From the NCBI RefSeq assembly GCF_012843435.1, contig NZ_JABAFC010000020.1, forward strand, positions 1 to 64,000: a stretch of 64,000 bases of DNA. The letters run 5' to 3'. Positions 1 to 64,000 of this stretch are shown here, piece by piece. The notes beneath the pieces were generated by a model. The model saw only the letters and a program-made list of their open reading frames with translations, was not told the DNA's origin and ran no database searches. How positions within the stretch are numbered: position 1 is the first letter of the stretch; each line of letters opens with the position of its first letter. Made by a program: the position numbers and the translations under genes. This DNA is from Psychrobacillus sp. BL-248-WT-3 (lineage in GTDB: Bacteria > Bacillota > Bacilli > Bacillales_A > Planococcaceae).

Positions 1-125
1 AATCAGAAAAGCGCAGGCGCCTATCTCTGCCCCGACAGGCAAATGGGGAAAAGCGAGGAGGCAGCTCCTCAGCCACCACAGCTTTTATCCATTTGACCCC
101 GAGGGGCAAGGCGCCGGAGCTAGAC
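1..125. repeat. GC-rich hairpin repeat, copy 1
   Basis: First of two head-to-tail copies of a roughly 125-bp unit. It opens with AAAAGCGCAGGCGCC and closes with GGCGCCGGAGCTAGAC. Internal arms GAGGAG/CTCCTC are separated by GCAG. A longer outer pair, CAAATGGGGAAAAGC with GCTTTTATCCATTTG, would extend this into one long hairpin. It is far more GC-rich than its surroundings. Copies at 126-230, 3383-3660 and 60444-60554 belong to the same family. No protein is encoded convincingly. Confidence 0.85.
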
Positions 126-230
126 AATCAGAAAAGCGCAGGCGCCTATCTCTGCCCCGACAGGCAAATGGGGAAAAGCGAGGAGGCAGCTCCTCAGCCA
201 CCGGAGCTTTTATCCATTTGACCCCGAGGA
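126..230. repeat. GC-rich hairpin repeat, copy 2
   Basis: Tandem second copy, nearly identical to copy 1. It ends early, just after the GACCCCGAGG motif, and lacks the GGCGCCGGAGCTAGAC tail. Confidence 0.85.
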
Positions 231-252
231 TAGTTACAATCCAAATTAGTAT

Positions 253-293
253 AAAAAAAACAAGACCAATGAAACATATTAGTCTTGTTTTTT
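253..293 (-). terminator. Rho-independent terminator of prkA
   Basis: Arms CAAGACCAAT (261-270) and ATTAGTCTTG (278-287) around a 7-base loop. Read on the minus strand, the hairpin is followed by an unbroken T run (253-260 complement), just past the prkA stop. A shorter T run on the plus side could make it bidirectional. Confidence 0.85.
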
Positions 294-300
294 CATGGCT

Positions 301-2196
301 TTATCGATTAAGAAGACTTCCTACATAACGTAATAATTCATTGGCTGAAGTAGAATTATATCCGTGTTCATCAATCAATCTAGCAACTACTTCGTTTATC
401 TTTTTCAAATGAGCTTCATCTGGCGTTTTCGTAGATGTAGTAATTTTCACTACATCTTTTAAATCAGCAAATAGTTTCTTTTGAATTGCTTCTCTTAGGC
501 GTTCATGGGAATTATATTCGAAACGCTTCCCTTTTCTTGCATAGGCTGAAAGGCGAATTAATATCTCTTCTCGGAATCCTTTTTTTGCATTTTCAGATAT
601 GCCTATTTGTTCTTCTATGGAGCGCATTAATTTTTCATCTGGGTTCATCTCTTCGCCAGTTAATGGATCTCTCATTTTGTTCTTGTTACAAAATGCTTCA
701 ACATTGTCCAAATAATTATTCATTAGCGTTATTGCCGACTCCTCATATGAGTAAACAAAAGCCTTCTGAACTTCTTTTTTAGCAATCTCATCGTATTCTT
801 TTCGTGCAATAGCAATATAGTTTAAATACTTTTCTCGATCCTCTTCAGAAATAGAAGCATGCTGATCAAGACCTTCTTTTAACGCACGTAAAACGTCTAA
901 TGCATTTATAGAAGGGATTTCTTTTCTTATAATGGCGGAGGAAATGCGATTAATCACATATCGCGGATCAATTCCATGCATTCCTTCCGTAGTAAATTCT
1001 TTTTTAAGCTCTTCAACATCAATTTCATTAAAACCTTCAATGTTTTCCCCATCATACAACTTCATTTTCTTCACTATATCGATTCCTTGTTTCTTTGGAT
1101 CCTCTAATCTTGTGAGTATAGAGAATATAGCTGCCGCCCTTAAGGCATGGGGAGCGATATGGACATGGTTCATATCACTTTCTTTAATCATCTTTTCATA
1201 AATTCTTTCTTCCTGGCTAACCTTCAAGTTATAAGGAATTGGCATTACAATAATACGTGAATGTAGCGCCTCATTCTTTTTATTAGAGATAAACGAACGA
1301 TATTCCGTTTCATTGGTATGGGCTACAATCAGCTCATCTGCACTGATAAGCGCGAAACGACCAGCTTTGAAATTACCCTCCTGTGTTAGAGATAGTAGAT
1401 GCCACAGGAATTTTTCATCCAGCTTCAGCATCTCCTGAAATTCCATCATTCCTCTATTAGCCTTATTTAGCTCCCCATCAAATCTATATGCTCTTGGATC
1501 AGATTCAGACCCAAACTCAGCAATTGTTGAAAAGTCAATGCTTCCAGTTAAATCAGCGATATCTTGAGATTTTGGATCAGATGGAGTAAAAGTACCTATC
1601 CCTACCCTTTTGTCCTCTGAAAAGAAAATCCTCTCCACTAAGACATCTTCTACTTTACCGCCATACTCCTGCTCCAGCCTCATCGAGTTCAGAGGTGATA
1701 GACTACCTTCTATTCGAATTCCGTATTCCTCAAAAAAGTCTTCTCGAAGATGAGTTGGGATTAAATGAAGCGGATCCTCATGCATAGGGCACCCTTTAAT
1801 AGCATAGACAGCACCCTTATCAGTTCTTGAATATTCCTCAAAACCTCTCTTCAACAATGTAACAATAGTAGATTTACCACCACTCACGGGACCCATCAAC
1901 AATAAAATTCTTTTCCGAACATCTAAACGCTTTGCTGCCGGATGGAAATACTCTTCTACCAGACGCTCTAACGCTTCGTCTAAACCAAACATTTCCTGTT
2001 CAAAAAACTTATAGCTTTTCTTTCCATTTTCATCCGAATGCCCCGCACTTTTAATCATGCTGTATACTCTTGCATGTGCAGTTTGAGCAACTTCTGGTCT
2101 TTCTTTCAGAATCTCCAAGTATTCCCTGAACGTACCTTCCCATTTCAGCTGGTTTTCCGCTTCTCGATAACCTTTAACCTTACTTAAGATATCCAT
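301..2196 (-). CDS. prkA: PrkA family AAA+ protein (serine kinase/ATPase)
   Basis: 631 residues, the usual PrkA length. An N-terminal AAA+ core carries the Walker A motif GPVSGGKST near residue 110. The C-terminal part corresponds to the PrkA kinase-like domain. In Bacillus PrkA acts in sporulation; it was first described as a serine kinase and later as a Lon-like ATP-dependent protease. The ATG at 2196 is chosen because GGAGGG lies 5 bases upstream; an in-frame ATG at 2208 overlaps that ribosome site. In many genomes prkA is followed by yhbH and spoVR. Here it is alone, followed by a terminator, with a lipoprotein gene upstream on the same strand. Confidence 0.95.
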   Translation of the reverse strand: MDILSKVKGYREAENQLKWEGTFREYLEILKERPEVAQTAHARVYSMIKSAGHSDENGKKSYKFFEQEMFGLDEALERLVEEYFHPAAKRLDVRKRILLLMGPVSGGKSTIVTLLKRGFEEYSRTDKGAVYAIKGCPMHEDPLHLIPTHLREDFFEEYGIRIEGSLSPLNSMRLEQEYGGKVEDVLVERIFFSEDKRVGIGTFTPSDPKSQDIADLTGSIDFSTIAEFGSESDPRAYRFDGELNKANRGMMEFQEMLKLDEKFLWHLLSLTQEGNFKAGRFALISADELIVAHTNETEYRSFISNKKNEALHSRIIVMPIPYNLKVSQEERIYEKMIKESDMNHVHIAPHALRAAAIFSILTRLEDPKKQGIDIVKKMKLYDGENIEGFNEIDVEELKKEFTTEGMHGIDPRYVINRISSAIIRKEIPSINALDVLRALKEGLDQHASISEEDREKYLNYIAIARKEYDEIAKKEVQKAFVYSYEESAITLMNNYLDNVEAFCNKNKMRDPLTGEEMNPDEKLMRSIEEQIGISENAKKGFREEILIRLSAYARKGKRFEYNSHERLREAIQKKLFADLKDVVKITTSTKTPDEAHLKKINEVVARLIDEHGYNSTSANELLRYVGSLLNR

Positions 2197-2335
2197 GTTT
2201 CCCTCCATTCAGGGGCATCTTTTATACATAATATGACGGGAAGGAATTAATGATACATATAACTTTGTAGTTGTCTCTTATTTGTTTATACCTATCGCTA
2301 TTTCATCTCCTTAAATTTTTTCTATTGAATGAAGG

Positions 2336-3223
2336 TCATTCTTTATCTTTCCTTCTTTTTCTTATAAACCAAATACTCAAAAAGGAAACAATACCTATCA
2401 CTAATAAGACTGGTAAATTGCCTAATAGAAACACTATAATCCAAGATCCAATCATTAATAGCGCATTCACACTTTGAACAAATTGCTTCTTTGTCTTCTC
2501 CCATGTGTTTAATTCCTTATTTTCAATACTTGGTACGATTACGCGATCCTCATAAAAGTTCAGCTCTATTGTGGAAAAGGAAGTTTGATTATCCAAATAT
2601 TTAATCTTCCCAACTATTACTTCTATTTCTTCTTGTACTTTTGCCAAGTCAGCTGAAATCTTTAAAAGATCCTCCGTTTTTTCTGCACTTTCCATAAATA
2701 CTAGCAATCGAGCTTCTACTGCTCTTTTTGATTTTAATCGGGACTCTAAGTCTACATACTGCTCTGTTACGTCTTCCCCCGTTATATTCCTCTCTAATAC
2801 CTTAGTTACCTGTCCTTCAGCTTCTGATAAAAAAGTCTCAAAATGCTCCTCAGGTACTCTGACAACCATACGTCCATGACTACGAGAATCACTTTCTTGA
2901 AAATTATTAGATTCTACAATATATCCGTTATATTTACTTACTTTTTCTGTGATTTTTTCTTGAGCTACCGTTAGTTCTTTGACGTTTGCACTAATATTAG
3001 CCTTATGAATAATTTTCCTTTGAGAAATAGTTGGGTTCGTTGTACTTTCCTCTGCTTCAGTAATACTCTCTTCCTTTGAAGAGTCCTCTGCCTCACCGAT
3101 ATCATTTGAATACTCTACATCCTTCATAGACTCTGTTACAGCTGCCTTTTCCTCGTCTTGTGCACTGCAGCCAGCTAAAAATATAATAGCTATAAATACT
3201 AGAATAATATTAAGTCTAGACAC
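2336..3223 (-). CDS. DUF4349 domain lipoprotein
   Basis: 295 residues. The N-terminus is a lipoprotein signal ending in LAGC (Cys about residue 19), followed by an acidic Ser/Glu-rich linker to about residue 65. The DUF4349 domain comes next, with a predicted helical coiled stretch around residues 150-210. A C-terminal transmembrane segment near residues 255-285 is followed by a positive tail, RKRRKDKE. DUF4349 proteins are surface-anchored and of unknown function. The start is GTG, behind a GGGGG ribosome site 9 bases upstream. It is 139 bp upstream of prkA on the same strand, with no clear terminator between them, so co-transcription is possible. Confidence 0.85.
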   Translation of the reverse strand: MSRLNIILVFIAIIFLAGCSAQDEEKAAVTESMKDVEYSNDIGEAEDSSKEESITEAEESTTNPTISQRKIIHKANISANVKELTVAQEKITEKVSKYNGYIVESNNFQESDSRSHGRMVVRVPEEHFETFLSEAEGQVTKVLERNITGEDVTEQYVDLESRLKSKRAVEARLLVFMESAEKTEDLLKISADLAKVQEEIEVIVGKIKYLDNQTSFSTIELNFYEDRVIVPSIENKELNTWEKTKKQFVQSVNALLMIGSWIIVFLLGNLPVLLVIGIVSFLSIWFIRKRRKDKE

Positions 3224-3382
3224 TTCTAAAAACCCCCTTTGTTTTAAATAATAGACGTTTGTGAAGAAACTTCGTTACAACCCTCCCGTTTAGCACACTA
3301 TCAAGACACTCTACTAGCATGTGAGAAATTTTTACTTTTCTTCTAAAAAAGCTTAATAAAATGGAATATTCCGATAGAATAT

Positions 3383-3504
3383 AAGAAAAGCGCAGGCGCC
3401 TATTCCTGCCCCGACAGGCAAATGGGGAAAAGCGAGGAGGCAGCTCCTCAGCCACCGCAGCTTTTTTCCATTTGACCCCGAGGGGCAAGGCGCCGGAGCT
3501 AGAC
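3383..3504. repeat. GC-rich hairpin repeat, copy 3
   Basis: Full-length copy of the repeat at 1-125, in the same orientation. The pyrimidine stretch is ATTCCTGCC instead of ATCTCTGCC and the loop side is CCGCAG. It starts a three-copy tandem array between the DUF4349 gene and hutH. Confidence 0.85.
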
Positions 3505-3616
3505 ACCAAGAAAAGCGCAGGCGCCTATTCCTGCCCCGAAAGGCAAATGGGGAAAGCGAGGAGGCAGCTCCTCAGCCACCGGAGCTTTTTTCCATTTGAC
3601 CCCGACGGAGCTAGAC
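3505..3616. repeat. GC-rich hairpin repeat, copy 4 (internal deletion)
   Basis: Tandem copy that lacks the GAGGGGCAAGGCGC segment near its end: GACCCCGA is joined directly to CGGAGCTAGAC. One A is also missing from the AAAAGCGAGG stretch. Confidence 0.8.
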
Positions 3617-3660
3617 ATCAAGAAAAGCGCAGGCGCCTATTTCTGACCCGACAGGCAAAT
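3617..3660. repeat. GC-rich hairpin repeat, copy 5 (truncated)
   Basis: Only the first 44 bases of the repeat are present, up to GACAGGCAAAT. The sequence then changes abruptly to AT-rich DNA leading into hutH. The break sits where full copies continue with GGGGAAAAGC. Confidence 0.8.
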
Positions 3661-3718
3661 GAGTAAAATACATCAAATAATTGATTTGAAAGCTATAAAA
3701 AAAGTAGGAGTGGAAAAT

Positions 3719-5197
3719 ATGATTCACTTAAAAGGATATGGCCTTACATTGGAACAAATGAGAGCCATTCTTTATAAAGACGAGAAAATAACATTAGATA
3801 AAGAAGCTATAAAAGCTGTACAAAACAGTAGAAGAGCCGTAGAGAAAATTGTTAGTAGCGGAGAAATCGTGTATGGAATTAATACGGGCTTTGGAAAATT
3901 TAGCGATGTAAGTATAAACGAGAAGGATGTTCATGCACTTCAATTACATTTGATACGTTCTCATGCTTGTGGAGTTGGAACTCCTTTTGAAGAGTTAGTT
4001 TCAAGAGCTATGGTCATTCTACGTTTGAATGCTCTGATGAAGGGTTTTTCAGGCATACGTCTCGAGGTATTAGAAAGACTGGCCTATATGATAAACCATC
4101 ATATCCATCCCGTAATACCTTCCCAAGGCTCTCTAGGTGCATCTGGAGATTTAGCACCTCTATCACACTTAGCCCTTGTATTAATTGGCGAAGGATTTGT
4201 TTGGGAAGCTAACAAGCATATTCCTGCTGCAAATGTATGGAGTGAACATGGACTACAGCCAATTGTACTTGAAGCTAAGGAAGGGTTAGCCTTAATAAAT
4301 GGAACTCAGGCAATGACTGCTCAAGGAGTGATTAACTGGCTAGAAGCTGAGACTCTTGCGTATCAAAGCGAGTGGATTGCTGCAATGACAATGGAAGCCC
4401 TCCATGGGATTACAGACGCCTTTCACCCTTCTATCCATGAAGCACGAGGTTACCTGGAGCAAATAGACGTCGCTAAACGAATGCTGTACTGGTTGGAAGG
4501 AAGTCAACTAGTCACTAAACAAGGGGAACAGCGAGTGCAGGATGCCTATTCCATAAGATGCATACCTCAAATACACGGAGCCACATGGCAAGTGCTTTCC
4601 TATGTAAAAGAAAAACTTGAGATAGAAATGAATGCAGCCACGGATAATCCATTAATCGTAGAAGACGGAAATATAGTTGTTTCCGGGGGAAACTTTCACG
4701 GTCAACCAATAGCCTTTGCGATGGATTTCTTAAAGGTGGGAATGGCCGAGCTTGCTAACGTTTCCGAACGTCGGGTAGAAAGACTCGTGAACCCACAATT
4801 AAATGTTGGTCTCCCGCCATTTTTAAGCCCAGAGCCTGGCCTACAATCAGGAGCAATGATTTTACAATACACTGCCGCTAGTTTAGTATCTGAAAATAAA
4901 ACACTGGCTCACCCAGCATCTGTCGACTCTATCCCATCCTCCGGAAACCAAGAGGACCATGTCAGCATGGGAACCATTGGGGCTAGACATGCCTATCAAA
5001 TCATTCAAAATGCCCGTGGGGTAATCGCTATCGAGGCTATTTGTGCAGTACAAGGAGTCGAGTATCGTAATGAGTTGCTGATGGCTCCAAAACTGCTTAA
5101 AAAGTGGCAGGAGATCCGTACATTTATTCCCTCCATAACTGAAGATCGGGTCTTTAGCAAGGATATCGAGTTAATGCAAAATTATTTGAGGACTTGA
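3719..5197 (+). CDS. hutH: Histidine ammonia-lyase
   Basis: 492 residues, close to the family norm of about 505. The motif [14 protein letters not shown] near residue 140 contains the Ala-Ser-Gly triad that cyclises to the MIO electrophile. [13 protein letters not shown] near residue 53 is another HAL signature. The enzyme converts L-histidine to urocanate and ammonia in the cytoplasm. The ATG at 3719 has GTAGGAGTGG upstream; an in-frame ATG at 3659 lies at the edge of repeat copy 5 and only adds 20 unconserved-looking residues. No hutU, hutI, hutG or hutP is adjacent, so the rest of the pathway must lie elsewhere or be absent. A hairpin terminator follows. Confidence 0.93.
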
Positions 5198-5251
5198 ATA
5201 TCTCTTAAGTGCGCTCTTCCTTTGTTTTAACAGTTTGCTTCTACTTGGAGG

Positions 5252-5302
5252 AGTGTATAGGCTACACCAAGGGAGCCCCTGCTTCCTCTATACACTTTTT
5301 CA
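5252..5302 (+). terminator. Terminator after hutH
   Basis: Arms AGTGTATAG (5252-5260) and CTATACACT (5288-5296) enclose a 27-base insert with a smaller GGCT/AGCC pairing, followed by TTTTT. Confidence 0.7.
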
Positions 5303-5386
5303 TAATGTATATAACCATTCATTTTTGGTTATCCATCTTACGAATCAACTCATATAATAAGAAATAATATATCGGGAGTTGATTTT

Positions 5387-5722
5387 TTGACACTTTGGAT
5401 TGATGTATCAGTCACAAAACGTCAGTTGAAGCTTTATGACGGAAGCAAACTGTTAAAAACATACCCTATTGCAGTAGGAAAAGTCTTAACCCCTACTCCA
5501 ACAGGTAATTATATGATTATAAATAAGGAGGTAGATCCAGGAGGTCCATATGGGGCATTGTGGATGGGATTATCTAAGCCTCATTATGGTATACACGGGA
5601 CAAACGATCCAAGCTCAATAGGAAAAGAAGTATCACTTGGTTGTATAAGAATGTACAACAATGACGTTATAGAATTATCCTCCCAGGTACCTTTGCAGAC
5701 AAATGTTTACATCCACAAGTAA
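5387..5722 (+). CDS. Small YkuD-type L,D-transpeptidase domain protein
   Basis: 111 residues, essentially a bare YkuD catalytic domain. The signature [20 protein letters not shown] near residues 69-88 contains the catalytic His and the Cys of SLGCIR. This family forms 3-3 peptidoglycan cross-links or attaches proteins to peptidoglycan. There is no signal peptide, membrane segment or LysM domain, unlike B. subtilis YkuD, so export is unexplained. It may act in the forespore or mother cell, or on released muropeptides. The start is TTG at 5387, with GGGAGTTG upstream. It stands alone between the hutH terminator and a long gene-free stretch. Confidence 0.88.
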
Positions 5723-6114
5723 TGGTTCTTATAGCTCTCGCTAATAATTCTAAATTTGTTAGATTGCCTCTGTATAACTGAAATCACACACTATAGAATA
5801 GATTTAAAATTCTCCACACCAAGTATCCCATTTCACCTGCATATATCACTCTCCAAACTCGTGATCAACTCCATACAACCGCTCTTTCTACTTTCTAACC
5901 TTATAGTCAATATCATTTCTTCTTATAATTATTTCTATCTTATACACTATGGTTCCTATTCCTCTTTATAAATTTTAATTATAAGATGATGCTTACCCAT
6001 CCTACTTACAATAGCTTTCAACTACATTTTAGATGTTTATTTCCTTCTACCAGAGGTATGTATTATTAAGATAAATTCTTTAATGAAAAATTATAAGGCA
6101 CGGAGGTAACAAAT
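5723..6114. other. Gene-free AT-rich stretch
   Basis: 392 bp with no convincing reading frame, RNA gene or strong hairpin. A 71-codon open frame at 5756-5971 lacks a ribosome site and has low-complexity Ile/Leu/Ser composition. The promoter of the small gene at 6115 presumably lies at the right end. Confidence 0.6.
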
Positions 6115-6255
6115 ATGTTTACTGAAAAAAATAAAGCAAAAATCGGAGCAGCTACATTCATCTCTTTAGGTCTACTTGGAGACGCCAATTATGCTGTAGA
6201 CCACGATGACAATCAAGTTGACGACAAGGAAGAACAAGAAAAAGAAGAATTTTAA
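6115..6255 (+). CDS. 46-residue small acidic-tail protein, unknown
   Basis: A strong ribosome site, GGAGGTAAC, lies 4 bases before the ATG, and the frame runs 46 codons to TAA. The peptide has a basic start (MFTEKNKAKIG), a short hydrophobic stretch around residues 11-27, and an extremely acidic C-terminal tail rich in Asp and Glu. The hydrophobic part is barely long enough to cross a membrane, so a secreted or amphipathic peptide is also possible. An AT-rich inverted repeat follows the stop. I do not recognise the family. The ribosome site and clean composition make it likely to be translated. Confidence 0.6.
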   Translation: MFTEKNKAKIGAATFISLGLLGDANYAVDHDDNQVDDKEEQEKEEF

Positions 6256-6486
6256 TTAAATTTTTAAAAAATTTAATTATTTTATGTTTAAGCACATATT
6301 TTAACGGGTATTGATAAAAGGAAATATTTTGTTTTTCCATGTAATTAAGTAAAAAGAAAACTAAAAATTTATTAGATAGTAGGAAAAAAAATTATCATAT
6401 AACATATGCGTTAAAGGAGCAGCTTAGATGTTAAAAATGATTTTTATTCCAAAAAGGTTTCGACAAAATTCGCCTTTTTCATTCTT

Positions 6487-6495
6487 TGTGGATAA
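6487..6495. promoter_or_regulatory. DnaA box (perfect)
   Basis: TGTGGATAA, the exact reverse complement of the DnaA box TTATCCACA. It lies upstream of sda, in a roughly 100-bp cluster with a second perfect box 90 bp away. Confidence 0.75.
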
Positions 6496-6551
6496 GTTTA
6501 CACACAGAATTCACACTAGATAAATATGATTTTGACAAACATGTAAACAAC

Positions 6552-6571
6552 TTATTAACATCTTATACCCA
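6552..6571. promoter_or_regulatory. Two near-consensus DnaA boxes
   Basis: TTATTAACA (6552-6560) and TTATACCCA (6563-6571) each differ from TTATNCACA at one position and sit just before the perfect box at 6577. Confidence 0.5.
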
Positions 6572-6576
6572 TATAC

Positions 6577-6585
6577 TGTGGATAA
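6577..6585. promoter_or_regulatory. DnaA box (perfect)
   Basis: Second exact TGTGGATAA, 112 bp before the sda start codon. A TTGACA at 6532-6537 with TATTAA at 6553-6558 could be a weak promoter overlapping the box cluster, although the 15-base spacing is short. Confidence 0.75.
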
Positions 6586-6696
6586 AAAGAACGATTGTTC
6601 TTAATAGTACTTTTTGGTAAAGTAATGTTAATAACAATTATTTAATCTTAAAGCCCTTTCACATATAAGAACATTTAACTATTAGGAGGAAATGAA

Positions 6697-6825
6697 ATGA
6701 GTAAAATGTCGGATGATCTATTATTAGAATCATATTTTACTGCTAAGGAACTTAACCTTTGCCCTGACTTTTTAGCTTTATTGAAAAGTGAGATTCAACG
6801 TCGCTCTCTTCAAGTTGAACTATAA
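6697..6825 (+). CDS. sda: Sporulation checkpoint protein Sda (KinA inhibitor)
   Basis: 42 residues, in line with B. subtilis Sda at about 46-52. The core [18 protein letters not shown] followed by [15 protein letters not shown] aligns closely with B. subtilis Sda (LSDELLIESYFKATEMNL and EIKRRSL). Sda is a helical hairpin that binds the histidine kinase KinA and blocks its autophosphorylation, delaying sporulation when replication is disturbed. A strong AGGAGG lies upstream of the ATG. Two perfect and two near-perfect DnaA boxes upstream match the known DnaA-dependent transcription of sda in B. subtilis. The gene is too short for many gene finders. Confidence 0.93.
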
Positions 6826-6925
6826 TCTTTTATATAAATGAAACTTTCTTTCCATTCTTTCGTAAATAGTATAAGGTAATACTGTAAGTCTAATCTAATA
6901 ACTATTTTACGGAGGGTTTTAAATT

Positions 6926-7387
6926 TTGAAGAAAATTCTAGTCGCACTACTTACTATCACGCTTGTTTTTTCTTCAGTGGGCAATTTTGTCTTTCAAGAC
7001 GATATAACTGCTGAAGCTAAGAAATACAAGTCAGGAAAAAAAGGTTTTAATTCTAATAATAATTCAAATGACAATACGAATAATTCCAATACGAATTCTA
7101 ATATTCAAAAAGATAACGATAATTCTACAACAGCTACAAATAAATCATCTAACACAAACTCCAAAGGTGGATTTACGGCTGGTGGATTGATGAAAGGTCT
7201 TTTCATAGGTGGTCTCGCTGGATTACTCTTTGGTAGTCTTTTTGCAAACATGGGTATACTTGGTTCCATATTAGGTTTCTTAATTAATGCTGCTGCTATC
7301 GCAGTAATTGTTATTCTTATCCTTAAGATCATCAACATCTTTAAAGACAAGAAAAAGAAAGAGGAACCACATACATGGAAAAACTAG
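6926..7387 (+). CDS. Secreted/membrane protein with Asn-rich linker and Gly-rich membrane segment
   Basis: 153 residues. A signal peptide (about 1-31, ending near AEA) is followed by a Lys/Gly stretch and an Asn/Ser/Thr-rich low-complexity linker (about 38-80). Next come a Gly-rich segment (about 82-110) and a hydrophobic helix near 112-138, ending in a Lys-rich tail. Similar proteins are common in Bacillus and sometimes labelled Tim44-like; the function is unknown. The start is TTG behind GGAGGG. It overlaps the next gene by 13 bp and precedes one terminator, so the pair forms an operon. The exact signal-peptidase site is uncertain. Confidence 0.78.
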   Translation: MKKILVALLTITLVFSSVGNFVFQDDITAEAKKYKSGKKGFNSNNNSNDNTNNSNTNSNIQKDNDNSTTATNKSSNTNSKGGFTAGGLMKGLFIGGLAGLLFGSLFANMGILGSILGFLINAAAIAVIVILILKIINIFKDKKKKEEPHTWKN

Positions 7388-7665
7388 TAGTACCGGAACA
7401 AAATATTATTAATGCTATTTGCGTTCACTTTGGTCGTAAAGTAAATGCTAACCCGGAAGCAGTTGAAGTGGAGTTAATGTATGATGACGAAACTGGTTTT
7501 TCCGCTGAGGCATATGTAAATAATCAACAGTATAATTTAAGTACTCTAGACATTATTGAATCTTTACGCCAAACAATGAGAGAATTTTTAAACCTAGATC
7601 CTATCTCTACCGGTATAGAGCTTGTATTAGATGAAAAAGAAGGAATAATTGCAGTGGTAAGTTAA
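7375..7665 (+). CDS. yxcD: YxcD family protein (DUF2653)
   Basis: 96 residues. Recognised from the N-terminal IINAICVH and the internal motif VEVELMYDDETGFSAEAYV, which closely match B. subtilis YxcD. The family is small, cytoplasmic, acidic and without known function. Its start lies inside the end of the upstream membrane-protein gene, indicating translational coupling. A strong terminator follows immediately. Confidence 0.88.
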   Translation: MEKLVVPEQNIINAICVHFGRKVNANPEAVEVELMYDDETGFSAEAYVNNQQYNLSTLDIIESLRQTMREFLNLDPISTGIELVLDEKEGIIAVVS

Positions 7666-7670
7666 AAAAA

Positions 7671-7702
7671 GGTAACGAAGAATTTTCTTCGTTACCTTTT
7701 TT
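7671..7702 (+). terminator. Terminator after yxcD
   Basis: Perfect 12-bp arms GGTAACGAAGAA and TTCTTCGTTACC with a 2-base loop region, followed by six Ts. Confidence 0.92.
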
Positions 7703-7784
7703 CTTACTTTTTTAGGCTATGTTAAAGGGTAGGGTTGATTTATAATGCAAAGAAATCTTTAAATCAGAGAGTAGAATTGATTTT

Positions 7785-7905
7785 TCGCACCAGCCGGACG
7801 CTTTTTCGCGGGGTGAGCTATAAGCCATCACCCATCGCTTACGCGCGTGGTTGTGATGTCTTATCTGTCTCACTCATCCCTGCTTATGTCGTCTGGGGCT
7901 CCAAT
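7785..7905. repeat. GC-rich structured intergenic element, probable decayed repeat
   Basis: The segment is distinctly more GC-rich than its flanks. Terminal arms CCGGACG (7794-7800) and CGTCTGG (7890-7896) can pair with one G-T wobble, and GGGGTGAG near 7810 faces CTCACTCATCCC near 7870. The layout (CCGGACGCTTT, CGCGGGGTGAGC and GGCTCCAATTC ends) resembles a second class of extragenic repeat that I recall from Planococcaceae. A 66-codon frame here has no ribosome site and is not called. Confidence 0.5.
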
Positions 7906-8120
7906 TCAATACATGGAAACAGCTTGAGCATCTAAAGCGCAAATAATTTACTCGTATCAACAAAGCTTAAAACTGTCCCCAACCTCGATTTTATAATCTA
8001 TTTATGTTCTTAATAGCCATTTGAATGTTCCTAAAGAATTATTAGTCAAAATCCACCAATAACTTTAACAAAGCTTTTTTTATGAGAAAGTATTCGGTAT
8101 TACAAAACATAATTCAAAAA
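7906..8120. other. AT-rich intergenic stretch
   Basis: Nothing recognised between the structured element and the terminator of the spore-protein gene. Confidence 0.5.
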
Positions 8121-8149
8121 CAAAAAACCGATGGCATAAAGCCACCGGT
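8121..8149 (-). terminator. Terminator of the SASP gene
   Basis: Minus-strand arms ACCGGTGGC and GCCATCGGT with a 5-base loop, then TTTTTT. It sits 10 bp past the stop codon. Confidence 0.9.
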
Positions 8150-8159
8150 CTCAATTTAA

Positions 8160-8357
8160 TTATTTTTGAAAACCGCTCATTTGTCCTTGAGCTTGAGCTA
8201 CTAAACGCTTAGTAATTTCTCCGCCAACGGATCCGTTAGCACGCGCTGTAGATTCTCCTCCAAGTTGTACTCCAAATTCTTGAGCGATTTCATATTTCAT
8301 TTGGTCAAGAGCTTGTTTAACACCTGGTACAAGTAGTTTGTTGTTGTTGTTTGACAT
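8160..8357 (-). CDS. Alpha/beta-type small acid-soluble spore protein
   Basis: 65 residues. Family hallmarks are present: an Asn-rich start ([12 protein letters not shown]), the germination-protease site AQEFGV near residue 28, and the conserved C-terminal block [12 protein letters not shown]. These proteins coat forespore DNA, protect it from UV and heat, and are degraded at germination. The ATG at 8357 follows GGAGGTG; a GTG three codons upstream lies inside that ribosome site and is rejected. A sigma-G-like promoter lies upstream and a terminator follows. The gene is monocistronic. Confidence 0.96.
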
Positions 8358-8379
8358 TTCTCTCACCTCCTTGTGAGAT

Positions 8380-8408
8380 TATATTGTGCCAAATCTTTTG
8401 ATATATAC
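8380..8408 (-). promoter_or_regulatory. Candidate sigma-G promoter of the SASP gene
   Basis: On the minus strand GTATA (8404-8408) is followed after 17 bases by CAATATA (8380-8386). This fits the sigma-G pattern (GHATR, 17-18 bases, CATNNTA) with one mismatch in the -10 box. Forespore expression is expected for a SASP gene. Confidence 0.45.
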
Positions 8409-8605
8409 AAGAAATAAAATTTTAGACAAAAAACTTTTTCAAACCTTTTAACTGCATTGTTCTAATGATTATGGTTATCCTTTATATCAAAACTAAAATT
8501 TTAAATGCAATATTTTAGGGATCCTTAAACTTTAGCTCGTTAATATTCACCTATTTCCTACTTCTTACATAATCTGAAGGGAAAGCTTAAAGGAGTGAAT
8601 ATTTA

Positions 8606-8908
8606 TTGATTAAAGTGCACCCAGTTGACATCGATGGAAACACATTTATAGCTGTTTCAGTTGAGCTTCCAAAAACGACTTTGCTAACCGTTTCCAATGA
8701 CAAAGGTTACATTATGTGTGGAGCATTAGATGTTGGCTTGCTCAATGAAAAGTTAAAAGATAGGAACATAATTGCAGGCAGAGCTGTAGGAGTAAAAACA
8801 ATTGAACAGCTTATAAATGCTCCGCTGGAATCAGTTACTTTAGAGGCAGAGAAATTAGGTATTGAGACTGGAATGATTGGAAGAGAAGCATTACTAAGAA
8901 TGCTTTAA
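8606..8908 (+). CDS. yunC: YunC family protein (DUF1805)
   Basis: 100 residues, full length for the family. Recognised by the central motif GYIMCGALDVGLLN and by IIAGRAVGVKTIEQLI followed by a short C-terminal helix. YunC is a small cytoplasmic protein of unknown function. The start is TTG at 8606 behind AGGAGTG. The gene is alone, with a hairpin terminator about 95 bp downstream. Confidence 0.88.
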   Translation: MIKVHPVDIDGNTFIAVSVELPKTTLLTVSNDKGYIMCGALDVGLLNEKLKDRNIIAGRAVGVKTIEQLINAPLESVTLEAEKLGIETGMIGREALLRML

Positions 8909-9003
8909 AGCTGCCCTTCCAGCAAAAAGTAAAAGCCATATATTAAACTTCTCCTTAATTTCAGCACTCTTTAGGACATCATATCTAATACATGTACTTG
9001 TAA

Positions 9004-9037
9004 GAGGATGACCGTGTTTTTATGATCATCCTCCTTT
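9004..9037 (+). terminator. Terminator after yunC
   Basis: Arms GAGGATGA (9004-9011) and TCATCCTC (9026-9033) with a 14-base loop, followed by CTTTT. Confidence 0.7.
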
Positions 9038-9135
9038 TAGTTAGTATGTAGTTAAATTATATAAGTATTTATTTTTCCAGGTTTTTGATAAAAGGAAAAC
9101 ATCGATAACAAATAATCATAATTCCATAAGCGCTA

Positions 9136-9705
9136 TTATTCATTCCAAGTTTCTACATGCTCAATAGGAACCTCAGCTGCCTTTACCCTCCACCTGATGC
9201 TTGATGCTACATCTAATACATGAGTGTTCTCTTTAATCGTAAACTTTTCTCCATTATTAAAGTAAAAGCTGTAATAAGGAAGTTCCTCAGATTTTTCGTC
9301 TACCATATAATAGGAAACCTTATTTAACTCTTCCCACTGATAAATTTCTTTTTCTGTTGAAAACATTTTTCTATAAGAAATTTGGTCCTCATTAAGTGAA
9401 ATATATGACAAGGAAGCATAATAAAACGTTACCACGCTTAAAGCAAAAGCAATTAATGCAGTTGGAATAGAGATCTTCCAACTTTTTAATAATCCCAGAA
9501 GAACAAAGCACAAAGCAAACGTAAAAACACTTATCCCCAATACCCAATAATTAATAGATGGTACATAAGTAAGCCACGAGTTTCTATCATAATAGATAGT
9601 ATCGGCTACAATATTTGGCATTAATAAAATATAAATTGGTGAAAATAAAACCACGCATGCAGCAATTACTAAAAAAATATGTTTTATATTATATTCTCTT
9701 CTCAT
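9136..9705 (-). CDS. Membrane protein with C-terminal PH-like domain
   Basis: 189 residues. Three hydrophobic helices lie near residues 10-30, 52-73 and 78-98. They are followed by a soluble beta-rich domain (about 100-189) beginning YISLNEDQISYRKMFSTEKEIYQWEELNKV, typical in pattern of bacterial PH-like membrane proteins. The function is unknown. It is transcribed away from yunC. The call rests on topology and pattern only. Confidence 0.7.
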   Translation of the reverse strand: MRREYNIKHIFLVIAACVVLFSPIYILLMPNIVADTIYYDRNSWLTYVPSINYWVLGISVFTFALCFVLLGLLKSWKISIPTALIAFALSVVTFYYASLSYISLNEDQISYRKMFSTEKEIYQWEELNKVSYYMVDEKSEELPYYSFYFNNGEKFTIKENTHVLDVASSIRWRVKAAEVPIEHVETWNE

Positions 9706-9787
9706 ACCTATCCCCTTTGTTTACATAATTTTCTATTATTCTAATATTATCATATTTTACCGAATGTTATGAATATTTTTAAAAACA

Positions 9788-9821
9788 AAAAAGTCAGCGA
9801 GGATATCTCACTGACTTTTTG
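9788..9821 (-). terminator. Terminator of bpr (probably bidirectional)
   Basis: Arms AGTCAGCGAG (9792-9801) and CTCACTGACT (9807-9816), one mismatch, flanked by an A run on the left and a T run on the right. Confidence 0.85.
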
Positions 9822-9834
9822 TGTTAAATATTTC

Positions 9835-12800
9835 TTAGTTCTCTTCTGTTTCTTTTACAGGCTCTTCTAATTCAGCCGGTTTATCTACTGCTGGCTGTGA
9901 AGAGGTTGGAGCATCAACATTAATAAACAATTTACCTGCTGCTTTTTGACGTGTTTCATTTCCAAAGCCATCAATTGCTATTACTTCGATTACTGCTCCA
10001 TTTGCTACTGTATCTGCTGGCACTGTCCAATAACCAACATAATGGCCATTACCAGTTTCCATCATTGGTAATTCTGTAGCATTTTGTACATCTCCAACAT
10101 TTGTAAGTGGCATATGAATAACAAATGTAGGTTTTAAACCAGGCTCACTGTCAAATTCAATTTTAACACTACGGCCAGTTTTAAGATTTAAATCTGTTGC
10201 TGGTTTTAGGTTAGAGATTTCTGGAGCAATGGAGTCAGTAGTAACCTTAATTGTCTTAGTTTCTACATTTCCTGCTGCATCCTTCGCCTCTACAGTAATT
10301 TCATTTAATCCTTCTTCTAAAAGGATACGTTTAGAGAATTTGCCGTTAGTTACTGTTGCTGGTTGTCCATTTACATGAACATATTCCAAATTAGCATCTG
10401 CAATAGTACCTTCTACAGTAACACTTTCACGATTTGTTTTTTCTCCATCAACTGGTTTTGTAATAGTTAATTCAGGCTTTTGAGTGTCTAAAGTAACTGT
10501 TACTGGTGCAGACTCTCCAGTTTCACGACCATCTAAAGTAGATACAACTGTAAATTCATTTTCACCTTCAGTTAATACTGCATCAAGTGCGAATTTACCG
10601 TCATTACCAACCTCAGTAGATCCTACTACTTCACCATTTTGCTTCAACTCTATAGTTGTAGTTGGTGACGCAGATCCTTCTATTGTAATGTTTTCTTCGT
10701 TAGTCACTAAACCTTGTTCAGGTGAAGTGATAACTGGACCTACAACCTCGTAGCTTACACGAGCTCGGATCATATAGTTACCCTCAGCAGCAGGTGCAGG
10801 AGTCCATGCACCTGAAACTCCTTGGTAGCTTCTACCAGCATTTGGTCCATCTTCATCTGTAGCTAGACCTGGAGTGTTAGGGTTTGCAAATGTTTGGCGA
10901 TACACCATATGGAAGTCTCCATTTACAACGATGTTGTGTTCCGTTAAGTCAACAACCGTCCAATCACCATTACGTAATGCTGTTGCATTAACAGGACCAG
11001 CAATCATTTTCCCTGGTGCTCCATCAATACCACTTGCATCCCAAACTTCTACTGCGAATGCTGTTCCACCTGGTACTGGCCATTCTGTTGTCCAGAATTT
11101 AAATACTCCATCTGTTACAATTCCACTTTCCTTACCTTCAGGAAGTGACATTTTTACAGACCATGCATTTCCAGCTGCGTTAAATGCTCTTGCATTTTCT
11201 GCAGTTCCATCATCGTAACCAATTTCCCCACCTGGATAAGTGTAAAAAGGTTCTAAAGCGATATCTTTTGTAATTGGCTCACCGTCAATTGTTACAGAAA
11301 CTTCTTGACCATGGTAGCCACGAGCGATAACTTTTAACGTGTACTCTCCTACATATGCAGTAATCTCATAGTTACCATTTTCATCAGTAACGACTGGTGA
11401 GATATTTGCATCCTCTACTAGAAGAATAGTTGCTCCAGCAATTCCTTCTCCTGTAGAAGCATCTGTAATTGTACCGCTAATCGTATTTTGTTCAACTTCA
11501 TCTAAAGTAAAGTTTGCAGTTGCTGTTTCATCTGCTTCAATCACTACTGATTTTTCTTCAGACTCGAAACCATAAGCTTCTGCTTTTACTGTAAATGTAC
11601 CTGCAGCATGGGTCATTGAGTAAGAACCATCTGCTGGGTTTGTGTAAACAGAGCGATTTGTTTCAAGTACGCTAACTTGTGCACCAAGTGGTAGTAATGC
11701 AGGAGCATTTGTATCTTCCACTACTGGTGGCGCTGCCTTTACTTCAGGTAAAACAGGTTTAATTTTATTTGGATCTACTGCCGGTTTTTTCACGTCAATA
11801 TCTTTTTGATTGTTATTTCCTTTACCGCCTGTGATAGCTGAATTTCCATTGTTGCTATTTCCATTGTTATTACCTTTTCCTTTTGAAACAGTACCAGTTT
11901 GAGAAACATCCGTTAAAGCTACGTCATCAATATACCAACCGTCTCTTTGTACACTTCCATCAGAAAATGCATTAAATCCAAGATAGATACGTTGACCCGC
12001 ATATTCAGAAAGGTCTACCTCTACATCTCCCCATGCTGTAGATATTCCTGTAACCCTTAATAACTGTGTCCAGTTTACTTGGTCAGTAGAAACAACTATA
12101 TGTCCATAATCCCAAGCTGTACCAGATGAAGCTTGTTCAAAATTATGCCACTGCTTGAACTGAAGATATGAATTTCCTTCTGGCAAATCAATTGGAGGTG
12201 CCACAAGTGTTGCGTTCATATTATTTGCATACTGACCAGCTAGATTAGTAGCATATACCTTTTCTCCAGATGCTGCATTTCCAGGACCAGATGTTGGTAC
12301 GCCCCACTCCCAGCTGTTTTGGTTCCCAAAAGAGTACCATCCAGTTGGTTGTGCTTCAAAATCTTCTGAGTATCCTACAGTAACGCCAGGTTTTACTTCT
12401 ATTGTATACTCTTCACTTGTTACTTCGTTGTTACCAAAATCTGTTGCAGTCCAAGTGTATTTAAAGGAAGTGCCTGTGATTAGATCTCCAGGGACCACTA
12501 CTGTGTATACTCCAGACTTAAAATCACCAGATGAGCGCCCAGCTTCGATTTCTTGCCAAGCTCCGTTTTCATCTTGATATTTTAATACTACAGAAGAAAC
12601 ACTAATATCATCTGTAACATTTGCAGTTAAAGTTAAAGCCATACCTTCATATGTTTCAGAAGGAGCAGAGTGTTCAAGAACTGGCGCTTCATTATCCTCG
12701 CCCTCTTTAGTAACTTGTCCTTTTAAAGTACCAAGTCCAGTAAGAATAGAAGACACTGCAGCTTCAGCATCTACTAAACCATATCCATAGCCATGGTTTG

Positions 12801-14292
12801 GCACTGTTGTATATTGGGTATCTGTTAAAGGAATAGCTGTATTTAATAAAATCTCTTCCATTTGATCTACTGTAAGATTTGCATTTACCTGTCTAAGTAA
12901 TGCAGCAACACCAGATACAGCTGGTCCTGCCATAGAAGTTCCATTCCAACCACCTTCATATCCGCCACCAGGGATAGAAGATCGAATGTTGACTCCTGGA
13001 GCTGAAATGTCAGGTTTAATCTCAGCATATGGAGATGGACCGCGAAGAGAGAAACTTCCAACTATATTGTTAATATCCGTTGCGCCAGTTGCGAAAGACT
13101 CAGGATAGTTAGATGGTGCCGCTACTGAACCAGGCCCACCTGGGTTAGAAAAAGTAGTATTTCCTGCAGAGAATTCTGGGAATATTTCAGCAGCACGCCA
13201 GTTGATTACAACATCGCGGTACCACTCATCTAGTCCTGCTCCGCCACCCCATGAGTTGTTGACAACATCTGGAGCTAAATCTACTCGTGTATTTCCACTT
13301 GCATCAGTAGGAGCTAATATCCACTGTGCAGCTTCTAATAAATCAACGTCAGAACCACCGGAAGCTGTAAATGCTTTAACAGCAATAAATTTAGCACCTG
13401 GAGCAACACCAATTTGATTAGAACCGTTTGGCTCACTACCTACCATCGTTCCAGTTACGTGCGTTCCATGATCTTGATCATCGAAAGGTGTTGGACTTGC
13501 TGAAGAAGTCGCATCAAACCAGTTAAAGTCATGTGATACTTGACCTGTTGCTTTGTTGTACCCACGGTATTTTTCTTTAAGGGCTGGATGATCCCATTGA
13601 ACACCCGTATCAATACTTGCGACTACAGTACCAGATCCATCAATGCCCATTTCCCAGACTTGTGGTGCCTTAACTCGGTCGATATTCCATTCCACATTTG
13701 CAACCTCAGCTTTAGGTGCTACTGCGTCTTTAGTTTTAGTAACAAACAGCTGACGTGTTTCATTTGGAAGGATTTTTTCTACCTCAGGAAAGGTAGCAAT
13801 TTTTTCAGCAATTTCTTTTGTCGTTGTTACAGACATTCCATTTACGATATAATAAGATTCTAAATCACTAGCATTTCCTTTGGAAACTTCTTGTTCAAGA
13901 AACTCCATCACAGTTTCTTGTGATTCCATGGAAGTGGTTTTTAGTTCTGACACAACTGCTGACCTCTGAATCAGCTTTGTGTTATGAGCTGAAAGATTTT
14001 TCGACTCGGCATTTTTTCTAGCCTCTGAAGCTACTTTTGCCGAGTCAGCCTTTTCTTTGAACTTTATCAAGAAAGTAACCTTTTCATCTTCTTTAAAGTC
14101 TTCTAGTAATCTACTGCTCATTTTATCCTTGACAGAAATACTGTTCGGACTTGAATCTCGCAATGACTGGTGCAATTTGCTGTTCGCTTCTGCACTAACT
14201 ACATTGGGAGCGATCAGTGAAAATGTCATAAGTAAAGTTGCTGCGATACTGACGGCCTTGTTTCGTTTAGTTCGTCTACTGCTCCTACTCAA
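9835..14292 (-). CDS. bpr: Bacillopeptidase F, secreted S8 serine protease
   Basis: 1485 residues; B. subtilis Bpr has about 1433. In order: signal peptide (1-34); I9-type propeptide (about 55-185) with VVNGM-like and FPEVEKILPNETRQLF blocks; subtilisin domain with catalytic Asp near 228 (ASIDTGV), His near 275 (DHGTHVTGT), oxyanion Asn near 378 (SAGN) and Ser near 453 (NGTSMAGP); an Ig-like domain; a MAM-like module around 640-795; a Gly/Asn-rich linker; carboxypeptidase-regulatory-type repeats (about 880-1040); a further beta module; and two or more bacterial Ig-like repeats (about 1200-1380). It is an extracellular protein-degrading enzyme. There is no LPXTG anchor. The start is TTG behind GAGGAGG. 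All catalytic residues are intact. Confidence 0.96.
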   Translation of the reverse strand: MSRSSRRTKRNKAVSIAATLLMTFSLIAPNVVSAEANSKLHQSLRDSSPNSISVKDKMSSRLLEDFKEDEKVTFLIKFKEKADSAKVASEARKNAESKNLSAHNTKLIQRSAVVSELKTTSMESQETVMEFLEQEVSKGNASDLESYYIVNGMSVTTTKEIAEKIATFPEVEKILPNETRQLFVTKTKDAVAPKAEVANVEWNIDRVKAPQVWEMGIDGSGTVVASIDTGVQWDHPALKEKYRGYNKATGQVSHDFNWFDATSSASPTPFDDQDHGTHVTGTMVGSEPNGSNQIGVAPGAKFIAVKAFTASGGSDVDLLEAAQWILAPTDASGNTRVDLAPDVVNNSWGGGAGLDEWYRDVVINWRAAEIFPEFSAGNTTFSNPGGPGSVAAPSNYPESFATGATDINNIVGSFSLRGPSPYAEIKPDISAPGVNIRSSIPGGGYEGGWNGTSMAGPAVSGVAALLRQVNANLTVDQMEEILLNTAIPLTDTQYTTVPNHGYGYGLVDAEAAVSSILTGLGTLKGQVTKEGEDNEAPVLEHSAPSETYEGMALTLTANVTDDISVSSVVLKYQDENGAWQEIEAGRSSGDFKSGVYTVVVPGDLITGTSFKYTWTATDFGNNEVTSEEYTIEVKPGVTVGYSEDFEAQPTGWYSFGNQNSWEWGVPTSGPGNAASGEKVYATNLAGQYANNMNATLVAPPIDLPEGNSYLQFKQWHNFEQASSGTAWDYGHIVVSTDQVNWTQLLRVTGISTAWGDVEVDLSEYAGQRIYLGFNAFSDGSVQRDGWYIDDVALTDVSQTGTVSKGKGNNNGNSNNGNSAITGGKGNNNQKDIDVKKPAVDPNKIKPVLPEVKAAPPVVEDTNAPALLPLGAQVSVLETNRSVYTNPADGSYSMTHAAGTFTVKAEAYGFESEEKSVVIEADETATANFTLDEVEQNTISGTITDASTGEGIAGATILLVEDANISPVVTDENGNYEITAYVGEYTLKVIARGYHGQEVSVTIDGEPITKDIALEPFYTYPGGEIGYDDGTAENARAFNAAGNAWSVKMSLPEGKESGIVTDGVFKFWTTEWPVPGGTAFAVEVWDASGIDGAPGKMIAGPVNATALRNGDWTVVDLTEHNIVVNGDFHMVYRQTFANPNTPGLATDEDGPNAGRSYQGVSGAWTPAPAAEGNYMIRARVSYEVVGPVITSPEQGLVTNEENITIEGSASPTTTIELKQNGEVVGSTEVGNDGKFALDAVLTEGENEFTVVSTLDGRETGESAPVTVTLDTQKPELTITKPVDGEKTNRESVTVEGTIADANLEYVHVNGQPATVTNGKFSKRILLEEGLNEITVEAKDAAGNVETKTIKVTTDSIAPEISNLKPATDLNLKTGRSVKIEFDSEPGLKPTFVIHMPLTNVGDVQNATELPMMETGNGHYVGYWTVPADTVANGAVIEVIAIDGFGNETRQKAAGKLFINVDAPTSSQPAVDKPAELEEPVKETEEN

Positions 14293-14954
14293 CTTTCATT
14301 CCTCCTCTGATTTTAGCTGGATCTTTTACTCCTACTAATCTAGGTTCTTTACCACATAGGAAACACAAAAACACCCTTTCCCCCTTTCCTAATTGTAAGT
14401 TTAGGTAAACAGATTCCATGGTGTCTGAACAAAAGCTCTTGATGTATTTACAACTATATACTATAATCCAAAGGATTTTTGTCGAATTTTGACGCTAACT
14501 AGTTCAAATATTCCAATTTGATTGTATACGCCTACTTTACGCTTATTTTTTGTAGGTATTTAGATCTTTTCGGGAGAGACAAAATTTTAAAAATAATTCT
14601 TAAACCCTTTATTCTCAAAGGACAAGGTTATTTTAAAATTTTAGTAAGAATTAGTTTATTCTGAAAAATGAATAAATTAACCTAAATAGAGATCTTTTTT
14701 ATTGCTTAATCACTCCATTTAATACCTTCTAGGTATATATACTTTTCATTATTAAATTAAAAAAGGGCATATATGAAAGGTTTCTTATGCGTTTTAATTA
14801 TTTACAACGATTATTAAGAACCATTTTTTAATCATTACTTAATACCCAACACAAATTAATGTTTAACTATTTTTCTAAACAACTCTTTTTGCGTGAATAG
14901 TGCCTTTTAAACATTTCCACTATTTTGCAGAGAATCCGACATTTTAAAAAAACA
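14293..14954. other. Long AT-rich intergenic region upstream of bpr
   Basis: About 660 bp without a credible gene. It must hold the bpr promoter near 14300-14500. No operator or RNA was recognised with confidence. Confidence 0.55.
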
Positions 14955-14987
14955 CAAAAAAGGAAGCAAATGGAGTTATTTGCTTCC
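14955..14987 (-). terminator. Terminator of the yqjF-like gene
   Basis: Perfect 10-bp arms GGAAGCAAAT and ATTTGCTTCC with a 6-base loop. On the minus strand it is followed by TTTTTT. Confidence 0.9.
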
Positions 14988-15003
14988 TTACACATTATTC
15001 CTT

Positions 15004-15759
15004 CTAGGGATTTACAAGTGACCATATACGGACCTTCTTCCTCTTAGAAAAATGAAGAATAGGTGTATTGTTTTCTACAAAAATAGATTGATGAGATAAC
15101 ATTGTATTCAAATTAAAATTTGCTTCAGCTTTTTGCAATTGCCATGGCTCATGCAAAATGTCACACCGTTTGACTTCTTCACTTCCATTTACCGTGTATA
15201 GACAATAGCGTTCAGCCATCCATTCGTCAAATGAACCTTTTTGTGGATAATAAGGATCTGAAATTGGCTTATAGCTACAATTTAAAAGAGCTCCACTATC
15301 ATCTAATCTTTTACTATCATAATTTACAAATTCCTCTTTATAACTGACATTCATATCAGCTACTACGTAAGGCAAATGATATAAGGTTCTTGCTCCACTC
15401 ACCGCCAGTAAATTGGTGGTATCCATGCTTATGAAATACACACCTGGCTTACCATCTACTGAGACGTACGTTCTTACATTAAGTTCAGGAAAAGCTGATA
15501 TTCCAGGAATCGGGGGTACTGCCTTCATCCTGCTTTTGGTAATTTGGAAAGGAACAATGCCAATCCATCCGACATCATCAAAAGAATCAATTGTTAAGGC
15601 CTCTGGGACTAAGCTTCGTAGTTTATCCATTTTAATCGGGTAGTGTGCAAATAAGAGATCGTTCCAAGTTTGTTGCATTACCCAGGGCAGGCTTGGAAGC
15701 GGCCACTGACGGTGACTGTCATCCCAACCACCTTCTTCTATTTTTGAGTGATATTTCAT
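15004..15759 (-). CDS. yqjF: YqjF family protein (DUF2071)
   Basis: 251 residues, full length. It shows the DUF2071/YqjF pattern: PWVMQQTWNDLLFAHYPI at the N-terminus, LVPEALTIDSFDDVGWIGIVPF, and the central NVRTYVSVDGKPGVYFIS stretch. It is cytoplasmic; the family belongs to an acetoacetate-decarboxylase-like fold group and the biochemical role is unknown. The ribosome site GAGGTG precedes the ATG. The gene is monocistronic, with a terminator on each side. Confidence 0.88.
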   Translation of the reverse strand: MKYHSKIEEGGWDDSHRQWPLPSLPWVMQQTWNDLLFAHYPIKMDKLRSLVPEALTIDSFDDVGWIGIVPFQITKSRMKAVPPIPGISAFPELNVRTYVSVDGKPGVYFISMDTTNLLAVSGARTLYHLPYVVADMNVSYKEEFVNYDSKRLDDSGALLNCSYKPISDPYYPQKGSFDEWMAERYCLYTVNGSEEVKRCDILHEPWQLQKAEANFNLNTMLSHQSIFVENNTPILHFSKRKKVRIWSLVNP

Positions 15760-15896
15760 ACTTTTATCACCTCATTAACATTTATTATTCTGTATAAGTA
15801 CCCTGCTGAGTTTAAATTATTCGTGAGTTAGGGTATCGATTTATTTAATACCTAATTACTCCAATCAATATACTTATCTTGTTTAATTTTTAATAT

Positions 15897-15998
15897 AAAA
15901 AAAGCCCCACTTCTTCAACAGTGGGGCCCGATTTTTTATATAAAATCGGATGAGAAAGACGAAGGGAGATCTTCTTCAGCTATCAACTGTTTCTCATA
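15897..15998 (-). ncRNA. Candidate structured RNA with intrinsic terminator
   Basis: Read on the minus strand, TGAGAAA (15990-15996) and TTTCTCA (15951-15957) close a domain containing two small hairpins and an exposed CUCCC loop. A perfect hairpin CCGATTTT/AAAATCGG (15928-15949) follows, then a textbook terminator GCCCCACT/AGTGGGGC (15904-15927) and seven Ts. It lies between the yocH-like stop and the yqjF-like start. It may be an independent small RNA, the yocH 3' end, or a leader of yqjF. No known RNA family was recognised. Confidence 0.4.
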
Positions 15999-16181
15999 CC
16001 AATATTATACCCATTATGAGCATTTTTATTTACTAGTAATTAATTACATTTAGTAATTAATATGGAATAAAAGGGTTTGAAATTACTTTATGTGTAATTA
16101 TTATCCTTTGAATAACAAATACCTACCTATAATATTCCTCTTTTAACCAATAAAATAATATTTTTGTTTATCTTTAAAACT

Positions 16182-16910
16182 TTAGTCAAGTATTTTAACT
16201 TTCACCGATTGACGACCCCAGTTAATCGCATCATTATAAGAAGGCATGTAAACATCTATCTTATTTCCTTTTATTGCGCCTCCAATATCTCCAGCAATGG
16301 CTTCCCCATAACCTTCAACCCAAACTTTGGAACCAAGAGGTATGACAGTAGGATCTACTGCAACCACTTTTTGATTGGGGTTCGCATTTAAGTCGATCCC
16401 CGTTGAAGTAATTCCTGAACAGCCTTCACAGGAAGCAGTGTATGCAGTAGCGGTTACGGTTAATTCTTTTACATCCGTTGATGCTGCTGGTTTACTAGGG
16501 GTTGAGCTATTAGCTGAACTCTGAGATGCACTCACTTGTGGCTGCACCTTATCTCCACTAACGACTAGCTTATCACCGGGGTGTATTAAGTCATCTATAA
16601 GTTGGTTACTTGTCATTAGTTCGGTAACGCTCATCCCATACATAACCGCAACACCATAGATAGTGTCTCCCGAAACAACTGTATAAGTTCCTGTAGATTC
16701 CTCTACCTGTAATTGTTGTGATGGGTATATAATTGTTGAATCTAAATCGTTCCATACTTGTATATTTTCTACACTGACATTATTCTCTTGTGAAATTGAC
16801 CAAAGAGTGTCACCTTTTTCTACCGTGTGAACACTTGATGCAGAAGCTTGTCCTGCTGTCCCTACTGATAGTGCCGCAATAGCAGTTAGTGCTACAATGT
16901 GTTTTTTCAT
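16182..16910 (-). CDS. yocH: YocH-like cell-wall protein, two LysM domains plus 3D domain
   Basis: 242 residues. Signal peptide (about 1-25, ending ASA); LysM 1 (about 27-70, HTVEKGDTLWSIS); LysM 2 (about 75-120, YTVVSGDTIYGVA); a Ser/Pro linker; and a C-terminal 3D domain (about 150-242) with the three-Asp pattern VDPTVIPLG, AGDIGG and KIDVYM. It is secreted and binds peptidoglycan through LysM; 3D domains resemble MltA-type lytic enzymes. In B. subtilis yocH belongs to the WalRK regulon. I saw no convincing WalR direct repeat here, but a perfect 14-bp palindrome lies about 40 bp upstream of the start. Confidence 0.92.
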   Translation of the reverse strand: MKKHIVALTAIAALSVGTAGQASASSVHTVEKGDTLWSISQENNVSVENIQVWNDLDSTIIYPSQQLQVEESTGTYTVVSGDTIYGVAVMYGMSVTELMTSNQLIDDLIHPGDKLVVSGDKVQPQVSASQSSANSSTPSKPAASTDVKELTVTATAYTASCEGCSGITSTGIDLNANPNQKVVAVDPTVIPLGSKVWVEGYGEAIAGDIGGAIKGNKIDVYMPSYNDAINWGRQSVKVKILD

Positions 16911-16946
16911 AAAATGAATTTCCTCCTTTTCACTAACGACCCCTAG

Positions 16947-16960
16947 CTTAACATGTTAAG
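16947..16960. promoter_or_regulatory. Perfect 14-bp palindrome upstream of yocH-like gene
   Basis: CTTAACATGTTAAG equals its own reverse complement and lies 37 bp before the yocH-like start codon. It is a candidate operator. Confidence 0.4.
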
Positions 16961-17132
16961 ATGACAAAGGTATTTCAGGATAGTGTTAGGGAGATAATAA
17001 ATTTATGACAGAAAAAAACTGCATGTTACAAATGACTACTCGCTGAAATCTTTCTAAAAATTTTAATTGTTCCTTCATATTCATTTGCTGTCGATGACAT
17101 ATTTCCCCTTTATTGCTTTTCTTTATCTAACA

Positions 17133-17345
17133 CAAAAAACACCCTTACCATCTCTGGTAAGAGTGTCTATATATCTTGCTATAAAATTCTTATTAGGAAG
17201 CCGCCTTTGCCGTATCTTATATGAAAGTTTTAAACCACCACTCCTCAAAGTGGGTGTTCGCAGATACCTTCTTTGCATGTCTTCATTGTCTAAAAGAGAA
17301 TGAAGCTTGTCATTCCGGCTCTATATAAAACTCCCTGTTACAGCA
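17133..17345 (-). ncRNA. Candidate structured ncRNA or leader ending in a terminator
   Basis: About 210 bp with no gene. On the minus strand: GCTGTAA at the 5' end can pair with TTATAGC near the 3' end; GAGCCG pairs with CGGCTT; CTTCATT with AATGAAG; GTATCT with AGATAC, enclosing a CACCCACT/AGTGGTG hairpin and then GGTTTAAAACTTTC. A strong terminator closes it: ACACTCTTACC/GGTAAGGGTGT (17139-17166) plus TTTTTT. The long rod with a central unpaired region is reminiscent of 6S RNA. A leader for the yocH-like gene 220 bp downstream is the alternative. Confidence 0.45.
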
Positions 17346-17509
17346 TAAAGGTTAAAACTTAATATTCATACGCACAATGCAGCTTGTATTCATATATTAA
17401 ACCTTTTGTACTCATATTTCAAGTGAAATTAATTCTTATCTTACCAATTAATAGACAACATTTATGTATAATAGATGTACAAGTTGCAATCAGTAAGGAT
17501 GTGAGTAAG

Positions 17510-18316
17510 ATGCCTGATGATCGAAAAAAGGAAAAATGGGAAGAGGATATTGATGATGAAGAATTGCAACAATTAGTTTTGGAGGCACAAGCTGAGGCAC
17601 TGCTCAAAGCTAAAGAGGAAAAAAACCTTCCTACACGAAAGCGCCCATTTCCAAAGTGGATCTTTTACTTGATGGCATTGGTCTTATTTATTAATACTAT
17701 TGGTATTATCTTGCAGGTTTACTCCATTCCGGCTATTGAATTCGTCAAAACGTCAGCTCGCCTATCAGCTCAGGAGAATATAGCAGAGTATAAGAAATCG
17801 GTTGTAGTTGTTCTCACAGACGATAGTAAAGGCACTGGATTTTCCATTTCAGAAAACGGGATCATTCTAACCAATTATCATGTAATTGAAGACAAAAATA
17901 ATATTACTGTCGGCTTCCCTGATGATGGGCGATTTCGAGCTGATGTGATAGAATCCTATCCCGAAATTGACTTAGCCGTTTTGCAAGTCTCCAGCAATGA
18001 AGACTTCCCGTATTTAACCTTAGCTGAGCAAATGGAAGCTAAGCAAGGTGATCCTATCATCTTTATCGGCAATCCATTGCGCTTTACAGGGATAGCCAAT
18101 GAGGGAACATTAATAGAACCCTACCAATTAAGTGACTGGGATGTACCTATCATGATGATGGAGGCCCCTGTGTACAGAGGCAATAGTGGAAGTCCGGTGT
18201 TTAATCAAGAAGGCCTTGTTATTGGTATAGTTTTTGCTACCCTGGAGCATGAAAGCCATGGTAAGGTTGGTTTGTTTGTACCTATAGAGGAATATTACAA
18301 GGCTACTACTAAATAG
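17510..18316 (+). CDS. Membrane-anchored trypsin-like serine protease
   Basis: 268 residues. An acidic cytoplasmic N-terminus of about 45 residues precedes one transmembrane helix (about 48-70, FPKWIFYLMALVLFINTIGI). An HtrA-like catalytic domain follows, with His in TNYHVIED, Asp in PEIDLAVLQV and Ser in YRGNSGSPVFN, all intact. No PDZ domain follows, unlike HtrA/DegP. It probably faces the outside and acts in envelope quality control. The ATG at 17510 has AAGGATGTG upstream; the frame is open 42 codons further but without a ribosome site, and a TATAAT at 17467-17472 lies inside that extension. Divergent from the structured RNA. Confidence 0.85.
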   Translation: MPDDRKKEKWEEDIDDEELQQLVLEAQAEALLKAKEEKNLPTRKRPFPKWIFYLMALVLFINTIGIILQVYSIPAIEFVKTSARLSAQENIAEYKKSVVVVLTDDSKGTGFSISENGIILTNYHVIEDKNNITVGFPDDGRFRADVIESYPEIDLAVLQVSSNEDFPYLTLAEQMEAKQGDPIIFIGNPLRFTGIANEGTLIEPYQLSDWDVPIMMMEAPVYRGNSGSPVFNQEGLVIGIVFATLEHESHGKVGLFVPIEEYYKATTK

Positions 18317-18415
18317 GTTAAGTTAGATAAGCTGATTATCATCCGGCCCACGACATAATGCAATGACTAGTGATAATTAAGTCATTTGCAAAGAGCTCTA
18401 CAGACAATAATAACG

Positions 18416-18450
18416 CCCCCAGAATTTTACGGTTTGTAAAACTCTGGGGG
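18416..18450. terminator. Possible convergent terminator hairpin
   Basis: Arms CCCCCAGA and TCTGGGGG enclose a further TTTTAC/GTAAAA pairing between two convergent genes. A T run follows only about 10 bases later on the plus strand, so activity is uncertain. Confidence 0.45.
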
Positions 18451-18473
18451 CATCCTCAGTTTTTTTATAATGA

Positions 18474-19223
18474 TTATAAAAATTTCTCTCTCCAACGCAG
18501 TCGTTCTTTTTCATTTAACTGCGTTTCTAGTGCTTCGTCCCATTGATCGGTCAGCGTATTCCATACTCTTGCGAAAAACAGGTCCTCCTGCTCATTATAA
18601 ATAATGTATTCTAAGCACGGGATATCATCAATGTACATTTCAGTAGATGAGATAATTTCGGAAATGATTATTAATTCCTCTCCTTCATGATCTTCCATGT
18701 TAGATTGATGTAGAGCGTCTAACAGAATTGCTTGTTCTATAGCCAGCTTTTTTTCATCTTTAGCGTATCTATACACCTGGAGCAGCTCCTCACCTTCTGA
18801 GGCAGGCTTTATATCTCCGGTTAAAAAATTATTATGGGTAGGACTAAACAGTATATGATGTGTCCCAGGTTCCTGCTCCTCTTCGAAGATTCCCTGTTCT
18901 AGTTGTTGTTTACCTTTTGCCGTTAGTACAATATTAGCTTCTCTTTTTTCTATTAAACCTGACTTTCTCATAACCTCTATTAAATCATCGATGAATAGCT
19001 GCTCCACCATCAACAATTCACTAAGCTGGGCAGAGGTGTTAATATTCGCTTTTTGAAAGGAGATTAACATCATTTTCATCAGTACGTCCATTTTTGTACG
19101 CTTCACTCGTTTATATTCCACTTCAATTGTATGGACTGGAACACACCAATTTAGTGATTCCATTATTTTCACCTTAGAATTTTGGTAAATTTCTTTTTCT
19201 AAGCGTTTTTGTAATGATTGCAT
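18474..19223 (-). CDS. Helicase-operon partner protein, possible winged-helix
   Basis: 249 residues, no signal or membrane segment. Residues about 45-110 look like a helix-turn-helix or winged-helix module (MDVLMKMMLISFQ, then AQLSELLMVEQLFIDDLIEVMRKSGLIE and a KGKQQL strand/helix). The C-terminal half is acidic. The start lies 2 bp after the stop of the giant helicase gene, so the two are coupled. I do not recognise the family. A role as a nucleic-acid-binding partner of the helicase is inference from position and the predicted fold. Confidence 0.65.
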   Translation of the reverse strand: MQSLQKRLEKEIYQNSKVKIMESLNWCVPVHTIEVEYKRVKRTKMDVLMKMMLISFQKANINTSAQLSELLMVEQLFIDDLIEVMRKSGLIEKREANIVLTAKGKQQLEQGIFEEEQEPGTHHILFSPTHNNFLTGDIKPASEGEELLQVYRYAKDEKKLAIEQAILLDALHQSNMEDHEGEELIIISEIISSTEMYIDDIPCLEYIIYNEQEDLFFARVWNTLTDQWDEALETQLNEKERLRWREKFL

Positions 19224-19225
19224 AT

Positions 19226-22200
19226 TTAAACTCCTATGCGACTCCCTTGTCCAATCACATCTGGATCACGAAAGCCTTCCTTCTGTTTTACTATTGTTTT
19301 TAAACGACCATACATTTCTCTGGAGCTTTTTTGCTTAGCTCGTTTCGTAAACATTTCCACACTGCCTACTATGACTAGCAGCTCTCTAGCACGAGATAAT
19401 GCTACATTCAGTCGACGATAATCATTAGCAAATCCAATGTCTCCACTCTTGTCCTGGTTGTTACGTACCATGCTCAAAAGGATGACGTCCATTTCCATTC
19501 CTTGAAACTTGTCTACCGTTCCAGTTCTAAAATGCAAATGCTTTAAGTTCATTTCCTGTTGAATGAGTCGATCAATTCTTTTTACTTGTTCACCATAGAA
19601 GCTAATAACTCCAATGCTTTTCTTTTCATGTTGCTCCATTCTTCCCTCTTGCTTAGCTTTCTCTGTAGCTTTGTCCAAGTCAATGAGAATCTTTCTAATT
19701 GAATCGAGCTCAGCTTGATTGAATCTACTCTTACCGTCCTTCATACGTTCTTCAAAGTATCGTTTTTCATTAGGCATATCAACCCATAGAAGATGGTCGG
19801 TTCTTTTGACAATCTCAGAATCTAATAAATGGTCCCTCATCGCATCAGAATCGGTTAGGCCACATTGTAACCTGTAGTTCTCTTCCTCATAAAACGGCGT
19901 AATAGTTTCCATAATACTCTCATGCATTCGATATTGAATCGCTAGCATTGTTTTATTGCTCTTAGGTAAATTTTTGAAGAGACGTTCGAAAAGAGACTCT
20001 TTGAGCAACTTTTTCAACTCTTCTTTTTCTTCGAAGCTATCGCTTTCTTCAAGAATAGCCTGAAGCGTTTCATCTAACGTATCCTCTCCAACTAATGGAG
20101 GAAGCTGATGATGATCACCTACTAGAATAATCTTCTTTCCTTTTAACATCGGCAACAAGAGTTCTGGTGGTGTAGCTTTGGATACCTCGTCAATGATGAC
20201 AACATCGAAGGTTGGATAATTCTCCATAAATTCTTTTCTAGCAGATGCAACACAAGTAGTCCCAATCACATTCGCATGACGCACATATAGCTTTCTTATC
20301 TCATCTAAGTCATGATCGTTAGCTTCCTGTAAAAGAGAAAACCATTCCGTTTGAAGAGCTTGAGTTATAGGTAGGCGCTCTAATTCAATGTGTATCTGCG
20401 CACTTTCTTTTTCTAAAGCCGTGTAGCTCTCTTCCAATTTCTTTAATGCATTTTCTGGATTTTGGAGTATGATTTCATCTAAAATCTTTAAGCGCTTTTC
20501 CTGGTCTAGACCTTCTGCATTTACCATCTTAGCTTCTTGTTCATTTTTTTGTAGAATATCTTCTTGCTCCTGAAGTTGAGTTTTAAGCTTCTCTAATTCA
20601 GCCTTTTTGTGGCCTAACTTCGCGCTGTAAACCGATACTTTCTCCAATGTTTCATCCAGAGCTGCTCTCTTTTTTTGTTTATCTAACAAGCTGGTTTCAA
20701 GAGCCTCTTGTGTTGGAAGGCCTTCAAAGTCACCAGATTCAGCGGAAATGTCCTTAATTTGTTTCTCTAAATTGGTAAGTTGGTGTTTCTGATTTGTCCC
20801 AACAATTATTAACTCTCTTGTTTGGTTATTAATAGCTTTGAACCCGTTTTCCAATTCAGTGGCTACTTGGGCCTTGATAGCCTGATACTTGGTAATGGAA
20901 TTGCTCTTAGACAGTTGAATGCTTGCTTGTTGCTTTAAAACAAATTTCTCTCTTACATAAAGACCCTCTAGCAGAATAGCTAATTTCTCAGTAGTCAGCT
21001 CTTCTTCATCTGAAGTCATAATATGCTTTAATCTGTTCATAAATTGGTGAATTTCTTTAACCGTGTAGTTGGAATCAAAAACGACACCACTTCTGCCCAT
21101 ATTGCTTTTGACTGACTCTACAGGGTACTTATGTTTTTTTAGTAGTTTTTCTATAAATGCTATGGCCGAGCTCAATCGAGCATTTAACTCCTGCCAATCA
21201 CTTGAAGACTTTATGCTTTCAATTAACAAATCCAACTCTTCCATCTGGCGGTTAACAAGAAATGATGGAACAATCCCACATAGCTTTAGACGCTCCTTCA
21301 GTTCATCCACCTTACGGATTGTTTGGATTTCTTTTTTAAGAGCTTCTAATGCCCCTAATTTTTTTTGAAGTTTTTGATGTTGTTCTCTCGTGTTTTCTAT
21401 TTCTTGTTGAGCTTTTTGTAAAGAACGTACTGATTTTTGATACAATATCTGATCTTGGATACTATCCAATTTCTTCGTTAGCTGCTCCGTTTGTTCTGTT
21501 AATTGATCTATTGAAGGATTAGCTTCCAGGAACTGCTCCATAGCCTTTATATCCTGAGCTAGTTGTTGAACTGCAGGACCAATACTTTGAATAGTGAGTT
21601 CAATTTCCTCACGTTCCTTTTTTAATGAAACTAAGGATTTTTTTAATGCTCTTATTTGTTGACTACGTTCATCATACTCGGTCTGTGCTATGACTTTCTT
21701 TTCAATAGCTTCTATTAAACGTTGCTTTTCTTCATCAAGACTCTTTGTCTCTAGGACAATATTATTCAATCTGTCTTTTAGTAGGTTTTCTTGAGAAGCA
21801 TGATGCTCTATTACATCGGAAAGTGTTGCAAGCGTCTGTTCCTTCCAATACTGCCCCACATTTTCTTCTATAAATCTTTTCCCTTCTTCTTCTATGCTCT
21901 CCGTTCTACCAAACCGTAATATACGAATTTCTTTGTTAGATAGTAACCTACTAAGGGCATTATCTACCGCTAAGTTTGACTGAGAGGCTACAAGGGTGCG
22001 AAGTCCAGCTTTAGCATTCTGCTGACATATTTCGGAAATAACAGTTGTTTTACCCGTGCCTGGGGGACCCTGAATAACATATAAGTCTTCTGCAGACATA
22101 GCACCAACGACTGCCTCCTGTTGAAATTCATTAAGCCTATTATGGAATTCCAGTTCCTTTTGTTTATTCGTAATTCTAATTGTAGGACGATCTTCAAATA

Positions 22201-23062
22201 GAATTTTTTCTAGGTTGGCATTTGCTGCTAAGCCATTCTGAAGATCCTCAAAACCTTTTCGTAGTCGACGTATTTGACTAAGGGTTGCAAAATTACTAAA
22301 AACCACTTCCTTAGCTTTAGGGTTCAAACTATTTTTCCTTGCCATTTCCCTAATCCTTGGTCTTAGCTCTATTTCAATCGTGTTTTTATTCCTATTTGCT
22401 TTTAATACATCCCCAATGTCATTTTGGTAACCCTTGAAGCTAATGCTAAGCCCTCTTATTTTATTCCATTCGTTACCGTTAACTTCACAGCCTACTAATG
22501 ACATCCTACTAAAATCTTCGTTAAATATAAGTTTAGAAAAGCTTGCAGTTATATCTGCAATATCCGCATTTCGTTCCTGTATTTTTAAATAACCTTCCCA
22601 GCTTGATATCCGCTTCTTCACGTACTCAGAGCGTTCCTCTGCTACAGGTAACTCTCGTATCTTTGTATGTAACTGTATCGGTAACCCAGCACCGTTATTT
22701 TTTGATGTAACGAATGATAGGTTAATTGGTAGCCTTCTATTTGTCTGCACCGGCACTCGAGATCCCCGTACATGAAATCCGGTTGCAAGAAACCCATTGT
22801 TCTGTAGAACACAGTCCATTATTGCTACCTTGCCATCCAGTTTTTCAGTAAGTTGCAAGTTCTCTATGTTGTCAAAGTATAAGGAAAGCGAGATATTTCC
22901 TTGTGCATTAACCGGACGTTTCTCAATGTAAACTTGAAACGATTTTTGTATATTAAAAAAGTCGTGTTCATCAGCTGACCACTCCTGTATTCCTTTGCGA
23001 GCATTATTAGTCATCATTAAATTGCAGCGCATTGTTTTTTCTAGAGTTGAAACATTACTCAT
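19226..23062 (-). CDS. SF1 (UPF1/DNA2-like) helicase with long coiled-coil insert
   Basis: 1278 residues. Walker A GPPGTGKTT near residue 333; motif II DVVIIDEVS near 953 (DEVS rather than the usual DEAS/DEAA); motif III LVGDHHQLPPL; then TVDKFQGMEMDVILLSMVRNN and RRLNVALSRARELLVIVG, motifs V and VI of the UPF1-like branch. About 500 residues between Walker A and motif II are strongly coiled-coil (Lys/Glu/Gln-rich heptads, about 400-900). An N-terminal domain of about 300 residues precedes the motor. ATP-dependent translocation on DNA or RNA is expected. A downstream partner gene follows 2 bp away. The biological role is unknown. Confidence 0.85.
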   Translation of the reverse strand: MSNVSTLEKTMRCNLMMTNNARKGIQEWSADEHDFFNIQKSFQVYIEKRPVNAQGNISLSLYFDNIENLQLTEKLDGKVAIMDCVLQNNGFLATGFHVRGSRVPVQTNRRLPINLSFVTSKNNGAGLPIQLHTKIRELPVAEERSEYVKKRISSWEGYLKIQERNADIADITASFSKLIFNEDFSRMSLVGCEVNGNEWNKIRGLSISFKGYQNDIGDVLKANRNKNTIEIELRPRIREMARKNSLNPKAKEVVFSNFATLSQIRRLRKGFEDLQNGLAANANLEKILFEDRPTIRITNKQKELEFHNRLNEFQQEAVVGAMSAEDLYVIQGPPGTGKTTVISEICQQNAKAGLRTLVASQSNLAVDNALSRLLSNKEIRILRFGRTESIEEEGKRFIEENVGQYWKEQTLATLSDVIEHHASQENLLKDRLNNIVLETKSLDEEKQRLIEAIEKKVIAQTEYDERSQQIRALKKSLVSLKKEREEIELTIQSIGPAVQQLAQDIKAMEQFLEANPSIDQLTEQTEQLTKKLDSIQDQILYQKSVRSLQKAQQEIENTREQHQKLQKKLGALEALKKEIQTIRKVDELKERLKLCGIVPSFLVNRQMEELDLLIESIKSSSDWQELNARLSSAIAFIEKLLKKHKYPVESVKSNMGRSGVVFDSNYTVKEIHQFMNRLKHIMTSDEEELTTEKLAILLEGLYVREKFVLKQQASIQLSKSNSITKYQAIKAQVATELENGFKAINNQTRELIIVGTNQKHQLTNLEKQIKDISAESGDFEGLPTQEALETSLLDKQKKRAALDETLEKVSVYSAKLGHKKAELEKLKTQLQEQEDILQKNEQEAKMVNAEGLDQEKRLKILDEIILQNPENALKKLEESYTALEKESAQIHIELERLPITQALQTEWFSLLQEANDHDLDEIRKLYVRHANVIGTTCVASARKEFMENYPTFDVVIIDEVSKATPPELLLPMLKGKKIILVGDHHQLPPLVGEDTLDETLQAILEESDSFEEKEELKKLLKESLFERLFKNLPKSNKTMLAIQYRMHESIMETITPFYEEENYRLQCGLTDSDAMRDHLLDSEIVKRTDHLLWVDMPNEKRYFEERMKDGKSRFNQAELDSIRKILIDLDKATEKAKQEGRMEQHEKKSIGVISFYGEQVKRIDRLIQQEMNLKHLHFRTGTVDKFQGMEMDVILLSMVRNNQDKSGDIGFANDYRRLNVALSRARELLVIVGSVEMFTKRAKQKSSREMYGRLKTIVKQKEGFRDPDVIGQGSRIGV

Positions 23063-23480
23063 GAACAGACCTCCTTTTAGATTTTTTAGTCCAACTTATA
23101 TATGTTAGCATTTTTTAAGGATTACTTAAATTATCAATCACTATTTTAATTTGGTTATATTTAGAAAGGTTAATTTTTTATTGCACTCAACTAGTAAAAC
23201 ACAAACTATATACTCCTTAGTTATCCCTCTCATCCTGTAGAAAAATTCCATAAATACAATCTCGCCATGCACATGTTAACGTATCGTAAAAGTTCTCTGC
23301 ACCCGTCCATAAGCAAAAACATTTTAGAAAAGAAAAAATTGTATTATATTAATATAATTTTCTAAATAATTACAATATTATAATTTTTTGTTTGTAATTT
23401 TTATTATTTTTCCCTATTATTAAAATACAGTTTTCTAACTTAATATTCAGAAAGCTAGTAAAGTTGAAGGAGGAAGGAAA
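23063..23480. other. AT-rich divergent intergenic region
   Basis: 418 bp between the helicase operon and the symporter operon. Positions 23330-23430 are almost pure A/T with several TATAAT-like hexamers. No specific operator was identified. It should contain promoters for both directions. Confidence 0.5.
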
Positions 23481-23873
23481 ATGCCAAAGAAAGCTGGAAG
23501 TGTATTAAACCCTGCTAGTCCTCAAAAAACCTCTAAAAAAGTGAAAAAAAGCGGAAAGGAACCACCACTTTACAACTATGAGGCTATTGCACACAGCCCT
23601 GAATTTGTTGCCTTAAAAAAGAAGAAAAGAAATTTTATCGTTCCAATAACGATTTTCTTTCTGCTATTTTATATTTCTTTACCAATTTTAACGTCTTATA
23701 CAACTATATTAAACAAGCCAGCAATTGGAGATATAACTTGGGTTTGGGTTTTTGCTCTTGCTCAATTCATCATGACTTGGACCTTATGTATGATCTATGT
23801 TCGTAAAGCAGAGGGGTTTGATAAGGATGCGGAAGAAATAATCGAAAAGGAAAAGGCAGGTGATTATGTATGA
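23481..23873 (+). CDS. DUF485 small membrane protein (symporter partner)
   Basis: 130 residues. A basic hydrophilic N-terminus of about 50 residues is followed by two transmembrane helices (about 53-75 and 88-108) and a charged C-terminus. Genes of the DUF485 family typically sit directly before an acetate/solute:sodium symporter, as here, where the stop overlaps the symporter start by 4 bp. The ribosome site GAAGGAGGAAGG is strong. A role as a symporter subunit or assembly factor is inferred. Confidence 0.85.
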   Translation: MPKKAGSVLNPASPQKTSKKVKKSGKEPPLYNYEAIAHSPEFVALKKKKRNFIVPITIFFLLFYISLPILTSYTTILNKPAIGDITWVWVFALAQFIMTWTLCMIYVRKAEGFDKDAEEIIEKEKAGDYV

Positions 23874-25402
23874 ATGGCATGAGTACAGTCGGTCTTATAT
23901 TTTTTGTAGGAATCGTAGCTTTAACTCTATTTGTCACATACATTGCGTCCAAACGAACTAACTCTGCTAGTGAATTTTACACTGCCGGTGGAGGTTTGTC
24001 TGGCTGGCAAAATGGGATAGCCATCGCAGGAGATTACCTTTCTGCTGCATCATTCCTCGGAATTGCCGGAGCTATCGCACTTTTTGGTTTTGATGGTTTC
24101 TTCTATAGTATAGGTTACTTAGTAGCATATTTAGTTGTACTTTACATCGTAGCAGAGCCTCTAAGAAATTTGGGGAAATATACGCTAGCCGATATGATTA
24201 ATGCACGCTTTAACCAAAAGAAAGTACGTGGAGCTGCCGCGATTAGCACTATTACAATCGTTTTGTTCTATATGATTGCACAGCTTGTGGGTGCAGGTGC
24301 ACTAATACAACTATTACTAGGCATTGATTACTGGATTGCTGTACTAATCGTAGGAACAATGATGACCATCTATGTTCTTTGGGGTGGAATGGCTGCAACG
24401 AGCTGGGTACAGATTATTAAGGCTGTATTGTTAATGATTGGGACAGTCCTTATCTCGTTTTTAGTATTATGGAAATTCAACTTTAATATCCTTGGTATGT
24501 TCACTGAGATGAAAACGGTTACAGAGCAAGGAGAAAACTTCTTAAATCCTGGAGTAAAGTATACGAATGGCTTGGACACAATTTCTATGATGATCGCATT
24601 AGTATTAGGAACAGCGGGCTTACCTCATATTCTTATGCGATTCTTCACAGTAAAAGATGCTAAAACTGCCCGCTCTTCTGTGGTGTATGCAACATGGATT
24701 GTAGGTATCTTCTATGTTCTTACTATTTTCCTAGGTTTCGGAGCTGCTTACTTTGTAGGAGCTAGCGACATTATGTCTGCAAACTCAGCAGGAAACATGG
24801 CAGCACCATTACTAGCGCAGGCACTAGGAGGAGATATCCTCATGTCTTTCGTATCTGCTGTTGCCTTCGCCACTATATTAGCAGTAGTAGCAGGACTAGT
24901 GCTATCAGGTGCATCTGCATTTGCCCATGATATTTATGGACAAATCATAAAGAAAGGAAAAGCAACTGAAAAACAGCAAATGAGAGCGGCTCGTTTTGCT
25001 TCTGTTGGGGTCTCACTTCTATCTATTGTTTTAGCCTTAGGAGCACAAACGATGAATGTTGCGTTCTTAGTTTCACTAGCATTCTGTATCGCTGCAAGTG
25101 CTAATTTACCGGTGATCATCTACACCATCTATTGGAAAAAGTTCAATACCACTGGAGCTATGACAGCAATTGTCACCGGGCTAGTTACTGCTCTAGTATT
25201 AGTTTCCTTAAGTCCAAACCTTTGGGGAACAGATGGCACTCATTTATTTAATGGTACAGCTCTTTTCCCATTAACTAACCCTGCGATTTTTTCAGTACCT
25301 GCTGGGTTCTTGGGTGGCTATATAGGCACATTTATAGGAGCAAGAGCAGATCAGAAGAAATATGCAGAGGTCGATGTCAAAGCAAATATCGGGTTAAAAT
25401 AA
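23870..25402 (+). CDS. actP: Sodium:solute symporter, acetate permease type
   Basis: 510 residues with about 13 hydrophobic helices, the length of the SSS family. The motif SEFYTAGGGLSGWQNGIAIAGDYLSAASFLG near residues 30-60 is characteristic of the ActP/YwcA branch. It probably imports acetate or a similar short monocarboxylate with sodium. It is translationally coupled to the DUF485 gene and followed by a strong terminator. Substrate choice is by family only. Confidence 0.88.
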   Translation: MNGMSTVGLIFFVGIVALTLFVTYIASKRTNSASEFYTAGGGLSGWQNGIAIAGDYLSAASFLGIAGAIALFGFDGFFYSIGYLVAYLVVLYIVAEPLRNLGKYTLADMINARFNQKKVRGAAAISTITIVLFYMIAQLVGAGALIQLLLGIDYWIAVLIVGTMMTIYVLWGGMAATSWVQIIKAVLLMIGTVLISFLVLWKFNFNILGMFTEMKTVTEQGENFLNPGVKYTNGLDTISMMIALVLGTAGLPHILMRFFTVKDAKTARSSVVYATWIVGIFYVLTIFLGFGAAYFVGASDIMSANSAGNMAAPLLAQALGGDILMSFVSAVAFATILAVVAGLVLSGASAFAHDIYGQIIKKGKATEKQQMRAARFASVGVSLLSIVLALGAQTMNVAFLVSLAFCIAASANLPVIIYTIYWKKFNTTGAMTAIVTGLVTALVLVSLSPNLWGTDGTHLFNGTALFPLTNPAIFSVPAGFLGGYIGTFIGARADQKKYAEVDVKANIGLK

Positions 25403-25403
25403 G

Positions 25404-25437
25404 AAAAAGGCGAAGAGAATTACCTCTTCGCCTTTTT
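25404..25437. terminator. Bidirectional terminator between symporter and yhcN-type gene
   Basis: Arms GGCGAAGAG (25409-25417) and CTCTTCGCC (25424-25432), 6-base loop, A run on one side and T run on the other. It serves both convergent genes. Confidence 0.92.
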
Positions 25438-25990
25438 ATTCAGGTGAATGTGCGTCTGGGAATACACGGTGTACTGTATCATTAAACTCTTGAAAAAAGC
25501 CTTCAACCGGCTCCCCTTCTTTAATCTTTGTTCCGTACTCTTCCATACGGCCAACAAAATCAGGATCCAAAGATACATACACGTTCTCAAAATTTAAATT
25601 ACCTTTACCTTCTTTAGCTTTTTCAGATATACGAGTTTTTAACTCATCGTTATCTTCTGTTCCTTCTTTCGCTTTAACAGCAACATATGCATTTGTATCC
25701 GTCACTAACACATGAGCAACATCTACTTCATCCAATTCTGCAATTTTTGCAGCCACGTCATCTGCTACATCAACCTTTTGATCTCCGTTTGTAGAAACGT
25801 CTTTTCCTTCTTCTTCACCAATTTCTCCATCGTTCCCAGTATCAACTGTTGCATTAGGATCCATATTCCCATCTTGTGTTGTATCTGTTGTCGTATCTGT
25901 TGCTTTGTCATCCTTAGCATCATCATTTCCACATGCTGTTAAGAACCCTATTATAAGAATAGCGATTAATATCTTCATCTTTTTTATCAT
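25436..25990 (-). CDS. YhcN/YlaJ family spore lipoprotein
   Basis: 184 residues. A lipoprotein signal ends in LTAC (Cys about 20), followed by an Asp/Thr-rich acidic linker to about residue 70. The YhcN/YlaJ domain then spans about 75-160, with VDVAHVLVTDTNAYVAVKAK and NVYVSLDPDFVGRMEEYGTKI. Proteins of this family are found in the spore inner membrane region and affect germination or outgrowth. The ribosome site AAGGAG precedes the ATG. The gene is monocistronic. A forespore promoter is expected but was not identified. Confidence 0.88.
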   Translation of the reverse strand: MIKKMKILIAILIIGFLTACGNDDAKDDKATDTTTDTTQDGNMDPNATVDTGNDGEIGEEEGKDVSTNGDQKVDVADDVAAKIAELDEVDVAHVLVTDTNAYVAVKAKEGTEDNDELKTRISEKAKEGKGNLNFENVYVSLDPDFVGRMEEYGTKIKEGEPVEGFFQEFNDTVHRVFPDAHSPE

Positions 25991-26165
25991 TTTATTTTCT
26001 CCTTTTCAATAAATTATTACAGTCGTATGATGTGAGTTCTGTAAGAAAATATGCACCCTAATAAAAAATAGATTATTTAAATAATTTAAAATAGACTTTC
26101 TATTATCTGTTATAATTTTTAGAAGGAATTGGTTAACTAAAATTATATAAAAGAGGTGTTTTAAG

Positions 26166-27335
26166 ATGACTAATGATTTATTTCGAAGATTAGAAGCAGG
26201 CTTTAATGACATGGTAACAATTAGAAGGTATTTACATATGCATCCTGAGGTATCCTTTCAAGAGACTAACACTGCCAAATATATTCAAAACTTTTACTTA
26301 CAACTTGGTATACCTTTTGAAGCCAATGTGGGCGGAAATGGTGTTGTCGCAAGAGTCAAAGGGGCACGCCCTGGGAAAACGGTTGCTTTGCGTGCAGACT
26401 TTGATGCACTACCCATTCAAGATGAGAAGGAAGTTCCGTATAAATCTACAGTACCTGGTGTAATGCACGCCTGTGGACATGATGGACATACTGCTACACT
26501 GCTCATTCTTGCCCGTACTATTCATGAGTTAAAAGATGAACTGAGTGGAGAATACGTATTTATACATCAGCATGCGGAGGAATATGCACCAGGTGGCGCA
26601 AAACCAATGATAGAAGCTGGCTGCTTACATGACGTAGATGTAATTTTTGGTACCCATTTATGGTCTCAAACTCCCCTTCACACAATTGCCTATCGCTCCG
26701 GCCCAATTATGGCTGCAGCAGATCGTTTTATCATCAAAATTCAAGGGCGCGGTGGTCATGGCGCTAATCCTCATGACACAAAAGATGCCATTTTGGCTGC
26801 TTCACAACTAGTAGTTAATTTGCAGCAAATTGTCTCAAGAAGAGTCAATCCGGTAGAGTCGGCTGTTCTTTCTGTCGGTTCATTTGTTGCCGACAATGCA
26901 TTTAACATTATCGCTGATTCGGTTAAATTGAGCGGAACCATTAGAACATTTACTTCTGCTGTAAGAGATTTAATGGAGAATGAGTTACGACGCGTGTTAG
27001 ACGGAACTTGTCTGACTGCAGACTGTACCTATACACTCACATATGAAAGAGGATACCCTCCAGTCATTAACCATAAAGAAGAAACAGAATATCTTGCTGA
27101 AATAGCAAGACAAATCCCAGATGTCAAAGAGGTAAAGGAATCGGAGCTTTTAATGATTGGTGAGGATTATGGCTATTATCTCGAACAAATTCCAGGGACG
27201 TTTTTCTTCACCGGAGCTATGCCTGATGGAGATGTCTACCCACATCATAGCCCGATGTTTGATTTTGATGAAAAGGCCATGCTAACAGCAGCTAAAACGT
27301 TAGGGCATGCCGCTATTCTCTATCAAAAGAAATAA
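26166..27335 (+). CDS. M20 family amidohydrolase/peptidase
   Basis: 389 residues, normal for the amino-acid amidohydrolase branch (AmhX/HipO/IAL-like). Metal-binding motifs include ALRADFDALPIQD near residue 78, HACGHDGHTA near 104, and HQHAEEYAPGGAKPM near 138. The dimerisation domain is near 185-290 (GRGGHGANPHDTKDAI). It hydrolyses an N-acyl amino acid or similar amide in the cytoplasm; the substrate cannot be told from sequence. The ribosome site GAGGTG lies before the ATG. A single gene, upstream of the Ter operon promoter region. Confidence 0.9.
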   Translation: MTNDLFRRLEAGFNDMVTIRRYLHMHPEVSFQETNTAKYIQNFYLQLGIPFEANVGGNGVVARVKGARPGKTVALRADFDALPIQDEKEVPYKSTVPGVMHACGHDGHTATLLILARTIHELKDELSGEYVFIHQHAEEYAPGGAKPMIEAGCLHDVDVIFGTHLWSQTPLHTIAYRSGPIMAAADRFIIKIQGRGGHGANPHDTKDAILAASQLVVNLQQIVSRRVNPVESAVLSVGSFVADNAFNIIADSVKLSGTIRTFTSAVRDLMENELRRVLDGTCLTADCTYTLTYERGYPPVINHKEETEYLAEIARQIPDVKEVKESELLMIGEDYGYYLEQIPGTFFFTGAMPDGDVYPHHSPMFDFDEKAMLTAAKTLGHAAILYQKK

Positions 27336-27526
27336 AGCTCGGATGAAGCAACAAGTGACTCACACTTAACTTCTGCGTGGCTCTGCTTGAAAACTTCAGG
27401 AGAAAGCAGAAACCGAATTTAAATTGTCACAGTCTTTGTTCTGATATCGGCTTATATATTTCCAATTTCCCATGTAAACCGTTAAAATATATTAGTATGA
27501 ATAACGATAAAAATTTTATTACTTAA

Positions 27527-27553
27527 TGAAACTATTTAAGCGGTAGTTACGTA
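27527..27553 (+). promoter_or_regulatory. ECF-sigma-type promoter of the Ter operon
   Basis: TGAAAC (27527-27532), 17-base spacer, CGTA (27550-27553). This matches the -35/-10 pattern recognised by B. subtilis ECF factors such as SigW, SigM and SigX. The start codon of the first TerD gene is 37 bp further on. The homologous yceC operon of B. subtilis is known to be controlled by such factors. Confidence 0.7.
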
Positions 27554-27590
27554 AAATTAATTAAATAAAGAAATTTGGGGAGGTTTATCA

Positions 27591-28202
27591 ATGGCTATTA
27601 ATCTTGTAAAAGGACAAAAAATTGATCTTACTAAAGGTAGGTCTTCTTTAAAAAGTGTCATGGTTGGACTTGGATGGGATCCAGTAAGTCAAAAAAGCGG
27701 TGGGTTTTTAGGTAGTCTTTTTGGCGGTGGTTCTAGTGGCGCTGCTATAGACTGTGACGCTTCAGTTCTACTTTTAAACGAAAATGGAAAGTTATCTTCC
27801 AAACAACAATTAATATATTTTGGAAACAAAACTTCTAACAATGGCAGCGTGGTACATATGGGTGACAACCGTACCGGAGATGGTGACGGAGACGATGAGG
27901 TAATTAACGTAAACCTTAAATCAGTTGCAAGTTCTGTTCATAGACTTTTATTTGTCGTTAATATTTACCAAGCAAAACAACGAAAACAAGATTTTGGCTT
28001 GATAAAAAATGCATTTATTCGTTTAGTGGACAACGATACAAGACAAGAATTAGTACATTATAATCTTTCTGATAATTATTCTGGGAAAACTTCACTTTTC
28101 CTTGGGGAACTATATCGCGATGGTGAAGAGTGGAAATTCTCGGCTATTGGAGAAGGTACAGCAGACACTGATATTTCATCTATAGCAAACAAATACTTAT
28201 AA
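27591..28202 (+). CDS. TerD family stress protein (YceC-like)
   Basis: 203 residues. It opens with [16 protein letters not shown], the TerD start, and contains the calcium-binding loop [13 protein letters not shown] near residue 94. A Gly/Ser-rich insertion (about 38-53, [14 protein letters not shown]) distinguishes it from the two other TerD copies and is typical of YceC/TerZ-like members. TerD proteins are cytoplasmic, bind calcium and are linked to resistance to tellurite, phage and membrane or DNA damage. First gene of the nine-gene Ter operon; ribosome site GGGGAGG. Confidence 0.93.
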
Positions 28203-28218
28203 GGAGTGGGATATAAAC

Positions 28219-28794
28219 ATGGCTATTAATTTATCTAAAGGACAAAAGGTAGACTTAACTAAAGGTAATCCAGGGTTAACAAACATTATTGTAGGTCTAG
28301 GCTGGGATACAAACAAATATGACGGCAGAAACGACTTCGACCTTGACTCTTCCGTTTTCTTACTAAATAGCAGCGGAAAATGTGCATCTGAGGCTGATTT
28401 TATTTTTTATAACAATACTTCAGGTAGTAATGGAGCAGTTGTTCATACAGGAGATAATCGCACAGGCGAAGGAGATGGCGATGATGAGCAAGTTAATATA
28501 AACCTTGCAAACGTTACAAGTTCTATTGAAAAAATTGCTTTTAGCATTACTATTCACGATGCAGAAGCTAGAGGTCAAAACTTTGGTCAAGTAAATAATT
28601 CATACGTACGAATTATCAATGCAGACACTCAGGAAGAACTAATTCGCTACGATTTAGGAGAAGATTTCTCAATTGAAACAGCAGTAGTTGTAGGTGAATT
28701 GTATCGCCACAATAACGAGTGGAAATTTAATGCAATTGGTAGCGGCTACCAAGGTGGATTAGGAGCTTTAGTTTCTGACTTTGGCTTAAACTAG
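28219..28794 (+). CDS. TerD family stress protein (YceD-like)
   Basis: 191 residues, the standard TerD length. [20 protein letters not shown] start; acidic metal sites in [13 protein letters not shown] and [14 protein letters not shown]-terminal [20 protein letters not shown]. It follows the first TerD gene by 16 bp and is very similar to the third copy at 35999. A hairpin terminator lies directly after it and separates it from the enzymatic part of the operon. Confidence 0.94.
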
Positions 28795-28808
28795 TTAAAT
28801 CTTTTCTA

Positions 28809-28838
28809 AAGCAAGGGTTTTCTCCTTGCTTTTTTTTT
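28809..28838 (+). terminator. Internal terminator in the Ter operon
   Basis: Arms AAGCAAGG and CCTTGCTT with a 7-base loop, then seven or more Ts. It lies between the second TerD gene and the aldolase gene, so it should lower downstream expression relative to the first two TerD genes. Confidence 0.88.
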
Positions 28839-28904
28839 ACAAAGAGTATATTTAATAGAACTTGGGTGACCTATAGCCCCTTCTTCTTTCAAGGAGTGAT
28901 TACC

Positions 28905-30002
28905 ATCAGACATTTTAAGGGTTTAAGTGAAAATGAAGTGAATAATTTTTTTCATCTACCTCCTAAAGAATTTTCAAAAACGACAGACAAGCTAAAATTG
29001 GGGATTGCTATGGGTGCCACTTTATATATTCCTGGCCTAATGAGTAATTTTTCTTCAAAACTAATCAAGAGATCTTTTGAAAATCTTACTAGTGTAATTA
29101 TGTGTTTAGAGGATTCTATTTCAGATAACGCGCTAACAGAAGCCGAAAACAATGTAGTAGAACAACTGCACACCTTAGCTGAAGCGATCAGCGCAAATGC
29201 TACCCTACAGTATGATTTGCCCCTCCTATTTATAAGAATTCGAAGCGTAGACCAGTTACAGAGAATTGCTAGTCAGTTAGGAAATGACTTAGACCTTATC
29301 ACGGGTATAGTCTTCCCTAAATGTAATTCTACTAATGCTAATGATTTCTTTTCATGCTTGGATTCCTTAAACCAAGCAAGATCCGTTACGCTATATGGTT
29401 TGCCTATTATTGAATCAAAAGAGATTATTTATAAAGAGTCTCGACAAGAGGAGCTCCAAAAGCTTTATAAGATTTTCTTGAATTACGAACGTCTCATATT
29501 AACCATTAGAGTTGGGGCAACAGACTTCTCTAGCCTTTTTAGCCTTAGACGGCCATATAATAGAACTGTTTACGAGCTACAATTAATTGGAGATTGTTTA
29601 ACAGAAATTCTAAACACTTTTAGACGCTATGAGGATAACTTTATAATTTCAGGTCCTGTATTTGAATACTTTGATGATAAAAGTAAGGACATCTTATGGG
29701 AAGAAGTTCAACTAGACCTTTTGAATGGATTTTACGGTAAAACGTGCATTCATCCAAGCCAAGTAGATATCGTTAATGCTGTCTATCCTGTTTCTAAGGA
29801 GACGTTTGACGACGCTAGCATGATCGTTGGAAACAGATATGGAAATAATGGAATTTTAAGTAGCCCTTCAAAAAATAAAATGAATGAGGTTAAACCTCAT
29901 TATAGTTGGGCTTTAAAAATACTGGCGCAAGCAGAAATATATGGGGTGCTAAATGAAAATGTTACCACACACGACTTTATTGGCTACATCAAGAACATAT
30001 AA
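28905..30002 (+). CDS. HpcH/HpaI (CitE-like) aldolase/lyase of the Ter operon
   Basis: 365 residues from the proposed start. The CitE/HpcH TIM-barrel pattern is visible: SVIMCLEDSIS (acidic metal ligand), LFIRIRSVDQ (substrate Arg), and KTCIHPSQVDIVNAVY near the C-terminus. It probably cleaves or forms a C-C bond of an oxo-acid or acyl compound. Start: AAGGAG (28891-28896) points to ATC at 28905, 8 bases away; the only canonical candidates are GTG at 28896, inside the ribosome site, and GTG at 28866, without one. CitE-like genes occur in predicted Ter-linked biosynthetic clusters. The next gene starts within its last 50 bp. Confidence 0.83.
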   Translation: MRHFKGLSENEVNNFFHLPPKEFSKTTDKLKLGIAMGATLYIPGLMSNFSSKLIKRSFENLTSVIMCLEDSISDNALTEAENNVVEQLHTLAEAISANATLQYDLPLLFIRIRSVDQLQRIASQLGNDLDLITGIVFPKCNSTNANDFFSCLDSLNQARSVTLYGLPIIESKEIIYKESRQEELQKLYKIFLNYERLILTIRVGATDFSSLFSLRRPYNRTVYELQLIGDCLTEILNTFRRYEDNFIISGPVFEYFDDKSKDILWEEVQLDLLNGFYGKTCIHPSQVDIVNAVYPVSKETFDDASMIVGNRYGNNGILSSPSKNKMNEVKPHYSWALKILAQAEIYGVLNENVTTHDFIGYIKNI

Positions 30003-31320
30003 TTTACATGGAAATTTAAAGCTAACCATTGATGTTCAAAATAATCCGTACAACCTTAATCCAGATAAGCTTTTTGAAATGGGAGTAAGAATAAATAAAA
30101 AAAGACAATTTCTCTTTATTAGTCGCCTGCTCGGGAAACACCTACCAGTAGACCCTTCTCTTTCACTAGGAACTGGGACTGTTCTTGCTTCTATGTTAAT
30201 GGAAAATGAAGGTTTACCTGCTCATCCACAGTTAATGGATATTATTCAAATGATTGATTCCGGCCAGTCAGACCGCACGCTTAGCCTTAGCTCTTTAAAA
30301 TATAAGGTTAAATTACCGTCTAATACTGTCTTTATAGGCTTCGCAGAAACTGCCACCGGTTTAGGTCATGCTGTTTTTAATCATTTTGATGAGGCTCAGT
30401 ACATTCATACTACGCGTGAAGAAATCATCAATCTCTCCCCTTCTTTTGTTTTTGAAGAAGAGCATTCTCATGCTACCTCTCACCGAGTATATGCTTCAGA
30501 GAACGTGTTAAAGGAAGCGGAAACGATTGTACTTATCGATGATGAAATAACCTCTGGCCTCACACTTTCCAATTTAATTATATCCTTAAACGAAAAGTTC
30601 CCAAAAAAGCAGTTTAAAATATTGTCTATTCTGGATTGGAGAAGTGTAGAAAATATAAACAACTTTACTGACTTAATGAAACAAAATGGGATTCATGCCG
30701 AAATAATCTCCATTCTTTCTGGTCAATTCACTCTACACAATACAGCTACCATCAAAGAGGAAGTCATACCTTACCTAAAAGGGGGAGAAGAAGTTCATGT
30801 GTCTTTAGAGGATGACATCCCCTCTCAGTGCACCACTCCCTATTTTAGCGAACATGCAATTTATAGCACTCTCACTGGTAGATTTGGCCTGACGAGTGAA
30901 AGCCATGCAGCAATGGACGACTGGATACATAAATTACTTGAAAAGCTGAAATTAGATAGGGATAAACCAACGCTTGTAATAGGCATAGGAGAAAACATAT
31001 ATATTCCAAGCCGTATTGCTCTCGCACTAGGTAAACATACCAAGATCCAAACAACGACTAGAAGCCCAATCTTTGCAAAAAATGAGGAACACTATCCAAT
31101 TAAAAGTAAGTGTAAATTTATTTTGCCTGATTCAAATGATGTTGAACAATACTTATATAACGTTGCAGAACATGAATTTGAACAAATCTTAGTAGTAGCA
31201 GAGTCTGTAAAAAATAAAGAAACCTGGTCTCCTTTACTAAGCTATTTGCACAGCAAAGGATTGGTCACATGGTTATCCCTTACATCGCCAGCTAACAGAG
31301 GGGGATTAGAGGATGCTTAA
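29953..31320 (+). CDS. Phosphoribosyltransferase with TRSP domain (Ter operon)
   Basis: 455 residues. The N-terminal two thirds is a PRTase with the PRPP-binding signature TIVLIDDEITSGLT near residue 195. A C-terminal TRSP-type domain begins around residue 280 (YSTLTGRFGLTSE) with VIGIGENIYIPSRIALAL near 345. PRTases transfer a ribose-5-phosphate from PRPP to a base or amine. In published comparative genomics, Ter-linked PRTases are proposed to build a nucleoside-like metabolite. The start overlaps the aldolase gene by 50 bp and the stop overlaps the next gene by 8 bp. Confidence 0.85.
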   Translation: MKMLPHTTLLATSRTYNLHGNLKLTIDVQNNPYNLNPDKLFEMGVRINKKRQFLFISRLLGKHLPVDPSLSLGTGTVLASMLMENEGLPAHPQLMDIIQMIDSGQSDRTLSLSSLKYKVKLPSNTVFIGFAETATGLGHAVFNHFDEAQYIHTTREEIINLSPSFVFEEEHSHATSHRVYASENVLKEAETIVLIDDEITSGLTLSNLIISLNEKFPKKQFKILSILDWRSVENINNFTDLMKQNGIHAEIISILSGQFTLHNTATIKEEVIPYLKGGEEVHVSLEDDIPSQCTTPYFSEHAIYSTLTGRFGLTSESHAAMDDWIHKLLEKLKLDRDKPTLVIGIGENIYIPSRIALALGKHTKIQTTTRSPIFAKNEEHYPIKSKCKFILPDSNDVEQYLYNVAEHEFEQILVVAESVKNKETWSPLLSYLHSKGLVTWLSLTSPANRGGLEDA

Positions 31321-32422
31321 GACTGATCACTTAGTTAAAACTAGTTACTCACCAGAAGACATTACCTTCTTACTAAAGGATATGTCCAAAATTCAAATTG
31401 AATCGAACATAGATAATCGAGAAAAGGCATTTTCTTTAGGGCATCATTACTCTGAGTCCTTACCTATAGAATATCGACCCTCTCCAGAGTATCTACGTCT
31501 ATACAATCAGGCTATGAACCAGCTTTCTAGCTATATAGCTCAATTAGTAGGCATTGTCACTAGACGCGTCCACAAATATGCAGGAACGGATCAAGTCGTC
31601 ATCATTTCCTTGGCACGCGCAGGAAGCCCAGTAGGAATTTTAATGAGAAGATATGCTCGTACTTTTTTAGGCTTAGACTGGCCACATTTTAGCGTATCCA
31701 TCTTAAGAGGAAAAGGGATTGACGAAAATGCTATAAAAACAGTGCGTGATCTATACCCGAACCATCATTTACAATTTGTAGATGGTTGGACAGGAAAAGG
31801 TGCCATTCAAAAAGAGTTGACCAAATCCGTTCAACAATTGAATGAACAAGGTCTTCACTTAAACGATGACCTTGCAGTCCTTTCCGATCCTGGTGGATGT
31901 GCAACGTTATATAGCACAAGAGAAGATATTCTAATACCTAATGCCTTTTTAAATTCTACAGTATCTGGCTTAATCAGTAGAACTATTCTAAATAACGCCT
32001 ATCAGTCACCAGAGGATTTTCATGGGGCCAAGTATTACGCGGAGCTTGAGGATGAGGATGTTTCCAACTCTTTTGTCGATCAAATAACTGCTCATTTTTC
32101 TACTGAAGAGGAAAATATCCTAAAGCAGTTCAATGAATTCCCTATTAAGAACGAAAGAACCTGGTCAGGCATGCAGGTAGCTCAAGAAATCGCACACAAA
32201 TATTACAAAAACTCTGACCTCACCAAAGTAAAGCCTAGTATTGGGGAAACGACTAGAACGTTATTAAGAAGGAAACCTCATAAAATTCTCTTAAGAGATG
32301 AAAATGAGGAAGCTGTTAAGCATATTTTAAGCTTATGCCAAGAAAAAAATATACCTATTGAAATAATCCCTGACCTTTATTACCGTGCTATTGGGCTTAT
32401 AGAATCGGAGGAATTAATATGA
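31313..32422 (+). CDS. PRTase-like StiP family protein with PELOTA-like C-terminus
   Basis: 369 residues. The StiP/PRTase domain (about 40-280) contains VVIISLARAGSPVGILMRRY and LAVLSDPGGCATLY. The C-terminal part (about 290-365, KPHKILLRDENEEAVKHILSLCQEKNIPIEIIP) resembles a PELOTA RNA-binding domain. StiP is often labelled a cysteine protease; a PRTase reading fits the operon better. It could act on a base attached to RNA or on a free nucleotide. The 4-bp overlap with the downstream HAD gene (ATGA) shows tight coupling. Confidence 0.82.
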   Translation: MLKTDHLVKTSYSPEDITFLLKDMSKIQIESNIDNREKAFSLGHHYSESLPIEYRPSPEYLRLYNQAMNQLSSYIAQLVGIVTRRVHKYAGTDQVVIISLARAGSPVGILMRRYARTFLGLDWPHFSVSILRGKGIDENAIKTVRDLYPNHHLQFVDGWTGKGAIQKELTKSVQQLNEQGLHLNDDLAVLSDPGGCATLYSTREDILIPNAFLNSTVSGLISRTILNNAYQSPEDFHGAKYYAELEDEDVSNSFVDQITAHFSTEEENILKQFNEFPIKNERTWSGMQVAQEIAHKYYKNSDLTKVKPSIGETTRTLLRRKPHKILLRDENEEAVKHILSLCQEKNIPIEIIPDLYYRAIGLIESEELI

Positions 32423-33234
32423 CTATTCTATTTGCGAGTGATTTAGATCGAACACTCATATATAGTAAAAAATCTAGAGGTCTCGAAGTAAGTGAACAGG
32501 ATCTAGCCATAGTAGAGTGGCGTGAGAACAATCCGACAGCATTCATGACCAAGGAAGGACTAGAAATTTTTAAAGAACTCTCCTCTTCCATTGAATTTTT
32601 GCCAGTCACAACTAGAACTAGTAAACAATATGAACGCTTGTTTAGATTGTATAATCCTCAGGAGAAGCCAACATACTCCATTGTCTCCAATGGAGCTGTA
32701 ATATTAGAAAATGGTAAACCTATTCCGGAATGGTCTGATAAAATAGAGGTACAGCTTGAGAACGACTGTACCTCTGTCTCTCACGTACTTTCACAGATTG
32801 AACCTTATATTCAAAGAGGCTCCGTCTTAAAATCCTTACAGGCAGAGAACTGGTTTGTGTATATGATTATAGATGAGGAGAGATTTACAGTTGAGGACTT
32901 GGAAGACCTATCCCAACTCTTTTACAAGCAAGGCTTCACCTTGTCTAAACAAGGAAGAAAGTTGTACGTAATGCCTAATTGTATTAACAAGTCTCTCGCT
33001 CTTGAGTTTGTAGCTGATCGAGTAGAGGCAGAAACAGTAATTGCAGCAGGTGATTCATTATTAGATTTAGATATGGTTTTAAGTGCTGATTACGGTTTCA
33101 TCCCTCAGCATGGAGAAGTTATATTAAATAATTCGCACCTCCCATCTCACGTCCAAGTAACCGATCAAACTGGTGTATTGGCAGGTGAGGAAATAATAAA
33201 AAAAGTTCATAATATTTGTTATAATATGTATTAA
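32419..33234 (+). CDS. HAD family phosphatase (Ter operon)
   Basis: 271 residues. HAD motif I FASDLDRTLIY near residue 4; motif II in PVTTRT near 62; the Lys region around KQGRKLYVMPNCINKSLAL; motif III/IV AAGDSLLDLDMVLSADYGFIPQHGE near 212. A C2-type cap between motifs II and III is likely. It is predicted to remove phosphate from the product of the two PRTase-like enzymes, giving a nucleoside-like compound. That step order is inference. It overlaps the previous gene by 4 bp. Confidence 0.85.
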   Translation: MTILFASDLDRTLIYSKKSRGLEVSEQDLAIVEWRENNPTAFMTKEGLEIFKELSSSIEFLPVTTRTSKQYERLFRLYNPQEKPTYSIVSNGAVILENGKPIPEWSDKIEVQLENDCTSVSHVLSQIEPYIQRGSVLKSLQAENWFVYMIIDEERFTVEDLEDLSQLFYKQGFTLSKQGRKLYVMPNCINKSLALEFVADRVEAETVIAAGDSLLDLDMVLSADYGFIPQHGEVILNNSHLPSHVQVTDQTGVLAGEEIIKKVHNICYNMY

Positions 33235-33249
33235 CAGGAGGTAAAACCC

Positions 33250-34863
33250 ATGGTGAAGTTAAATCCAATAAGGATGCAGTCGTGGGATTCATCTAACATT
33301 GGGAAATGGCTAAAAAACTCTTTAGAAGACCCTAGCATAGTGACAGTCGATCAAGATAGCCTGACATATCCCCAGTTATTATGCCAATTTATTGGTGTTT
33401 CTATGGATGAAGATGAGTATTTTACTATTTTGCATACACAATTAAATGATTCTGATGGTAAGCTGATTAATCTTACTAATTCTCTTAATAAAAATATTGC
33501 ACCTGATAAACTACGTGCTATTAATCAGCTTTTTGAAATACATCGGCAGGAAAAAGGACTGTCTCCTAATCGAATGGTTGCCTTTTTGGAAGGTCATTTT
33601 TTACTCCCAAAACTCAATGATACCGATTTAAATAGACGTATAAGGATTGTTTTAATCGATTTATTAAAACAGCTCCAATCTAACTATGTTGAAGGGACAC
33701 AGCACCATGAGTATCGACGGATAACGATTGATATGATTAAATGGATATTCAATCATGTCGAGCCTGTTTTAGAAAAATTAGACTTTCAAACTGGTCTGCC
33801 CGGCTTCCTCTGGTACGGTGATGCTACTCCTAGTGAGAGATGGTTTCTAAAGTTTTTAGGAGCTTATGGATTTCATATCGTCATATTTAATCCCTGCGAT
33901 GAATCCTGGCCAATGCAAATGCTTGGAATAGATGAGGAACATTCCTTTAAATTTCCCAAAATAGCAAGCAAGCCAAGTGAATTTCCAAATGAGATGCCTA
34001 AAATTGCTGGTACAGTTGCTTTTAGAGCTACTCAAGAAATAAATGAACTCTTGCATCACGATGATTCAGGTCTTTATAAGCCTTTTCAATTTAAATCATA
34101 TTCCATAAATTCCTTAAGGTTAAAAACCACCGAGGATGAAGCATTCTTAATAGCTAAAGAACGTGCAATGATTCGTCCTCACTTTCAAGTAAGCAGTCAG
34201 CAAGTAACTATTCCCGTCGTTTTTGCTAAATACATGGGAATAGACCGCAATCGAAAGCGTTTTTGGAACAACGTGCATTCCTTAACCTCTCGAGAGGATA
34301 CCCATGTGATTCGTCAATTCCCATTTACTAAGGAACAAAAGGCAAATCCAGTTTTTCATTATCGAAATGCTTTAAACTCTGACGGAATGTTAGATCCTGA
34401 GATTATGAAATCTTCTAATTGGTGGTCTTATGGTAAGCTACCTTCAGGTACACAAACAGCGATAGGTGAAGCCATTGCTAAGCATGTGCGTGATCCCATT
34501 CTTATTCCTCAGGGAAACGAAACACATGAGGAATTACAATTATATGCGTTCTCTCAATCCATGTTTATACCTGATTTTGTTATACGTCTGTTTCAAACGT
34601 TTGATTACCCTCAATATGTTCCAACTATCTTCCTTTATAATGAAGAAAAGGGACCCGAGTTGAGTAGAGCAGATGCAAACGCTCTATGCATCATGCATCA
34701 TCTTGGTTTAGATATTATATTGGTAAATCCGCAAGGACATTTGGATATAGAAAAATGGGTTCAAGAAGGAATGTTTGATCTGCACTGGATGGATGATAGA
34801 TCCTTCAATGAGCCTTTTAAAGAAGAGAATGTAGTAAGTAAGATTTTTAAAAAATTTAGATGA
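33250..34863 (+). CDS. yceG: YceG family protein
   Basis: 537 residues, identical in length to B. subtilis YceG as I recall it. It has two similar-looking halves, each with hydrophobic strands and acidic patches (HIVIFNPCDESWPMQMLG near 215 and LDIILVNPQGHLDIEKW near 495), but no catalytic motif I can name. The family occurs with TerD and TelA genes and has no established biochemical function. Ribosome site AGGAGG precedes the ATG, 15 bp after the HAD gene. Not to be confused with the unrelated MltG/YceG endolytic transglycosylase. Confidence 0.85.
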   Translation: MVKLNPIRMQSWDSSNIGKWLKNSLEDPSIVTVDQDSLTYPQLLCQFIGVSMDEDEYFTILHTQLNDSDGKLINLTNSLNKNIAPDKLRAINQLFEIHRQEKGLSPNRMVAFLEGHFLLPKLNDTDLNRRIRIVLIDLLKQLQSNYVEGTQHHEYRRITIDMIKWIFNHVEPVLEKLDFQTGLPGFLWYGDATPSERWFLKFLGAYGFHIVIFNPCDESWPMQMLGIDEEHSFKFPKIASKPSEFPNEMPKIAGTVAFRATQEINELLHHDDSGLYKPFQFKSYSINSLRLKTTEDEAFLIAKERAMIRPHFQVSSQQVTIPVVFAKYMGIDRNRKRFWNNVHSLTSREDTHVIRQFPFTKEQKANPVFHYRNALNSDGMLDPEIMKSSNWWSYGKLPSGTQTAIGEAIAKHVRDPILIPQGNETHEELQLYAFSQSMFIPDFVIRLFQTFDYPQYVPTIFLYNEEKGPELSRADANALCIMHHLGLDIILVNPQGHLDIEKWVQEGMFDLHWMDDRSFNEPFKEENVVSKIFKKFR

Positions 34864-34881
34864 TATAGGGGTTGAAGTAGT

Positions 34882-35958
34882 TTGGAACTAGAAAAATTAG
34901 AAATGGACCAAAAGGAACAGCTTTTAGAGGAAAGCAATGAACTCAAAACACAATTGAAGAGAGATCCTCAGGTTTTACAATTGGTTGCGAAAATTGATCC
35001 TAAAAACCAAGTAGAGTTGTTAGAGTTTGGTCGCGAGCCAGCAAACGAAATCTCTGCTTTTACAGGAAGAATTTTAAACACAATAAAATCTAGTAGTATG
35101 GAAGAATCCAGCGAGCTTTTAAAACAGCTTGGTAAAATTATGGATAAGTTCGATAAAAAAGATTTTGTAGAAAAGCCATCTCTATTGAGCAAGGTGTTCA
35201 AAAAGGGTGAGAAGCTAATTGAAAAGCTCTTCAATAAGTATCAAACAATGGGGAAAGAAATAGACAAAGTCTTCATTGAAATTACGAAATATGAAAAAGA
35301 GATGAAAGCTTCTACTCAAACGTTAGAAGAACTCTACGATAAAAACTTCACTTATTTCATGGAGCTAGAGAAATATATTGTTGCAGGTGAATTAAAGCTT
35401 AACCAGTTACGCCAGCAGCTCCCTGCCCTACAGGAAAAAGCAGAGAGAGGCGATCAGCTTGTTTTAATGGATTTAAATTCCCTTCAAAATGCCATTGAGC
35501 TACTAGATCAAAGAATTTATGACTTAGAAATGGCTAAACAAGTTGCCTATCAGTCTGCCCCTCAAATCCGAATGCTGCAACGAGGTAATACCAAGCTTAT
35601 AGGGAAGATTAACTCTGCATTTGTGACTACCATTCCTATATTTAAAACTGGTCTAATCAATGCTATTTCTGCCAAACGACAAAACTTGGTTGCCCAATCG
35701 ATGAGTGAATTAGACCGTCGAACAAACGAAATGCTGTTAAGAAATGCGAATGACATTTCTAGGCAAAGTGTAGATATCGCCAGAATGTCAGGTCAGCCTA
35801 GTATTAAAATTGAAACGATTGAGCAAACGTGGGAAACGATTATGCGTGGGATGAACGAAACAAAGGCGATTGAAGATGAAAACCGTAAAATGAGAGAACA
35901 AGGTCGTCTTCGATTAGAAGAGCTTCAAAAGAAATATGAAGATGGTCAAAGAAAATAA
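34882..35958 (+). CDS. TelA/YceH family toxic-anion resistance protein
   Basis: 358 residues, almost entirely helical and rich in Lys/Glu/Gln, the TelA pattern. It includes YMELEKYIVAGELKLNQLRQQLPAL (near 155) and a C-terminal coiled coil (KMREQGRLRLEELQKKYEDG). TelA proteins give resistance to tellurite and some antimicrobials by an unknown mechanism. In B. subtilis the equivalent pair is yceG-yceH. The start is TTG at 34882 with a weak GGGG upstream; ATG at 34903 (MDQKEQ) is an alternative. Confidence 0.88.
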   Translation: MELEKLEMDQKEQLLEESNELKTQLKRDPQVLQLVAKIDPKNQVELLEFGREPANEISAFTGRILNTIKSSSMEESSELLKQLGKIMDKFDKKDFVEKPSLLSKVFKKGEKLIEKLFNKYQTMGKEIDKVFIEITKYEKEMKASTQTLEELYDKNFTYFMELEKYIVAGELKLNQLRQQLPALQEKAERGDQLVLMDLNSLQNAIELLDQRIYDLEMAKQVAYQSAPQIRMLQRGNTKLIGKINSAFVTTIPIFKTGLINAISAKRQNLVAQSMSELDRRTNEMLLRNANDISRQSVDIARMSGQPSIKIETIEQTWETIMRGMNETKAIEDENRKMREQGRLRLEELQKKYEDGQRK

Positions 35959-35998
35959 ACACTTACTCAGTACTCACTAATTTAAAGGAGGAATTGAA

Positions 35999-36577
35999 AT
36001 GTCAGTTATTAACCTATCTAAAGGACAAAAGATTGATCTTACAAAAACGAATCCTGGATTAACAAAAATTATGGTTGGATTAGGTTGGGATACAAATCGC
36101 TATAGTGGTGGTCATGACTTTGATTTAGACGCCTCTGCTTTCTTAGTTGATTCAAATGGAAAGGCACTAAGCGATAAAAGTTTCATCTTCTATAACAATC
36201 TTCAAAGTGAGGATGGCTCAGTTGTTCATACTGGAGATAATCGCACAGGTGATGGCGATGGTGACGATGAGCAATTGTTAGTGAACCTTCAACAAGTCCC
36301 TAGCGGTGTGCATAGAGTAGTTTTTACCGTTACTATTCATGATGCAGAGGCTAGGAATCAGAACTTTGGTCAGGTTTCTAATGCCTTTATCCGGATTGTA
36401 AATGACGAGACGCATGAAGAAATAGTTCGATACGATTTGGGAGAGGACTTTTCCATTGAAACGGCACTTGTTGTTGGTGAGATATACAGACACGGAAATG
36501 AGTGGAAGTTTAACGCAATTGGGAGCGGTTTCCAAGGTGGCTTAGCCTCTTTAATAACGGAATTTGGTCTTAGCTAA
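35999..36577 (+). CDS. TerD family stress protein (third copy)
   Basis: 192 residues, closest to the TerD at 28219. [19 protein letters not shown] start, [13 protein letters not shown] and [14 protein letters not shown] acidic sites, and C-terminal [18 protein letters not shown]. The last gene of the Ter operon, 40 bp after telA, with its own strong AAAGGAGG site and a terminator about 70 bp downstream. No TerC gene is present in the operon, whereas B. subtilis has yceF. Confidence 0.94.
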
Positions 36578-36646
36578 GCAATTTAATAAGTGCATGACAA
36601 GCTTACAAGAAAGATTGAACTTTATATCTCAAGCCCGCACAGTAAA

Positions 36647-36690
36647 GGAAATCTCTCGAGTTCATATGAAACTTGGGAGATTTCTATTTT
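36647..36690 (+). terminator. Terminator of the Ter operon
   Basis: Long imperfect stem GGAAATCTC...GAGATTTC with an inner AGTT/AACT pairing, followed by TATTTTG. Confidence 0.75.
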
Positions 36691-36786
36691 GAGCCATTAA
36701 ATTCCTGATATATATGTTTAGATGTCTACTTTGCATACTAATCTACCACCGTTCCAGAAAGAGATTCATGAGAAAGGAGTTCAACT

Positions 36787-37683
36787 ATGCTGAAAGATTT
36801 ATCTTCCCTCTTTCCTTCCTATCATAAATTTTCAGAATACCCAAATAACACAGATAAGGACGTTCATACTTTTCATGATCCTTCTAGTAATCAGTGGATA
36901 CAAATAAAGAAGAATGAAGTATCCTCTCGGGACTTTTCGCTACTCTCTTCTTTCTACACAGTAGTAGATTTAACGTTGCCTTCTGATTACTCACTTTCTG
37001 AAAGGTGGACTCGTTTTCTTCAAGGCTCTGGTGAGCTACCTATTGAGGCAGGCAAGAAAATTCGTATTATACAGCTTGTGATAAAGAGTAATAGCTTTCA
37101 AAATACAGACTTGGCCAAGGCCGTTCAATTATTTTTCGAGGATGCTGTGCAACTTGTTTTCGTAGCCCCCAACAATGCCTTACTGATTGAACAAAAGTCT
37201 ACTTATACTCAGTCTCCAGAGGACCTGGCTTCCTTTATCTCAGCTTTAGAAAGTGATTTTTTTATAAAAGCCCAGCTCTTTATCGGGAAGTTCTATCCTG
37301 TAGATGAACAAACACCTTCACGTTATGCTTTAGAAAGAGAATGGTTTTCTAATGGAATAGGCAACTATTTTCCTGGACGAATTTATACACTCGAAAGCAT
37401 ATTTCCGACCATCCTAACCAATGAAATGTCGGAAAGCTTGAGACAAATCATCCACCACGAAGTGTTAATTCCAATTGAATTTGACACGGAGCTACTGCAA
37501 ACCGTCCGTGCCTTTTTCGAAAATGGCTTCAACGCCTCTATCACTTCAAAAAAATTACATATTCACCGGAATACACTTCATTATAGATTGTCAAAATTTC
37601 AGGAAATCACAGGTATATCAGTCCGTGACTTTGGCGGAGCCCTCATTGTATATTGTGCTAGCTTGCTCGTAAACTATGAATAA
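36787..37683 (+). CDS. PucR/CdaR-type transcriptional regulator (YxkF-like)
   Basis: 298 residues. The N-terminal 220 residues lack a recognisable effector domain. The C-terminal HTH (about 235-290, FFENGFNASITSKKLHIHRNTLHYRLSKFQEITG) is the PucR HTH_30 type. In B. subtilis a similar regulator, YxkF, is encoded next to msmX, the same arrangement as here. It probably senses a sugar-related signal and may control msmX or the carbohydrate genes downstream. The target is inferred. Confidence 0.82.
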   Translation: MLKDLSSLFPSYHKFSEYPNNTDKDVHTFHDPSSNQWIQIKKNEVSSRDFSLLSSFYTVVDLTLPSDYSLSERWTRFLQGSGELPIEAGKKIRIIQLVIKSNSFQNTDLAKAVQLFFEDAVQLVFVAPNNALLIEQKSTYTQSPEDLASFISALESDFFIKAQLFIGKFYPVDEQTPSRYALEREWFSNGIGNYFPGRIYTLESIFPTILTNEMSESLRQIIHHEVLIPIEFDTELLQTVRAFFENGFNASITSKKLHIHRNTLHYRLSKFQEITGISVRDFGGALIVYCASLLVNYE

Positions 37684-37791
37684 CAACATGCACAATATAT
37701 TTCTAAAAACCTTGTGCATATCATCTATATAAGCCATTAATCTCTATTGTTAAACTTAATGTATGGAAAAAACAATTTGGGGGGATTTACA

Positions 37792-38889
37792 ATGGAAAAA
37801 ATGGTTCTCGAAAATATTTATAAGATATATGATGATACTTCTACTGCAGTTTCAGACTTCAACTTACACGTACAAGACAAAGAATTTATCGTTTTAGTTG
37901 GGCCATCTGGTTGCGGTAAATCGACAACACTTCGTATGATTGCAGGCCTAGAGGAAATTTCTAAAGGTGAGCTTCGTATCGAGGGTAAGCTTATGAATAA
38001 TGTGGCTCCTAAAGATCGCGACATCGCAATGGTGTTCCAAAACTACGCACTTTATCCGCATATGTCTGTCTATGATAATATGGCTTTCGGGTTAAAACTA
38101 AGAAAATTCCCTAAAGCTGATATTGACAAGCGAGTGAAGAATGCAGCTGAAATTCTAGGTCTTGAGCCACTTCTAAATAGAAAACCAAAAGCTTTGTCTG
38201 GCGGTCAGCGTCAGCGTGTAGCATTAGGACGTGCAATCGTCCGTGATGCTAAGCTGTTCTTAATGGATGAGCCATTATCTAATCTAGATGCCAAATTACG
38301 TGTACAAATGCGTGCTGAAATTATTAAGCTTCACCACCGACTTAAAACAACTACTGTATACGTTACCCATGACCAAACAGAGGCAATGACAATGGCTTCA
38401 CGTTTAGTAGTTATGAAGGACGGCCTTATTCAACAGGTCGGTACTCCGAAAGACGTGTATGAAAACCCAGAAAATGTTTTCGTTGGAGGCTTTATTGGAT
38501 CACCTGCCATGAACTTCTTCCAAGGGCAAGTAAAGGACGGTTACTTTGTAGCCGGCGAGAATAAGATTAAATTATCTCCAGAAAAGGCTTCTCTTCTAAA
38601 TGGGCAAGGCTACAACGGTAAAGATATTATTTTCGGAATCCGTCCAGAGCATATTTCTGCAGACCCAGAGGATCTGACTAGAACACCAGAATCCGTAGTG
38701 AACGCACATGTAGATGTATGTGAATTAACAGGTGCTGAGTTCATGGTGTACTCCACTCTAGGAGAACAGCAATACGTTGCTCGAATTAATGCAGATTCTC
38801 TTTTAGAAACAGGGCAAAACATACAGCTTACATTTGATATGTCTAAGGCTCACTTCTTTGACAAGGAAACAGAAAGCCGCATACGATAA
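37792..38889 (+). CDS. msmX: Multi-sugar ABC importer ATPase MsmX
   Basis: 365 residues, the exact MsmX length. Walker A VGPSGCGKST near 36; Q-loop NYALYPHMSVYDNMAFG; ABC signature LSGGQRQRVALGRAIVRDAKLFLMDEPLSNLDAKLR near 134; H-loop VTHDQTEAMTMA; C-terminal OB-like regulatory domain with GIRPEHI. MsmX energises several carbohydrate importers that have no ATPase of their own. The importer at 52245-55343 has none. The ATG at 37792 has GGGGGGA upstream; 15 further in-frame codons upstream have no ribosome site. Confidence 0.95.
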   Translation: MEKMVLENIYKIYDDTSTAVSDFNLHVQDKEFIVLVGPSGCGKSTTLRMIAGLEEISKGELRIEGKLMNNVAPKDRDIAMVFQNYALYPHMSVYDNMAFGLKLRKFPKADIDKRVKNAAEILGLEPLLNRKPKALSGGQRQRVALGRAIVRDAKLFLMDEPLSNLDAKLRVQMRAEIIKLHHRLKTTTVYVTHDQTEAMTMASRLVVMKDGLIQQVGTPKDVYENPENVFVGGFIGSPAMNFFQGQVKDGYFVAGENKIKLSPEKASLLNGQGYNGKDIIFGIRPEHISADPEDLTRTPESVVNAHVDVCELTGAEFMVYSTLGEQQYVARINADSLLETGQNIQLTFDMSKAHFFDKETESRIR

Positions 38890-38905
38890 TATAAATTATA
38901 AATTT

Positions 38906-38937
38906 GCCCACAGCCCATTAAAGGGTTGTGGGCTTTT
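38906..38937 (+). terminator. Terminator of msmX
   Basis: Arms GCCCACAGCCC and GGGTTGTGGGC with a 6-base loop, then TTTTATA. Confidence 0.88.
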
Positions 38938-38964
38938 ATAATGCTATGCTGTAGAAAATATCAG

Positions 38965-38995
38965 TAAAAAAAGTGCTATGTTTAGCACTTTTTTT
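38965..38995. terminator. Terminator facing the carbohydrate operon
   Basis: Arms AAAGTGCTA and TAGCACTTT with a 4-base loop and A/T runs on both sides. Read on the minus strand it closes the long carbohydrate locus. Confidence 0.85.
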
Positions 38996-39021
38996 CACCC
39001 ACCTAATATGTTTTCCAGATT

Positions 39022-42000
39022 TTATTCCTTAATGATAAACTCTTCCGATAACGGCACCATATTCTCCTTTATCTTCTTACCTTCCCACGCAGTTACTTTT
39101 AATTGATACCCCTTAATGTTTTTAGGCATCTTAAGCTTTGTCGACATTTTCATCGTCTTACCTTTTGGGATTGTTCTTGAGCTTTGATCTTGATCAACTA
39201 CTTTTCCATTCTCATCAAGTAACTCCATTAATACTAAAATATCTTGATTTTTATTTTTAGTATTTTTAACCTCTATGGCAGCTGTAATCTTGTTTTCCTT
39301 CGTAAGCTTTTGTATTTCCTTTCCTTTTTCATCTTGGAATTTCACATTCACTTCCATTGCATATTCCGGAACCTCTGCTTGCTGCTCCCATTGAATACTA
39401 TATGTTTTCTTTGACTTACCGTCTGGAGCAGTGACTGAAATAGTAGTCATTTGTCCTTCATCTTTTATATCTACATTCGCTTCTGTCTGATTTGCTATAG
39501 CTTGTAAGCTTGATCTTTCTTGTTCCGGTAAATTATATTGGCTTTTCCCTGGTGAAAAATTAGAAATAGTCTTCCCGCCAATTAAAATAGATTTTAGTGT
39601 AGCGTCTGTTTCAGGTACTGCAATCATTTGTAGCTTGTTGCCTTGTGCGTAATAAATGCTTCCGTTCATCCCTACCGTCATATTATTCATAAAGCGATCT
39701 ACGATAACTTTATGTGACAAAGTTTCTGGATCAATAGCAACTAACTTTCGAGAAAGTGTCGTATAAAGCATTCCATCTGGTGCCCATTCTAGTCGGTAAG
39801 GTAGCCACTTACTGCTATTATATAAGCTTGGATGAATGGTTTTACTCTTAACCACTTCCTTCGTTTCTGGATCCATCGCAAATATTGTCCCATCAACTAT
39901 GCCCCACAGGTTACCATCAGGTCCAAATGAGATCTCACCAATCATTCTTGGAGTTTCATCTATTCCAGGAATAGCAGGTGTAAATTCTTCTATTTTTTTG
40001 GAAGTAGCTACATCCCATACAAATATCTTAGCCTCTTTTGCTTTTGGGTCCAAGCCTAGTCCACCCCAAATGGATGTGCTGCCATATAGCTTTCCGTCCT
40101 GATAGGCTAATCCAATAATACTTTGATCTTCTACTACATTTCTATATTGTGACCATTTACCGGTGTCTTCATCGAATATGGCTAGAACTCCACCTAATAC
40201 CCCGTAATCTGGTACCGTACCAACGAATAGCTTATTATCTCCCGATGTAAGTGTAAAAGGTCTATCTTGATGATCAGTAATATCATATTCTAGCTTAGGG
40301 TTACTATTTAAATCTATCTCCTTGTTCGGATCATAGCTATAAATCATCGCTCCTACATATGTTCCATAATATACTTTGTCATTTAGAAAGCCGATGCCTT
40401 CTGGTTGGGCAAAGGAAGGTATATTCACTTCCCTTTCATTCGTAAATGGGTTATATATACTTAGTCCACGTTGATAGCCACCCATATATAATTTTCCATC
40501 TTGACCAGCTTCCAGAGCCTGAATCTCTACGGATTGTGAGGCAATATCCATGTCAATAAACGTTATTTCATTTTTTATTGGCTCGTATAATATATATTCG
40601 CCATACTGCGTAATCATAGCAAGAACTGTCTCTCCATTGCTTAATGTTATCCATTCCATATCTTTAACTCGTACTGTGTCTGGTAATAAAGGAATACCTT
40701 CAATCTCTTTTGTTTCATTTTTACTAAAATCGTACTGATACAATTTCTTTTCAAACTTAAAGTAAATTAAATTGTTATTGTGTGGAGAAGGGTCTGAAAT
40801 CATATTGCTATAACTAAATTGATTAATCACTTCATGCGTCTCTCTATCAAGAACTAGCATAGTTACTGAACCAGCGGAAACAAACAGCTTATCATTTACG
40901 ATAAAAATATTTTCGATCATGCCATCTGTACCTGTTTGGCCTTCAATTATTATTTCTTCTTTTTCTCCTGTAGATCTATCAATCTTGATCAAATGCTTTT
41001 TAGTACCTACTCCGACGTAAATAGAGTCATCACTTACTCCAATTCCTCTCGCATATTGCTGACCTTCCTTTGCAGTACCAAAGTTACGGAAAGCACCGCT
41101 TTCTATGTCATATTCGAATACAGCTGCATGAGGATAAGTGGACCCATAAATCTTCCCATCAGCGGTACCTTCTAAATCCCATACCCAGTTATCAGATGGA
41201 TTGACCCCTAATTCTTCTACTTTCTTCTCCTCTGGTAAATATCGATAAAGCTTACCATCACCTGTTCCTGCAAAATACACATTTTGATCGGAACCAATTG
41301 TGATTGCCCATAAAGCCTCTGTTCCTTCTATTACTTTAGAAAATTTAAGCTCTCCTGTTTCAGCATTTAAAACAGAAAATGTTCCCGGAAGGCCATTAGA
41401 ATGATAATATACTTCATTTTCTCCAAGGCTATTTTTTTGAATAACTGCTGCTTGTCCTAACTGCACGTTAACCATTTCACCTAAATCGACTGGAGAAGCA
41501 TATTCTCTTTCTAATGGAATGTCTTCTACTGCTTGCTCCCAAGTAACGTCATCAAAGTAAGCCTCTGTTAAGCTAATTACGCCAGAGTAGAAGGCTAGCC
41601 TTGCATATGCTGCATTCGCAGGAACCTCAGTAAAGACTTTTAGTTCTGTCCAATTGTCTTTAGGTAAGTTTCCAAATAACTCTGTTTTGACATTGTTAGT
41701 GAGCTTTCTATTGTCTTTGTCGTAATAGTGCACCTCATACACAATATTATGAGTTTGCTTTACCACATTTGTCATGACCTTTGCAGTATAGGATTTACCA
41801 GGAGTGACCGATACTCTGTCACTAAATATCCTACTACCTGCTTTGTCCGATTCGTCTTTAAAGTGTAGGCTATGACTCCCCTCGTGAGAAATAGTGTTGG
41901 TAATAACTGCTGGAGTACTACTGTTATTTTCCATCGACCATCCTGGTATAGTAGAAGGGTCATTATTTACCTCTTCAAATCCAGGATTTCGTATCTCACT

Positions 42001-42102
42001 TGAAGCTTCCTCCGCATGAGATATGGATAATGGCGTAAAGTTTCCTAACGCCACGCTTGTACAAAGAACCGTAATCATTACAATTTTAAAGAATTCTCTC
42101 AT
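39022..42102 (-). CDS. Large secreted beta-propeller protein with N-terminal carbohydrate-binding-like module
   Basis: 1026 residues. Signal peptide (about 1-31, ending SHA). A CBM4/9-like beta sandwich (about 38-195) begins IRNPGFEEVNNDPSTIPGW. A long propeller of repeated blades (about 205-830) follows, with recurring patterns such as GSDQNVYFAGTGDGKLYRY, ADGKIYGSTYPHAAVFEYD and QDGKLYMGGYQRGLSIYNP. A C-terminal cadherin-like sandwich (about 835-905) and an Ig-like tail complete it. No anchor. It is the last gene of the operon and probably binds or cleaves the extracellular polysaccharide; some polysaccharide lyase families have propeller folds, but I cannot assign catalytic residues. Confidence 0.75.
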   Translation of the reverse strand: MREFFKIVMITVLCTSVALGNFTPLSISHAEEASSEIRNPGFEEVNNDPSTIPGWSMENNSSTPAVITNTISHEGSHSLHFKDESDKAGSRIFSDRVSVTPGKSYTAKVMTNVVKQTHNIVYEVHYYDKDNRKLTNNVKTELFGNLPKDNWTELKVFTEVPANAAYARLAFYSGVISLTEAYFDDVTWEQAVEDIPLEREYASPVDLGEMVNVQLGQAAVIQKNSLGENEVYYHSNGLPGTFSVLNAETGELKFSKVIEGTEALWAITIGSDQNVYFAGTGDGKLYRYLPEEKKVEELGVNPSDNWVWDLEGTADGKIYGSTYPHAAVFEYDIESGAFRNFGTAKEGQQYARGIGVSDDSIYVGVGTKKHLIKIDRSTGEKEEIIIEGQTGTDGMIENIFIVNDKLFVSAGSVTMLVLDRETHEVINQFSYSNMISDPSPHNNNLIYFKFEKKLYQYDFSKNETKEIEGIPLLPDTVRVKDMEWITLSNGETVLAMITQYGEYILYEPIKNEITFIDMDIASQSVEIQALEAGQDGKLYMGGYQRGLSIYNPFTNEREVNIPSFAQPEGIGFLNDKVYYGTYVGAMIYSYDPNKEIDLNSNPKLEYDITDHQDRPFTLTSGDNKLFVGTVPDYGVLGGVLAIFDEDTGKWSQYRNVVEDQSIIGLAYQDGKLYGSTSIWGGLGLDPKAKEAKIFVWDVATSKKIEEFTPAIPGIDETPRMIGEISFGPDGNLWGIVDGTIFAMDPETKEVVKSKTIHPSLYNSSKWLPYRLEWAPDGMLYTTLSRKLVAIDPETLSHKVIVDRFMNNMTVGMNGSIYYAQGNKLQMIAVPETDATLKSILIGGKTISNFSPGKSQYNLPEQERSSLQAIANQTEANVDIKDEGQMTTISVTAPDGKSKKTYSIQWEQQAEVPEYAMEVNVKFQDEKGKEIQKLTKENKITAAIEVKNTKNKNQDILVLMELLDENGKVVDQDQSSRTIPKGKTMKMSTKLKMPKNIKGYQLKVTAWEGKKIKENMVPLSEEFIIKE

Positions 42103-42216
42103 TTATTTTTCCTCCTATTTATATAGTTATTAGTACTAGTCTTAAGAATAGTTTTTGCTATGATTAGTGAGGGTTGTCGACTTTGAATGAGTCTAAAATC
42201 GAGTACTTCTTTCTTC

Positions 42217-42232
42217 TGTAAACGCTATTTCA
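42217..42232. promoter_or_regulatory. Weak cre-like site upstream of the propeller gene
   Basis: TGTAAACGCTAT followed by TTCA matches the first twelve positions of the CcpA cre consensus TGWAANCGNTNWCA but not its end. It overlaps the end of the GNAT gene. Confidence 0.25.
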
Positions 42233-43189
42233 ATTTGTACCTGCTAAATCCTTTAAATAAATCCCATATCCTTTCCAAATATCAAAATCTAGTTTTTTAT
42301 AAAAGTCTACTAATATCGTCCAATCGATAATAATAGTTTCGACTTTTCTTTCCTGTAATAGAACCATTGCAGCCTGTACAATTCCTAATCCATATCCTTG
42401 CTTTTGTTCGCTCGAATCTACTCCAAGGGGTCCAATCCCTCCAACCTTAGTTGTAAAGGAAGGACTCCAATAAACATTCTGCGCAATCGTTGGGGATGCA
42501 TCATCATTGATTCGACAAAATCCAATGATACGTCCATTCTTTTTGAGTACTACAAACTCTCTTCCATTTCCATTCGATTCAAAATATTTGATCGCCTCGT
42601 ATTCCCATCTGCCAGGAAAAGAATTGTTTAAAAAGGTAAGAAACTCTTCCTTTTCATCCGGTTGTAAGGCTGAATAAGACACTGTCTTGTCTTCGGGCAT
42701 GGAATAGTTCTTACTTAGATGATTAATCATGTCATATGTGTCGATTCTTTTCACATAGCCCTTCTTTTCAACCCACTGTTGTGTCTCCCCAAATTGTAGA
42801 GGTACTCCAGAGAAATAATGAAAAGGATCTCCGCCTAACTGAACCTCCTCTATACCATGATCTTTTAAAGTTTCTTCGGCCTTATTAAGTAACTTTGTCC
42901 CTAACCCTTTATTCCGGTAATTTGTGTCAACCAAGATTACCTGAACCCACCCCCTTTTAGAATCCATTTTTATATCTACGTTCTCCTGCCATTTTTTAGC
43001 TACAATAAACCCTATTATGTTATTTTGGTCGTCTACCGCCATGGCACAACCATCTTCTAGGACATTCTTGTCTTCCAAACTATTTTGGTTAAAAAGTTCT
43101 TGACGCATTGGATATTCTTCTCCCAATTCTTTGTTCCAGAGCTCAACCACTTCCGCTAGTCTACTAACATCCCAAGGTATGGTTTTCAT
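42230..43189 (-). CDS. Tandem GNAT-family N-acetyltransferase
   Basis: 319 residues with two GNAT folds. The first (about 1-155) has the acetyl-CoA motif YRNKGLGTKLL near 93. The second (about 170-315) has EQKQGYGLGIVQAAM near 265 and the HDFIIGFCRIN-type strand GRIIGFCRINDD. It is cytoplasmic. Placed inside the carbohydrate operon, it could acetylate an amino sugar or detoxify an amine intermediate; that is inference. It starts 18 bp after the FAD oxidoreductase gene. Confidence 0.8.
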   Translation of the reverse strand: MKTIPWDVSRLAEVVELWNKELGEEYPMRQELFNQNSLEDKNVLEDGCAMAVDDQNNIIGFIVAKKWQENVDIKMDSKRGWVQVILVDTNYRNKGLGTKLLNKAEETLKDHGIEEVQLGGDPFHYFSGVPLQFGETQQWVEKKGYVKRIDTYDMINHLSKNYSMPEDKTVSYSALQPDEKEEFLTFLNNSFPGRWEYEAIKYFESNGNGREFVVLKKNGRIIGFCRINDDASPTIAQNVYWSPSFTTKVGGIGPLGVDSSEQKQGYGLGIVQAAMVLLQERKVETIIIDWTILVDFYKKLDFDIWKGYGIYLKDLAGTN

Positions 43190-43207
43190 TTCACGTCATC
43201 CTTTCTA

Positions 43208-44800
43208 CTATTGTCCGAATGTCTCTTGCATACGTTTAATAGGGTCATCCTTCATGTCGCTACTCCATTCAACTACCTGGCTTACTTTCATCAGTTCTTG
43301 TTTTAGTTCCTGATAATCTATTTCTTGGACAGATGTATTATGCTTAATAGCTAAATTGGCTGCAACACTTGCAGATTGTCCAAGAATCATGAATACTGGC
43401 TCCATTCGTATAGATCCAAAAGCAATGTGAGAACTGGATAAACAAACTGGAACAAGCAAATTAGTACACTCCTCTACTTTTGGACGTATGGAGCGGTAGG
43501 ATATCTCAAATGGAGAAATCGGGACCTGCACATCTCCCTCATTTACACATCTTCCATCAATCACCACACGTCGGCAGTTATGAGAATCCATATGGAAGGA
43601 AGCCAATCCAATTGGGTCTTCAACAAAGGATTGTCCAAGACAGTTATGGTCTGTCATGACGTAATCTGATATCATTCTTCTTGCTTCTCGGATGTATAAT
43701 TGATGCGGCCAATGTCCCGTTTCCATAAATTCGTCCTTTGGTAGCCCCCAAGATGCTACTTCCTCACGGATTGACTGTGGGACTCGTTCATCATTAGATA
43801 AAAAATAGAGCATCCCAAGATCATAATTTACGTGGTCCTGAAAAATCTCCTCTCGTCTTTCGTAGCTACCCTCTGGCCATTCATAATTCTTACCAATATT
43901 ATCAGTGGAGATTGCACCGTGGTTATTTAAATCCGATTTGTCATTTGGGAGTGGAGTATGTAGCTTCATAGCATCCCACACGCCCGACTTAATATAGCGT
44001 AATAAAAGCTCATAACGCTGAGGTTCATAGTTAGGGGGTTTTGGAAAAGAAATTCGATTTTTAGGGTTATTTGTTAAACAAATTCGAAAGTTATAGGCTT
44101 GAATCCGATGATCCCCCTGTCCCTGGTATCCTAGAGACTCTTTACTATCTACACTTATACCTGGTAATAGTCCACTGTCCTCCTGACCCTCTATCTTATA
44201 CGGGTCAATCCACTTCTCAAATTTATGATGTGGTGCACCAAATTGAACGCCATTATAGATTTCCTTATAAGTGGCATTCGACTCTCTACCTACAAAATAG
44301 GAAACGTCCGCTAGCGCAAGTAAGTCTCCCTCATAGCTACAATCCATAAAGATTTTACCTTTAAATCTATTACCACTCTCCATAATGATTTCATTTATTT
44401 TCCCATCCTCTTTAAGGACTTTTTGTAAATGCTCATTAAGAAATACAGGAATATCGTACTTATCCATCCATGAGGCAAATATAGATTGTGCAGCCTTAGG
44501 TTCGAATCTCCATTGTTTTTCCTTATGGTAGTATTTAGCTACCTCTTCGTAAAACTCCTTAGCAAGTCCACCAATTGCCTTTTCAGCACCAAGATCTGTT
44601 GCTCCTAACCCACTGGCAGTCATTCCCCCGATATTTCGGCTAAATTCTACTACTGCAACAGTCAATCCGTTTCGACGAGCCTGAACAGCTGCCGTCAAGC
44701 CAGCGGGAGTTGCACCGTAGATGATTAGGTCTTTCTCCACAATTTTAGATTCTTTATTTTTTGGTGTAGGCTTGTAATAGTAAAGTTTTTTAAAATTCAT
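43208..44800 (-). CDS. FAD-dependent oxidoreductase (FAD_oxidored family)
   Basis: 530 residues. The N-terminal dinucleotide-binding fold is YGATPAGLTAAVQARRNGLTVAVVE near residue 32, followed by NIGGMTASGLGATDLG. Matching C-terminal features are PISPFEISYRSIRP and ASVAANLAIKHN. No signal peptide, so cytoplasmic. The family is frequent in polysaccharide utilisation loci and is thought to oxidise sugar-like substrates, but few members are characterised. The ATG at 44800 lies behind GGAGGG; a frame extension of 11 codons would overlap the DUF4838 gene and is rejected. Confidence 0.85.
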   Translation of the reverse strand: MNFKKLYYYKPTPKNKESKIVEKDLIIYGATPAGLTAAVQARRNGLTVAVVEFSRNIGGMTASGLGATDLGAEKAIGGLAKEFYEEVAKYYHKEKQWRFEPKAAQSIFASWMDKYDIPVFLNEHLQKVLKEDGKINEIIMESGNRFKGKIFMDCSYEGDLLALADVSYFVGRESNATYKEIYNGVQFGAPHHKFEKWIDPYKIEGQEDSGLLPGISVDSKESLGYQGQGDHRIQAYNFRICLTNNPKNRISFPKPPNYEPQRYELLLRYIKSGVWDAMKLHTPLPNDKSDLNNHGAISTDNIGKNYEWPEGSYERREEIFQDHVNYDLGMLYFLSNDERVPQSIREEVASWGLPKDEFMETGHWPHQLYIREARRMISDYVMTDHNCLGQSFVEDPIGLASFHMDSHNCRRVVIDGRCVNEGDVQVPISPFEISYRSIRPKVEECTNLLVPVCLSSSHIAFGSIRMEPVFMILGQSASVAANLAIKHNTSVQEIDYQELKQELMKVSQVVEWSSDMKDDPIKRMQETFGQ

Positions 44801-44817
44801 TCGCTTCCCTCCTTCTC

Positions 44818-46482
44818 TTATTTCTCGTTCCATTCTTTTAGAGTTCTTGCAGCTACTGTTTTTAAAAAATAGAAGTATATGTTGGCTAATTCTGTTGGTG
44901 TATAAGATTGAGGAACATCTTTCGATTGAGTAGAGAGCAGCCTTTCTGTCTCTTCAAAATCCGTCTGACCAAGATGCTTACCGATCTCGTTTAGAAAGCA
45001 TACAACCCCCTGCCGTTCTGCCGTATCTGTAATCTTTTCTGGATCGACGACTCTAGCTGGAAATAGTGGTACATTCCATTTAGTATGAGGAGAGATTATT
45101 TCTTCTAAAAAGAGAAATGCTTCTTTAATCTGTGTCGAATCAGAAGCATAGATCTGAAAATATTGTTCTAGAGACTCACTTAAACTCTGTCCCCAAACAA
45201 GCTTCGTATATATATAATTATTAAAATGTTGGGCCCACATCCATGGGTAACTTTTGTCTAATTCCGTAGAGTGGTCTTTCACATGTGGCGGGACAATGAG
45301 ATTTAAAATTCCCGCTACGTTTTGACGTCGATAATCCCTTACGTCTTCATCAATTCTTTTTGCCAGAGGTGGGAATAGCTCACTTAGCATGAAATGGTCG
45401 CTATAATATTCTAAAACGGTTAGATTTCTACCATTCTGTGTGGCTCCCGCGTTCCAATCCTTTAATGAATGATTAGCTCTTTGCTGATTAATCTCCTGTG
45501 ATTCTATACTTTCTGCGTAATTTCTTCCCCAGTATGCAAATAGAATATCAACTTCTGACGAGATATTCGTGTTATTGTCGCGTTCTAGCATGCTCCACGA
45601 AAGTCCAGCGTTGTAGACTATATGCTCTACCTCTACCTGCAGCCCACTTCTCTTTAAGTATTTATTTAAATTTTCAGTAAATAAAATGTAACTCGACATA
45701 AAGTCACTGGCGTTTTTCTCTCCAATACCAACATCCTCTGGCCATAAGGATATTCTAGAAATCACCTCATTCTCTTTACAAATGGCTACAATTTTTTGGA
45801 TGACCTTCTCCTGTATTATCTTATCTCTTGTAAAGAATTGAATATTTTCTTGCTTAGCACTCTGAATACCTATCTCGTTTAATAAAAATTGAAGTGAATG
45901 GCCGCCTAATGTTACCTTTACTCCTCTTTTTTTTAAGGTCGGAGCTACATACCTTTTTACTTTTTCCCATAAAAAGAAAGTAAAAAAATATTCATTATGG
46001 CCATTCTTTACTCCCCAATCTATTAACGAGTTAATAAATGTTGAGTTATCAATGGTTTCAATAATATTTCCTCTTCTTTGAAAAGTAGGATTAAAGGTAG
46101 AAAGCTCTTCTTGCTCTTGAAGCGGCGCTTGAAATATTTCTTCTTGGTCCAACTGAGTCCATCTGTAGCCTAAAACCATTTCACAATACTTATAAACTCC
46201 ATATAAAACAGAGCGTGGCTCCTCCCCAATAATCCAGATATTGGTACCTTGTTTTACTATGGCAAAGCCATCTAGGTTTAATTCCACAGATAGCTTGGAA
46301 TCAATCGATAATGATTCGTATCGTTCTCTCGTAATTAATAAAATTTGATGATCATCGCTATCTTTAAAGCATTCAACAAGTTGCAAGGAGCCTTCGATAC
46401 CGGCTTTTTCTAACAGCCTTTTTAACTCTTCTCCTGCAAATAGAATTGGCTCTTGTTTGCTAAAGTAAGTAATCAAATTCAT
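44818..46482 (-). CDS. DUF4838 / alpha-glucuronidase-N-like glycan protein
   Basis: 554 residues, no signal peptide. The N-terminus (about 1-110) resembles the alpha-glucuronidase/hexosaminidase domain-2 fold, including VLYGVYKYCEMVLGYRW. This is followed by the DUF4838 region (about 130-470), with WPEDVGIGEKNASDFMSSY, HIVYNAGLSWSML and LEYYSDHFMLSELFPPL. DUF4838 is thought to be a glycoside-hydrolase-like TIM barrel, but its activity is not established. Carboxylate-rich motifs (PEDVG) are candidates for the active site. The intracellular location suggests action on imported oligosaccharides. Confidence 0.8.
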   Translation of the reverse strand: MNLITYFSKQEPILFAGEELKRLLEKAGIEGSLQLVECFKDSDDHQILLITRERYESLSIDSKLSVELNLDGFAIVKQGTNIWIIGEEPRSVLYGVYKYCEMVLGYRWTQLDQEEIFQAPLQEQEELSTFNPTFQRRGNIIETIDNSTFINSLIDWGVKNGHNEYFFTFFLWEKVKRYVAPTLKKRGVKVTLGGHSLQFLLNEIGIQSAKQENIQFFTRDKIIQEKVIQKIVAICKENEVISRISLWPEDVGIGEKNASDFMSSYILFTENLNKYLKRSGLQVEVEHIVYNAGLSWSMLERDNNTNISSEVDILFAYWGRNYAESIESQEINQQRANHSLKDWNAGATQNGRNLTVLEYYSDHFMLSELFPPLAKRIDEDVRDYRRQNVAGILNLIVPPHVKDHSTELDKSYPWMWAQHFNNYIYTKLVWGQSLSESLEQYFQIYASDSTQIKEAFLFLEEIISPHTKWNVPLFPARVVDPEKITDTAERQGVVCFLNEIGKHLGQTDFEETERLLSTQSKDVPQSYTPTELANIYFYFLKTVAARTLKEWNEK

Positions 46483-46566
46483 AATATCACTGCCTTTTAG
46501 ATTAATATCTTGATTTCTAGCTACAGTAAAAGGCCCATGTTCTTCTAGACACGTGCCTGTAGAATT

Positions 46567-47541
46567 CTATAATTTAATTGGTTGCTTTAATTTACTAGAC
46601 TCATATGCAGCCAAGGCAACTTCAAGCGACTTTAAACCATCATAGCCAGTAACCGATGGCTCTCTTCCTTCTTTTACACATTGAACAAAATCTTGTACTA
46701 ACCCAAAATCCATATCATTTCCATAGAAAACGTGTTCAAGAGATTTTTCTCCACTAACAAACATACGGAAATGCTCCTTGAAGGCATCTACCTTAACTAT
46801 TTGCTTGGTACCAATGACTTCAATCGTTGCATCACCCCAAGTGGGATATTGAGCAAATCTTGACCAGCTAGGATCATGAGAAGCAATTACACCGTTTGCA
46901 AATTCTAACGTAAGCAGACCCGCATCATCTATTGCAATATCATGATAATAGGAGTCAACTATAGCAGACACTTCTGAAACTTCCTGTCCTATATACCAAC
47001 GCATTATATCTACCATATGTACCGTATGATCAAGCACTGCTCCTCCTCCAGCCGCTTCTTCTTCTATAAACCAACCACCAGGGTTTTGTCCTCTATTAGT
47101 GGTACGAAAAGCAATAATCTCTCCTAGCTCTCCTTTATCAATTAACTCTTTTAAATGGCGAATTGGAGTACTAAATCTTACGGGGTAAGCTATTTGCAAA
47201 ATGACCGACTGCTCTTTACATACTTCAATCATTTCCTTTGCATCCTCTATATTAGTAGCAATTGGCTTTTCACATAAAATATGCTTTTTAGCTTTAGCTG
47301 CATTGATTACCATCTCTTTATGTCGATTATTTTCGCTACAAACGATCACTGCATCCATGTCTAAGGAGAGAAATTCCTCTTGATTGTTAAAATAGGGCGC
47401 ACCAAACAAAGCAGCTGCCTGTTGCCCTCTCTCTGCCGACTCATCAAAGATACCAACAATCTGCACGTCTTTCATTTTTGTTAGAGCGTTCGCGTAACTG
47501 TTTGCATGCATATGAGCAAAACTCATCATACCTATTTTCAT
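46567..47541 (-). CDS. Gfo/Idh/MocA family oxidoreductase 1
   Basis: 324 residues. N-terminal Rossmann fold MKIGMMSFAHMHANSYANAL, a slightly unusual nucleotide loop in place of GxGxxG; the conserved active-site EKPIATNIEDA near 93; and the C-terminal GGAVLDHTVHMVDIMRWYIG block. It probably oxidises a sugar hydroxyl with NAD(P). It overlaps the upstream 228-residue gene by 4 bp (ATGA), so the two are coupled. Confidence 0.88.
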   Translation of the reverse strand: MKIGMMSFAHMHANSYANALTKMKDVQIVGIFDESAERGQQAAALFGAPYFNNQEEFLSLDMDAVIVCSENNRHKEMVINAAKAKKHILCEKPIATNIEDAKEMIEVCKEQSVILQIAYPVRFSTPIRHLKELIDKGELGEIIAFRTTNRGQNPGGWFIEEEAAGGGAVLDHTVHMVDIMRWYIGQEVSEVSAIVDSYYHDIAIDDAGLLTLEFANGVIASHDPSWSRFAQYPTWGDATIEVIGTKQIVKVDAFKEHFRMFVSGEKSLEHVFYGNDMDFGLVQDFVQCVKEGREPSVTGYDGLKSLEVALAAYESSKLKQPIKL

Positions 47542-48224
47542 ATAAGTGTACCTCCAGCTATGAAATCCCGATAGAATTTCACTTTTTCAATCAGTACAGC
47601 ATCTACCTTTTTTGCAGAGCGCAATACATCATCTGCATTGTATTGTAATGGAAGAAGCTGACCGTTCAACTCCTCACTATCAAATTCAACAATACGCTTC
47701 ATTCCACTCCATTCCACTTCAACTCGTTCCACATTTGCAATCGTAAATTCGACATGGGCCATGGCTCCACTTTCAAAACGGATCATGAGAATCATATGAC
47801 TTATACCAGAATCTCGCTTAGACCTTTTTATTTGTCTCACTTTAGGTTCACCAAATAATAAGGAAAGTACATAGAGGTCTCCTGCCATAATATCTAGGTT
47901 ATACTCTCTTACCATTCTTCGAAAACGAAATACGCCATTTGCCTTGCTGCCATTCTCTATTACTTCTTTTATTTTTTTGTAGAAAGGATAACACTCCAAT
48001 TCAAAATATACCTTGGCGTCACTATCCTCATTTACATAACTAAGTAAGTCTGCTGGAATGAAAATATTATATCCACTTTTCTCTAGAGCTCTTAAGTTTT
48101 TCTCTGTAGCGTCCATAACAAAAGAAACTTGTTCACCGTTAATCTCCACTAGCTTTTCAACAGACTGAAGCCTACTTGCCTGTCCTAGCTCTACTTCAGT
48201 AAAATCACCTAAAATAATTCTCAT
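47538..48224 (-). CDS. Gfo/Idh/MocA-like protein lacking a normal Rossmann domain
   Basis: 228 residues. The C-terminal half (about 100-200, LYVLSLLFGEPKVRQIKRS, then HMILMIRFESGAMAHVEFTIANVERVEVEWSG) resembles the C-terminal sheet of Gfo/Idh/MocA dehydrogenases. The N-terminal 90 residues lack a glycine-rich nucleotide loop and the EKP motif. The gene has a good ribosome site (GAGGAG) and intact frame, and is coupled to a full-length paralogue, so it looks like a maintained, non-catalytic partner subunit rather than a decayed gene. I cannot name a family. Confidence 0.65.
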   Translation of the reverse strand: MRIILGDFTEVELGQASRLQSVEKLVEINGEQVSFVMDATEKNLRALEKSGYNIFIPADLLSYVNEDSDAKVYFELECYPFYKKIKEVIENGSKANGVFRFRRMVREYNLDIMAGDLYVLSLLFGEPKVRQIKRSKRDSGISHMILMIRFESGAMAHVEFTIANVERVEVEWSGMKRIVEFDSEELNGQLLPLQYNADDVLRSAKKVDAVLIEKVKFYRDFIAGGTLI

Positions 48225-48237
48225 GATTAATCACTCC

Positions 48238-49080
48238 TCAATTCAACAGCTTTCTAAGTCGACGCACCGCCTCTTCGTTAGCTAGCTTCGCATCCTCAAA
48301 GCCTTCATACTCAATAGAAAGCCACCCCTGGTAATCCTGTTTTTTAAGTCCTTCTACGATATAAGTTAAATCTACTTTCCCGTCACCTGGGATAACCCCG
48401 ATTAGCTCTTTTCCTTCCGTTGAACGAAAGCCTTTTACGGTTTCATGAACTTCCTTCTCTCTGAAATCCTTAAAGTGCACATGAGCTATTTCAGTCTTAA
48501 GCCGGTCAAATGCCTTCGTAGGCTCTTCGTGGACTAATAAAAAATTCCCCGTATCAAAGGTAGATTTCACATACGGACTGTTGACTGCTTTAATAATTTC
48601 CTGAATCTGCTGACTTTTTCCCGCTAAAAGACCATGATTTTCAATAGCCAACACTATCTTTTCCTGTTCAGCTACCTTTGCACTTTCCTTCAAGCCCTCG
48701 ATGATCCAATCAAAACAATCTTCATAGATAAGGCCCTCTCTAATATCTCCACAAAAAACACGAACTGTATTAGCATCCAAAGCCTTGGCGACACGAATGC
48801 CTTCTACTACTTTCTCAACTTCCGCTTTTCGTTCAATCTTGTTTTGATGAACAAAGTTATTTGTAATATCATAAGCTGATACTTCTAGATTGGTTTTGTG
48901 CAGTTTCTCGACAACTTTCTGTATCTCTTCATCCTTGTTAACAGGATTTTGCCAGTAAATATCTAAAAGCTCTACGCCATCCAAAGATATATTTTTTGCA
49001 TAATCAATAAAATCTGAAACTGACCAATTCTCTCCTCGAAGAGTGGAAGCTAAGCTATACATACTTATACTAACTTTCAT
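48238..49080 (-). CDS. Sugar phosphate isomerase/epimerase-type TIM barrel
   Basis: 280 residues, AP-endonuclease-2 fold. Metal-ligand motifs: DGVELLDIYW near 38, LAIENHGLLAG near 140, STFDTGNFLLVHEEP near 172, HVHFKDF near 200, GWLSIEYEGFEDA near 255. The family includes sugar isomerases, IolE-like dehydratases and lyases of the keto-glycoside pathway. The ATG at 49080 lies behind GGAGGGG; an upstream extension of 16 codons covers that site and is rejected. Next to several dehydrogenases it may act on a keto-sugar. Confidence 0.85.
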   Translation of the reverse strand: MKVSISMYSLASTLRGENWSVSDFIDYAKNISLDGVELLDIYWQNPVNKDEEIQKVVEKLHKTNLEVSAYDITNNFVHQNKIERKAEVEKVVEGIRVAKALDANTVRVFCGDIREGLIYEDCFDWIIEGLKESAKVAEQEKIVLAIENHGLLAGKSQQIQEIIKAVNSPYVKSTFDTGNFLLVHEEPTKAFDRLKTEIAHVHFKDFREKEVHETVKGFRSTEGKELIGVIPGDGKVDLTYIVEGLKKQDYQGWLSIEYEGFEDAKLANEEAVRRLRKLLN

Positions 49081-49105
49081 TTGTTCCCCTCCTATATCTA
49101 TCCCT

Positions 49106-50077
49106 TCAGCTCCAATATTTTCTGACAAAAGCTAACTTCTTTTCTTCATGAAAAGGGTTAACCTCATGTGCATATTGAGGGTAGACTTCTATTTCCTTAC
49201 TTGTTGTTCGTAAATAGTTATAGGCTGCAAAGACAGTGGATGGTGGTGTTACAGAATCCTCTAATCCAATAGACATTAGGGTCGGGCAATTAATAGATTC
49301 ACAGAAATGTACACAATCAATATAGCCAAGTGTATTCATCAATGTTTCATAGGTGTCATATTGTGGGTCTGTATACTTGAAATAGTTGATAAACTCCATA
49401 TACGGTCCTGCCAAAGACACCTCTAAGGCTCTTTCAAAATTTGCGAGGAATGGATAATCAGAGACTACTAGTTCTATTCTTTGATCCAATCCTGCAATTG
49501 CTAAGGCTAAGCCCCCTCCTTGAGAGCTTCCTACAACTCCTAGTTTTGTTGGGTTAAAAAGAGCCTCCGGTGAATTAATCCATTCAAGCTGTATTAGTAA
49601 ATCCTTAAGCACATTCGTATAATAATATTTATCTGGATCATGGATACCATTTAGCATCCAACCAAGACTTCTACTTCCATTATTGTATTTAGCGTAGTCC
49701 GGTGAGCTTCCTTGCGCTCGAACATCAAAGGCATACACAGCTATCCCCATAGAAATCCACTTTAAATAGTCTAAGGGCAGTCCACGGCTACCTGTATATC
49801 CATGGATATTTAATATAACAGGACATCGTTCAACACCTTTAGGCTTAATAGCCCATCCCTTTAATGGTGTCCCATCCCAGCTTTCGAACACTAAATCTGC
49901 TACCTCCATAGTAGGAATCACGTAATCCTTCCAAACAACTGTGACACTTGGTTGGATATTGCTTATTTTCTTCTTTTGTTCTTCCCAAAACACCTGAAAG
50001 TCTACCGGCTTACGAGTAAGCATTGGCTGGTATGCCTTTAAATGGTTTAAAGAATAGTCTCCAATTTGTCTACCCAA
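49106..50077 (-). CDS. Acetyl xylan esterase / cephalosporin-C deacetylase family (CE7)
   Basis: 323 residues, the CE7 length. The alpha/beta-hydrolase core has NIHGYTGSRG (oxyanion region) near 90, VRAQGSSPD, the nucleophile GSSQGGGLALA near 183, Asp in GLEDSVTPPSTVFAAYN near 271, and His in YAHEVNPF near 302. It removes acetyl groups from acetylated sugars or short oligosaccharides in the cytoplasm. Start TTG at 50077 behind AGGAGG; the spacing is a little long, so the exact start is uncertain. Confidence 0.9.
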   Translation of the reverse strand: MGRQIGDYSLNHLKAYQPMLTRKPVDFQVFWEEQKKKISNIQPSVTVVWKDYVIPTMEVADLVFESWDGTPLKGWAIKPKGVERCPVILNIHGYTGSRGLPLDYLKWISMGIAVYAFDVRAQGSSPDYAKYNNGSRSLGWMLNGIHDPDKYYYTNVLKDLLIQLEWINSPEALFNPTKLGVVGSSQGGGLALAIAGLDQRIELVVSDYPFLANFERALEVSLAGPYMEFINYFKYTDPQYDTYETLMNTLGYIDCVHFCESINCPTLMSIGLEDSVTPPSTVFAAYNYLRTTSKEIEVYPQYAHEVNPFHEEKKLAFVRKYWS

Positions 50078-50114
50078 ATCGATTTAGCTCCTCCTTTCTA
50101 AGCAAACTTTGTCC

Positions 50115-51167
50115 TTACAAATAAACTTCTTTACCTGTTTGAGCAGATTCATAGATAGCATTCAACATTTTCATTACTTCGACCCCATCTTCAACAGGTG
50201 CAACAGGCGATTTCCCATCTAAGCAGCATTCTACAAAATGGTTTATCTCATTAGTAAAAGAGCCTGCAAAGTCAAAGCTTTTGTTGTCAACCTGCGGAAG
50301 AATATTTAAAATAGTATCATTCTGCTCCGTCACAATAATTAGCTCTGGTTCTATTTCAGCTCCTCCTTTGTCTCCAAACAATTTAACGCTTACTTGATCC
50401 TCTTTTGCCTGAAGCGTAAAGCTTACATCTACCGCCAAAGATGCTCCGTTTTCAAAACGAATTAATCCATTTGCTAAATCTTCCACGTTGTTTAAAGAAG
50501 AGTCGTAGTCAGCAGCCTTGTAAAAGGAAAGGTTTTTGACATTACTTCGATTACCGAGTTTGGAATACGTGTTGCCACTGACAGAAACTGGTCTAGGCCT
50601 CCCCATCAAATACCAGCAAAGATCTATCATGTGAACTCCTAAATCCATAAGGGCTCCTCCTCCAGATTTAGATTTATCACTAAACCAGCCACCTGGATTT
50701 CCTAGTCTTCTTAAACAAGATGCTTTTGCGTAATAGATTTCCCCCAAATATTCCTGATCGATAAATTGCTTTAAGATATTAGAGTTGTTACCATGTCTTC
50801 TAACAAATCCGACGAGTAAAACTTTGCCTGACTTTACTGCCGCAGCCTCGACTGCCAACGCCTCCTCGACCGTCATGCATAAGGGCTTTTCAACTAACAC
50901 ATGCTTCCCTGCTTCCAGTGCAGCAATAGCAATTTCAGCATGCGTATTGTTCCATGTACAAATGCTTACTGCATCTACATCTTTGTTAGCTAATAAGTCT
51001 TTATAGTTGGTATACATATGAGTAACACCATATTGATGACCACATTCCGTAAGTCTTTGCTCGTTTTGATCGCATAATGCTACTAGCTCTACCCGATTAT
51101 GTAAGAGATAAGGGGTAATATGAAATTGTGAAATAGATCCTCCACCAATCACGCCAACCTTCAACAT
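50115..51167 (-). CDS. Gfo/Idh/MocA family oxidoreductase 2
   Basis: 350 residues. Canonical Rossmann motif VGVIGGGSISQFHI at the N-terminus, VEKPLCMTVEEAL near 94, GGALMDLGVHMIDLCWYLMG near 170. Cytoplasmic NAD(P)-dependent dehydrogenase of a sugar or sugar derivative. GAGAGGAG precedes the ATG. Confidence 0.9.
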   Translation of the reverse strand: MLKVGVIGGGSISQFHITPYLLHNRVELVALCDQNEQRLTECGHQYGVTHMYTNYKDLLANKDVDAVSICTWNNTHAEIAIAALEAGKHVLVEKPLCMTVEEALAVEAAAVKSGKVLLVGFVRRHGNNSNILKQFIDQEYLGEIYYAKASCLRRLGNPGGWFSDKSKSGGGALMDLGVHMIDLCWYLMGRPRPVSVSGNTYSKLGNRSNVKNLSFYKAADYDSSLNNVEDLANGLIRFENGASLAVDVSFTLQAKEDQVSVKLFGDKGGAEIEPELIIVTEQNDTILNILPQVDNKSFDFAGSFTNEINHFVECCLDGKSPVAPVEDGVEVMKMLNAIYESAQTGKEVYL

Positions 51168-51200
51168 TAAAATGCTCCTCTCCAGTTATAAAACTACTTC

Positions 51201-52202
51201 CTAACGAAAACGTATTAGCTTCGTCAGGGTTTTAGATTTCTTGTCAGTCAAATCTTTATATGCAGCTGGCGCCTGATCTATGTTCACTTCTTCCGTTATA
51301 AATGAATTAATCTTAATACGCTTTTCATTCACTAATCTTAAATATTCAGCTACATTTCTTCCCTCTGTCCACCGCACATATCCATAAGGATAATCCACTG
51401 CCTGTTTCTCATAGACAGGGTCATATCTCCCTGGCCCCCCTGCTCTAGAGATGAGGATTTGAGCTTCCTTCCCAAACATTAACTCTCGTGGAAAGTCCGG
51501 CTCAATATCTCCTACAATAACGACCTTTCCTTGGTTGCGTATCCATTCCAAGCTTTGACCAGTAAGCGTTGACCGTTTGCCTCCCGCACAAAGCAATACA
51601 GCGTCTGCTCCTCGGTTGAATGTACGCACATTAATCTCTTCTTTCATGTCCTCTAACTTCGAAAAGGAGGTAATTTCTGATTCTTCTTTTAACATAGCTC
51701 CTCTTTCAGCTTGTACATCGTATGCAAGAACATCATAGGCAGCAGCATGAGCTACCTTTGCAATCATCTGCCCTAACAATCCAAGCCCAACAATCACCAC
51801 TGTTTCTCCAAATGCTAATTTCGCTTTTCGAAGTGCATGAATAGCTATTGCTCCAATTCCAGCTAGAGATGCTTCTTTTGGATCCATACCAATTGGAACC
51901 TTGGCACATAAGGTGGTTGGTACACATAAATACTCAGAATGCCCCACGTAGGGTGCACCGTAGCAAGCAACTATATCTCCTTCTTGAAAGTCAGTGATTT
52001 CGTTCCCGCATTCCTCAACAATACCAACAGCACTATACCCTAATGAAATCTCTCGGGCATTGCTCGCTGATATTAAACTCAACTCGGTCCCGGGAGATAT
52101 AGCGCTATACAACGTTTTGATCATAAGATAGGAAGGTAAAATATCCATCTTAGGCCTTTCTTCTATATAAACCATTTGATCTTTAGCAATAACTGACTTC
52201 AC
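51201..52202 (-). CDS. MDR-family (zinc-type) alcohol dehydrogenase-like protein
   Basis: 333 residues. The nucleotide-binding loop VVIVGLGLLGQMIAKVAHA is near 134. The N-terminal catalytic domain has SAISPGTELSLI where classical enzymes have the zinc Cys and GHE, so the catalytic zinc site looks incomplete. It resembles the BchC-like/threonine-dehydrogenase-like group often found with Gfo/Idh genes in sugar loci. Start GTG at 52202 behind AAGGAG. It starts 42 bp after the permease operon segment and probably shares its transcript. Confidence 0.82.
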   Translation of the reverse strand: MKSVIAKDQMVYIEERPKMDILPSYLMIKTLYSAISPGTELSLISASNAREISLGYSAVGIVEECGNEITDFQEGDIVACYGAPYVGHSEYLCVPTTLCAKVPIGMDPKEASLAGIGAIAIHALRKAKLAFGETVVIVGLGLLGQMIAKVAHAAAYDVLAYDVQAERGAMLKEESEITSFSKLEDMKEEINVRTFNRGADAVLLCAGGKRSTLTGQSLEWIRNQGKVVIVGDIEPDFPRELMFGKEAQILISRAGGPGRYDPVYEKQAVDYPYGYVRWTEGRNVAEYLRLVNEKRIKINSFITEEVNIDQAPAAYKDLTDKKSKTLTKLIRFR

Positions 52203-52244
52203 TTCAATCGCTCCTTACATCAAAACCTATTTGGTTAGAATTCA

Positions 52245-53048
52245 TCATTTCAAACCTGACATTTGAATTCCCTCTGTAAAATATCGTTGGAAGAATAGGA
52301 AAATAAGAAAAGTTGGTATAAAAGAAACTGCAGAACCTGCCATTTCTATCCCAAAGTTTCCTTCCTTTCCTAACATCGAAGCCAAGCCAAGTGTTACTGG
52401 GAACATTTTTTCCTGAGTTAAATAAATTAGTGGCTGAAATAAATCGTTCCAGTTGGAGATAAAGGCAAAAGTTCCAACTGTAGCGACTACCGGAATAGAG
52501 AGAGGTAAAATAACTTTAAAGAATATCTGTAAATCATTTGCCCCGTCTATATATGCAGCCTCTTCTAAATCATTTGGTATTCCCTGTAGAAACTGTCTTA
52601 CTAGGAAAACCCCCATTATTCCCCAGAGCTCTGGAACAATAAGCGCCCAATAGGTATTGATCCATCCAAAGTCAGAGAACATAATATATTTTGGTATGAT
52701 CAACAATTGTTGAGGAATCATAATAACCCCCATAAACACCCAAAATATAACCTCTCTCCCAAAGAATTTTTTCTTTGCGAAAATATAACCTAGGATTGCA
52801 CAAAAAATCATCTGACTCGCTACGGGTATCACAGTAATAACAACTGAGTTAAAAATCCATCGGAGAAATTGGCCATCTCTCATAATATAAAAGTAGTTTT
52901 TTAGAGTTGGTTCATCTGGAATCCAAAAAAGCGGGTCTAATTGTGCGTATTCTACATTTTTAAAAGACCCTAAAATCATAATGATAAAGGGCATTAGAAA
53001 ACAAAAACCCAATATAAACAAAGCAACATAGGAAATTACCTTTTTCAA
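52245..53048 (-). CDS. Carbohydrate ABC importer permease (MalG type)
   Basis: 267 residues, six hydrophobic helices. The ATPase-contact EAA loop is EEAAYIDGANDLQIFFKVILPLSIP near 157. It pairs with the permease gene 16 bp upstream. Start TTG behind AAGGGGATG. Confidence 0.93.
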   Translation of the reverse strand: MKKVISYVALFILGFCFLMPFIIMILGSFKNVEYAQLDPLFWIPDEPTLKNYFYIMRDGQFLRWIFNSVVITVIPVASQMIFCAILGYIFAKKKFFGREVIFWVFMGVIMIPQQLLIIPKYIMFSDFGWINTYWALIVPELWGIMGVFLVRQFLQGIPNDLEEAAYIDGANDLQIFFKVILPLSIPVVATVGTFAFISNWNDLFQPLIYLTQEKMFPVTLGLASMLGKEGNFGIEMAGSAVSFIPTFLIFLFFQRYFTEGIQMSGLK

Positions 53049-53064
53049 ACACTTTCATCCCCTT

Positions 53065-54015
53065 CTAGTAGAGATTAGACTCTTTCCCTAAAAACCTTCT
53101 TTGTAAGAGAGAGATCATTAGGATGATGAAGAATAGCACATAGGAAAGTACTGCAGCATAGCTTAAATTCAGGCTAGTAAAGCCTTGATTGTATAAGTAA
53201 TAAACAATAGTCGTTGTTGCATAGTTTGGTCCTCCGCCTGTTAGCAAGTAAGCTGAGTCAAAAATTTGGAACGACCCGATAGTAGTAGTGATCGCTACAT
53301 AAAAATGAATAGGCTTTAATAGAGGAAAAGTTACTTTCCAAAAGATTTTACTTGTCGATGCGCCATCCATTTTAGCCGCCTCATATAGCCCCTTGTCTAT
53401 CGATTGGAGACCAGCGAAGTAATAAATCATAGTGCTCCCGGCAACCTTAAAGACACTTAATGCGGCTAAAACAGGTAAAGCCTGACTAGAATCAGATAAG
53501 AATAGCTGAGGCTCAATACCGATTAGCCCTATTAGATAGTTAATCATTCCTTCCTCTGTCCCTCTGAATAACCATCCCCATATGCCAGCGATAATTACAA
53601 AAGATGTGACAACAGGTAAAAAGAAAATCCCTTTAAAAAATCCAGCCATCTTAACACCCGAATTAATAATTAAGGCTAGTATTAAGCCCACTGCCATTGT
53701 CGGGACAATATAATAAACCGAAAACATCACAGTATTCCATAAGGCCTTCCACGCTATACTATCGCTTAAAAAGTATTTCCAATGCTTAAGCCCTACAAAT
53801 TCTGGATCACCAATTACCTTCCAATCCATGAATGTTAAATAAAAGCTTAAAAGGAATGGGTACACTTGGAAAATAGCAAAATGTATTAAGATCGGAATAA
53901 GAAAAATATAGACGATTGCATTACGATCCCATTGTCTTTTTAATCTAGCCCTTAGCGTCATCCCATTTTTCTTGGACGCTAAAGGTTTACCTATTGTATT
54001 TACCAGTGTAAACAC
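53065..54015 (-). CDS. Carbohydrate ABC importer permease (MalF/UgpA type)
   Basis: 316 residues with six helices. EAA loop EAAKMDGASTSKIFWKVTFPLLKP near 213. Start GTG at 54015 is tentative because the GGG of its only ribosome-like site abuts the codon; an internal ATG (MTLRARL) at 53961 is the alternative. The substrate is unknown; the neighbouring enzymes suggest an acetylated oligosaccharide. No ATPase gene is adjacent. Confidence 0.9.
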   Translation of the reverse strand: MFTLVNTIGKPLASKKNGMTLRARLKRQWDRNAIVYIFLIPILIHFAIFQVYPFLLSFYLTFMDWKVIGDPEFVGLKHWKYFLSDSIAWKALWNTVMFSVYYIVPTMAVGLILALIINSGVKMAGFFKGIFFLPVVTSFVIIAGIWGWLFRGTEEGMINYLIGLIGIEPQLFLSDSSQALPVLAALSVFKVAGSTMIYYFAGLQSIDKGLYEAAKMDGASTSKIFWKVTFPLLKPIHFYVAITTTIGSFQIFDSAYLLTGGGPNYATTTIVYYLYNQGFTSLNLSYAAVLSYVLFFIILMISLLQRRFLGKESNLY

Positions 54016-54080
54016 CCTTTCATATGTAGATTAATCATATAGAGAGCTTGATCTGTCAAAGACCAAACTCCCTATTAGAT

Positions 54081-55343
54081 TTACTTTACTTTTCCTTTAA
54101 TTGCTTCAGCAGCTGCATCAGCAGCCTCTTTTGGAGTTTTCTTGCCTTCCATCATTGTTTGAAGCTCCGCTTGAATCAAAGGCATAATGTTGCGTCCCTC
54201 TGGATGTATAACTCCTGGTAAAGCAAACTCAGTATAAGTCGCTAGCTGTGCTAAATATTTTTGCTCTTCAAAGATATCCTTTGCAGATTCACGCGTTGGG
54301 ATATACTGAGTAACCTGATTAAATTTACGTTGGTTTTCAGCATTCGTCATAACTTTTACAAATTCAGCTGCTGCATCTGGATTCTCAGAGTTAATAGGCA
54401 CTACGAACATACCAGTAGTTCCATACGTAACTTGTTCTTTATTTTTTAATGGGGGTGCAATAACAAATTCAAATGTGTCTTTACTTAACATACGGCTAAT
54501 AGATGCTCCAGATCCTTGGACAGAAAGCAGTTTACCACCGTCCCATAAAGCATCATGCTCTAATGCGGTAATAGAATCCTTTGGAATCCACTCGTTTTTA
54601 TACATTTTGTTGATAAACTCGAACGCTTCTACACCAGCATCGCTGTTAATCTTTACTTCATTGTCTGCTGTAAGTACTTCTCCACCAGCCTGCCAAAGAT
54701 ATGGATATAATGTACCGTTCATAGAACCTCCACCTTGGAAGCTAGATGCGTAATACCCTTTTGCTTTAGCTTTTTCTGCCCATTTCTCAAACTCTTCCCA
54801 TGTTGCTGGCAGTTTGGATGGATCTTCACCGATTTCCTTGATGATGTCTACATTGTAAAGGAAGGTATATGCTTCTTGTAGAATAGGTAAACCGTATACT
54901 TTATCCTTCCATGTAGTGGAAACTAGAGCACTTTCAACAAAGTCCTCCATATCGTTGTCCTTTAAATATGGGCTAAGATCCGTTAGCATCCCTGCTTCGG
55001 CATATTGTGGCATTTGGTCAGGGATAGCATAAAATACATCCGGACCATTGTTAGCAGCTAAAGCAGTAAGAACCTTTTGGTCACGATTTGCCCAAGGAAT
55101 TTGTTCAAAGTTGACCTTTACTCCTGTAGCCTCTTCATAAGAAGCAATAATTTCATCCCACATTTTACCTTCTACTTCCTGGTCCCCTGTATACGGATGT
55201 GCCCAAACAGTTATTTCTCCTGAAAAACCATCCTTTCCAGCTTCTCCAGACGTTTCTATTTTTTCCCCTGCCTCATCATCACTACAAGCTACCATTAAGG
55301 CGCTAAATACTAACAATATTAAAAATAACCACAGCTTTTTCAT
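54081..55343 (-). CDS. Sugar ABC importer substrate-binding lipoprotein 1
   Basis: 420 residues. The lipoprotein signal ends in LMVAC (Cys about 20). An extracellular-solute-binding family 1 fold follows: ITVWAHPYTGDQEVEG, GPDVFYAIPDQMPQYAEAGML, GTTGMFVVPINSENPDAAAEFV. First gene of the long minus-strand carbohydrate operon. It is highly similar throughout to the second binding protein at 56393. Trp/His-rich ligand residues point to an oligosaccharide. Confidence 0.93.
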   Translation of the reverse strand: MKKLWLFLILLVFSALMVACSDDEAGEKIETSGEAGKDGFSGEITVWAHPYTGDQEVEGKMWDEIIASYEEATGVKVNFEQIPWANRDQKVLTALAANNGPDVFYAIPDQMPQYAEAGMLTDLSPYLKDNDMEDFVESALVSTTWKDKVYGLPILQEAYTFLYNVDIIKEIGEDPSKLPATWEEFEKWAEKAKAKGYYASSFQGGGSMNGTLYPYLWQAGGEVLTADNEVKINSDAGVEAFEFINKMYKNEWIPKDSITALEHDALWDGGKLLSVQGSGASISRMLSKDTFEFVIAPPLKNKEQVTYGTTGMFVVPINSENPDAAAEFVKVMTNAENQRKFNQVTQYIPTRESAKDIFEEQKYLAQLATYTEFALPGVIHPEGRNIMPLIQAELQTMMEGKKTPKEAADAAAEAIKGKVK

Positions 55344-55501
55344 ATATTTACCCCTTCCCCTTTTTAAAATATTTTGTTTGGATTATAACTGTTACTTAAT
55401 TACTAAATCCCTCCTCCTAATAAACTGCTCTGGCTCGTTCTTTCTCCGTAACGTCTCCAACATTCACAGATATAAATTGTAAAAACTTCGAGTACATTTT
55501 A

Positions 55502-55515
55502 AGAAAGCGCTATCA
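55502..55515. promoter_or_regulatory. CcpA cre-like site
   Basis: AGAAAGCGCTATCA fits the cre consensus TGWAANCGNTNWCA at 13 of 14 positions (first base differs). It lies between the proposed promoter (55596-55624) and the first binding-protein gene, where bound CcpA would act as a roadblock. Confidence 0.5.
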
Positions 55516-55595
55516 AGTTCAAATTATAAAACTATTTACTTTCTTAATAGCCTAAAATATACTGAAATTACAAAATAATAAGTTAACTTTTACTT

Positions 55596-55624
55596 ATCTT
55601 ATATGATTAACAATAAAGAGACAA
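55596..55624 (-). promoter_or_regulatory. Proposed promoter of the carbohydrate operon
   Basis: Minus strand: TTGTCT (55619-55624), 17-base spacer, TAAGAT (55596-55601). The -35 box is embedded in the palindrome AGACAATGTCT. The same arrangement occurs upstream of the second binding-protein gene. Confidence 0.6.
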
Positions 55625-55672
55625 TGTCTATAAATAGTCTTTAATTAATAGACTTCTGTTTGAGAGGAGAAA

Positions 55673-56347
55673 ATGAAGCTGAACTGGGATAATTTTAATA
55701 AAGTTGCATATTGGATGTTGTCACTAATTTACTTGAATTTATTGTGGATTATGTTCACTGTTTTAGGCTTAGGGATTTTAGGTCTATTCCCTTCAACTGT
55801 CGCATTATTTGGGGTTGTAAGATTGATGGTCATGAAGGAGGGCAAAGAACCATTTAAAGTCTTTCAATCTTTTTGGAGAATCTTTAAAAAAGACTTCTGG
55901 AAGGCAAATAGTTTTGGCTTATTTTTTGCTTTCATTTGTTATTTTTTAATTTTTGACTTTCAATTTGTTCAATTAAGTAATGGCCAATTTAATTTTTTAT
56001 TACCTGCTCTATTTTTCATCCTAATCTCTAGTATTCTTACACTACTATTTTTCTTTCCTGTTTATGTTCATTTTGAACTAAATTACTTTCAATACATAAA
56101 ACAGTCGTTTCTTATCGCTATTACGTCTCCCTTAGAGCTTTTTGGCATCTTAGCAAGTACATTAGCTATGTATTTTTTTCTAACATTTTTACCTGGAGCC
56201 ATACCACTTTTCTCAGGAAGCCTTCTAGCCTACGCAATAACCGTGTTAAGTTTTAGAGCCTTTAGAAGAATTGAGCAAAAACAAAAAGTACAACAAGAAA
56301 AACCATTAGTTAGTAAAGACATGTTGGTTGAGGACCTGAAATCTTAA
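55673..56347 (+). CDS. YesL-like DUF624 membrane protein
   Basis: 224 residues with five or so transmembrane helices (about 13-48, 73-98, 105-132, 150-175, 180-195) and a charged C-terminus. DUF624/YesL proteins are common next to carbohydrate ABC importers and have no established function. It is divergent from the first binding-protein gene and convergent with the second. Ribosome site GAGAGGAG. Confidence 0.85.
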   Translation: MKLNWDNFNKVAYWMLSLIYLNLLWIMFTVLGLGILGLFPSTVALFGVVRLMVMKEGKEPFKVFQSFWRIFKKDFWKANSFGLFFAFICYFLIFDFQFVQLSNGQFNFLLPALFFILISSILTLLFFFPVYVHFELNYFQYIKQSFLIAITSPLELFGILASTLAMYFFLTFLPGAIPLFSGSLLAYAITVLSFRAFRRIEQKQKVQQEKPLVSKDMLVEDLKS

Positions 56348-56391
56348 AAAAGAGAGCGGGATCTATTCTTTAGATCACGCTCTCTTTTCTT
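56347..56391. terminator. Bidirectional terminator between DUF624 and binding protein 2
   Basis: Long stem AGAGAGCGGGATCTA with TAGATCACGCTCTCT, one mismatch, 5-base loop, flanked by A and T runs. Confidence 0.9.
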
Positions 56392-56392
56392 G

Positions 56393-57622
56393 TTACTTTA
56401 GCTTTCCTTCAATAGCTTTGGCTGCTGCATCTGCCGCTTCTTTAGGAGTTTTCTTACCTTCTAGCATGGTTTGAAGTTCTGCTTGTATTAACGGCATAAT
56501 ATTACGCCCTTCCGGATGAATGACTCCTGACTGTGTAAACTCCGTGTAAGAAGCTAATTGGGCGAGATATTTTTGATCGTCATAAATATCTTTTGCTGAC
56601 TCTCTAGTAGGAATGAATTGAGTTTCTCTATTAAATTTCCTTTGGTTTTCAGCATTTGTAATTACTTTAATAAACTCTGCAGCTGCATCCTTATTATCTG
56701 AATTTACCGGAACAACAAACATGCCAGTGGTACCATAGGTAGCTTGTTTTTTATTCTTTAATGGCGGAGCAATGACAAACTCAAAAGTCTCTTTTTCTAG
56801 CATTCTACTTACTGATTTTCCTGCTCCTTGAATAGATAACAGTTTTCCGCTATCCCATAAGGCATCATGGTCTAAGGCAGTAATCGAATCCTGCGGAATC
56901 CAACCATTACCATATAATTTGTTAATAAATTCAAATGCCTCTACGCCACTTTCATTATTAATCATTACTTTATTGTCTTCCGTTAGTATTTCACCACCAG
57001 CCTGCCATAAATAAGGATACAGAGTACCATTCATTGAGCCTCCGCCTTGGAAGCTAGAAGCATAATAACCTTTTTCTTTAGCTTTAGCTGCCCATTCTTC
57101 AAACTCTTCCCACGTAGTTGGAAGCTTGAAAGGATCTTCCCCAATCGCTTTCACAACTTCAACGTTGTACATAAAGGTTTCGACTGATTGTAAAATCGGT
57201 ACACCATACATTTTCCCCTTCCACTTAGTTGGAACCAGGGAGCTTTCCACAAAATCGTCCATATCGTTGTTTTCCATATAAGGGCTAAGGTCAACTAGCA
57301 TTCCCGCTTCAGCATATTGAGGCATTTGGTCAGGGATGGCATAAAATACATCTGGACCATTATTTGCTGCAAGTGCAGTCAATATTTTTTGATCGCGATT
57401 AGCCCAAGGAATTTGTTGGAAGTTAACCTTCACACCAGAGGCATCTTCATAAGAAGCGATTAACTCCTTCCACATTTCCCCTTCTTTTTCCTGATTGTCC
57501 GTGTACGGATGAGCCCATACAGTTATTTCCCCTTTACTTTGAGAATCCGTTGTTCCAGTATCATCACTACAACCAACCATCAGTAACCCACTTACCAGCA
57601 ATAAAAAAAGTAACTTTTTCAA
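56393..57622 (-). CDS. Sugar ABC importer substrate-binding lipoprotein 2
   Basis: 409 residues. Lipobox LMVGC (Cys about 18). It aligns end to end with the protein at 54081 with long identical stretches, for example GPDVFYAIPDQMPQYAEAGM and YYASSFQGGGSMNGTLYPY. No permease follows, so it probably feeds the permeases at 52245-54015. Start TTG. It arose by duplication together with its promoter. Confidence 0.92.
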   Translation of the reverse strand: MKKLLFLLLVSGLLMVGCSDDTGTTDSQSKGEITVWAHPYTDNQEKEGEMWKELIASYEDASGVKVNFQQIPWANRDQKILTALAANNGPDVFYAIPDQMPQYAEAGMLVDLSPYMENNDMDDFVESSLVPTKWKGKMYGVPILQSVETFMYNVEVVKAIGEDPFKLPTTWEEFEEWAAKAKEKGYYASSFQGGGSMNGTLYPYLWQAGGEILTEDNKVMINNESGVEAFEFINKLYGNGWIPQDSITALDHDALWDSGKLLSIQGAGKSVSRMLEKETFEFVIAPPLKNKKQATYGTTGMFVVPVNSDNKDAAAEFIKVITNAENQRKFNRETQFIPTRESAKDIYDDQKYLAQLASYTEFTQSGVIHPEGRNIMPLIQAELQTMLEGKKTPKEAADAAAKAIEGKLK

Positions 57623-57747
57623 TTGACCTACCCCTTCGATTTGTTTTCTAGCTGCTCTTCTCTTTTCGATTCTGCTTCTAGATCACCCCTTTCAAAATAA
57701 TAAGTATTTTTTTCCAATTATGTCAAATGTAAATCATTAGTTTCTTA

Positions 57748-57776
57748 ATAGTATATGACTGACATGAAAGAGACAA
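57748..57776 (-). promoter_or_regulatory. Proposed promoter of binding-protein gene 2
   Basis: Minus strand: TTGTCT (57771-57776), 17-base spacer, TACTAT (57748-57753), with GACAATGTC over the -35 box, as in the promoter at 55596-55624. Confidence 0.6.
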
Positions 57777-57867
57777 TGTCGTAATATAGTCACTAATTTT
57801 CTACACAATGGCTATTTTTTATATTTTGTGTGACAAATAGCTGTCGTCATGTTGTTTAAATTTCATA

Positions 57868-57917
57868 TATGTTGTAAGATTCCTTAGTTATATTAAAATA
57901 AAGAATCTTACAACATA
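57868..57917. promoter_or_regulatory. Perfect 15-bp inverted repeat upstream of the EamA gene
   Basis: TATGTTGTAAGATTC (57868-57882) and GAATCTTACAACATA (57903-57917) are exact reverse complements separated by 20 AT-rich bases containing TAAAAT. It ends 18 bp before the EamA start codon. Candidate operator or RNA hairpin. Confidence 0.6.
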
Positions 57918-57935
57918 AGGCTCGGTGAATGATAG

Positions 57936-58853
57936 ATGAATACAAAAGCTTTTTTTCTCGCAATTATGACTGTAGCTATCTGGGGATCTTCTTTTGCAGC
58001 TATTAGTGCAAGTTTAAATGGAGGCTTTCCTCCGGGTCACTTATCTTTATATAGATTTTTGATAGCCTCACTTATTTTTGCTGTTGTTGCATTCTGGCCA
58101 GGAAGTAAATTTAAACTTCCTGAGAAAAGCGACCTATGGAAAATATTAATATTAGGGTGGATTGGTATTAGCCTCTACCATGTTTGCGTGACATTTGGAC
58201 AAATGACCATTTCTGCAGGGACTGCAGGTATGCTTATCGGTTCTGCACCAATTGTTACCACTGTGATGGCTGTCGTTATATTAAATGAACGATTAGGAAA
58301 AGTAGGATGGGTAGGATTAGGGTTTGGATTTGTTGGAATAATACTTATCGCTTTAGGGACTGGAGACTCATCCTTTGATATCTCTCCGGGAGTATTCCTA
58401 GTTCTAATTGCAGCTTTTGCCACTTCTATTTTTTTCGTATATCAAAAGCCTTTATTTAAGAAATATAGCGCTATTGAGCTTACTGCTTACTTTACTTGGG
58501 CTGGTACTGTACCATTTCTCTTTTTTTCACCTGGACTATTCGATACTCTTCAAAACGCAACTGTAGAAGCAAATCTATCTGCGATTTACATTGGTATATT
58601 TCCTACAGCATTAGCCTACCTCACTTGGGCAATAGCGTTATCTAAGAGCGATGCCAGCTCTATTTCCAATACATTATACGCAGAGCCAGTTGTTGCTATA
58701 ATTATTACTTGGATTTGGCTTCATGAGCTTCCTTCTCCACTTTCTATTGTTGGTGGGACCATTGCAATAAGCAGCTTGTTACTCGTTAACTTGTATGGAA
58801 AGAAACAGCGGCTGACTTTAAAGCAAGAAAATACAGCCAAAAATCACATATGA
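57936..58853 (+). CDS. EamA/DMT family transporter
   Basis: 305 residues, ten hydrophobic helices in two EamA repeats. The first repeat starts AIMTVAIWGSSFAAISASL and the second around SPGVFLVLIAAFATSIFFVYQKPLF. Probably an exporter of metabolites or amino acids; the substrate is unknown. The ribosome site is weak (GGTGA). Expression is probably governed by the inverted repeat immediately upstream. Confidence 0.88.
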   Translation: MNTKAFFLAIMTVAIWGSSFAAISASLNGGFPPGHLSLYRFLIASLIFAVVAFWPGSKFKLPEKSDLWKILILGWIGISLYHVCVTFGQMTISAGTAGMLIGSAPIVTTVMAVVILNERLGKVGWVGLGFGFVGIILIALGTGDSSFDISPGVFLVLIAAFATSIFFVYQKPLFKKYSAIELTAYFTWAGTVPFLFFSPGLFDTLQNATVEANLSAIYIGIFPTALAYLTWAIALSKSDASSISNTLYAEPVVAIIITWIWLHELPSPLSIVGGTIAISSLLLVNLYGKKQRLTLKQENTAKNHI

Positions 58854-58898
58854 AAAAAAGGTACCCATGAAGACTATGCTTCATTTGGGTACCTTTTT
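58854..58898. terminator. Bidirectional terminator after EamA gene
   Basis: Arms AAAAAGGTACCCA and TGGGTACCTTTTT enclose an inner TGAAG/CTTCA hairpin. It overlaps the end of the small convergent gene. Confidence 0.9.
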
Positions 58899-59111
58899 AC
58901 TTTTATCTATACGATGGTATTCAGACAGTTGGGTTACACGGACATTCTTCGTATTCAATTCATGGTAGATGCCTCTACTATCCCAAAAGGAAATAAACCG
59001 ATCCCTTTCATTTCGAATCAGACTTTCCGCTTCCTCCAATGATTCTAAGTGAATAAACCTTCTTATATAGTGGTTTTCATCAAAGAAGTAAGTAATTTTA
59101 AATTCTTTCAT
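58881..59111 (-). CDS. Small conserved-looking protein downstream of CYP152
   Basis: 76 residues, charged and soluble (MKEFKITYFFDENHY, then LESLEEAESLIRNERDRFISFWDS). It lies 16 bp after the P450 stop with an AGGAGA ribosome site, so the two are likely co-transcribed. I do not recognise the family. A one-domain alpha/beta fold is possible. Confidence 0.65.
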   Translation of the reverse strand: MKEFKITYFFDENHYIRRFIHLESLEEAESLIRNERDRFISFWDSRGIYHELNTKNVRVTQLSEYHRIDKSKKVPK

Positions 59112-59127
59112 CTTTAGTCTCCTATTG

Positions 59128-60381
59128 TTACTTGCTTTTTACATTGGCCATTATAACCTTACTATGTGGAAGACTTGGTATACTTACCATGCTATAGCTT
59201 AAATCCTGGTTTGGAAGGTCGTATTCTAGCTTATTTGCAAGATATTGAAGGCTCACCTTCATTACTTCAATAGTTACCCACTCTCCTGCACAGCGATGGC
59301 CCATATTGAAATCTCCACCGCCTTGAGGTATAAAGCTAAATGGGCTCTCGTCCCACTGTGCAAAACGATCGGGATTGAAAATTTCTGGGTTGTCCCATAG
59401 ATGAGGATCATGGTTGGTTCCATACAAGTCTAATAAGGTTAAGGTTCCTTCTTCAAATTGAAACTCGTTCCAGATAAAGTCTTTTTTCACTCTAGCGATT
59501 GTCGCAGGAAAAAAAGGATAAAATCTTCTGACCTCCTGTACAAACATTTGAAGGAATTCTTCCTCTATTAAAAGTCTCGGTTTATTTTCAGGATATTGAT
59601 GAACGGCCAAGCCGGTGAAGGTAATATAAACGGAGATTGCTACAATTGGTCTAATAATATTCAACACTTCTACAGCAACTATTTCTTTATCTAATAGCTT
59701 GCCTTCTATGTCCTTATGAAAGGAAAAACTGTTGAGAGCAGTTCCCTCTGGTGGCTGTAGCTCGCTATTTCTTACTTGTTCCACCAGCTCTCCAATCCAA
59801 TCCTCTAATTCTTTTCTAGCATGCCTTCCCATCCAATGTTCAGGTCCTAGCGCAGAAGCAGACTCAAATAATTTAGTCAGCTGCTCTGTACGTTTTTTTA
59901 CTTCGCCCTCATTTAAAGGCACCCCTGCCCATTCACATGCCAGCTTGCATAATAATTCTCTCGATTCATCATATAGAACAACTTGGTCTTTCTGTTCCCA
60001 TTCTCTACTTTTGATATCCCAATATTTTTGAGTAAGACGGTTTAAACGCTCTAGATGATTTGGCGTCATGATAGACATGAACATCCCTTTTCTATTTCTA
60101 TGCTCTTCCTCGTCCAATCCTTGAACTCCGCCTACTCCAAATAGTGTCTTTTGAAGTCTTTTTGGAGCGGCTCCCATTCTTATGAACTTATCGTTATCAT
60201 AGAAAAGCTTAGCCGCCTCTTCGCCACCCATACAGATCGCCTTCTGCCCCAACAATCTTGTTTCAAAGATATTAGATGCAAAGCTTTTACGTCTATTCGC
60301 TAAAAACATATACCCCTCACGTAACAACGTGAGACTATGATCTAGACCCTCTTCCTTTGGCATCTGCCTTGAATTAGTCAT
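59128..60381 (-). CDS. cypC: CYP152 cytochrome P450, fatty-acid peroxygenase
   Basis: 417 residues, the CYP152A length. The haem-binding region [19 protein letters not shown] contains the ligand Cys near residue 365. The Arg-Pro pair in [11 protein letters not shown] (near 243) is the fatty-acid carboxylate-binding site specific to peroxygenases and replaces the usual acid/Thr pair. [17 protein letters not shown] provides the ExxR motif. The enzyme hydroxylates fatty acids at alpha or beta carbons using hydrogen peroxide, with no reductase partner needed. In B. subtilis this is YbdT/CypC. No redox partner gene is nearby, which agrees. Confidence 0.94.
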
Positions 60382-60443
60382 TTAACCATCTCCTTATTTA
60401 CTTATATTGTTTGTTTACTTTTCCCTTTTTAATCTGGTTAAAA

Positions 60444-60554
60444 CAAGAAAAGCGTAATCGCCTGTCTCTGCCCCGACAGGCAAATGGAGAAAAGCGAGGA
60501 GGCAGCTCCTCAGCCACCGGAGCTTTTATCCATTTGACCCGAGGGGCAAGGCGT
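60444..60554. repeat. GC-rich hairpin repeat, copy 6
   Basis: A diverged copy of the repeat at 1-230 and 3383-3660, same orientation. The left arm reads AGCGTAATCGCC instead of AGCGCAGGCGCC, and the right end GGCGTCC replaces GGCGCC, so the two ends changed together. It lies between cypC and the esterase gene. Confidence 0.8.
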
Positions 60555-60676
60555 CCCACAGGTTCAGAACTTTATAATTTCCTAAACAACTAGAAAAGCT
60601 CTTTGCACTATCTTTTATCTTTAAATAAAGCATATGATAGAATGTATTTACTACAAGAAGGAAGGAAGTAGCTAAC

Positions 60677-61306
60677 ATGAAGTCACCTTTTACATATAAA
60701 TATATAGCACCGACCACTAATGGAAATGACCAGCCATCTCTTTTCTTATTTCATGGCATGGGCAGTAACGAAGAGGATTTGCTCCAGCTTGTAAAAGAAT
60801 TAGAGGGTAGCCACCATATATTTAGTTTGCGTGGACCAATTGTATTTAATCCTGGATATGCATTTTTTACGATTGAGGAAGAGGGACGACCAGAAAGACA
60901 GGTTTTTGATAAGGTATTAACTTACCTACACCAGTTTATTGCAGAGGCTGTACAGGAATATAGCTTAGATCAAAGTAAAATAAGTTTAGTCGGCTTTAGT
61001 CAGGGCGCTGTATTGGCACAGACAATAGCTCTTACTATGGGCGATGTAATAAAAGGAGTAGCTGCCCTAAGCGGTTATTTACCTGATTTTGTGAAAGAGG
61101 AATATAGAAAGCACCCTGTCGATCATTTGACTATGTTCATTTCGCACGGGGAATATGATTACGTAATTCCATCTCACTGGGGATTAGAAAGTAAAAATTA
61201 TTTTGAGGAACTAGGAGCTAATGTTACATATAAAACATACGAGGACGGTCACGGAGTTGTTCCGGAAAATCAGCTTGATTTAGTTAATTTTATAAAACAA
61301 CTGTAG
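60677..61306 (+). CDS. Alpha/beta hydrolase, phospholipase/carboxylesterase family
   Basis: 209 residues. Oxyanion region FLFHGMGSNEEDLL near 24; nucleophile GFSQGAVLA near 117; Asp in HGEYDYVIP near 160; His in EDGHGVVPE near 196. All are in family order. A cytosolic serine esterase for short acyl esters is expected. Ribosome site GAAGGAAG lies upstream of the ATG. The gene is monocistronic. Confidence 0.88.
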   Translation: MKSPFTYKYIAPTTNGNDQPSLFLFHGMGSNEEDLLQLVKELEGSHHIFSLRGPIVFNPGYAFFTIEEEGRPERQVFDKVLTYLHQFIAEAVQEYSLDQSKISLVGFSQGAVLAQTIALTMGDVIKGVAALSGYLPDFVKEEYRKHPVDHLTMFISHGEYDYVIPSHWGLESKNYFEELGANVTYKTYEDGHGVVPENQLDLVNFIKQL

Positions 61307-61353
61307 AATAATTATCAAGTTCAATTGAAGGAAGAGAATGAAATTTCTTATTT

Positions 61354-61397
61354 AAAATGTTTGAGGAGATACTATATCTTCCTCAAACATTTTTTTG
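61354..61397. terminator. Terminator between esterase and nagB
   Basis: Arms TGTTTGAGGA and TCCTCAAACA followed by TTTTTTT; A-rich on the other side, so it can serve both convergent genes. Confidence 0.88.
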
Positions 61398-61410
61398 ATA
61401 ATATATATTT

Positions 61411-62133
61411 TTAACTTCCATAAATAATAGTTACATGAGGATGCTTTTTCAAACAGCTTGCCGGAAAATCCTCGGAGATGCCTTGTTCCTTAATGCGATT
61501 CAAAGTCTCTATTTTATTTTCACCAAAGGCTAATAACACAATCTGCTTAGCCATCATAATTGTTTCAATACCCATTGTAATTGCTAGCTCTGGGACTGAT
61601 TTTCCTTCTGGAAAGTATTTAGCATTATCCTGTTTTGTTTTATCTGCAAGCTCGACAACATGTGTTCTTGACTGAAAAGACGTACCTGGCTCATTAAACC
61701 CAATGTGTCCATTAACACCAATCCCCAATAATTGAAGATCAATTCCGCCTTTTTGTTCAATCTGCTGCTCATAACGGGCACATTCCTTCTCTAAATTCGT
61801 TGCTAAGCCATCTGGAAGATAAACATTTTCTCTTGGAATGTTTACATGGTTAAATAGATGCTCCTGCATATATTTATGGTAACTTGTAGCCTCCTCCGGC
61901 CCGATTCCTACATATTCATCCAAGTTAAACGTACTTGCTTCTTCAAAAGAAATATCACCATTTATGTAACATTGCACTAATTCTTTATAAAAACCTATCG
62001 GAGTTCCTCCTGTTGCTAATCCTAATACACTAGATGGCTTTTCTATTAATTGCTTTTCAAAAATAGTAGCTGCCATTTTACTCATTTCTTCGTAAGTTTT
62101 AACTTCCAACCATGTTATATTACCTTTGCTCAT
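61411..62133 (-). CDS. nagB: Glucosamine-6-phosphate deaminase
   Basis: 240 residues, normal for Bacillus NagB. LGLATGGTPIGFYKELV near 38; FNLDEYVGIGPEEATSYH near 70 with the catalytic Asp; GIGVNGHIGFNEPGTSF near 132 with the catalytic His and Glu; DSMVLA-like ITMGIETIMMAKQIVLLAFG. It converts glucosamine-6-phosphate to fructose-6-phosphate and ammonia. The nagA stop overlaps its start by 14 bp. Confidence 0.96.
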   Translation of the reverse strand: MSKGNITWLEVKTYEEMSKMAATIFEKQLIEKPSSVLGLATGGTPIGFYKELVQCYINGDISFEEASTFNLDEYVGIGPEEATSYHKYMQEHLFNHVNIPRENVYLPDGLATNLEKECARYEQQIEQKGGIDLQLLGIGVNGHIGFNEPGTSFQSRTHVVELADKTKQDNAKYFPEGKSVPELAITMGIETIMMAKQIVLLAFGENKIETLNRIKEQGISEDFPASCLKKHPHVTIIYGS

Positions 62134-63292
62134 TAGAATAACTCAGCCTTCCTTTACAAAAAGTATATTGTACTTCAAAGGAGTTATTTAGCAATACAAT
62201 GTCGGCATCCTTCCCAACTGCTAAACTCCCTTTTCGATCATCTACCCCTAATCTTTTCGCTGCATTTGTTGAGGTTATTTTCACTAACTCATGAAGTGGT
62301 AAATTAGTTAGGTCTTGAATTTTTCGTAAACCTTCATTCATTTTTAGTACACTTCCAGCTAGCGTACCAGATTTTAATGTAGCAGTTCGACCAACCACGT
62401 TGACCTGCTGATCCCCAAGTGAATAGTTTCCATCCGGAAGTCCTTTCGCTCGCATAGAATCAGTAATGAGAATGACTCTATCCGGTCCAATCACCTTAAA
62501 AACTAATCGAAGCATATCGTCTGATAAATGGATACCATCCGCAATCACTTCACAAAAAAGCATTTCATTCATGAATCCTGCTCCAACCATCCCAATTTCT
62601 CGATGGTGAACACCTGTCATCGCATTAGTAAAATGCGTTAGATGTGTTAACCCATTCTTTACTGCATTATTAATGTCTTGATAGGACGCCTTCGAATGAC
62701 CTGCGGAAGAAATAACTCCTTTCTCTTTTAAATACTGAATCATGACAAAATTTTCGTCGAGCTCAGGAGCCAATGTAACCACCTTCAAATTGCTTAGTTG
62801 TTCTCCAAACCAACTATTTAAACTAGAAACAGAAGGCTTTTGTATATGCTGAAGCGGCTGGGCCCCCGCCTGCTCTGGATGTATAAATGGCCCCTCCAAA
62901 TGAAAACCAAGCATCTCTGCTCCCTGATTTTCTATACCCTCCGTCAGGAATCGAGTGTTTACTTCTATTGATTTTTTAATTCGCTCTGATGAGTGAGTAA
63001 TAGTTGTTGCTAAAAAAGATGTTGTTCCTTCTTGAGGCAAATATTCGGCAATCTCTTTCGTAGCCTTGAGATCTCCATCCATAAAATCAGCCCCCGCAGC
63101 GCCATGAATATGGATATCTATAAAACCAGGCATTGCAACATATCCCTTGCCATCAATGACTTCTCCAGTAAACTCTTCCATTGTACCTTCAGATATAGAT
63201 GCTATCTTTCCGTCAACAATTAAAATCTCTCCTTCGATTAATTGGCCATCCTCTAAGCACATTTGAACATTTTGAATTAGATAATCACTCAT
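62120..63292 (-). CDS. nagA: N-acetylglucosamine-6-phosphate deacetylase
   Basis: 390 residues. Metal motif PGFIDIHIHGAAGADFMDG near 55; LEGPF near 134 with the ligand Glu; GHSKASY near 197; HFTNAMTGVHHREIG near 218; catalytic Asp in LITDSMRAKGLPDG near 275. It removes acetate from N-acetylglucosamine-6-phosphate for the following nagB step. The ATG at 63292 is preferred over a GTG two codons earlier, since GGAAGG is better spaced to it. No nagR regulator or PTS gene is visible next to it. It may process amino sugars from cell-wall recycling or from the carbohydrate locus. Confidence 0.96.
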   Translation of the reverse strand: MSDYLIQNVQMCLEDGQLIEGEILIVDGKIASISEGTMEEFTGEVIDGKGYVAMPGFIDIHIHGAAGADFMDGDLKATKEIAEYLPQEGTTSFLATTITHSSERIKKSIEVNTRFLTEGIENQGAEMLGFHLEGPFIHPEQAGAQPLQHIQKPSVSSLNSWFGEQLSNLKVVTLAPELDENFVMIQYLKEKGVISSAGHSKASYQDINNAVKNGLTHLTHFTNAMTGVHHREIGMVGAGFMNEMLFCEVIADGIHLSDDMLRLVFKVIGPDRVILITDSMRAKGLPDGNYSLGDQQVNVVGRTATLKSGTLAGSVLKMNEGLRKIQDLTNLPLHELVKITSTNAAKRLGVDDRKGSLAVGKDADIVLLNNSFEVQYTFCKGRLSYSNEQR

Positions 63293-63525
63293 AGGCACAC
63301 CTTCCTATAAAATATATTTACTTTTAAATAAATTTAATATTTCTAAATAATCATATAATATAAACGTATAAAATTATATACTTAAATTCTATGAAATAGA
63401 TTAACGATTCCTATAAAGGGGTATTTCTTAAGTTGATTCTTTCAATTTCTTTAAATAATTATTTAAATAATGTAAGCACCCCATCCACTTTTATTGTATG
63501 ATAATTAAAAATAAGGAGGAATATT

Positions 63526-64000
63526 ATGCCATTCTTACACTCTCCAAAATACCATCCGTCTATAGATGAAGTAATCATCCAAACCTTAAAAAGTGAAGGC
63601 GTTAAAAATGAAGTAATTGAAGACAAGTTAGTAGAGATGACTAAAATAGAAGCTATGGATCGGTATTTTAGTTCTAAAGAAGTAGAGGTAACTACCGAAT
63701 CTATCTCCCATTTTATATCCCATGCTTTTTACATAGATTTAGACAAAGCATACTTGTTAGACATAGAAACTGCTGAAAACCTGAAAGAGCCTACTCCAAA
63801 GGCAGCCATTACATGGTACCTGGAAAATCAACAGCAAGATTGGACTGGAGAGCAGATTCGCATTCTCCTAAAAAACCTATTTGGTATAAATACAAATGGA
63901 CTTGCATTTTTAGAAAACAAGAAAATCTCTTTATACTCTAAGAAGCAATGGATTCTAAAACAGGACCATGATTTGTTTATTGTTTCTACTGGGGTAAAAG
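63526..64000 (+). CDS. Unknown protein, cut by the window end
   Basis: An open frame with a strong AAGGAGGAA ribosome site before the ATG, running 158 codons to the end of the window without a stop. It begins MPFLHSPKYHPSIDEVIIQ, is soluble and charged, and has no signal peptide. I do not recognise the family. Divergent from nagA. Confidence 0.6.
   Translation, partial: MPFLHSPKYHPSIDEVIIQTLKSEGVKNEVIEDKLVEMTKIEAMDRYFSSKEVEVTTESISHFISHAFYIDLDKAYLLDIETAENLKEPTPKAAITWYLENQQQDWTGEQIRILLKNLFGINTNGLAFLENKKISLYSKKQWILKQDHDLFIVSTGVK

Follow-up and report, generated by a model that had tools for sequence, protein, structure and literature searches.

The nine-gene locus at positions 27591-36577 of the window (the whole stretch of Psychrobacillus DNA that was analysed, 64,000 nt) belongs to a published, predicted Ter-dependent system, and we tentatively consider it a Ter stress operon, probably switched by sigma-W, whose enzymes may make a small PRPP-derived molecule acting with TerD, YceG and TelA (and elsewhere TerC). 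Our best guess for the product is a small molecule built from PRPP and dephosphorylated, perhaps carrying two riboses, with a link to TerD. Added here are a sigma-W-type site, a terminator-like hairpin, a PRTase fold with a single-acid loop in StiP, and PRT-StiP-HAD as the minimal unit; the chemistry is narrowed to this core and the likely nature of StiP is corrected. The operon is a common one, and its core enzymes seem made for adding ribose to some acceptor.

Gene content and membership of the Ter-dependent system

Nine ORFs, all on the plus strand, lie where an earlier note on this DNA had placed them, and the Pfam matches (E 1.8e-106 to 2.4e-25 for all but the HAD protein) agree with the gene identities that it had proposed; the catalytic motifs are intact:

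27591..28202, plus strand: terD copy 1 (PF02342, E 1.9e-72), longer, with an insert rich in glycine
28219..28794, plus strand: terD copy 2 (PF02342, E 2.9e-83), acidic loop GDNxTGxGxGDDE conserved
28866..30002, plus strand: CitE/HpcH-like C-C bond lyase (C-C_Bond_Lyase PF15617, E 1.8e-106)
29953..31320, plus strand: PRT, PRTase_2 with C-terminal TRSP (PF15609, E 5.9e-63; PF12500, E 5.6e-32)
31313..32422, plus strand: StiP-PELOTA, PRTase-fold with C-terminal L7Ae/Pelota-like domain (PF11202, E 6.9e-94; PELOTA_1 PF15608, E 2.4e-25)
32419..33234, plus strand: HAD-IIB-type phosphatase (PF08282, E 1.2e-8; PF05116, E 3e-6)
33250..34863, plus strand: YceG (two PF14266 stretches)
34882..35958, plus strand: TelA (PF05816, E 9.2e-102)
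35999..36577, plus strand: terD copy 3 (PF02342, E 1.3e-86; solved TerD relatives 2kxt/2kxv, E 9.6e-76)

By sequence, YceG had no confident solved relative (one implausible match, E 0.34), and PADLOC matched only PRT among 10 proteins to a defence system, and that weakly (PRTase_III-A, E 2.9e-6).

Ter genes occur widely, on plasmids and in phages too, and Anantharaman, Iyer and Aravind reportedly proposed in 2012 a Ter-dependent stress response system with a biosynthetic module for a nucleoside-like metabolite, a small-molecule branch said to have been predicted since that year. The system and its module are also summarised in the available portions of PMC8115787, PMC7824862 and PMC4633105. 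The locus shares with it TerD proteins (three PF02342 genes), TelA, two PRTase-type enzymes (PRTase-TRSP and StiP-PELOTA), a HAD phosphatase and a CitE-like C-C lyase in one cluster, a gene set that fits the link already drawn to the nucleoside-like-metabolite proposal. It is not an undescribed system, for which it had been put forward as a candidate; it belongs to the Ter-dependent system, after which Pfam has even named an enzyme family (PF15632, 'ATP-grasp in the biosynthetic pathway with Ter operon'). Unlike that system, the locus carries YceG and has neither terC, whose absence had been pointed out before, nor an ATPgrasp_Ter gene among the Pfam matches of the nine genes. A genome search found one TerC elsewhere in the genome, at G000:C45:29330-29908. 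The literature searched demonstrated no product, substrate or sensor of the Ter small-molecule branch, and a full-text search of a limited collection found no paper bringing a ribofuranosyltransferase together with tellurite and, among the papers listed, none bringing it together with a Ter term.

With B. subtilis yceC-yceH the locus has TerD-type, YceG and YceH genes in common, whereas the four enzymes are extra here and meeF/yceF (TerC) is not at the locus. B. subtilis, one of 14 control genomes, gave a TerD match and no match to PF11202, PF15609 or PF15617.

Promoter-like and terminator-like signals

Two predicted signals bear on how the nine genes may be expressed:

27527..27553, plus strand: sigma-W/ECF-type promoter-like site TGAAAC-N17-CGTA, a perfect motif match upstream of the first terD
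28808..28832, plus strand: intrinsic-terminator-like hairpin in the gap between terD2 and the lyase

The promoter-like site is also present in same-species and same-genus genomes. Relatives' loci are the best 80 out of 596 or more stretches, which biases them to closer relatives; among these best 80, TGAAAC-N16/17-CGTA stood ahead of the first terD in 34 of the 53 non-actinobacterial loci counted and the exact motif was absent there in 19 of the 53, the count leaving aside 27/80 loci (21 hand-labelled as actinobacterial and 6 with no assessable first terD). As a negative control, 16 of the 21 actinobacterial loci were used and the sigma-W-type motif occurred in 0/16. Control motifs reached a maximum of 1 once the true promoter sites were masked, their raw maxima of 14 and 9 belonging to the one-base-shifted GAAACT and ACGT, respectively. 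The window holds two sigma-W-type sites, and as many were found in 3/100 shuffles, so that their number in the window is by itself no striking excess. The Psychrobacillus genome has a SigW gene (326.7 bits), and sigma-W is among the regulators (sigma-W, -B, -M) under which B. subtilis yceC-yceH is listed in the available part of PMC3498285. Judging from the predicted promoter, the Ter operon is probably under sigma-W envelope-stress control, and we propose sigma-W envelope stress as the inducing condition for a product search, in a bacterium that we assume to be harmless.

A hairpin followed by a T-run was found in the terD-lyase gap of 14/14 non-actinobacterial loci in which this gap is below 500 bp (18 of the best 80 loci have such a gap, 14 non-actinobacterial and 4 actinobacterial; the shuffles used with this count preserve base content, not dinucleotide content). 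With this predicted hairpin separating gene 2 from gene 3, transcription probably does not run at a single level through all nine genes, and the 'operon' of the earlier note needs qualifying by an internal terminator-like signal.

Core enzymes and their candidate chemistry

The two PRTase-type enzymes differ in their PRPP loops:

30538..30564, plus strand: PRT PRPP-binding loop DDEITSGLT (residues 196-204), canonical vicinal acids
31781..31804, plus strand: StiP PRPP-type loop DGWTGKGA (residues 157-164), single acid

Both gave PRTase folds on structure prediction (pLDDT 91 for PRT and 94 for StiP), and the active-site residues of the PRTases and the HAD protein, on whose absence the proposed module would have foundered, are present; the alignments A1, A2 and A3 covered 14, 51 and 56 chosen sequences rather than every locus. 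StiP lacks the vicinal acid pair of nucleobase PRTases.

PRT is modelled as an APRT-like type I phosphoribosyltransferase, on its fold (Z 14.2, in a comparison that hardly reaches past residue 265, the TRSP side) and its acidic PRPP loop. Across 56 aligned chosen sequences D196, D197 and E198 are invariant, as are the motifs ExHSHA and HxTR, and the whole loop pattern is found in 53/56. PRT thus has in common with APRT/XPRT-type phosphoribosyltransferases the fold and a DD-containing loop, but adds the TRSP domain, the invariant DDE, ExHSHA and HxTR. No solved relative was detected with a single-sequence query, and the profile matched four solved PRTases weakly (E 0.1 to 0.53); a ribofuranosyltransferase was not among the 50 structural matches listed, an absence that carries no weight. 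Given the fold and the canonical DDE loop, PRT would join a base or base-like compound to the ribose-5-phosphate of PRPP as a first step.

StiP has F[VI]DGWTGKG in 51/51 sequences, that is, DG and not the DD pair of the nucleobase type. Foldseek with the StiP model returned seven matches at E<=1e-3, all HGPRT/PyrR, and in E-value order 8a0c, a chain of the PRPP-dependent ribofuranosyltransferase CriT, came at rank 19 (E 2.0e-03). In a second structural comparison the two top Z matches were CriT chains 8a0c and 8a0m (Z 11.9 and 11.1, 200 and 202 residues aligned, 3.9-4.0 A), followed by PyrR-type 1ufr (Z 10.5, 148 aligned, 3.9 A), a small margin in which 8a0c exceeds PyrR by just 1.4, 8a0m is level with PyrR and 7shg (Z 10.1) falls below. 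The alignment with 8a0c spans its residues 639-963, tested for the PRTase core plus a flanking helical bundle. In CriT, the available part of PMC10299916 describes one loop-3 acid (E818), a 5-phosphate bound by residues 821-825 and a second acid in loop 1 (D680); StiP D157 and T160-A164 are spaced as E818 and 821-825, and loop 1 of StiP (SLARAG) has no acid as a counterpart of D680. The modelled resemblance is at fold level only, and the 51-sequence StiP profile A2 found no CriT or ribofuranosyltransferase among PDB sequences at E<=1. As a second step, StiP may spend another PRPP at its single-acid site, most simply by placing ribose-5-phosphate onto a hydroxyl as in CriT.

The HAD gene, present in 77 of the best 80 loci, keeps D8, D10, T64, T65, K191, G211, D212 and D216 in 64/64 sequences (the window included; ORFs were filtered by length and score), residues that we take to represent motifs I-IV, and no solved relative was found by sequence at E<=0.01. 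These motifs and the CriT/CrpP precedent suggest that HAD would strip the 5-phosphate as a third step. As far as the available portions describe them, CriT-CrpP of Bcs3 (PMC10299916) and gPRT-PRP (PMC11127046) likewise pair a single-acid-loop PRTase-fold enzyme with a HAD phosphatase. StiP and CriT share a long structural alignment but no detectable sequence similarity, and the PELOTA domain of StiP and its link to another PRTase set it apart from CriT-CrpP.

Taken literally, these steps, with two PRPP spent on one substrate (a PRT nucleotide, CriT-like transfer of another ribose-5-phosphate by StiP onto a hydroxyl of that nucleotide and dephosphorylation by HAD), would yield a disaccharide nucleoside made under sigma-W envelope stress and read by the calcium-binding TerD proteins, a specific form of the signal that we rate as a long shot. 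We know of no second messenger of this type. The published proposal, as summarised in the available portions of PMC7824862 and PMC8115787, has both PRTases acting on nucleobases, so that the module would make a conventional N-glycosidic nucleoside-like signal that lacks a second ribose in O-linkage; the HGPRT/PyrR matches that lead the Foldseek results for StiP and the APRT-like PRT speak for it, but the lack of a vicinal acid pair in StiP, its invariant DGWTGKG loop and the top Z matches to CriT, small margin included, speak against it, and we consider it somewhat unlikely.

The C-terminal domain of StiP opens another reading, in which this L7Ae-like domain docks RNA, the PRTase domain ribosylates it and the product is a modified RNA. 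Its motif KPGxGETTR resembles KxGTNETTK of L7Ae, and a single-sequence search matched 8hku_L7A1 at E 2.8e-4; however, the match falls to E 0.056 with the profile, no known RNA family at the locus exceeds the Rfam threshold (one sub-threshold match, E 0.23), and a HAD phosphatase partner suits a small product at least equally, so that an RNA target appears improbable to us. The Pfam description of PF11202 would make StiP a cysteine protease, possibly maturing another Ter protein, and C196 is indeed kept in 58/59 sequences (the window included, ORFs within length and score limits). Against this, C212, a Cys in 58/59, is Phe here, the C-terminal Cys pair is lost in this copy, and the high-confidence model, Foldseek and the Z comparison agree on a PRTase fold, which StiP adopts with confidence in the model despite its Pfam name; on this fold we set the cysteine protease reading aside as scarcely credible. 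The reading that we prefer remains a small PRPP-derived product, which TerD may bind or respond to as a final step, as has been proposed in print.

The lyase and the distribution of the module

Among 200 genomes sampled from the order (those listed all belong to one family), PRT and StiP occur in the same 87 and are adjacent in 87/87, with the lyase in 86 of these, TerD and YceG matches in all 87, and neither PRT nor StiP ever without TerD. These counts leave out a StiP fragment (G182) and 19 genomes with weak-only PRTase_2 matches (including the G057 remnant), the lyase count leaves out 13 genomes whose matches are all weak and were read as paralogues of CitE or as remnants (G090), and of the 93 genomes counted for YceG two have weak matches, G063 and, below the cut-off, G136. 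The enzymes are absent in 5/92 TerD genomes, and TerD therefore has work without the product.

The order lyase-PRT-StiP-HAD within 6 kb is constant in 75/75 loci with all four enzymes among the best 80, which together with the 87/200 genomes bears out the expectation that the enzymes are conserved together with TerD and in exact order. The overlaps, predicted at 4 to 50 bp, measure 50 bp between lyase and PRT, 8 bp between PRT and StiP, and 4 bp between StiP and HAD; that the enzymes are translated together is presumed from them, and a joint function of PRT and StiP is better supported by their occurrence as a single ORF in 18/79 loci.

PRT-StiP-HAD is the minimal unit, and some genomes keep TerD without the lyase or without the whole module. 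PRT-StiP-HAD with no detectable lyase was found in a distant member of Bacillota (L134) and in part of a viral contig of 235 kb (L133), and G090 has it with a lyase remnant only. The lyase itself keeps E82, R124, R126, K152, E183 and D220 in 74/74 sequences (window included, ORFs again filtered by length and score), and its solved relatives by sequence reduce to a marginal malyl-CoA lyase match (E 0.051). As a fourth step it may tailor the product or supply a precursor in most lineages, and its distribution marks it as dispensable for the core.

The lyase probably starts not at GTG 28866 but at ATC 28905-28907, because a same-genus genome has an ATG start codon at the aligned position; this ATC is found in two genomes of the species, and lyase expression may therefore be weak. 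The ATC start, the PRT remnant at the former module site in G057 (same family) and the absence of the module in G115 would all fit a module decaying in this species, with the operon working mainly via TerD, YceG and TelA, but all four reading frames and the listed catalytic residues are intact, and we hold such decay to be very improbable.

The statement that four enzymes were inserted relative to B. subtilis assumes a direction that is without proof: a TerC-type ORF occurs near the module in 57 of the best 80 loci, the G057 remnant marks a former site, and other genomes are without the module. The Pfam check of the TerC-type ORFs covered two clusters with a single member each, and the other neighbour clusters were likewise checked through one member apiece. 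No such ORF was found in the stretches of the other 23 of the best 80 loci, and the presence of TerC near the module is a matter of lineage variation.

The Ter locus, its enzyme module and its relatives

The earlier note had placed nine genes on one strand at 27591-36577, and open reading frames were found at these coordinates with Pfam families that agreed with its assignments: terD1, terD2, a CitE-like lyase, PRT (PRTase_2 and TRSP, 29953-31320), StiP (StiP-PELOTA, 31313-32422), a HAD phosphatase, yceG, telA and terD3. The overlaps of 4-50 bp claimed for the enzyme genes were seen as 50, 8 and 4 bp across lyase-PRT-StiP-HAD. An equivalent locus was present in another genome of the species (G154) and in a genome of the same genus (G172). 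From sequence, the lyase of the window probably starts with ATC at 28905-28907; G154 had ATC as well, and the aligned codon in G172 was ATG, preceded by an AAGGAG that is conserved. The operon was followed directly, at 36787-37683, by a regulator whose C-terminal helix-turn-helix is of PucR type and whose N-terminal part matched no recognised Pfam domain.

Among 200 genomes of the order, profile searches found StiP and PRT in an identical set of 87, as neighbours in 87/87, and the lyase in 86. TerD (92 genomes) and YceG (93) each covered all 87. TerD occurred without StiP in five genomes (G057, G063, G115, G166 and G181) and StiP without TerD in none of the 87, which bears out the conservation of the enzyme genes with TerD. 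StiP was scarcer across the phylum (14/249 genomes, our own counted). A StiP profile fetched 80 named loci, the best 80 of at least 596 stretches. The closest named StiP relatives were those of Psychrobacillus lasiicapitis, at 68%, and of P. psychrotolerans, at 65%, which makes a Psychrobacillus the probable source of the window. All four enzymes were present in 75/80, and the exact order lyase-PRT-StiP-HAD was kept inside 6 kb in 75/75; the five incomplete loci (L080, L088, L096, L104, L123) were on short contigs or close to contig ends. TerD was present in 77, TelA in 47 and YceG in 37 of the 80. At L080:9938-12973 (Paenibacillus oenotherae, near a contig end), StiP, HAD and an ATP-grasp cluster member adjoined, and no lyase, PRT or TerD was found within 10 kb upstream; this group is either a separate unit or an assembly artefact.

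Variation in components

PRT and StiP were fused into a single reading frame in 18/79 loci, and therefore probably act as one working unit. The lyase is a frequent addition to a PRT-StiP-HAD core. It was not detectable in the distant Bacillota genome G387, which had PRT, StiP and HAD, nor in L133:3013-9059, which belongs to a 235-kb viral contig; genes for TerD, PRT, HAD and StiP were present on this piece, together with one that looked TerC-like by eye, and the enzymes stood in the order PRT-HAD-StiP. Since neither had a detectable lyase, the minimal chemistry comes down to a phosphatase plus two proteins of PRTase fold. The whole module was gone from the cluster of G057 (TerD-TerD-[short PRT remnant]-YceG-TelA-TerD-TerC-like, with the TerC-like gene judged by eye), where TerD and YceG were kept and the remnant shows that the module was lost. 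The module was also missing from G115 (YceG-TerD-TerD-TerD), where no enzyme remnant was found in the cluster; G090, of the same genus, had YceG-TerD-TerD-TerD-[lyase remnant]-PRT-StiP-HAD.

A TerC-type gene was close to the module in 57/80 loci, in two clusters sharing one locus, with Pfam checked on one member of each. The larger cluster comprised 41 loci, 40 of them non-actinobacterial, and its gene lay upstream of StiP at a median of 3.9 kb, approximately between terD and lyase; the smaller comprised 17 actinobacterial loci, in which the protein was DUF475/TerC-like. An ATP-grasp cluster covered 14 non-actinobacterial loci (sampled member L121, Paenibacillus, ATPgrasp_Ter PF15632). None of these three gene types was among the nine of the window, in keeping with the claim that terC is missing.

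Active sites, folds and a candidate chemistry

The active sites were kept: HAD D8, D10, T64, T65, K191, G211, D212 and D216 in 64/64 sequences, lyase E82, D83, R124, R126, K152, E183 and D220 in 74/74 (roles of both sets presumed from general family knowledge), and PRT D196, D197 and E198 in 56/56 aligned sequences, with the DDExxxGxT-type loop matched in 53/56. The StiP loop F[VI]DGWTGKG was found in 51/51, the most distant copy reading FIDGWTGRG. The ExHSHA motif of PRT (E169, H171, S172, H173, A174) was also invariant in 56 sequences, and PRT of the window weakly matched the PADLOC model PRTase_III-A (E 2.9e-6). StiP of the window diverged at positions mostly conserved elsewhere: it has F in place of C212, H in place of W323, and Ala-Ile where others have the C-terminal Cys pair.

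The predicted StiP structure (pLDDT 94.3, pTM 0.93) gave seven Foldseek matches with E<=1e-3, every one HGPRT or PyrR. A second look with VIA ranked two Bcs3 chains first, 8a0c (Z 11.9, 200 aligned) and 8a0m (Z 11.1, 202 aligned), at 3.9-4.0 A, then PyrR-type 1ufr (Z 10.5, 148 aligned, 3.9 A); 7shg, a T. composti polysaccharide ribofuranosyltransferase, gave Z 10.1 (210 aligned, 4.8 A). The aligned Bcs3 stretch (637-963) is inside CriT. According to PMC10299916, CriT moves ribofuranose-5-phosphate from PRPP to a hydroxyl and its HAD partner CrpP then takes off the phosphate; nucleobase PRTases have two vicinal acids in the PRPP loop, whereas CriT has the single acid E818 there, D680 elsewhere, and binds the 5-phosphate by main-chain 821-825. 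In StiP, D157 precedes G158 and T160-A164 are equally distant, a match of spacing rather than of superposed coordinates; unlike CriT, its loop 1 (SLARAG) has no acid. The StiP profile found no CriT-type sequences in the PDB at E<=1. The N-terminal domain of the PRT model (pLDDT 91.0) was APRT-like (Z 14.2, 172 aligned, 2.9 A), so that PRT and StiP, as modelled, look like different PRTase subtypes.

The earlier note regarded the locus as the best candidate for an undescribed system in the window. However, the general idea, with signal synthesis by PRTase and HAD, TerD as sensor, and TerC and TelA as effectors, is already in print in PMC7824862 and PMC8115787. Therefore, we assign the locus to this known predicted system: the gene set, overlaps and published metabolite link stand, and the novelty does not. 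No link between Ter-module PRTases and ribofuranosyltransferases was found in the literature searched. The mechanism of the Ter module is narrowed as a proposal; a doubly ribosylated nucleoside as the Ter signal is a bold and rather improbable reading, which is open to direct experimental test. Klebsiella terZ-F is reported in PMC8115787 to suffice for tellurite resistance in E. coli MG1655, and the benefit of the biosynthetic module may therefore lie elsewhere.

Putative expression signals

A hairpin with a T-run was present between the last terD and the lyase in the window and at the matching place in 14/14 non-actinobacterial loci with a gap <500 bp (shuffled mean 0.2/14), and in 0/4 such actinobacterial loci. 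As it precedes the lyase, terD1-terD2 may be produced in excess of the enzymes, to judge from this signal. The whole region had three terminator-like sites, fewer than the shuffled mean of 6.4, so the argument rests on the conserved place.

The motif scan found one site 37 bp before the first terD:

27527-27553, + strand, TGAAAC-N17-CGTA promoter-like site

In relatives, scanned with spacers of 15-17 over 300 bp upstream and 45 bp into the called first terD, this sigma-W-type motif was present in 34/53 non-actinobacterial loci (spacer of 16 bases in 28, 17 in 6), absent in 19, and found in 0/16 actinobacterial loci; permutation controls with true sites masked each gave <=1. As a second site it preceded yceG in 13/36 loci (L056, L065, L071, L073-L075, L079, L086, L087, L094, L095, L101 and L107; Neobacillus, Cytobacillus, Bacillus sp. 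and a few others) and the lyase in 0/57. A SigW orthologue was identified in our genome at 326.7 bits (cut-off 243.1). In PMC3498285, the sigma factors given for B. subtilis yceC-yceH include sigma-W, sigma-B and sigma-M, and PMC10550928 describes expression of the yceCDEmeeF operon as constitutive, with additional induction possible through stress sigma factors. A second exact site, TGAAAC-N16-CGTA at 6839-6864, lies 5' of a 153-aa protein beginning at 6926 with a signal peptide and membrane segment (by eye), and possibly marks another sigma-W target.
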